From: a virus
DNA: 22,935 nucleotides
Strand: one strand, 5' to 3'
IMG/VR virus record: IMGVR_UViG_3300042691_021444
Coordinates: 1 to 22,935 of that record
This document shows, piece after piece, positions 1 to 22,935 of this stretch. Made by a program: the position numbers and the translations under genes. Under the pieces are notes generated by a model. It searched no databases, was not told where the DNA came from, and worked only from the letters and a program-made list of their open reading frames with translations. Position 1 is the stretch's first letter. Each line of letters begins with the position of its first letter.

Positions 1-344
1 TCAAAAAAGAAGGTATTGAAGTAAACGCTGATGAGTTTATGGAAAGATGTGGACTTGGTGAAATGAATGAAAAGTGGAGTGCATCTTATAAACGTTCTAT
101 TGATTGTAATAATCCAAAAGGATTTTCTCAAAAAGCACATTGTCAAGGTAGAAAGAAGCATGAGGTAATTGAAGAAGCAATAGAATTATTCTTAGAAAAG
201 AATTGTCCAACGGATCCTGATAAATGGTCAGCATCTAAAGCAGCAGCAAAAAGAAAGTTTGATGTATATCCTTCAGCTTACGCAAATGGCTGGGCTGCAA
301 AAAATTACAAATCAAAAGGTGGTGGTTGGAAAACCTGTAAGTAA
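1..344 (+). CDS. Partial phage protein with SIDCNNPKGFSQ motif and C-terminal YPSAYAN domain (5' end outside window)
   Basis: The reading frame is open to the left edge (first full codon at 3), so the gene is probably truncated by the window; the ATG at 39 is the first Met visible but need not be the start. Counting from that Met, residues 20-40 hold a Cys/Gly-rich motif, IDCNNPKGFSQKAHCQGRKK, which I know as a recurrent element of phage structural-region proteins. Residues 60-98 (KWSASKAAAKRKFDVYPSAY, then a GGGW ending) resemble the small DUF5872-type domain of phage and giant-virus proteins. The words EKWSAS and DKWSAS begin both halves. It ends in TAATG, sharing one base with the next gene, so the two are likely translationally coupled. 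The biochemical function is unknown; the domain name is from memory and unverified. Confidence 0.7.
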   Translation, partial: KKEGIEVNADEFMERCGLGEMNEKWSASYKRSIDCNNPKGFSQKAHCQGRKKHEVIEEAIELFLEKNCPTDPDKWSASKAAAKRKFDVYPSAYANGWAAKNYKSKGGGWKTCK

Positions 345-892
345 TGATTAAATTAAAATCACTTTTAAAAGAAGATATTACTACCACTATTCTAATTAAT
401 ATAGCGGTAACAGCGGCTATTTGGGCTATCAAACAAGCTATATTATCTTTTAGAGAAGGTTCTGTAAAAGAAAAAGAAGTTGGTAAAGCATATCTTAAAT
501 GGTTGGATAGATTGGATAAGAGTGATAAGTTTAATAAATTTGTTTATTACACTTTAAAAAATGATAATAAATTAAAATCACTACAATCAAAAACAAAAGA
601 TGGTAAATTTGATTTTGAAAGATTTACTTATGAAAAATCTTTAGTTAAAAAATGGTTGACAAGTAAACCGGCTGAAGATGAATTAGAAAAAGTATTTAAA
701 GAATTATACCCTGATAAAGATAAAACTTCTAGAGATATACCGGGTGATACAAAATTAGAACTTACATATTCTCAATGGAAATTGAATACGTTAAATAAAG
801 CTATTAAAGAATTTACTGATGTTTTAAATAGTGGACAAGTTAAAGGTTTCATAAATAAATACGCTGAAAAACAAGGTTTAGAAAAGATATGA
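344..892 (+). CDS. Hypothetical protein with capsid-targeting-like N-terminus and one hydrophobic segment
   Basis: This is a 182-residue protein I cannot assign to a family. The first ten residues, MIKLKSLLKE, look like the T4 capsid-targeting peptide pattern (MK....(F/L)(I/L)xE), with L-K-E fitting the L/I-x-E site cut by the T4 prohead protease; this likeness is my inference. Residues about 11-33 are hydrophobic (ITTTILINIAVTAAIWAIK) and could form a single membrane-crossing or buried helix. The remainder is Lys/Glu-rich, probably helical and soluble. It begins in the stop codon of the upstream gene (TAATG) and its end overlaps the next gene by four bases (ATGA), so the three form one translationally coupled unit. 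It could be an internal head protein or a small membrane-associated protein. Confidence 0.65.
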   Translation: MIKLKSLLKEDITTTILINIAVTAAIWAIKQAILSFREGSVKEKEVGKAYLKWLDRLDKSDKFNKFVYYTLKNDNKLKSLQSKTKDGKFDFERFTYEKSLVKKWLTSKPAEDELEKVFKELYPDKDKTSRDIPGDTKLELTYSQWKLNTLNKAIKEFTDVLNSGQVKGFINKYAEKQGLEKI

Positions 893-1701
893 TAAACGAA
901 TGTATCATTGTATCTAAAGAAGTTGGTGATAAGTTTATCCTTGCTAAAAATAGAGATAGAGCTTATAATCCTGAACTTGAAATTGTACACACTATTATAG
1001 ATGGTGTAGAAGTTGCATATCTACATGATATTATTACTGATTGGAGCGAAGGATTAAATGAACATGGTATTGGTGTTGTAAATTCTGCATTATTAGTTGG
1101 ACATGATGAAGCAGAGCATAAGATTGTAAAGAAAGGTGGTAAGCCTGGACCGGATGGTGATAAAATGAGAAACATTATCAAGCAGCCTACGCTTATGAAA
1201 GCAGTTAGGGCTGCATTATCTTACAAAGGTAAAAGTGGATTATCTTTAAAAGGTCATACATTTGTATCATCACCAAAACATATGGTTAGTATTGAAACTA
1301 CATCAAAACATAAGCCCGATGTTAAACTTCAAAACTCCGAATCTCCAATTGTTCGTACAAATCACGGACATATGTTTACCGATGCAGGATATACACATGG
1401 AGAAAAATATCTTAGTTCTAAAATGAGAAAAATATCAGCTGAAAAATCAGTTGATAAAGTTGAGGATTGGAAAGAAATAGCAGCAGCTATGAGAAAAGAA
1501 TTCTTTCCAAAAAGACCACAACTTAATATGAAAAGAGATACAAATGACATGTCAACATCTTCTCAAACTGTAATGAATCTTACTGATAAAGTGTTAGAAA
1601 TTACATATTTTAAAAATAAAGTAAAAGAATTTAAGGGTATAACTGTAAAATTACCAAAAGATTATCAACCTAAGATTAAAATACAGATAATCGAATTATA
1701 A
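889..1701 (+). CDS. Ntn-hydrolase-like protein (C45/C59/C69-type linear amide hydrolase or acyltransferase fold)
   Basis: This 270-residue protein shows the signature order of cysteine Ntn-hydrolases. Cys5 lies near the N-terminus and would be the nucleophile once the leading MINE residues are removed. KNRDR at 20-24 matches the usual R/K-N-x-D-R loop. DWSEGLNEHGIGVVNSA (51-67) matches the G-x-N-E-x-G-(L/I) segment. VRTNHGH (155-161) carries the Thr-Asn-His of penicillin acyltransferase and bile-salt-hydrolase relatives, and SSKMRK (176-181) fits the S..R element. Known relatives hydrolyse linear amides or transfer acyl groups; the substrate here cannot be read from sequence. No signal peptide is visible. 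Its ATG overlaps the preceding stop (ATGA), and it ends before a 51-base gap with a promoter-like box. It could be a small-molecule amidase or a protein-processing enzyme; homologous proteins seem common in environmental T4-like phages. Confidence 0.75.
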   Translation: MINECIIVSKEVGDKFILAKNRDRAYNPELEIVHTIIDGVEVAYLHDIITDWSEGLNEHGIGVVNSALLVGHDEAEHKIVKKGGKPGPDGDKMRNIIKQPTLMKAVRAALSYKGKSGLSLKGHTFVSSPKHMVSIETTSKHKPDVKLQNSESPIVRTNHGHMFTDAGYTHGEKYLSSKMRKISAEKSVDKVEDWKEIAAAMRKEFFPKRPQLNMKRDTNDMSTSSQTVMNLTDKVLEITYFKNKVKEFKGITVKLPKDYQPKIKIQIIEL

Positions 1702-1721
1702 ACCCACTTTTTTCATTATAC

Positions 1722-1730
1722 ATATTTATA
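1722..1730 (+). promoter_or_regulatory. Putative phage late promoter box (ATATTTATA)
   Basis: ATATTTATA lies 22 bases ahead of the ATG at 1753 in the 51-base gap that separates the Ntn-hydrolase gene from the spike/lysin operon. No TTG/TTTG element is seen at -33. The same word recurs in every longer gap of the window. Confidence 0.55.
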
Positions 1731-1752
1731 GACGTACACAAAATAATAAAGT

Positions 1753-2145
1753 ATGTCAACAGATTTTGAAATTTTCAAAGGAAAGAATCTGAGTTCTCTT
1801 TTTGAGGACATTTATAATAATCAGGTTTCTAAAAAACAAAAAATAAGTTCTCTCATAGAAGAAATGAAGAAAATGGTAAAACATGCAGGTGATGTTGCTA
1901 CAATAGGACCGGTATTGCAAGGATTGATTGATAGTTCAGTAAAGAATGATGACCAATTAGTAAAACTTGCATCAATAGTACAAAAAATTGTAGCAGCAGA
2001 AAAGAAATCAGAAGGACAAGAGGGATTCCTTACAGAATTTGAAAAGAATCAACTCCTAAGAGAGTTGGAAGAAACTAAACAAGAAGTAGAAAGAGTTGAT
2101 GATTTGGAATTTGAATTAGATGAACTAAAAAAATCAATAAAGTAA
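1753..2145 (+). CDS. Conserved small helical phage protein upstream of the spike gene
   Basis: A 130-residue protein that is almost entirely alpha-helical in composition. It starts MSTDFEIFKGKNLSSLFEDI, and residues 60-88 contain a conserved-looking IDSSVKNDDQLVKLASIVQK stretch. Residues about 90-130 form a Glu/Lys-rich heptad-like coiled coil. I recall close relatives beside tail and baseplate genes in marine T4-like phages but know no function. It is the first gene after a promoter-like box and ends one base before the spike gene, so it is co-transcribed with the cell-puncturing module. A role as a tail assembly chaperone or scaffold for the spike or hub is plausible but unproven. The leader AAATAATAAAGT is A-rich and lacks a Shine-Dalgarno sequence. 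Confidence 0.75.
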   Translation: MSTDFEIFKGKNLSSLFEDIYNNQVSKKQKISSLIEEMKKMVKHAGDVATIGPVLQGLIDSSVKNDDQLVKLASIVQKIVAAEKKSEGQEGFLTEFEKNQLLRELEETKQEVERVDDLEFELDELKKSIK

Positions 2146-2146
2146 A

Positions 2147-3391
2147 ATGGGAATTCAAAATTCAATAATATCAAGTAATATTGTAACACAGGGTAATCAA
2201 CAAAGTACACCACAAAATAAAAATGGAGTTGTTTACTCTGTAATTTTAGATGAAACTCACCCAAGAGTAAAAAATTCTAATACACAATATACAACAGAAC
2301 TTATTGGAGCTATTGAATTTAGGTATACTGGTGGTACTTCCGATGGAGATAATGAATTACCAATAGCTTATCCATTTGATAAAAATAACAAAAATCTACC
2401 TGTTAGAAATGAATCGGTAGAAATTATTATTAATGGGTCTGGGCAACCACATTACAGAAGAATAGGTTTAGAGTCTTCACCAAATGTCAGTGCGGACCCA
2501 GAGTATATTAAAAAGAATTATAGTCCAAGAGCTTCATCGGGCATCGAATCAAAAAATGATTCTTATAGAGAAGTTGCAAATACAGGTCAAGCAAAAAGCG
2601 GTCAACAAAATTCAAATAAATACGATGGGTTTGGTAGTTATTTTACCGCACAAACTGGTATTCATAAATTAAAGTTATATGAGGGAGATTATGCTATTGA
2701 AAGCCGTTTTGGGCAATCAATAAGATTTTCTGCATATAATAATGATAAGAATGAATTTTCACCTACAATTATTATAAGAAATAATGAAAATGCAACATCA
2801 AGAAGTAATACGGTTAAACAAAGCACATTAGAAGATATTAACAAAGATGGTAGTACAATTGCACTTACATCTGATAAATATCAAATGGGATTTGTCCCTG
2901 GTACAATTAGTGATAAAGGAACATCTGATTTTGGTAAAAAGCCAGAGTCTTTTGCAAATTATCCAGATAAGTTAATAGGAGACCAGATACTAATAAACTC
3001 GGGAAGAATAATTTTGTCAGCAAAAAATGCTGAAATGATTTTTTATTCAAAAAAGAACTATGGATTTATTTCGGATGGTGCACTTTCAATAGATAATGCT
3101 TTGGGTATTGAAGCTAACGTAGGAGCTGATATTAATGTAACAACTAATGATAGAAATATTAATTTAAATACAAAAAACGGAAAAATTAATTTAGGTAATA
3201 CTCAATTAGAACCATTAGTAAAAGGAAATAAATTAGTTGATTTACTTACTGAATTAATTGATGCTATACTTAAACAACAATATTTAACTCCATCTGGTCC
3301 ATCAAAAATAGGACCAGAAAATTTACCAACTTTTAATAATATAAAATCTAAATTAAAAACTATATTAAGTGAATTAAATTCAACATCGTAA
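2147..3391 (+). CDS. Baseplate central spike, gp5-like OB-fold/beta-helix protein without lysozyme domain
   Basis: A 414-residue protein. Residues about 25-100 resemble the OB-fold of gp5/VgrG spikes (VVYSVILDETHPR, then EFRYTG and AYPFDKNNKNLPVRNESVEI). GDYAIESRFGQSIRFSAY at 180-197 matches the region that precedes the beta-helix in gp5-type proteins of marine T4-like phages. Residues about 275-350 are short alternating strands (ILINSGRIILSAKN, GALSIDN, ININLNTKNGKINLG) as expected for a trimeric beta-helix. T4 gp5 has a lysozyme domain between the OB-fold and the helix; here that position holds only a low-complexity polar linker. The next two genes encode peptidoglycan hydrolases, which may supply the missing activity. 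The gp5-like assignment is from motifs and context; a gpV- or VgrG-like spike is the same functional idea. Confidence 0.75.
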   Translation: MGIQNSIISSNIVTQGNQQSTPQNKNGVVYSVILDETHPRVKNSNTQYTTELIGAIEFRYTGGTSDGDNELPIAYPFDKNNKNLPVRNESVEIIINGSGQPHYRRIGLESSPNVSADPEYIKKNYSPRASSGIESKNDSYREVANTGQAKSGQQNSNKYDGFGSYFTAQTGIHKLKLYEGDYAIESRFGQSIRFSAYNNDKNEFSPTIIIRNNENATSRSNTVKQSTLEDINKDGSTIALTSDKYQMGFVPGTISDKGTSDFGKKPESFANYPDKLIGDQILINSGRIILSAKNAEMIFYSKKNYGFISDGALSIDNALGIEANVGADINVTTNDRNINLNTKNGKINLGNTQLEPLVKGNKLVDLLTELIDAILKQQYLTPSGPSKIGPENLPTFNNIKSKLKTILSELNSTS

Positions 3392-3392
3392 T

Positions 3393-4622
3393 ATGTCTTG
3401 GGAGATTTTTAAACAAAATATTTTAAATGTAGCTAATAATCCAGAAGGTATTCCTGATATTGATACAATAGCAGATTTATATGCTAGAGAATATGATGCA
3501 GCTATAAAAAGAGGTGGAGATTCTGTAAATAATGTTTGTATCAAAAGAGGTAATGTTAGAGCTATGCGAGAATTATTTAGAGCAGCATTGCAAAAGGGTT
3601 TAAATTCAAAAGCTGGTTATGATTTGGTTGGTGAAATGGGACAAGGTGTTTTAGCATATTGGAGTGGAGCCACACTAAATGAATTCCCAATACCAAAAAT
3701 ACCAGCTACAGGCGCTACTCAAAATATTGGGGTCATTAGTAATATTGTAGTTAATCCTGGCAGTTGGCAACCTGTTGTTAATGCTGACCCACCACCACTA
3801 CCAAACGAAGCATTTAAACTTACTCAAGAAGAAATAGAAGCAAAAAAAGAAGAATTAGAAGATGCAAAAAAGCAAGATAATCCAATGGCAGATGATTATG
3901 TTGCTAAAACTCAGTTTGAATTGGATTCGGGTGAAAACTTATCTGTATTAGTTGATGAACCACCACCAAAACCAAGATTTGTAGCAAAAAAAATTCTTAC
4001 ACTTACACCAACGCAATATACACAAACAAATACATTATATGCTAGTGGACCAATAGGGGATAGAATTGTACAAGCAGCAACTGCTGATTTAGGAATTTTA
4101 GAAGGTAAAAATTCAGCTGGTAAATTTATAAACTCTGGTGGTGCAAAAAACCCAAATGGTCAATTACAAGTTGGAGCTTTTGGAAGAATAGATTATATGC
4201 ATCAATTAAATGGATTAAATAATCTTAAACAATTACAAGATACTGGTGATGGGTATTTTTGGTGTGCATCTGCGGTTGGTACCTGGTGGAAAGAGGCAGG
4301 AATTACGGGTTTGGATTTTAGAATACCATGGGTACCTGCTTGGGTTTCTTGGGCACAAAAAAACGGACTTTGGTCAGCAACACCGGTGGTGGGAGCTGCA
4401 ATTATATATAAAGGTGGTGACCATCTTTATTGTCACATTGGTATAGTAAAATCAGTAATAAATGGTGTTGTAACAACAATTGAAGGAAATACAACTGGAG
4501 CTGGATTTAATAGAAATGGATGTACTGTTGCTATAAAGCAACCAAATTTAAAAAGAGTAGCGGGATATGTTATACCACCAGGATCAACATCAGCAGTACC
4601 CACAGAACCACCAACAAAATAA
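3393..4622 (+). CDS. Tail-associated CHAP-domain peptidoglycan hydrolase
   Basis: 409 residues in three parts. Residues 1-130 form a conserved N-terminal domain (YAREYDAAIKRGGD, YDLVGEMGQGVLAYWSGA, FPIPKIPA) that I associate with phage tail proteins. Residues 131-215 are a Pro/Glu-rich linker containing ENLSVLVDEPPPKPRF. Residues about 220-395 are a CHAP amidase/endopeptidase with Cys291 in FWCASAVGTWW, His348 in YCHIGIVKS and the acidic/Asn end IEGNT (363-367), the expected Cys-His-(Glu/Asn) set. CHAP enzymes cut peptidoglycan amide bonds. The gene lies one base after the spike gene and six bases before the M15 peptidase. The linker motif is shared with that next protein, suggesting a common docking site on the spike or hub. 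There is no signal peptide or holin nearby, which favours an entry lysin over a late endolysin. Confidence 0.87.
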   Translation: MSWEIFKQNILNVANNPEGIPDIDTIADLYAREYDAAIKRGGDSVNNVCIKRGNVRAMRELFRAALQKGLNSKAGYDLVGEMGQGVLAYWSGATLNEFPIPKIPATGATQNIGVISNIVVNPGSWQPVVNADPPPLPNEAFKLTQEEIEAKKEELEDAKKQDNPMADDYVAKTQFELDSGENLSVLVDEPPPKPRFVAKKILTLTPTQYTQTNTLYASGPIGDRIVQAATADLGILEGKNSAGKFINSGGAKNPNGQLQVGAFGRIDYMHQLNGLNNLKQLQDTGDGYFWCASAVGTWWKEAGITGLDFRIPWVPAWVSWAQKNGLWSATPVVGAAIIYKGGDHLYCHIGIVKSVINGVVTTIEGNTTGAGFNRNGCTVAIKQPNLKRVAGYVIPPGSTSAVPTEPPTK

Positions 4623-4628
4623 TTTATA

Positions 4629-6179
4629 ATGTCAATAATAGACCCTACTAAAAATACTGGTATAATAGTTGATGATTTTATAACTTATGCACAATCTCAT
4701 TTAACAACAATTAGTGGAATTGTAAATGTTACTGCTATATACCCACCTGGTCCACCGCCCGCTCCTGGTGCAGTTCAATGGCAAGGTTATAACGTAGCAG
4801 GTGCAAGAAGAAGTGAACAATTGGGAACAGCAGAAGACCAAGATACACCGGAAGGAGATGACCCACCTATTGTTGAGAAAAAAGAAGCAGATGAACATGC
4901 TGAAAGAAATGATATGGTTCATATGCCAGATGAAACTTTGATGCCAGAGAATGAGCAATCTGATTTTACACCACAAACAAATTTTGAATTTCCAAGAGAA
5001 GAAAATTTGAGTGTAATGGCTGAAGATCCTGGTGATTTTCCAAAACCAAAATTTAAACCAAAAAAATTTATTGTTGTACAAACAAATCAACATTCTGATG
5101 GAAATATTGGAGCAGGTAATTTAGGACCTCCTCCAAAAATATATGGTAAGGTTGGTGCACAAGCAATGCCGGGTGCTCCTGATTTCAGAGAAAAATATAA
5201 AAATGCATTTATTCCACATGAAGCAATGGTTGGTGTGGCAAAGGGGTCTAGAGATAAGTACAAATACAATGGTACGGGAGGTTGGTATTTATTACATCCA
5301 GAAGCAGCAAGTCAATATTTTAAAATGAAAGACCAGGCCATTAAAGAAAAAATAAGTTGGACTGTAACTTCTGCTTATAGAGATTTTGAACACCAAAAAA
5401 GTTTAGGAAGTGGTTCTACAGTTGCAAAAGCAGGTTCATCACCGCATGGTTGGGGAATGGCTTTGGATTTTTCAGAACTATATGCTCAAGTTAATGGTAG
5501 TGGAAATCCTGCAATTAACAAAGCTGGTAGAGAAAAATCTTCTCTTTACAGATGGTTATCTAATAATGGGCCTAAATATGGTTGGTATAATCCATATAGA
5601 TTAGCTGATGGTGGTGGTGTTGATGAAATGTGGCATTGGGAATATTGGGGACATTATGTTACATATACGGGTAATGATGATGTGCCAGGTGATAATGTGT
5701 TTATAACATATAATATAGATAAAGATTTACCAGCTATGATTGTTTGGGGTGGTATTGATTACGCAACTCCGAATTGGATGGCTACCCAAATTCCACAAAC
5801 ATTAAAAAACTCAAAAAAGATTGTTATAGCACCTTATACTGTACCATTAGAAACTATACAAAACAAATATAAAGGTATAAAAATAGGTTCTGTTTCTGGT
5901 TTCTCAGCCGGAGGTCAGCAGGCTTGGAGACATGCGGGTACTGTACCATTTACAGGTCTCATAGACCCATCTACAACAGCAGAGCATGTAGCTAAAGCAA
6001 AAGTATGGGGTAATGTTGTAATGTTATATAACAACAATAACTGGGGTGGTAAGTATGCTGGTGTTGGTGATAGACAGGTTGAAGCTGCTGTAAAAATGGT
6101 AGGTTCTGCATTAAAAAAAGAAATTGCACACTCAGCAATGCCGGCAGAATTTTTCAGATTATATGGTCATAAGTTATAA
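4629..6179 (+). CDS. Tail-associated VanY-type M15 peptidase fused to a C-terminal alpha/beta-hydrolase-like domain
   Basis: 516 residues. An N-terminal segment with IYPPGPPPAPGAVQWQGY (38-55) is followed by an acidic linker carrying ENLSVMAEDPG...PKPKF (125-142), similar to the linker of the CHAP protein upstream. Residues about 195-347 are an M15/VanY D,D- or L,D-carboxypeptidase-like domain. Its zinc ligands fit SPHGWGMALD (His273, Asp280) and EMWHWEY (Glu333, His336), and TSAYRDFEHQ (247-256) precedes them as usual. Residues about 365-516 look like a compact alpha/beta hydrolase: strand AMIVWGGID, strand KKIVIAP, nucleophile elbow GFSAG (Ser426), strand FTGLIDPS (Asp446), and His501 in KEIAHSAMP. 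The M15 call is firm. The hydrolase call is inferred from the elbow and triad order. Gene order places the protein with the spike and CHAP enzyme as an entry lysin. Confidence 0.88.
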   Translation: MSIIDPTKNTGIIVDDFITYAQSHLTTISGIVNVTAIYPPGPPPAPGAVQWQGYNVAGARRSEQLGTAEDQDTPEGDDPPIVEKKEADEHAERNDMVHMPDETLMPENEQSDFTPQTNFEFPREENLSVMAEDPGDFPKPKFKPKKFIVVQTNQHSDGNIGAGNLGPPPKIYGKVGAQAMPGAPDFREKYKNAFIPHEAMVGVAKGSRDKYKYNGTGGWYLLHPEAASQYFKMKDQAIKEKISWTVTSAYRDFEHQKSLGSGSTVAKAGSSPHGWGMALDFSELYAQVNGSGNPAINKAGREKSSLYRWLSNNGPKYGWYNPYRLADGGGVDEMWHWEYWGHYVTYTGNDDVPGDNVFITYNIDKDLPAMIVWGGIDYATPNWMATQIPQTLKNSKKIVIAPYTVPLETIQNKYKGIKIGSVSGFSAGGQQAWRHAGTVPFTGLIDPSTTAEHVAKAKVWGNVVMLYNNNNWGGKYAGVGDRQVEAAVKMVGSALKKEIAHSAMPAEFFRLYGHKL

Positions 6180-6201
6180 ATCCACAAAATTATCAATCTA
6201 A

Positions 6202-6210
6202 ATATTTATA
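6202..6210 (+). promoter_or_regulatory. Putative phage late promoter box (ATATTTATA)
   Basis: Identical to the box at 1722; it lies 20 bases ahead of the ATG at 6231 and heads the baseplate wedge operon. The 51-base gap shows no other element and no terminator. Confidence 0.55.
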
Positions 6211-6230
6211 AACATAACAAATAAGAAATT

Positions 6231-6698
6231 ATGAATACTGACAAATTATTACAAGCCATTCAAATCTTAGTTAAAGAGGAACTTAAACAACAACTTCCTA
6301 CTCTTATTAAAGAAGCGGTAAGGTCTGAAATGAAGAAAGTATTGGCTGAACAAAAACAACCAAAAAATACTGGATTGAGTATGGCAAAGGCTATTTTAGG
6401 TGATGATGAACCTAAAGTGGCTGAAACAAAAACTTATACTAAAAACCCAATGATTAATCAAATCCTTAACGAAACTAGAGCCGCAGTATCAAACGATGGT
6501 GGTTTTAGAACAATGAGTTTTGGACAAGGTGATATGGGTTCTATTGTAGGTAGAACTGCTATGGCTGAAAAAATGGGTTATGGTGATTTAGCTAGTGGAG
6601 CTCAAAAGACTGGATTGGGAGTTCAAACTGGTGTTGCAGAATTAGATAAAGCTTTTAATAGAGATTATTCAGAGCTTGTTAAAAGATTTAAGAAATAA
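6231..6698 (+). CDS. Conserved helical phage protein preceding gp25
   Basis: A 155-residue protein. Residues 1-45 are strongly helical and amphipathic (LLQAIQILVKEELKQQLPTL, then a run of Lys/Glu), like a short coiled coil. The centre contains NPMINQILNETRAAVSND (81-98), which I recall from proteins next to baseplate genes in environmental T4-like phages. The C-terminal half is Gly-rich (FGQGDMGSIVGRTAMAEKMG) and ends in a basic helix. No enzymatic motif is visible. It is the first gene after a promoter-like box, and its stop overlaps the start of gp25 (TAATG). It occupies a place where T4-like phages often encode small baseplate or assembly proteins such as gp53, but I see no sequence basis for calling it gp53. 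Confidence 0.7.
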   Translation: MNTDKLLQAIQILVKEELKQQLPTLIKEAVRSEMKKVLAEQKQPKNTGLSMAKAILGDDEPKVAETKTYTKNPMINQILNETRAAVSNDGGFRTMSFGQGDMGSIVGRTAMAEKMGYGDLASGAQKTGLGVQTGVAELDKAFNRDYSELVKRFKK

Positions 6699-7120
6699 TG
6701 GCTATAATTTTAGGTCAAAAGTTAGTAAAAGATACAGAAACGTATAATGATTATGCGATAGGAATAACTTTACCTATACAAATTACAAATGTAGCTTTTA
6801 ATCAATCTTTTACAACTAGAGAGCAGGTTCGTTCTAATATTATAAATTTATTAAAAACAAAAAGAGGTGAAAGAATAATGCAACCTGAGTTTGGTATAGG
6901 ATTGGAATCAATTTTATTTGAATCAATAGATGAGGATACTCAAATAAGAATTCAAAGAGAAATTGAAACAACAATTTCTTTATGGCTTCCTTATGTTGTA
7001 ATAGAAGATTTAATTGTTAATATAAGTGATGAATTGAGAGATAGAAATACAATAGATATATCTCTTAGTTTTTCAATTGTTGATAATGCTGAATTAGAAA
7101 CTGTAACCTTTACTATATAA
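6698..7120 (+). CDS. 25: Baseplate wedge protein gp25
   Basis: A 140-residue protein of the gp25/TssE family, close to T4 gp25 (132 residues). The diagnostic motif RGERIMQPEFG sits at 56-66, preceded by the usual REQVRSNIINLLKT helix and followed by a helix with Glu residues and the closing strands (DISLSFSI). In contractile tails gp25 binds sheath and gp6 and forms the inner wedge core that triggers contraction. It overlaps the upstream stop by one base and is followed after 11 bases by gp6, the standard order. Confidence 0.95.
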   Translation: MAIILGQKLVKDTETYNDYAIGITLPIQITNVAFNQSFTTREQVRSNIINLLKTKRGERIMQPEFGIGLESILFESIDEDTQIRIQREIETTISLWLPYVVIEDLIVNISDELRDRNTIDISLSFSIVDNAELETVTFTI

Positions 7121-7131
7121 AAATATTTAAA

Positions 7132-9165
7132 ATGGCTATCCAAACAACTAATAAGATTTTTAAAAATAAAGGTAGAGATATAAAATATCTTAATAAAGAT
7201 TTTGAAAGCTTTAGAAACAGTTTAATAGAATTTGCAAAAATTTATTTTCCAAAAACCTATTCTGATTTTAATGAAGCTTCTCCTGGTATGATGTTTATTG
7301 AAATGGCATCGTATATAGGAGATGTTTTATCGTACTATGTTGATGATTCTTTAAAAGAATCAATGATGATTTATGCCGAAGATACTAAAAATGTTTTAGC
7401 TTTGGCACAATATTTAGGTTACAAACCAAAAGTAACAGGACCAGCAATAGTAACTCTTTCGGTATATCAACTTATACCGGCAATAGGTAGTGGTGTAAAT
7501 AATAAACCTGATGATAGATTCTTTTTAAAAATTAAAGATGGGTTTGAAGTAAGAACCGAAGATGAAATATATTTTAGAACAACAGAGATAACAGATTTTG
7601 CAGAAGAAGAAAATAGAGAAATATTAGTATATCAAACAGATGCTAACACTGGAGAACCTACATTATATTTGGTTAAAAAATATGTACAAGCTATATCTGC
7701 AAATATAGTTGAAAACACTTTTACATTTGGAACTTATCAACCTTTTCAAACTATAAATTTATCAGAAACAAATATAATTGATATTTTAGATGTTAGAGAT
7801 TCCAATGGAAACAAATGGTATGAAGTTCCCTATTTAGGTCAAGAAATGGTTTTTATAGAACAACCTAATAATGAAGCAAAAGACCCAGATTTATATCAAT
7901 TTAAAACAACAGTCCCATATATTTTAAAGACAATTAAAACACCAAAAAGATTTGTTAAAAAAATAAATTCAGATAGTACAACAACTATTCAATTTGGAGC
8001 AGGAGACCCATCTGCATCTGATGAAGTTCTTATACCAAATTTAAAAAATGTAGGACTTGGATTGCCAAACTCAATAAGTAGATTGGAAGAATCATTTGAC
8101 CCTACAAACTTTTTAAAAACAAAAACATATGGAACATCACCATCAAACACAACTATTACAGTAAGATATTTAGTTGGTGGTGGTGTACAATCAAATGTAG
8201 CAAAAAATACATTGATTACAATTAACAATGTAGAATTTGAAAATGATATTCAAAAATTTAATAGTGTTGAGAGGGGATTATATAACACTGTTGTAAATTC
8301 AATAGCTGTTGATAATGATGCACCTGCTGTTGGTGGTAGAGGTGGTGAAACTGTAGAAGAAATAAGACAAAATGCTTTAGCAAACTTTGGTTCTCAAAAT
8401 AGAGCCGTTACTGCAAAAGATTATCAAGTTAGAGCTTTATCTATGCCTGCAAAATTTGGAGCAATTGCAAAAGCATATGCAACAGCTGATGGAAATTTAG
8501 ATAATAATTCACCTTCTTCTATTTTAGCTTCTCCAAACTCACTACAAGAATTTACAGATTTGGTTTTAAGTTTTGTAAATAAACCAGATACGGAAGAACC
8601 AAATGAACAAACTATAAAAGAAGAAATTCAAAAATATTTGATTGGTAAAACATCAAACGAAAATGAAAAAAATAATCCTTTTGCGATAAATTTATATTTG
8701 TTAGGATATAATAACAATAACAATTTAACTGAATTAAATAGAGCAGTAAAAGAAAATTTAAAAACGTATTTAAACGAATATAGAATATTAACAGATGGTG
8801 TTAATTTTATAGATGGTTTTATAATAAACATCGGTTTAAATTTTGAAATAACAGTTTACAAAAATTATAACAAAAGTGAAGTTTTAGCAAATTGTATAAC
8901 AGCTTTAAAAAATTATTTTAATATCAATAATTGGACATTTAATCAAACAATAAATTTAAGCGAAGTTGAACTTTTAATTGCAAATGTAGAAGGAGTGGGT
9001 TCAGTTCCAATGCTTGAGGTAGTAAATAAATGCGGTGGAAACTATTCAACAAATTCATATAATATAGCAGCAGCTACAAAGGGTAAAGTTGTTTATCCAT
9101 CTTTAGACCCATCAGTTTTTGAAATTAAGTTTCCAGACGCAGATATTAAAGGGAGGGTAAAATAA
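7132..9165 (+). CDS. 6: Baseplate wedge protein gp6 (baseplate J-like)
   Basis: 677 residues, close to T4 gp6 (660). The N-terminal half carries the conserved segments IKYLNKDFESFRNSLIEFAK (17-36) and SPGMMFIEMASYIGDVLSYY (50-69). Residues about 400-440 (GGRGGETVEEIRQNALANFG, then RAVTAKDYQVRA) match the gpJ/gp6 core shared by P2 gpJ, PVC/Afp12-type and T4 proteins. The C-terminal region is a beta-rich dimerisation part (IGLNFEITVYKNY). gp6 with gp7 forms the iris ring around the tube that opens during contraction. It follows gp25 directly. The very end reads GGGAGGGT, which may double as a ribosome site for the next gene 2 bases downstream. The short leader contains ATATTTAAA abutting the ATG, too close to act as a promoter. 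Confidence 0.94.
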   Translation: MAIQTTNKIFKNKGRDIKYLNKDFESFRNSLIEFAKIYFPKTYSDFNEASPGMMFIEMASYIGDVLSYYVDDSLKESMMIYAEDTKNVLALAQYLGYKPKVTGPAIVTLSVYQLIPAIGSGVNNKPDDRFFLKIKDGFEVRTEDEIYFRTTEITDFAEEENREILVYQTDANTGEPTLYLVKKYVQAISANIVENTFTFGTYQPFQTINLSETNIIDILDVRDSNGNKWYEVPYLGQEMVFIEQPNNEAKDPDLYQFKTTVPYILKTIKTPKRFVKKINSDSTTTIQFGAGDPSASDEVLIPNLKNVGLGLPNSISRLEESFDPTNFLKTKTYGTSPSNTTITVRYLVGGGVQSNVAKNTLITINNVEFENDIQKFNSVERGLYNTVVNSIAVDNDAPAVGGRGGETVEEIRQNALANFGSQNRAVTAKDYQVRALSMPAKFGAIAKAYATADGNLDNNSPSSILASPNSLQEFTDLVLSFVNKPDTEEPNEQTIKEEIQKYLIGKTSNENEKNNPFAINLYLLGYNNNNNLTELNRAVKENLKTYLNEYRILTDGVNFIDGFIINIGLNFEITVYKNYNKSEVLANCITALKNYFNINNWTFNQTINLSEVELLIANVEGVGSVPMLEVVNKCGGNYSTNSYNIAAATKGKVVYPSLDPSVFEIKFPDADIKGRVK

Positions 9166-9166
9166 T

Positions 9167-10252
9167 ATGTATCAATTTTTAACAGCATCTAAAGATGCAA
9201 GTATATACTTACAACAGCCCGACCAAAACACCGGACTGGATGAAATATTAGAAGTGAGTAAAGTTTACTATGGAAGTGTAAAAGATATATCAAGAGTATT
9301 AATCAAATTTGATTTGTCTTATCTTTCAAAATCAATTGCGGATAACAACACAAAATTAAATGAAGTAACTCTTGTTTTAAGAGAAACACAAAGTGAAGAA
9401 ATTCCTTTAGATTATACTTTATTTGCAAATGCAATAAGTGGAAGTTGGGAAATGGGAGTTGGTACTAGATTTGATGATATATCAACAGGTGGTGTAACAT
9501 GGAAACATAAAGAGGGTGACAGTAAAACTCGATGGTTAGGTGATACTACAACAGATGGTATAATTCCAAATTTTGCAGCAGGCTCAACCGGTTCTTATTT
9601 AGGAATTGGTGGTACTTGGTACACAAACTACGGAGCTCAGCAAGGATTTTCATATACAACAGCTGATGTTGCTATGAACATAAAACCAATGGTTCAGGCT
9701 TGGATTTCTGGTTCAATTCCTAACGATGGTTTAATCCTAAGATATAGTGCTGAAAATGAAAATAACACTAAAGATTATGGTATTATAAAATTCTTTTCAA
9801 AAGAAACACATACCATACATGAACCAAAAATAAGAATTGGTTGGGATGACCAATCATTTGAAACAGGTTCACTATCAGCAATTGGTATAGAAAGTGTAAA
9901 AATAGGAATTAGTAATTTAAAGCAAGAATACAAATTAAATAGTCAACCAAAATTAAGAATTTTTGCAAGAGAACGCTACCCACTTAAAACATTTACTAAT
10001 CAGTTTGCATATGGTGTAACAAATTATTTACCAAAAACAACATACTATCAAATAAAAGATTTAAATTCGGATGATATTATAATTCCTTTTTCAGAATTTT
10101 CAAAAGTTAGTTGCGATGAGGATGGAAACTTTATAAAATTAGATTTAAAGAATTGGGAGATTAATAGGGTTTATAAAATTGAATTTAAAATTGAATTAAA
10201 TGGTTTTGTTGAATATTTTGATGATGATATAACTTTTAGTGTTGGTATCTAA
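9167..10252 (+). CDS. Baseplate-region protein with DNRLRE-like beta-sandwich domain
   Basis: 361 residues. Residues 1-226 follow the DNRLRE/CBM96-type jelly-roll pattern: ASKDASIYLQ (7-16), GLDEILEVSK (23-32), ISRVLIKFDLS (41-51), then MNIKPMVQAWISGSIPNDGL (170-189) and the closing IIKFFSKE...PKIRIGWDD (206-228). Such domains occur in secreted and cell-surface adhesive or carbohydrate-binding proteins. Residues 240-361 form a second beta domain (LRIFARERYPLKTF, YYQIKDLNSDDIIIPFSEFS) that I recall beside gp6 in related phages. The gene sits two bases after gp6 and one base before the following gene, so it is likely a wedge or peripheral baseplate component. GGGAGG at 9151-9156 gives a plausible Shine-Dalgarno at a 10-base spacing. 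Sugar binding is a possibility only. Confidence 0.72.
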   Translation: MYQFLTASKDASIYLQQPDQNTGLDEILEVSKVYYGSVKDISRVLIKFDLSYLSKSIADNNTKLNEVTLVLRETQSEEIPLDYTLFANAISGSWEMGVGTRFDDISTGGVTWKHKEGDSKTRWLGDTTTDGIIPNFAAGSTGSYLGIGGTWYTNYGAQQGFSYTTADVAMNIKPMVQAWISGSIPNDGLILRYSAENENNTKDYGIIKFFSKETHTIHEPKIRIGWDDQSFETGSLSAIGIESVKIGISNLKQEYKLNSQPKLRIFARERYPLKTFTNQFAYGVTNYLPKTTYYQIKDLNSDDIIIPFSEFSKVSCDEDGNFIKLDLKNWEINRVYKIEFKIELNGFVEYFDDDITFSVGI

Positions 10253-10253
10253 T

Positions 10254-11270
10254 ATGATAAAAGAAGGATTAAAAAACGAAGAGTTAGTAGGTAAAATTAT
10301 GGTTAGCGGTTCTTTAGGACTGAAACCAAAAAGTTCTGCTGGAATAAACTATTTTGAAGAAGTAGATTTAAAAGATGGAGTAACGTCTGCTAAACTTGTA
10401 AAGCCACGTTACGATAATAATGAATTAATAAAATCTATTGATACTGAAATATTCGAATTAATTCCTGTAAGACCTCCTGAATTACCTGATATGGTACTTC
10501 GTTCAATTTGGAATGAAGCAACACAATCAATTATTAATCTGAATGCAGAAATAGCAGTTCTTAATGGTACTATATTAGATTTATCTGCTAAAGTAAAAGA
10601 ATTAGAAATAACAACTCAAAGTTTAAGAGTTGATGTTGATAATCAATCTTTACTAGCTGCAGCTGCTCAAAATCAAGCAACTCAAACAAATTCAAAAATT
10701 CAATCTACTATTGTTGAATTGCAAAATGCTATACAAAAAGCAACAGCAGAATCAATACAAAGAGTTTCACTTTTTGCAAGAAATCAATCTCTTAAAGAAC
10801 AAAATGATATTTTAAGAGAAACGCTTTTTGGTAAACAAGCTAAACAAGCTGAAGGTGCAAAAGTAACTGATGATTTAGCAGCAAAAGTAATGAATAAGAG
10901 TGATGAGCAATTTAATGATATTACATTTAGAGGTAGAGCAAAAGATGATGGTAATGGTACATTTATTAATGGGCCTGATATTCAACTTAAAAACTTTACA
11001 AAAGATAAAATTACAGTATCATTTAAATTTGAAGGAGATACTGCTAAAGCGTTTGGTAATATAGCAAATGTTGATTTGGCAGGCGGAGAAGAAAAGATAA
11101 TTAAAGTATCAACAGTTAAAAAAGAAGTTGATGGGTTTAGACCTGGTGCTGGAGCTGGACTTACTGGTGATAAGCAATATACAGGTAATTTAATAATTAA
11201 ATCACCTAAAGGAAGTATAACGTTTACAACAGCTATTCAAAAAATGAGAGGTGATAAGTTTTCACCATAA
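10254..11270 (+). CDS. Baseplate-region coiled-coil protein (start at ATG 10254, 338 aa)
   Basis: A GTG at 10239 would add five residues and overlap the upstream gene by 14 bases. I prefer the ATG at 10254 (MIKEGLKNEELVGKIMVSGS), which follows the upstream stop by one base, as is usual in this operon. Residues about 1-75 form a compact N-terminal part. Residues about 90-195 are a long coiled coil (IINLNAEIAVLNGTILDLSA, followed by Gln/Ala-rich heptads). The C-terminal 120 residues are beta-rich (KITVSFKFEGD, GNLIIKSPKGSITFTTAIQK). The architecture of base, stalk and beta tip recalls fibrous or trimeric baseplate proteins, but I recognise no named family. The position between gp6 and a gp7-like gene supports a wedge or fibre-attachment role. 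Confidence 0.72.
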   Translation: MIKEGLKNEELVGKIMVSGSLGLKPKSSAGINYFEEVDLKDGVTSAKLVKPRYDNNELIKSIDTEIFELIPVRPPELPDMVLRSIWNEATQSIINLNAEIAVLNGTILDLSAKVKELEITTQSLRVDVDNQSLLAAAAQNQATQTNSKIQSTIVELQNAIQKATAESIQRVSLFARNQSLKEQNDILRETLFGKQAKQAEGAKVTDDLAAKVMNKSDEQFNDITFRGRAKDDGNGTFINGPDIQLKNFTKDKITVSFKFEGDTAKAFGNIANVDLAGGEEKIIKVSTVKKEVDGFRPGAGAGLTGDKQYTGNLIIKSPKGSITFTTAIQKMRGDKFSP

Positions 11271-11280
11271 ATAAATTAAA

Positions 11281-12573
11281 ATGGCAGTAAAGTTTTTTAA
11301 AGAAATTGTAGATACAAAAGGATACAAAATAGAATCCAGAGATAGAGAAATCTTTGAAAGAGGAGATTTGCAAACATTTTTTGGATTTAGTGATAATGAT
11401 GCCATAGAAGTTATTATTTATGATGCTAACGATAACCAATTACCACAATCTAATTATGGATTGGTTAGATACATACCAATGACAACTCAAAATATAAGAG
11501 ATTATTTTCTTATAACAGATGGAACAATATTTCAAATGTATAAATTTCCAAATGAGTATTTTATTGATACTGAAAGAATTATTAAAGAAGCTGGGTACGA
11601 TAACGGAATTTTTAAAACACAAATAACTTTAGTAAATCATAGAGTTGGAAGTAATAAAAAGTATGATAAATTATGGATTAGTGAAATATCACCATCAAGA
11701 ACAGAGGTAAGATTGCAACCACTTAAAAGAAAAGAAACAGAAGGAACTGATTTGTTTGAAAGATATGGTATTTTTATGAGAGATGGTGAGTTTAGAGAAG
11801 ATACTATTACTTATGCAATCAATCTAATAGAAGAAATAAATCCATCACTTATATCAACATTTATTAAAACAAAATATTCTGAAGATTGGTATTTTAAATT
11901 AAAATCAGAATTTAACATACAAAATTTTGATGCTTTTTGTACTGATGTTCATAAAAAATTTGTAGAATCAGCTTTATTTGAATTTTCTAATAGAATTTCT
12001 AATCCAAAAGATTTAAATTATGGAAAGCCTAAATTATATAAAGCACCATTAGAACTTTCAAAATCAACTATAAAAAATTTATGCACACAATTAGTAATTA
12101 GAGCAATAGACTACTATTTATCATCGCCAGTTATAAGATATGCATCGGATGAAAAATTAATTACAGATGAGAGCATGGATGTGGTTGGGCAAGTATCACA
12201 ACGTACCGAATCGGATATTATGATTGATACAACCCCACCTGAAATTAAAGTAGTTGATAGAAAGAAAGCTAATATTAGGCAGGTTGATTTAGTTTTAGAA
12301 AACGAAAAGAAAAAACAAATTTTACCACCTGTTGATATTATTGATGTACCAAAATTAAAAGAACCACCAATAGAATATATTAAACCTGATTTACCACCTG
12401 ATTTACCAATAAAACCTATTGAAGAAACTCCGGTAGATATTGTAATTGGCGGCGGTGGTGGAGGCGGTGGGAGCTGGACAGACCAATATGATAATTATAA
12501 TTTAGTTGATAGCGGATTGGGTAAAGAAAGGGTGGGTACAAAGCCACAAGAAACAAGAGAAAACTTAAAATAA
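11281..12573 (+). CDS. Probable baseplate wedge protein with Pro-rich and poly-Gly C-terminus
   Basis: 430 residues. The N-terminal part (1-150) is beta-rich and contains LWISEISPSRTEVRLQPLK (131-149), a motif I associate with phage tail and baseplate proteins that contact neighbouring subunits. Residues 165-290 are helical (YAINLIEEINPSLISTF, then STIKNLCTQLVIRAIDYYLS). Residues about 345-385 are Pro-rich (LPPVDIIDVPKLKEPP, PDLPPDLPIKPIEE). They are followed by eight consecutive glycines (390-397) and a short polar tail. The next protein also begins with a poly-Gly linker. Spacing is ten bases on each side, in the gp25-gp6-...-gp7-like operon. It could correspond functionally to a T4 wedge component such as gp8 or the N-terminal part of gp7; sequence alone does not decide. 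Confidence 0.7.
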   Translation: MAVKFFKEIVDTKGYKIESRDREIFERGDLQTFFGFSDNDAIEVIIYDANDNQLPQSNYGLVRYIPMTTQNIRDYFLITDGTIFQMYKFPNEYFIDTERIIKEAGYDNGIFKTQITLVNHRVGSNKKYDKLWISEISPSRTEVRLQPLKRKETEGTDLFERYGIFMRDGEFREDTITYAINLIEEINPSLISTFIKTKYSEDWYFKLKSEFNIQNFDAFCTDVHKKFVESALFEFSNRISNPKDLNYGKPKLYKAPLELSKSTIKNLCTQLVIRAIDYYLSSPVIRYASDEKLITDESMDVVGQVSQRTESDIMIDTTPPEIKVVDRKKANIRQVDLVLENEKKKQILPPVDIIDVPKLKEPPIEYIKPDLPPDLPIKPIEETPVDIVIGGGGGGGGSWTDQYDNYNLVDSGLGKERVGTKPQETRENLK

Positions 12574-12583
12574 AAAATAAATA

Positions 12584-15500
12584 ATGCCACAACTAGCAAA
12601 TAATGAATTTTTTACAGTAACAACACAAATAACAGGTGTAACAGAAACTGTTGCTGAACCAAATCTAGTTGGTATTTCTAGTGGTATAGATGGTGGTAAT
12701 GCATTAGTTGTTTCTTATGGTGGTGGAGGTGGTGGTGGAACATCTACACCACCGGTTGGTACAGAATTACCACCAATTGTACAAAATACACCAGGAACAA
12801 TTAATAGTGACCGAGTTAGCTATTTGTTTATAACATCTAATCAAACGGGTGCATCAATTTTTGTAAATGGTGTAAATACATTTAAAGTAACTCCTGATAA
12901 AATAAATTTAATTTTAAGTGATATTTTATTAGAGCCAAATGGCACAAAAGAAATTACTTTACAAAAAGAAGGATTTTTATCAAATGAAAAATATGTAATT
13001 GATGTTGTAAGAAATGATTCTTTTAACTTTACTATACAAAATATTGATGTAAATCCATATAGTAGTTTATTTGGTTATCAAACAATACCATCGTATAACC
13101 CAATAACAGGAGAGCAAAATTCGGGAATAGATTTTACAAGCGGAACGAATCAATTTGTTGGAGTGGCTTCCCCATCTGGTGTTGATTTTAGAGGTGGTGC
13201 TAATTTTAGTTATTCTCAAGTAAGATATGGAAGTATAAATCCATATCAATTAAGAGTTACTTATTACGTTAATGATGTTCAACAAAATTTTGTATATAAT
13301 GCATTAGATGTAAATATTAATGTAAATTTTGATTTAGTACCTAATAGAAGAAATATACCAATTGAACCAGTTGAAGATACCTTTACATTAACAATAACAG
13401 TAGATTCAGATGATAGGGCAATAGTTATAAAAAATGCACAAGAATCTATAACACTAAAACAAGGAACAAATCAAATATTAGGAAAACAAGATGATGTATT
13501 TAGTATATCTTCTTCAGATGTTTCAAAATTTAGAATAACAAGAATAGAAACTAGCGCATTAGGAAAGCAAACTTTAGTTACCGATGTTCCAAGCGAAACC
13601 GCTATAGGATTTAGAAGGGATGTTCAAGACAGTTTATCTGGTAGAGTTGTATTGGATACTGATTATAGTGTTATTTTACAAACAGAAGAAGTTTTACAAT
13701 TTTTAAAACCTATACCAAAAATTGAACTCGCTAATCCAGAATTTGATAGAACTTATAATATAAATACAAAAGCTGATATTCCAATTGCAATATTAAATGT
13801 TGGAAATGGATTAGAGAAAATAACAGCTTATGTAAATAATGAAAAATTTGTTTTTGATAATTTAGATTCTTATAACATAAACCCAGCTGAAGCACTTTTT
13901 GTAAAGAGAGCTCCAATTGGAATACAAATTCCAGCTTCGGCTATAAAAAGTATTGGTGTTTATAGATTTATTTTAGTTCCATCAAATAGTGAAGGAGATG
14001 GTGAATCAATAACAATAAATTATAATGTAATTGATGAAATATTCGTTGGTGTGCCTGATATAAGAAATATCAGATACCCATCCGAACTTAGAGGACCTGA
14101 TTATGTTGGATATGATGTACCATTTAGAATTTCATTTGATTCTGTTGATGCTGATTATGTAAGAATTTATGCTGGAGAAAGTTACTATCAAGTTGCTAAA
14201 GAAGGAAACGTTCAACTTAATGTAAAAACTATTTTAGAACAACTAAATGGTAACTATTCACAAAATGATGAATTGGTATCATTCCAATTAAAATTAATTC
14301 CATACAACACAAGTGGAAAAGAAATTGTAATTGGTAAAGAGGAATTAATTACAATAAAGTTTATAAAAGGAAAATTAACCATTCCAAGAAATGTTGCGTT
14401 AAATAGAATAGCAGAAGGGTTTAAGGAACAAATTGATAAAATAGAACCCGAATCAGATTCCTCAAAATATTTAACACATTTATTACATTTTGGTGGTGGT
14501 GATAATAAAGTTATAACAACTTGGACTGGTAGTGAAGGAACAATAATTTTAAAACTATATGAAGCCCTACCAACATCGGTTCAAGAAAATCAATTAGTTT
14601 GGATTTCAAAACCACAATCAAATACAATAATTGAGACATCAACACTTATTGCTGATTTAAAAGAATATTGTACACCACTTAAAGGACCTAACTTCTCTTT
14701 AGATTCTGATAACGGAATTGGATACAAAGTATTTGATGAATTAATAGCAACCGGTTCATTAACTTCAACAGACCTACTTAATTTATATGCTGATAAAATT
14801 GGAATAGATACCACAAAAATTAATATAGATTATGTAAGTGGCTCTGAATATACTTTTTCAAATTTTACAAATTTCAGTTCTGCCGAAGAAAGAATAAATA
14901 ATTTTATTTATAAAGTTCAATTAATTGAAAATTATCAGTCAAGATATGATTCTTTAGCAAATTCAAATATTTCCAATTCAAATTGGACAGCATCTGCAGC
15001 TGTTGTAACAGAAGCTACAAGAACTATTGATTCTATACGTGAAGTTAAAAGAACATTTGATGGATTTGAAAATTGGCTATATACAGATACAAGCTCATCT
15101 CTTTCATATCCAAAAACAGCTGGTGTACCAAAAGCATCTACATCAAACGATGTGGTAGCGTGGTATAATTTAATTATTTCCGATGCTATAACATTTGATA
15201 AGGAAAATCCAAATTATTTAGTTAATAATATTCCTGAATTTATAAAAGATGATTATGAAAATAAAGATTTCATAACTTTTTTAGATATGATGGGATACCA
15301 TTTTGATACAATTTGGGGAGCTATAAATGGATTAAATAAAAATAGAGAATTAACCGAAGACCCAACAAAAGGTATGATGAACAAAATGGTTTATCATATG
15401 TTGGAATCTTTAGGATGGGAAGGTAGACGTGCATTTGATTCTCAATTCTTATGGGAATATGCTTTGGGTAAACATAAAGACGGTACTCAAAAATATTCTA

Positions 15501-17797
15501 AACCTTTATATAAAGCAAACGAAGAAGTTTGGAGAAGAATATTAAATAACTTACCTTATTTACTAAAGCATAAAGGGACGGCTAGAGCAATGAAAGCTAT
15601 TATGGCTTGTTATGGTGTACCACAATCAATGCTTACAATTATGGAATTCGGTGGACCTCAAAATCCAACCGAAGGGGGCACTACTGAATTTACATTTGAT
15701 GACAGAACAGCAGCTATTAATTTAACACCAACTGCAAGTGTAAGAGTACCATGGCATACAACACCATCAACTTCCGAATATCCAACAACAATAGAGTTTA
15801 GATTTAAACCATCTGAAATTGTATCTAAAGCAACTTTGATTAGTGGTAGTGAATGGACTTTAGATTTGGTTCAAACTACTGGTTCGTTTGGTAAATTAGA
15901 ATTTAACTTTGGTGGTAATGATGCAGAAGCACCTTACTTCACAACAACAGGACCTGGCACTCCATATTTTGTTACAACTATTACATACGCATTTGGACCA
16001 GATTTAAAAACAGGAAGTTTAGACTTTCCAATATCAACCGAATATTATTCAAATGTTGCTATTAATAGATACAACTATGCTGGAACTGGTTCTTTATTTG
16101 AAGTTTGGTTAGGAACATCCGATGGACAAAGAATTATTACTTCGGTTAGTATGTCTATTCTTTACAATGATAATCAATGGGAAACTGGTTCTAACATTTT
16201 AATAGGTGGTAATGGATATACTGGTAGTATTGATGAATTCCGTTTATGGAAAGTTCCTTTAGAAAAAAGTAAGTTTGATAATCACGTAAAATTCCCTGAT
16301 GCAATTAATGGTAATTCATATACAGCATCAACGGCAGATTTATTGTTCCGTTTAGACTTTGAATATCCAAAGGATAGAACAAATGATAACAATATCAAAA
16401 ACGTAGCAATTAATACAGAATATGGTGAATCATATGCTTACGCACAAAGATTTATATCAGCATCATTATATCCATATCAATACACACCATATGATAGAAC
16501 TGTAACAGCTACTGTTCCATCGTTGGGATATACATACGGAAATAAAATTAGATTTGAAGATATTGAATTGGTTGGTGACCTTTCTTATAAAGTTAGAGCA
16601 ACTAAAAAATCATTTGATAGAGCACCTATTGATTCTTCTCGTTTAGGATTGTTCTTTTCTCCAATGAAAGAACTTAATATGGATATTCTAAAAGCATTTG
16701 GTGATTTTAATATAGACAATTATATTGGAGACCCATCCGATGATTATAAAGAAACTTACTCAGAATTAGAAAATCTAAGAGAATATTATTTTGAAAGATT
16801 AGATAGAAACATTTATGAGTATATTCAATTGGTAAGATATATTGATAAATCTTTATTTGATGTATTAGCAGATTTAGCACCAGCTAGAGCAAAAATTTCA
16901 AAAGGTTTATTAATTGAACCACACTTTTTAGAAAGAAGTAAAACTCGTTGGGATAAACCACAATCTGAAAGAGGTGATTACGATACTTCTATTAATATAG
17001 AAAATAATAACCAAATTGAATTCAGTTATGATACATATGATGCAACTCTTGATGCAAAAGATGGTACATCAATACAATATGAAATAAGTAATTGGGATTC
17101 CGAAATTAATATTGGTGATGAAACTGTATTGGAAACTGAAACTCCTTTTTACGATACAAATATTGATTACAATAGTGAAGAATTTTTGGAAGCTGATGCA
17201 CCAATGTATGATGTAGCTATACAAGCCCCAACAGGTGAAACATTAACTGGAGAATATGATTCTTTCCAATCTCAACAAATTGGTATGGATAGAAATTCAT
17301 TAGCTAACTTAGGATTTGGTTTATTTGGTATTGGTGGTAAAACTAAGGTTGTTAATTATGATGAAGTGTTTGGAAATACCTCATCAAGTATTCAAAATGT
17401 ATATATAACTAAAAATCAATATTCATATAAAGTACCAACTCAAGTTGCAGGGTGGCCTGTAAATGGTGCACAACTTGGTGATAAAGTAATTTACGAAGAT
17501 GTTTCAGTAACAGCTTACAATTATAAAATTTCTATTGTTCCGCTAACCACATCGGTTAATACTGGTGGTGATGTTGTAGAATCTATACCTTTGAATGGTT
17601 ATCTTCCTACACACTATAAATTTGTTAATGGATTAGGTGAAGGATTACAACGTTCTTACTTTAAAGGTTCACAACAAACAGCAGCTACTACACCTGATGG
17701 ATTAGACCCGGTAGAAACATTTACAACCAATCCTAACATTCTTAGAGTGGCTAAGACTGGTAGAGGTAGTGGTGAACCAATATTGGAAGTTGATTAA
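12584..17797 (+). CDS. Giant baseplate wedge protein, gp7/P2 gpI-like, with PEGA-, Ig- and LamG-like domains
   Basis: 1737 residues, much longer than T4 gp7 (1032). In order: a flexible start with seven glycines (46-52); a PEGA-like domain at about 80-150 (GASIFVNG ... EITLQKEGF); several beta-sandwich or Ig-like segments to about 640; a helical region; and at about 900-1030 a P2 gpI/tail-protein-I-like segment, where WRRILNNLPYLLKHKGTARA begins near 983 and is followed by CYGVPQSMLTIMEFGG. A concanavalin/LamG-like beta-sandwich spans about 1068-1260 (TIEFRFKPSE, LIGGNGYTGSIDEFRLW). At about 1350-1455 a helical bundle ends in ADLAPARAKISKGLLIEPHF, a motif I recall from large-phage tail proteins. 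An acidic, then beta-rich tail completes it. gpI and gp7 pair with gp6-type proteins in the wedge core, which fits the position after gp25 and gp6. The adhesive domains are extra and may be peripheral. Confidence 0.72.
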   Translation: MPQLANNEFFTVTTQITGVTETVAEPNLVGISSGIDGGNALVVSYGGGGGGGTSTPPVGTELPPIVQNTPGTINSDRVSYLFITSNQTGASIFVNGVNTFKVTPDKINLILSDILLEPNGTKEITLQKEGFLSNEKYVIDVVRNDSFNFTIQNIDVNPYSSLFGYQTIPSYNPITGEQNSGIDFTSGTNQFVGVASPSGVDFRGGANFSYSQVRYGSINPYQLRVTYYVNDVQQNFVYNALDVNINVNFDLVPNRRNIPIEPVEDTFTLTITVDSDDRAIVIKNAQESITLKQGTNQILGKQDDVFSISSSDVSKFRITRIETSALGKQTLVTDVPSETAIGFRRDVQDSLSGRVVLDTDYSVILQTEEVLQFLKPIPKIELANPEFDRTYNINTKADIPIAILNVGNGLEKITAYVNNEKFVFDNLDSYNINPAEALFVKRAPIGIQIPASAIKSIGVYRFILVPSNSEGDGESITINYNVIDEIFVGVPDIRNIRYPSELRGPDYVGYDVPFRISFDSVDADYVRIYAGESYYQVAKEGNVQLNVKTILEQLNGNYSQNDELVSFQLKLIPYNTSGKEIVIGKEELITIKFIKGKLTIPRNVALNRIAEGFKEQIDKIEPESDSSKYLTHLLHFGGGDNKVITTWTGSEGTIILKLYEALPTSVQENQLVWISKPQSNTIIETSTLIADLKEYCTPLKGPNFSLDSDNGIGYKVFDELIATGSLTSTDLLNLYADKIGIDTTKINIDYVSGSEYTFSNFTNFSSAEERINNFIYKVQLIENYQSRYDSLANSNISNSNWTASAAVVTEATRTIDSIREVKRTFDGFENWLYTDTSSSLSYPKTAGVPKASTSNDVVAWYNLIISDAITFDKENPNYLVNNIPEFIKDDYENKDFITFLDMMGYHFDTIWGAINGLNKNRELTEDPTKGMMNKMVYHMLESLGWEGRRAFDSQFLWEYALGKHKDGTQKYSKPLYKANEEVWRRILNNLPYLLKHKGTARAMKAIMACYGVPQSMLTIMEFGGPQNPTEGGTTEFTFDDRTAAINLTPTASVRVPWHTTPSTSEYPTTIEFRFKPSEIVSKATLISGSEWTLDLVQTTGSFGKLEFNFGGNDAEAPYFTTTGPGTPYFVTTITYAFGPDLKTGSLDFPISTEYYSNVAINRYNYAGTGSLFEVWLGTSDGQRIITSVSMSILYNDNQWETGSNILIGGNGYTGSIDEFRLWKVPLEKSKFDNHVKFPDAINGNSYTASTADLLFRLDFEYPKDRTNDNNIKNVAINTEYGESYAYAQRFISASLYPYQYTPYDRTVTATVPSLGYTYGNKIRFEDIELVGDLSYKVRATKKSFDRAPIDSSRLGLFFSPMKELNMDILKAFGDFNIDNYIGDPSDDYKETYSELENLREYYFERLDRNIYEYIQLVRYIDKSLFDVLADLAPARAKISKGLLIEPHFLERSKTRWDKPQSERGDYDTSINIENNNQIEFSYDTYDATLDAKDGTSIQYEISNWDSEINIGDETVLETETPFYDTNIDYNSEEFLEADAPMYDVAIQAPTGETLTGEYDSFQSQQIGMDRNSLANLGFGLFGIGGKTKVVNYDEVFGNTSSSIQNVYITKNQYSYKVPTQVAGWPVNGAQLGDKVIYEDVSVTAYNYKISIVPLTTSVNTGGDVVESIPLNGYLPTHYKFVNGLGEGLQRSYFKGSQQTAATTPDGLDPVETFTTNPNILRVAKTGRGSGEPILEVD

Positions 17798-17818
17798 AAT
17801 TGAAAATACTAAAAGGTT

Positions 17819-17827
17819 ATATTTATT
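17819..17827 (+). promoter_or_regulatory. Putative phage late promoter box, variant ATATTTATT
   Basis: One base differs from the consensus of the other gaps. It lies 31 bases ahead of the ATG at 17859, the longest leader of the set, and overlaps a small AT-only inverted repeat. Confidence 0.45.
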
Positions 17828-17838
17828 TTAGAAATAAA
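17822..17838 (+). repeat. AT-only inverted repeat in the leader of the 17859 gene
   Basis: TTTATTT (17822-17828) and AAATAAA (17832-17838) are perfect complements around a 3-base TAG loop. With no G-C pairs the hairpin would be weak; it may be chance in AT-rich DNA or a 5' leader element that protects the transcript. Confidence 0.35.
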
Positions 17839-17858
17839 GCATTTAAAAACAATATCAA

Positions 17859-18482
17859 ATGGCATATTTAGATAATACCGAAATTACAGTAGATGCGGTT
17901 CTTACCAAAAAGGGTAGACAAAAACTTGCATCCGGTCAATCTTTGAATATCACCAAATTCGCTTTGGGAGATGATGAGATTGATTATACATTGTATGAGC
18001 CAGCACACCCAAAAGGTTCGGCTTATTACGATTCAGCAATCAGAGCTATTCCTATTACGGAAGCTAGTCCTGATGAAACTCAAGTATTGAGATATAAATT
18101 AGTTACACTTCCAAAAGGAACAACTCAAATTCCAGTTGTATCTCTTGGTATCGGTGCGATTGGTGTATTCCAAACTGAAGGTGGTGTTGGTATGACTCCA
18201 ACTACATCTCCTGCTGGAAACTCAAACGCTGGATACACTGTTGTATTAGCAGACCAAAGAGCAGGTACATTAACTGTTACTAGAGGTGCTACAGCAGCAG
18301 GTTCAGTACCTGTTTTCTTAGGAGAAGAAATTACAACAACTGCACAAGTTGTAAGTGGATTAGAATTTAGATTCACTCCAAATCCAAACCTAACTTCAGA
18401 TGTTAAAACAACAATCACTGTATATGGTAATGAAACTGGAGGTTCTCAAACTATTCCTGTAACTGTAACCTATAAACCATAA
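17859..18482 (+). CDS. Probable virion structural protein with conserved N-terminal domain and C-terminal Ig-like domain
   Basis: 207 residues. The N-terminus (MAYLDNTEITVDAVLTKKGR, then FALGDDEIDYTLYEPAHPKG) is a conserved phage module that I recall from virion proteins of marine T4-like phages; the LTKKGRQKLA...ITKFALGDDE pattern also recalls the N-terminal part of some tail-fibre proteins. Residues about 120-207 are beta-rich with Ala/Thr/Gly composition (LTVTRGATAAGSVPVF, GLEFRFTPNPN, TIPVTVTYKP), like a single Ig-like or decoration-type domain. It has its own promoter-like box and an A-rich leader. It ends 16 bases before the next gene, in a spacer that carries a strong Shine-Dalgarno. 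I infer a tail, neck or decoration component made in quantity; no enzymatic motif is seen. Confidence 0.7.
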   Translation: MAYLDNTEITVDAVLTKKGRQKLASGQSLNITKFALGDDEIDYTLYEPAHPKGSAYYDSAIRAIPITEASPDETQVLRYKLVTLPKGTTQIPVVSLGIGAIGVFQTEGGVGMTPTTSPAGNSNAGYTVVLADQRAGTLTVTRGATAAGSVPVFLGEEITTTAQVVSGLEFRFTPNPNLTSDVKTTITVYGNETGGSQTIPVTVTYKP

Positions 18483-18490
18483 AAGGAGGA
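18483..18490 (+). promoter_or_regulatory. Strong Shine-Dalgarno (AAGGAGGA) for the gene at 18499
   Basis: AAGGAGGA begins immediately after the upstream stop codon and ends eight bases before the ATG at 18499. It is the only textbook ribosome binding site at optimal distance in the window; most other genes have A-rich leaders without it. Confidence 0.8.
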
Positions 18491-18498
18491 AATAAGAA

Positions 18499-19710
18499 AT
18501 GGCACTGATAAATGACCCAAACATAACAGCCCAGATTTCAGCATTAGCAAACTCTGGTCAAATAGATACTAATCAAATTGTATCACTCCTTAACACTGTG
18601 TTGCCTGCAGGACAACAAATCTCTACAAACACTGGTGGTGTTACTACTGGTATTTATAAAAGATTTGGTGATTTTGATAAAGTAAATGCAAAAACTGAAG
18701 TTGTAACAACAGGTCTTTGGACTGGTGATAGTGGTTCACTAACTATGTTCTTCACATCATCAACACAAGCTGCACAAACAAGCGGACAATATTACTTAAA
18801 TGTTTACAATAAGAACCCAATGATTGATTCTTCAGCAGAAGTTCAGTTTGCAGTGGCTTATGGTAACTATAATGGATTTGGTTCTGTAGATTTAGCAACT
18901 GATGATAGTTCAGTATTAGCAACAAAAGGTACATACGCTCAGTATAAATCTATGTTGTTAGACCCAACCGATACCACATTCTCATTTACAAATTCTTCTG
19001 GAATCTTAACTGGTTCTGACGAAATTTATGTAATCAATGTAGCAAGAGCTAGATATAGAGAGCAAATGGATGCTGGTAACTGGCAACTAAGACTTTCCGG
19101 CTCAAACGGATTATTTCACTTTATTGATGATAGTGGTAAAAAGTTTGGTGATACTTATGGAAAAGCTGGTAGAGTATTTAATGTTGTAAGTGGTGGATTG
19201 AACTTAGGAACACAAAATGAAGCAACAATTGATACAACTTATGATGTTGGTACTGGTGAGGGATATGGTTTATTCTATCCTGATAGAGGTATTATTGTAT
19301 TAAACGCTAAAGCAATTGGTAGAACTGTGGGTAACGTAAGAGTTAATGGTTCTAATGTAAGTCTTAGTGGTAGTATAGCAACAACATCTGAGCAATACAA
19401 TCATAGAAGATTATTCGCAGCAATAAGTGGTTCAAATGATTTTGAAGCACGTAGAACTGAAAACATCTCTACTCAACACTTCTTTGTAAGAGCAACAAAC
19501 AGAGAATTTAACTATTCAAATAACCCAACATATGTTAATACTGATGGTTCATTTACTGAACCAACATTTGAGAGTGACCCAAAAACTTTCATTACAACTG
19601 TTGGATTACTTAACGATTCAAACGAATTAATAGCAGTTGCAAAAACATCGCAACCAATTGTTAAATCTTTTGATAAAGAAGTATTAATCAAAGTTAAATT
19701 ATCATTCTAA
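18499..19710 (+). CDS. Virion structural protein, paralogue of the protein at 19790
   Basis: 403 residues with Gly/Ser/Thr-rich, beta-dominated composition. Segments include IYKRFGDFDKVNAKTEVVTT (52-71), an internal YGLFYPDRGIIVLNAKAI, and a C-terminal module NREFNYSNNPTYVNTDG (334-350) leading into FITTVGLLNDSNELIAVAKT and a final IKVKLSF. The same order, RGIIVLN, EFNYSxNP, ITTVGL..D...IAVAK..QPI, recurs in the 318-residue protein at 19790, so the two are paralogues. It has the strongest ribosome site of the window and is followed by an intrinsic terminator, suggesting an abundant product. I cannot name the structure it belongs to; a tail-surface, collar or fibre protein would fit its position after the baseplate genes. 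No signal peptide or enzymatic motif is seen. Confidence 0.72.
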   Translation: MALINDPNITAQISALANSGQIDTNQIVSLLNTVLPAGQQISTNTGGVTTGIYKRFGDFDKVNAKTEVVTTGLWTGDSGSLTMFFTSSTQAAQTSGQYYLNVYNKNPMIDSSAEVQFAVAYGNYNGFGSVDLATDDSSVLATKGTYAQYKSMLLDPTDTTFSFTNSSGILTGSDEIYVINVARARYREQMDAGNWQLRLSGSNGLFHFIDDSGKKFGDTYGKAGRVFNVVSGGLNLGTQNEATIDTTYDVGTGEGYGLFYPDRGIIVLNAKAIGRTVGNVRVNGSNVSLSGSIATTSEQYNHRRLFAAISGSNDFEARRTENISTQHFFVRATNREFNYSNNPTYVNTDGSFTEPTFESDPKTFITTVGLLNDSNELIAVAKTSQPIVKSFDKEVLIKVKLSF

Positions 19711-19730
19711 TAAAATTTAGATAGTTAATA

Positions 19731-19755
19731 AAGAACCCCCGAAAGGGGGTTTTTT
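19731..19755 (+). terminator. Rho-independent terminator with GAAA tetraloop
   Basis: AACCCCC (19734-19740), GAAA loop (19741-19744), GGGGGTT (19745-19751) and a T-run reaching 19755. It is a perfect seven-pair stem with five G-C pairs and a GNRA loop in otherwise AT-rich DNA, 20 bases after the stop of the 18499 gene. It is the only such terminator in the window. Confidence 0.93.
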
Positions 19756-19764
19756 CATTGTAAG

Positions 19765-19773
19765 ATATTTATA
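19765..19773 (+). promoter_or_regulatory. Putative phage late promoter box (ATATTTATA)
   Basis: Lies ten bases after the terminator T-run and 16 bases ahead of the ATG at 19790, so transcription would be re-initiated here for the second paralogue. Confidence 0.55.
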
Positions 19774-19789
19774 TAAAAATGTAAAGAGG

Positions 19790-20746
19790 ATGTTCAAAGA
19801 AATCCCAAAATCGGATATTGTGGTAAGGCCATTTAAAGTTTATAAAGAATGGACTTTAGATGAGCAAGATATTAATCCTATTTTTGCTAAAAGTGGAAGC
19901 TTTGGTGATTACGATTCGGAAATTGAAGAAAAATCACATAATTTTTCTAAAGTAAGTTTATTTCGTTCAATTAAAGCACAATTCTACAATAATTCAGCAA
20001 CTGCTTCGGTATTATTTGAAGTTGGTAGGAGAAAATCATATGCATCAACAGATGAAAGAGTTTTGGAAGAAAATATGGCAGTTATACCCATTCCACAAAA
20101 TATGTATGGTGAAGGAATTAAGCCGGGTAGTGTTGTTGTTGATGATGGTGGAGACCTTTACACCGATGATGGATATTCAAACCTAATAGATAGTGGGAGT
20201 AATGTACATGGTAATGTTTTTTATGATAGAGGTTTGGTTGTTATTACTAGAAATGTAATAAGTGGTTCTACACTTTCAAATTTTACTGTGGATTTCCGTT
20301 CAACAAAAACAATATACGAAAATGAGATATTCATTTCAGTATTAGAAAATGAATTTAATTATTCTACCAATCCAACTTCTTATTATGAGGATGGTGCAGA
20401 AATAACTTACGCTGTAGTTAATAAATCAACCGATAAAAGTTTAACAGAAACATATACAAAAAAAATAATTAAACCGGGTATTAAATACGTTAGAAATAGT
20501 AAATACCCAATATATTCAAAAATTGCAGGATATACAAGCGGTTCTGTAAATCAGAGATTTGGTAGTTTTGATGATTATGAATATAGCTCATCAATAGACC
20601 CAACGGGCTCTTATTTAGCACCATATATTACAACAATTGGTTTGTATGATGATGATTTGAATATGATTGCAGTAGCAAAATTACCACAACCAATAAAATC
20701 ATTAGCAGATTACCCAGTTAATTTTATTATTCGTTTTGATACATAA
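19790..20746 (+). CDS. Virion structural protein, paralogue of the protein at 18499
   Basis: 318 residues. The N-terminal part (1-110) contains KVSLFRSIKAQFYNNSATAS (54-73) and MAVIPIPQNMYGEGIKPGSV (95-114), a beta-rich domain seen, as I recall, in tail-region proteins of large myophages. GNVFYDRGLVVITRNVISG matches the RGIIVLN segment of the upstream protein. ENEFNYSTNPTSYYEDG (186-202) and YITTIGLYDDDLNMIAVAKL (279-298), followed by QPIKS, match its C-terminal module, here split by an insertion of about 45 residues (SKIAGYTSGSVNQRFGSFDD). It has its own promoter-like box between the terminator and the start. AAAGAGG directly abuts the ATG, too close for normal Shine-Dalgarno use. Virion role inferred from homology to its neighbour and context. 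Confidence 0.72.
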   Translation: MFKEIPKSDIVVRPFKVYKEWTLDEQDINPIFAKSGSFGDYDSEIEEKSHNFSKVSLFRSIKAQFYNNSATASVLFEVGRRKSYASTDERVLEENMAVIPIPQNMYGEGIKPGSVVVDDGGDLYTDDGYSNLIDSGSNVHGNVFYDRGLVVITRNVISGSTLSNFTVDFRSTKTIYENEIFISVLENEFNYSTNPTSYYEDGAEITYAVVNKSTDKSLTETYTKKIIKPGIKYVRNSKYPIYSKIAGYTSGSVNQRFGSFDDYEYSSSIDPTGSYLAPYITTIGLYDDDLNMIAVAKLPQPIKSLADYPVNFIIRFDT

Positions 20747-20750
20747 GGTT

Positions 20751-20759
20751 ATATTTATA
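20751..20759 (+). promoter_or_regulatory. Putative phage late promoter box (ATATTTATA)
   Basis: Occupies the 36-base gap after the 19790 gene and lies 23 bases ahead of the ATG at 20783. No terminator separates it from the upstream gene. Confidence 0.55.
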
Positions 20760-20782
20760 GAAGTAAAACAACACAATTTAAA

Positions 20783-21004
20783 ATGGCTAGTATTTTAGAC
20801 TTATACAACAAAAAAGTACCTACAACTGGTAATGCAAATACAAAAGGTATTGACAAAACACCTATTGGATTAGAAGAACCATTTGAAAAGTCAAAAGACT
20901 TAATTGCAAAAAATTTAGAAAAACCAAGAAAAGGTCCTTTGGGTGCTGGCGCTGGTGGATACGATAATGTAAAAAAGTATTCAGATTCTATTAAAAACAA
21001 ATAA
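20783..21004 (+). CDS. Small conserved phage protein of unknown function
   Basis: A 73-residue protein, basic and probably largely disordered: MASILDLYNKKVPTTG at the start, a helical middle (EEPFEKSKDLIAKNLEKP) and a Gly-rich end with PLGAGAGGYDNVKKYS. Similar short proteins occur, as I recall, near virion genes in environmental T4-like phages, which makes a minor structural role reasonable, but no function is known to me. A minus-strand reading frame covers the same DNA; the + frame is preferred because it has a promoter-like box, an A-rich leader, and a stop that directly abuts the next start codon. Confidence 0.65.
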   Translation: MASILDLYNKKVPTTGNANTKGIDKTPIGLEEPFEKSKDLIAKNLEKPRKGPLGAGAGGYDNVKKYSDSIKNK

Positions 21005-21412
21005 GTGAGTTGGAAATTTAAGGGAAATTTGGTTACAGAAGAAAACACACCTGATGGTGCGATAGGTTTTGTCTATAAGATTATACACATACCTACTGGT
21101 AAATTTTACATTGGTAAAAAATCGCTTACTTCAACTAGAAGATTAAAACCTTTAAAGGGTAAGGTTCGCAAAAGAGTAGTAAAGAAAGCTTCTGATTGGG
21201 AGAAATACTATTCATCAAACGAATGGATTAAGAATGAAGTAAAAGAAGGTAGAGGTGAAGATTTTGAAAGAGAAATCATTCAATTCTGCTTTAGTAAAAA
21301 ATCACTTACATATTGGGAAGTTTGGTGGCAGTTCAAATTAGATGTTTTGGCAGACCCACAATCTATTAATGAAAATTTAATGGGAAAATTTTTTCGAAAG
21401 GATATATATTAA
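21005..21412 (+). CDS. GIY-YIG endonuclease, SegE-like
   Basis: 135 residues starting with GTG immediately after the stop of the previous gene; no ATG lies upstream in frame. GFVYKI (21-26) and KFYIGKKS (33-40) are the GIY and YIG elements. Arg45/Arg46 and Glu105 (in YWEVWWQ) stand where the family's catalytic Arg and Glu are expected. The pattern YYSSNEWIKNEV (68-79), FEREII (87-92) and NEN near 122-124 matches the T4 SegE-type GIY-YIG proteins. These cut double-stranded DNA and can act as free-standing homing endonucleases that spread their own locus or exclude related phages. It lies between virion and replication genes, a common site for such elements, but is tightly coupled to its neighbour and shows no repeats. 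A repair or host-DNA-degrading role is an alternative. Confidence 0.85.
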   Translation: MSWKFKGNLVTEENTPDGAIGFVYKIIHIPTGKFYIGKKSLTSTRRLKPLKGKVRKRVVKKASDWEKYYSSNEWIKNEVKEGRGEDFEREIIQFCFSKKSLTYWEVWWQFKLDVLADPQSINENLMGKFFRKDIY

Positions 21413-21424
21413 TAAACAAACGTT

Positions 21425-21628
21425 ATGACACTTACTGAAATTAGTAAAAAGTATGGTATTTCTGAAGCATACTTAAATTCAAAAGATGATGCACATTCTA
21501 TTGCAGCAGCATCTCTTATAGACCTCAAAGGTATGGTTTTAAATAACCAACCTAGAGAACAAATCGCTAATAAACTTCAATTTTTAGCTGATTTTCTTTC
21601 TGATGTTAAAAATTCTACATTCGGATAA
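21425..21628 (+). CDS. Small hypothetical protein, possible HTH-like N-terminus
   Basis: A 67-residue protein that I do not recognise. Residues 1-18 (MTLTEISKKYGISEAYLN) have the rhythm of a helix-turn-helix start (LxEIxKKxGIS), but the rest (SIAAASLIDLKGMVLNNQPR, LQFLADFLSDVKN) reads as two plain helices, so DNA binding is not established. It lies 12 bases after the GIY-YIG gene and is followed by the 65-base gap with the primase promoter. The coding potential is supported by its ATG, its place in the run of + strand genes and sensible residue composition. It might be a small regulator or an accessory protein. Confidence 0.55.
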   Translation: MTLTEISKKYGISEAYLNSKDDAHSIAAASLIDLKGMVLNNQPREQIANKLQFLADFLSDVKNSTFG

Positions 21629-21633
21629 TAAAA

Positions 21634-21667
21634 TTTGGATATTTCCCAAAAAAGTTGTATATTTACA
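21634..21667 (+). promoter_or_regulatory. Putative promoter of the primase operon (TTTG, 20 bases, TATATTTACA)
   Basis: TTTG at 21634-21637 and TATATTTA at 21658-21665 are 20 bases apart, close to the Bacteroidota primary-sigma pattern TTTG...TAnnTTTG except that the last G is A. The downstream box also fits the ATATTTATA family of the other gaps (ATATTTACA, 21659-21667), 26 bases before the ATG. It separates virion-side genes from replication genes. Confidence 0.5.
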
Positions 21668-21693
21668 TAGTTTTTGTGGATATAACCTAAATT

Positions 21694-22629
21694 ATGCTAT
21701 CGGGTAAGAACAAATTAAAAATAATAACAATATTAGATTCGGCATTGGGTGTTGGTTCTTCTTTAAAGGGGAACGAACAGGCACACTACTGCCCGTTTTG
21801 TAACCATCACAAAAAGAAGTTGCAAGTAAACTTAGATACCCAAAGATGGCATTGTTGGGTATGTGATTCTAAAGGTAGAAGTATATCTTCACTCCTTCGT
21901 AAACTGAATGTAGACCTTAGAGATATAGGGGTTGTAAAAGATGTATATGGTGATGAGCCTGAATATGATACAAAAGAGGAATATGTAGCAAAACTACAAT
22001 TACCAAAAGAGTTCAAACAACTATACTTCAAACCAAAAGGAATTAATCCAGCTTATAATCAGGCAGTACACTACTTAAATAAAAGAGGTATCACTCAAGC
22101 TGACATCGTAAAGTATAACATCGGATATTGTGAAGATGGTTTATATGGTGGAAGGGTTATTATTCCTTCTTACGATGATAATGGTGACCTTAATTACTTT
22201 GTAGCTCGTTCTTTCTATGAGGATGAAAAAATGAAGTATAAGAATCCACCAATCAGCAGAGATGTAATTGTATTTGAGAATATGATTAATTGGAACGAAC
22301 CTATTACTTTAGTTGAAGGTGTATTTGATTCATTCTCTGTTAAGAGAAATGTAATTCCATTGTTGGGTAAGTTCTTACTCAGTAAACTCAAAAATAAAAT
22401 TATGGAAAAGGGTGTTAAGGATGTAACAATTATGTTAGATTCCGATGCCGTTGATGATTCTACAAAGCATACTGAATGGTTTCAAAAGAATGGAATCAAA
22501 GTTAAAAATATTATACCAACTGATAAGGATGCTGGTGAAATGGGTTTTCAAAAAGTAAACGAAATATTAAAATCAGCCAAAGAAACTACATGGGATGATT
22601 TGGTGATGGCTAAGCTGAATAATATATGA
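21694..22629 (+). CDS. DNA primase, T4 gp61-like (zinc finger plus TOPRIM)
   Basis: 311 residues, similar in size to T4 gp61 (342). The N-terminal zinc-binding domain has Cys33/Cys36 in HYCPFCNHH and Cys54/Cys57 in RWHCWVCDSKG. A linker domain follows (NKRGITQADIVKYNIGYCED, 129-148, and GGRVIIPSYDDNG, 152-164). The TOPRIM core shows the acidic residue Glu208 in LVEGVFDSFS and the DxD pair Asp249/Asp251 in IMLDSDAVDD. It would synthesise RNA primers for lagging-strand replication together with a gp41-type helicase not in this window. It is the first gene after a distinct promoter region and overlaps the downstream nuclease gene by four bases (ATGA). Nothing is missing from the expected catalytic set. 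Confidence 0.93.
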   Translation: MLSGKNKLKIITILDSALGVGSSLKGNEQAHYCPFCNHHKKKLQVNLDTQRWHCWVCDSKGRSISSLLRKLNVDLRDIGVVKDVYGDEPEYDTKEEYVAKLQLPKEFKQLYFKPKGINPAYNQAVHYLNKRGITQADIVKYNIGYCEDGLYGGRVIIPSYDDNGDLNYFVARSFYEDEKMKYKNPPISRDVIVFENMINWNEPITLVEGVFDSFSVKRNVIPLLGKFLLSKLKNKIMEKGVKDVTIMLDSDAVDDSTKHTEWFQKNGIKVKNIIPTDKDAGEMGFQKVNEILKSAKETTWDDLVMAKLNNI

Positions 22630-22935
22630 AATTAAAAAGAATTTATCACATTGCGGATATTCATATCCGAAACGTAAAGAGACACAAAGAGTTTAGAGGT
22701 GTATTTGAAAAGATGTTTGAAGAAATCCGTAAAAGAGGAACGGAAGATTCAATCATTTATTTAGCAGGTGATATTGCGCATGCTAAATTGGAAATGTCAC
22801 CTGAATTGGTAAAAGAAATCAGTTGGTTATTTACTGAATGTACAAAACACTGCCCAACAATTCTCATCGCTGGTAATCACGATTGTAATATGAATAACTC
22901 TGACCGTTTGGATGTACTTACTCCAATCGTAGAGG
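22626..22935 (+). CDS. 47: Recombination/repair nuclease subunit, T4 gp47 / SbcD-Mre11-like (3' end outside window)
   Basis: The frame starts at ATG 22626, inside the primase stop (ATGA), and stays open to the right edge, giving about 103 residues. The calcineurin-like phosphoesterase motifs are in order: HIADIHIRN (8-16, the D-x-H motif), YLAGDIAHAKLEMSPELV (45-62, GD motif) and LIAGNHDCNMNNSDRLD (80-96, GNHD motif). This matches the start of T4 gp47 and bacterial SbcD. With its ATPase partner gp46/SbcC the enzyme resects DNA ends for recombination-dependent replication and degrades host DNA; gp46 would be expected downstream, outside the window. The start is supported by the catalytic motif beginning a few residues in and by the ATGA overlap typical of this region. 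Confidence 0.93.
   Translation, partial: MKLKRIYHIADIHIRNVKRHKEFRGVFEKMFEEIRKRGTEDSIIYLAGDIAHAKLEMSPELVKEISWLFTECTKHCPTILIAGNHDCNMNNSDRLDVLTPIVE

Follow-up and report, generated by a model that had tools for sequence, protein, structure and literature searches.

The enzymes with which phages enter their hosts are usually taken to be glycosidases, amidases and peptidases. The Tal protein of Staphylococcus phage 80alpha combines a gp27-like hub with a C-terminal GDSL/SGNH esterase-type domain, for which wall degradation was proposed as a predicted activity (PMC7048315). The mycobacteriophage enzyme LysB, which acts at the lysis stage, is a cutinase-like mycolylarabinogalactan esterase; it comprises about 254 aa, and its Asp166 and His240 are separated by a long linker (PMC7022511). 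The fold and the idea of a tail-tip esterase are thus already known, from the GDSL domain of 80alpha Tal (PMC7048315) and from LysB at lysis (PMC7022511). Some alpha/beta hydrolases, the 'group B' enzymes (PMC7034887) and also ZenA (PMC10913051), have their catalytic acid at the alternative position at the C-terminal end of strand 6.

The locus described here lies in a 22.9-kb IMG/VR virus record, and the window refers to this whole stretch of 22,935 nucleotides. The gene at 4629..6179, on the + strand like all features below whose coordinates are written with two dots, encodes a protein of 516 aa consisting of an anchor, a disordered linker, an M15 peptidase and an alpha/beta-hydrolase (ABH) domain. 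The N-terminal anchor B (aa 1-56, MSIIDPTKNT..., 4629..4796) is common to the lysins that related phages have at this position, and a helix at residues 10-25 is predicted with low confidence in the full-length model. It is followed by an acidic, proline-rich linker (aa 57-186, 4797..5186), which is predicted to be disordered and is fast-evolving. The M15/VanY domain (aa 219-344, 5283..5660) is recognised by Pfam VanY over aa 222-341 (E=5.8e-16). Its metal-site residues (5445..5636), H273 (5445-5447) and D280 (5466-5468) in SPHGWGMALD and E333 (5625-5627) and H336 (5634-5636) in DEMWHWEY, follow the pattern HxxxxxxD...ExxH and are kept in orthologues, in agreement with membership of the VanY/M15 family. 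The C-terminal part (aa 355-516, 5691..6176) is a predicted minimal alpha/beta serine hydrolase, as indicated by its predicted structure, fold searches and family conservation. The open reading frame, its coordinates and the residues numbered in an earlier sequence-only reading were all found in the translation; the tail, which had been given there as about 150 residues, measures 162.

The neighbouring lysin (3393..4622) combines anchor A with a CHAP domain (Pfam CHAP, 6e-8), and the genes at 6698..7120 and 7132..9165 encode a gp25-like baseplate wedge protein (GPW_gp25 2e-15; PHROG baseplate wedge 4e-21) and a gp6-like baseplate wedge protein (PHROG baseplate wedge 2e-19), respectively. Because its neighbours are these two wedge genes and a CHAP lysin, the gene can be assigned to a contractile-tail baseplate operon. 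A further protein of the operon (2147..3391) occupies the position where relatives have an ABH domain fused to a spike-like protein, as judged by the operon order with the homologue of 1753-2145 in L101 and L071. The baseplate setting and the fusion of relatives to baseplate parts, including spike-position and hub proteins, are what is expected of a virion-associated lysin and agree with the tail and entry role proposed from the sequence. Judged by gp6, the closest annotated phage is Microcystis phage Mel-JY01 (43%), followed by Flavobacterium phage immuto (39%). Upstream of the baseplate genes, the window encodes a 270-aa protein (889-1701), conserved in L006, with a weak match to C45 autoproteolytic acyltransferases/hydrolases (NF040521, E=2.6e-6, below cut-off), which would place a hydrolase of the Ntn type among tail genes. 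A DnaG-like primase with CHC2 zinc-finger and DNAG_N matches is encoded downstream of the tail genes (21694-22629).

When modelled by AlphaFold2 with 11 family sequences, aa 355-516 fold confidently on their own (pLDDT 93.4, pTM 0.90). In the full-length model (mean pLDDT 60) the ABH domain is retained, the linker is disordered and the remainder is unreliable. Foldseek searches with aa 355-516 returned 21 PDB matches at E<=1e-3, and each of them is an alpha/beta hydrolase according to its description or its known family. They are mostly esterases and cutinase/PETase-like enzymes, such as the siderophore esterase EstB, a PET esterase, a cutinase and 3trd, and lipases are also among the fold matches; TM-scores are moderate, the best among the matches listed being 0.64 (3trd). 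In the viral library, Foldseek matched phage and giant-virus proteins, and those with names are mostly annotated as hydrolases or esterases. The model and both sets of matches therefore agree with the fold that the sequence-only reading had proposed for the tail, and the structure prediction and fold search that it called for yielded no unrelated fold.

The same reading had recognised the order Ser-Asp-His with a GFSAG elbow, and in the model the three residues sit at fitting positions of the fold. Ser426 (5904..5906), in the nucleophile elbow GFSAGG, lies at a strand-helix junction, the candidate catalytic acid Asp446 (5964..5966, GLIDPS) ends the next strand, strand 6, and the candidate catalytic base His501 (6129..6131, EIAHSAMP) opens the last helix. 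The model thus combines the features of the ABH superfamily, namely the fold, a G-x-S-x-G elbow, an acid at the end of strand 6 and a histidine after strand 8. An acid after strand 7 was also considered and rejected because the loop at this position (NNNNW in the window) contains no conserved Asp or Glu across the relatives. Taken as a prediction, the assignment of aa 355-516 to an alpha/beta serine hydrolase with a conserved candidate triad is well supported.

Comparison with the described enzymes shows both common and distinct traits. As in 80alpha Tal, a predicted serine esterase is coupled to a baseplate part in a tail-tip protein, but Tal has an SGNH/GDSL domain and no M15 domain, whereas the window has an alpha/beta-hydrolase fold after M15. 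Like LysB, which attacks a bacterial envelope ester, the domain is a phage alpha/beta hydrolase with GxSxG and Ser-Asp-His, but it has only about 162 aa, lacks the insert between Asp and His, carries its acid on strand 6 and belongs to a baseplate gene. The LysB sequence family (cutinase/PE-PPE) gave no Pfam match in the window or in ABH members. With the 'group B' enzymes (PMC7034887) and ZenA (PMC10913051) the domain shares the order of the catalytic residues and the position of the acid, while it is smaller than typical members and has no detectable sequence kinship to solved structures. The hub 'carboxypeptidase' of phage immuto (NC_055915) contains a VanY domain 49% identical to the M15 domain of the window over aa 200-341 and has a homologous hub in L081, but immuto lacks the alpha/beta-hydrolase domain.

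The closest relatives of the ABH domain are those of L001, which is identical, and L002 (about 89%). More distant ones were collected by pattern scans of viral contigs and verified by hmmsearch, a procedure that would miss members with none of the search motifs, and clustering at about 90% identity left 46 representatives. Ser426, Asp446 and Gly375 are present in 46/46 of these and Trp472 in 45/46. His501 is aligned in 45/46, and L103, the remaining one, has a histidine after an insertion (NHDLIPKWFF). Asp446 was imposed by some of the search patterns, but not by all: L036-L041 and L056 were found by KI[GST]SV[SC]GF, which imposes no residue of the triad. The last scan, which added 28 clusters, used only the pattern F[VTI]GLIDPS and therefore left Ser and His unconstrained in them. 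Free variation of Ser426 or His501, which would speak against a serine hydrolase, was not seen, as both are invariant across the 46 representatives, including these 28 clusters.

When the window is compared with L002, dN/dS amounts to 0.108 for the ABH domain, 0.145 for the M15 domain and 0.476 for the linker (aa 57-165), and the ABH domain is thus under strong purifying selection in this pair. The confident fold, this selection and the conserved triad candidates show that the tail holds more than a fortuitous GxSxG. The domain had also been suspected of being a minimal or degenerate form; the first term holds, whereas a degenerate remnant was rejected as unlikely because of the full triad and the low dN/dS. 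A related view takes the domain for a catalytically inactive alpha/beta fold that serves as a binding or structural module, since accessory domains of lysins are often binders and the activity of this one is a prediction. The three triad residues and a GG of the oxyanion type are retained in relatives ~25-40% identical to the window, which, together with the strong purifying selection, makes this very improbable.

Searches by sequence place the domain outside the known profiles. The C-terminal region has no match in Pfam or PHROGs, and no profile of Pfam, PHROGs or NCBIfam (the last for multi-domain members only) exceeds its cut-off in the family, the best sub-threshold Pfam scores in single ABH members being those of FSH1 (0.011) and Abhydrolase_1 (0.0025). 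PDB sequence searches with one member and with a 43-member profile gave chance matches only, six ABH members used as queries found no significant relative in 50,697 phage records, and bacterial genome contigs showed no ABH relative at the pattern sensitivity used. No description of the family was found in the open literature. The ABH domain defines a family that the searched phage annotation libraries do not contain.

The ABH domain is an add-on, because the orthologous lysins of L006-L013 contain the same anchor and M15 domain and end before it. In other phages it is fused to M15/VanY, M23, CHAP/NlpC, Phage_lysozyme2, PG_binding_1, GDSL or baseplate proteins. In L069 and L073, an M15-ABH module that is 54% identical over 468 aa sits on anchor A, which corresponds to the anchor of the CHAP lysin of the window (54% over 180 aa), while anchor B bears M15 alone. 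Other pairs on anchors A and B are CHAP/M15 (L006), M15_4/M15 (L010) and M15_4/amidase-like (L014). The two adjoining baseplate anchor genes (3393-4622 and 4629-6179 in the window; also in L006, L010, L014 and L069) thus act as swappable enzyme holders with CHAP, M15, M15_4, amidase-like or M15-ABH cargo. The CHAP and M15 lysins of the window share a similar linker segment (3783-4034 and ~4854-5108; 30% identity, E=2.3e-6), which suggests duplication of the lysin holder.

A pairing of ABH with M15 is repeated in several settings, i.e., in the window, L081, L099 (with M23 and VanY), L155 (VanY on a hub-like protein) and L045, and in a tree of 19 members those bearing M15 fall into more than one group, although the deep forks are weak. 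In L081, ABH and a GDSL-like segment (E=0.039, below threshold) are joined to VanY on the hub homologous to that of immuto; this 1401-aa baseplate hub (L081:3702-7904), which has the GDSL-like segment as an insertion besides VanY and ABH, adjoins a second, hub-like paralogue of 1037 aa. The repeated pairing could mean that ABH is a serine carboxypeptidase-like peptidase or amidase that completes the M15 cut. This is quite improbable, as ABH also occurs without any peptidase and its top fold matches are mainly esterases.

Peptidase-free fusions are found in L101, L103, L071 and L088, where ABH is joined to the gene at the spike position, equivalent to 2147-3391 of the window; for L101 and L071 it was tested that this gene directly follows the homologue of 1753-2145. 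ABH accompanies PG_binding_1 in L131, and a 929-aa protein of L139 (L139:2329-5115) contains CHAP/NlpC, ABH, PG_binding_1, Phage_lysozyme2 and a GDSL esterase (7e-10). Both kinds of esterase, GDSL and ABH, thus occur together in L139 and probably in L081, and the ABH target may therefore differ from that of the GDSL esterases. Some stand-alone relatives with no evident signal peptide lie outside tail modules, that of L107 close to a recombination gene and others in surroundings that are unclassified, so that the family is not solely an entry enzyme. A 2902-aa open protein without a Pfam match (L072:3131-11836) contains a distant ABH-like stretch that keeps Ser, Asp and His. An N-terminal tag of the type MKIIITESQ..L or MKKIIRLTENDLIKLVKRVI recurs on otherwise different ORFs, up to 5 of about 10 per contig (L020, L022, L023, L032, L036, L056, L068, L075, L078, L080), and also on several ABH proteins; it is reminiscent of the capsid-targeting sequences of T4.

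That the tail may hold a peptidase and a predicted second hydrolase is well supported, and it is fairly likely that the gene at 4629-6179 encodes a tail-tip lysin with two enzymes, the second of which acts at entry by hydrolysing an ester of the envelope. The N-terminal segment would anchor the lysin in the contractile-tail baseplate, followed by the flexible linker, and the M15 domain would cut the stem peptides of peptidoglycan. The C-terminal minimal alpha/beta serine hydrolase, which would have no room for a large lid, might then, with Ser426, His501 and Asp446 as its catalytic residues, hydrolyse an ester (or amide) of the host envelope during penetration by the tail. We infer that the protein is present in the virion, catalytically active and acting at entry. 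As to the substrate, our leading guess would be the O-acetyl groups of peptidoglycan, with lipid esters as the other leading option.

Lipases are delivered on the spikes of type VI secretion systems, an analogue of a tail hydrolase that acts on lipids. By this analogy ABH could be a phospholipase or a lipid A or lipoprotein deacylase that opens a membrane during the passage of the tail through the envelope, consistent with the lipases and cutinase-like enzymes among its fold matches, the peptidase-free fusions at the spike position and the additional GDSL esterase of L139. The 162-residue fold has neither a lid nor a long hydrophobic insert, and most multi-domain relatives with recognisable partners bear peptidoglycan enzymes or PG-binding domains, so that we regard a lipid target as unlikely. 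An action on decorations of capsule, exopolysaccharide or O-antigen instead of the wall is improbable: phage esterases and deacetylases for surface polysaccharides are known from the literature, but they are typically located on tailspikes or fibres, whereas ABH adjoins CHAP and M15 lysins among the baseplate genes.

With the two-enzyme lysin as the preferred reading, the M15-ABH fusion probably helps the virus to cut through the bacterial envelope. A wider proposal, made tentatively and held as somewhat less than probable, is that this undescribed minimal-ABH family belongs to the standard tail-tip equipment of many uncultivated phages with contractile tails, which form a large group. As a mobile enzyme it would be passed among the genes for spike, hub and lysin, and it would target an envelope ester beyond the reach of known phage lysins. 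As the ABH domain is small, compact and confidently predicted, its substrate is directly testable. The recurrence of a serine hydrolase beside wall enzymes points to a barrier of esters or lipids that must likewise be cut during entry into these hosts.
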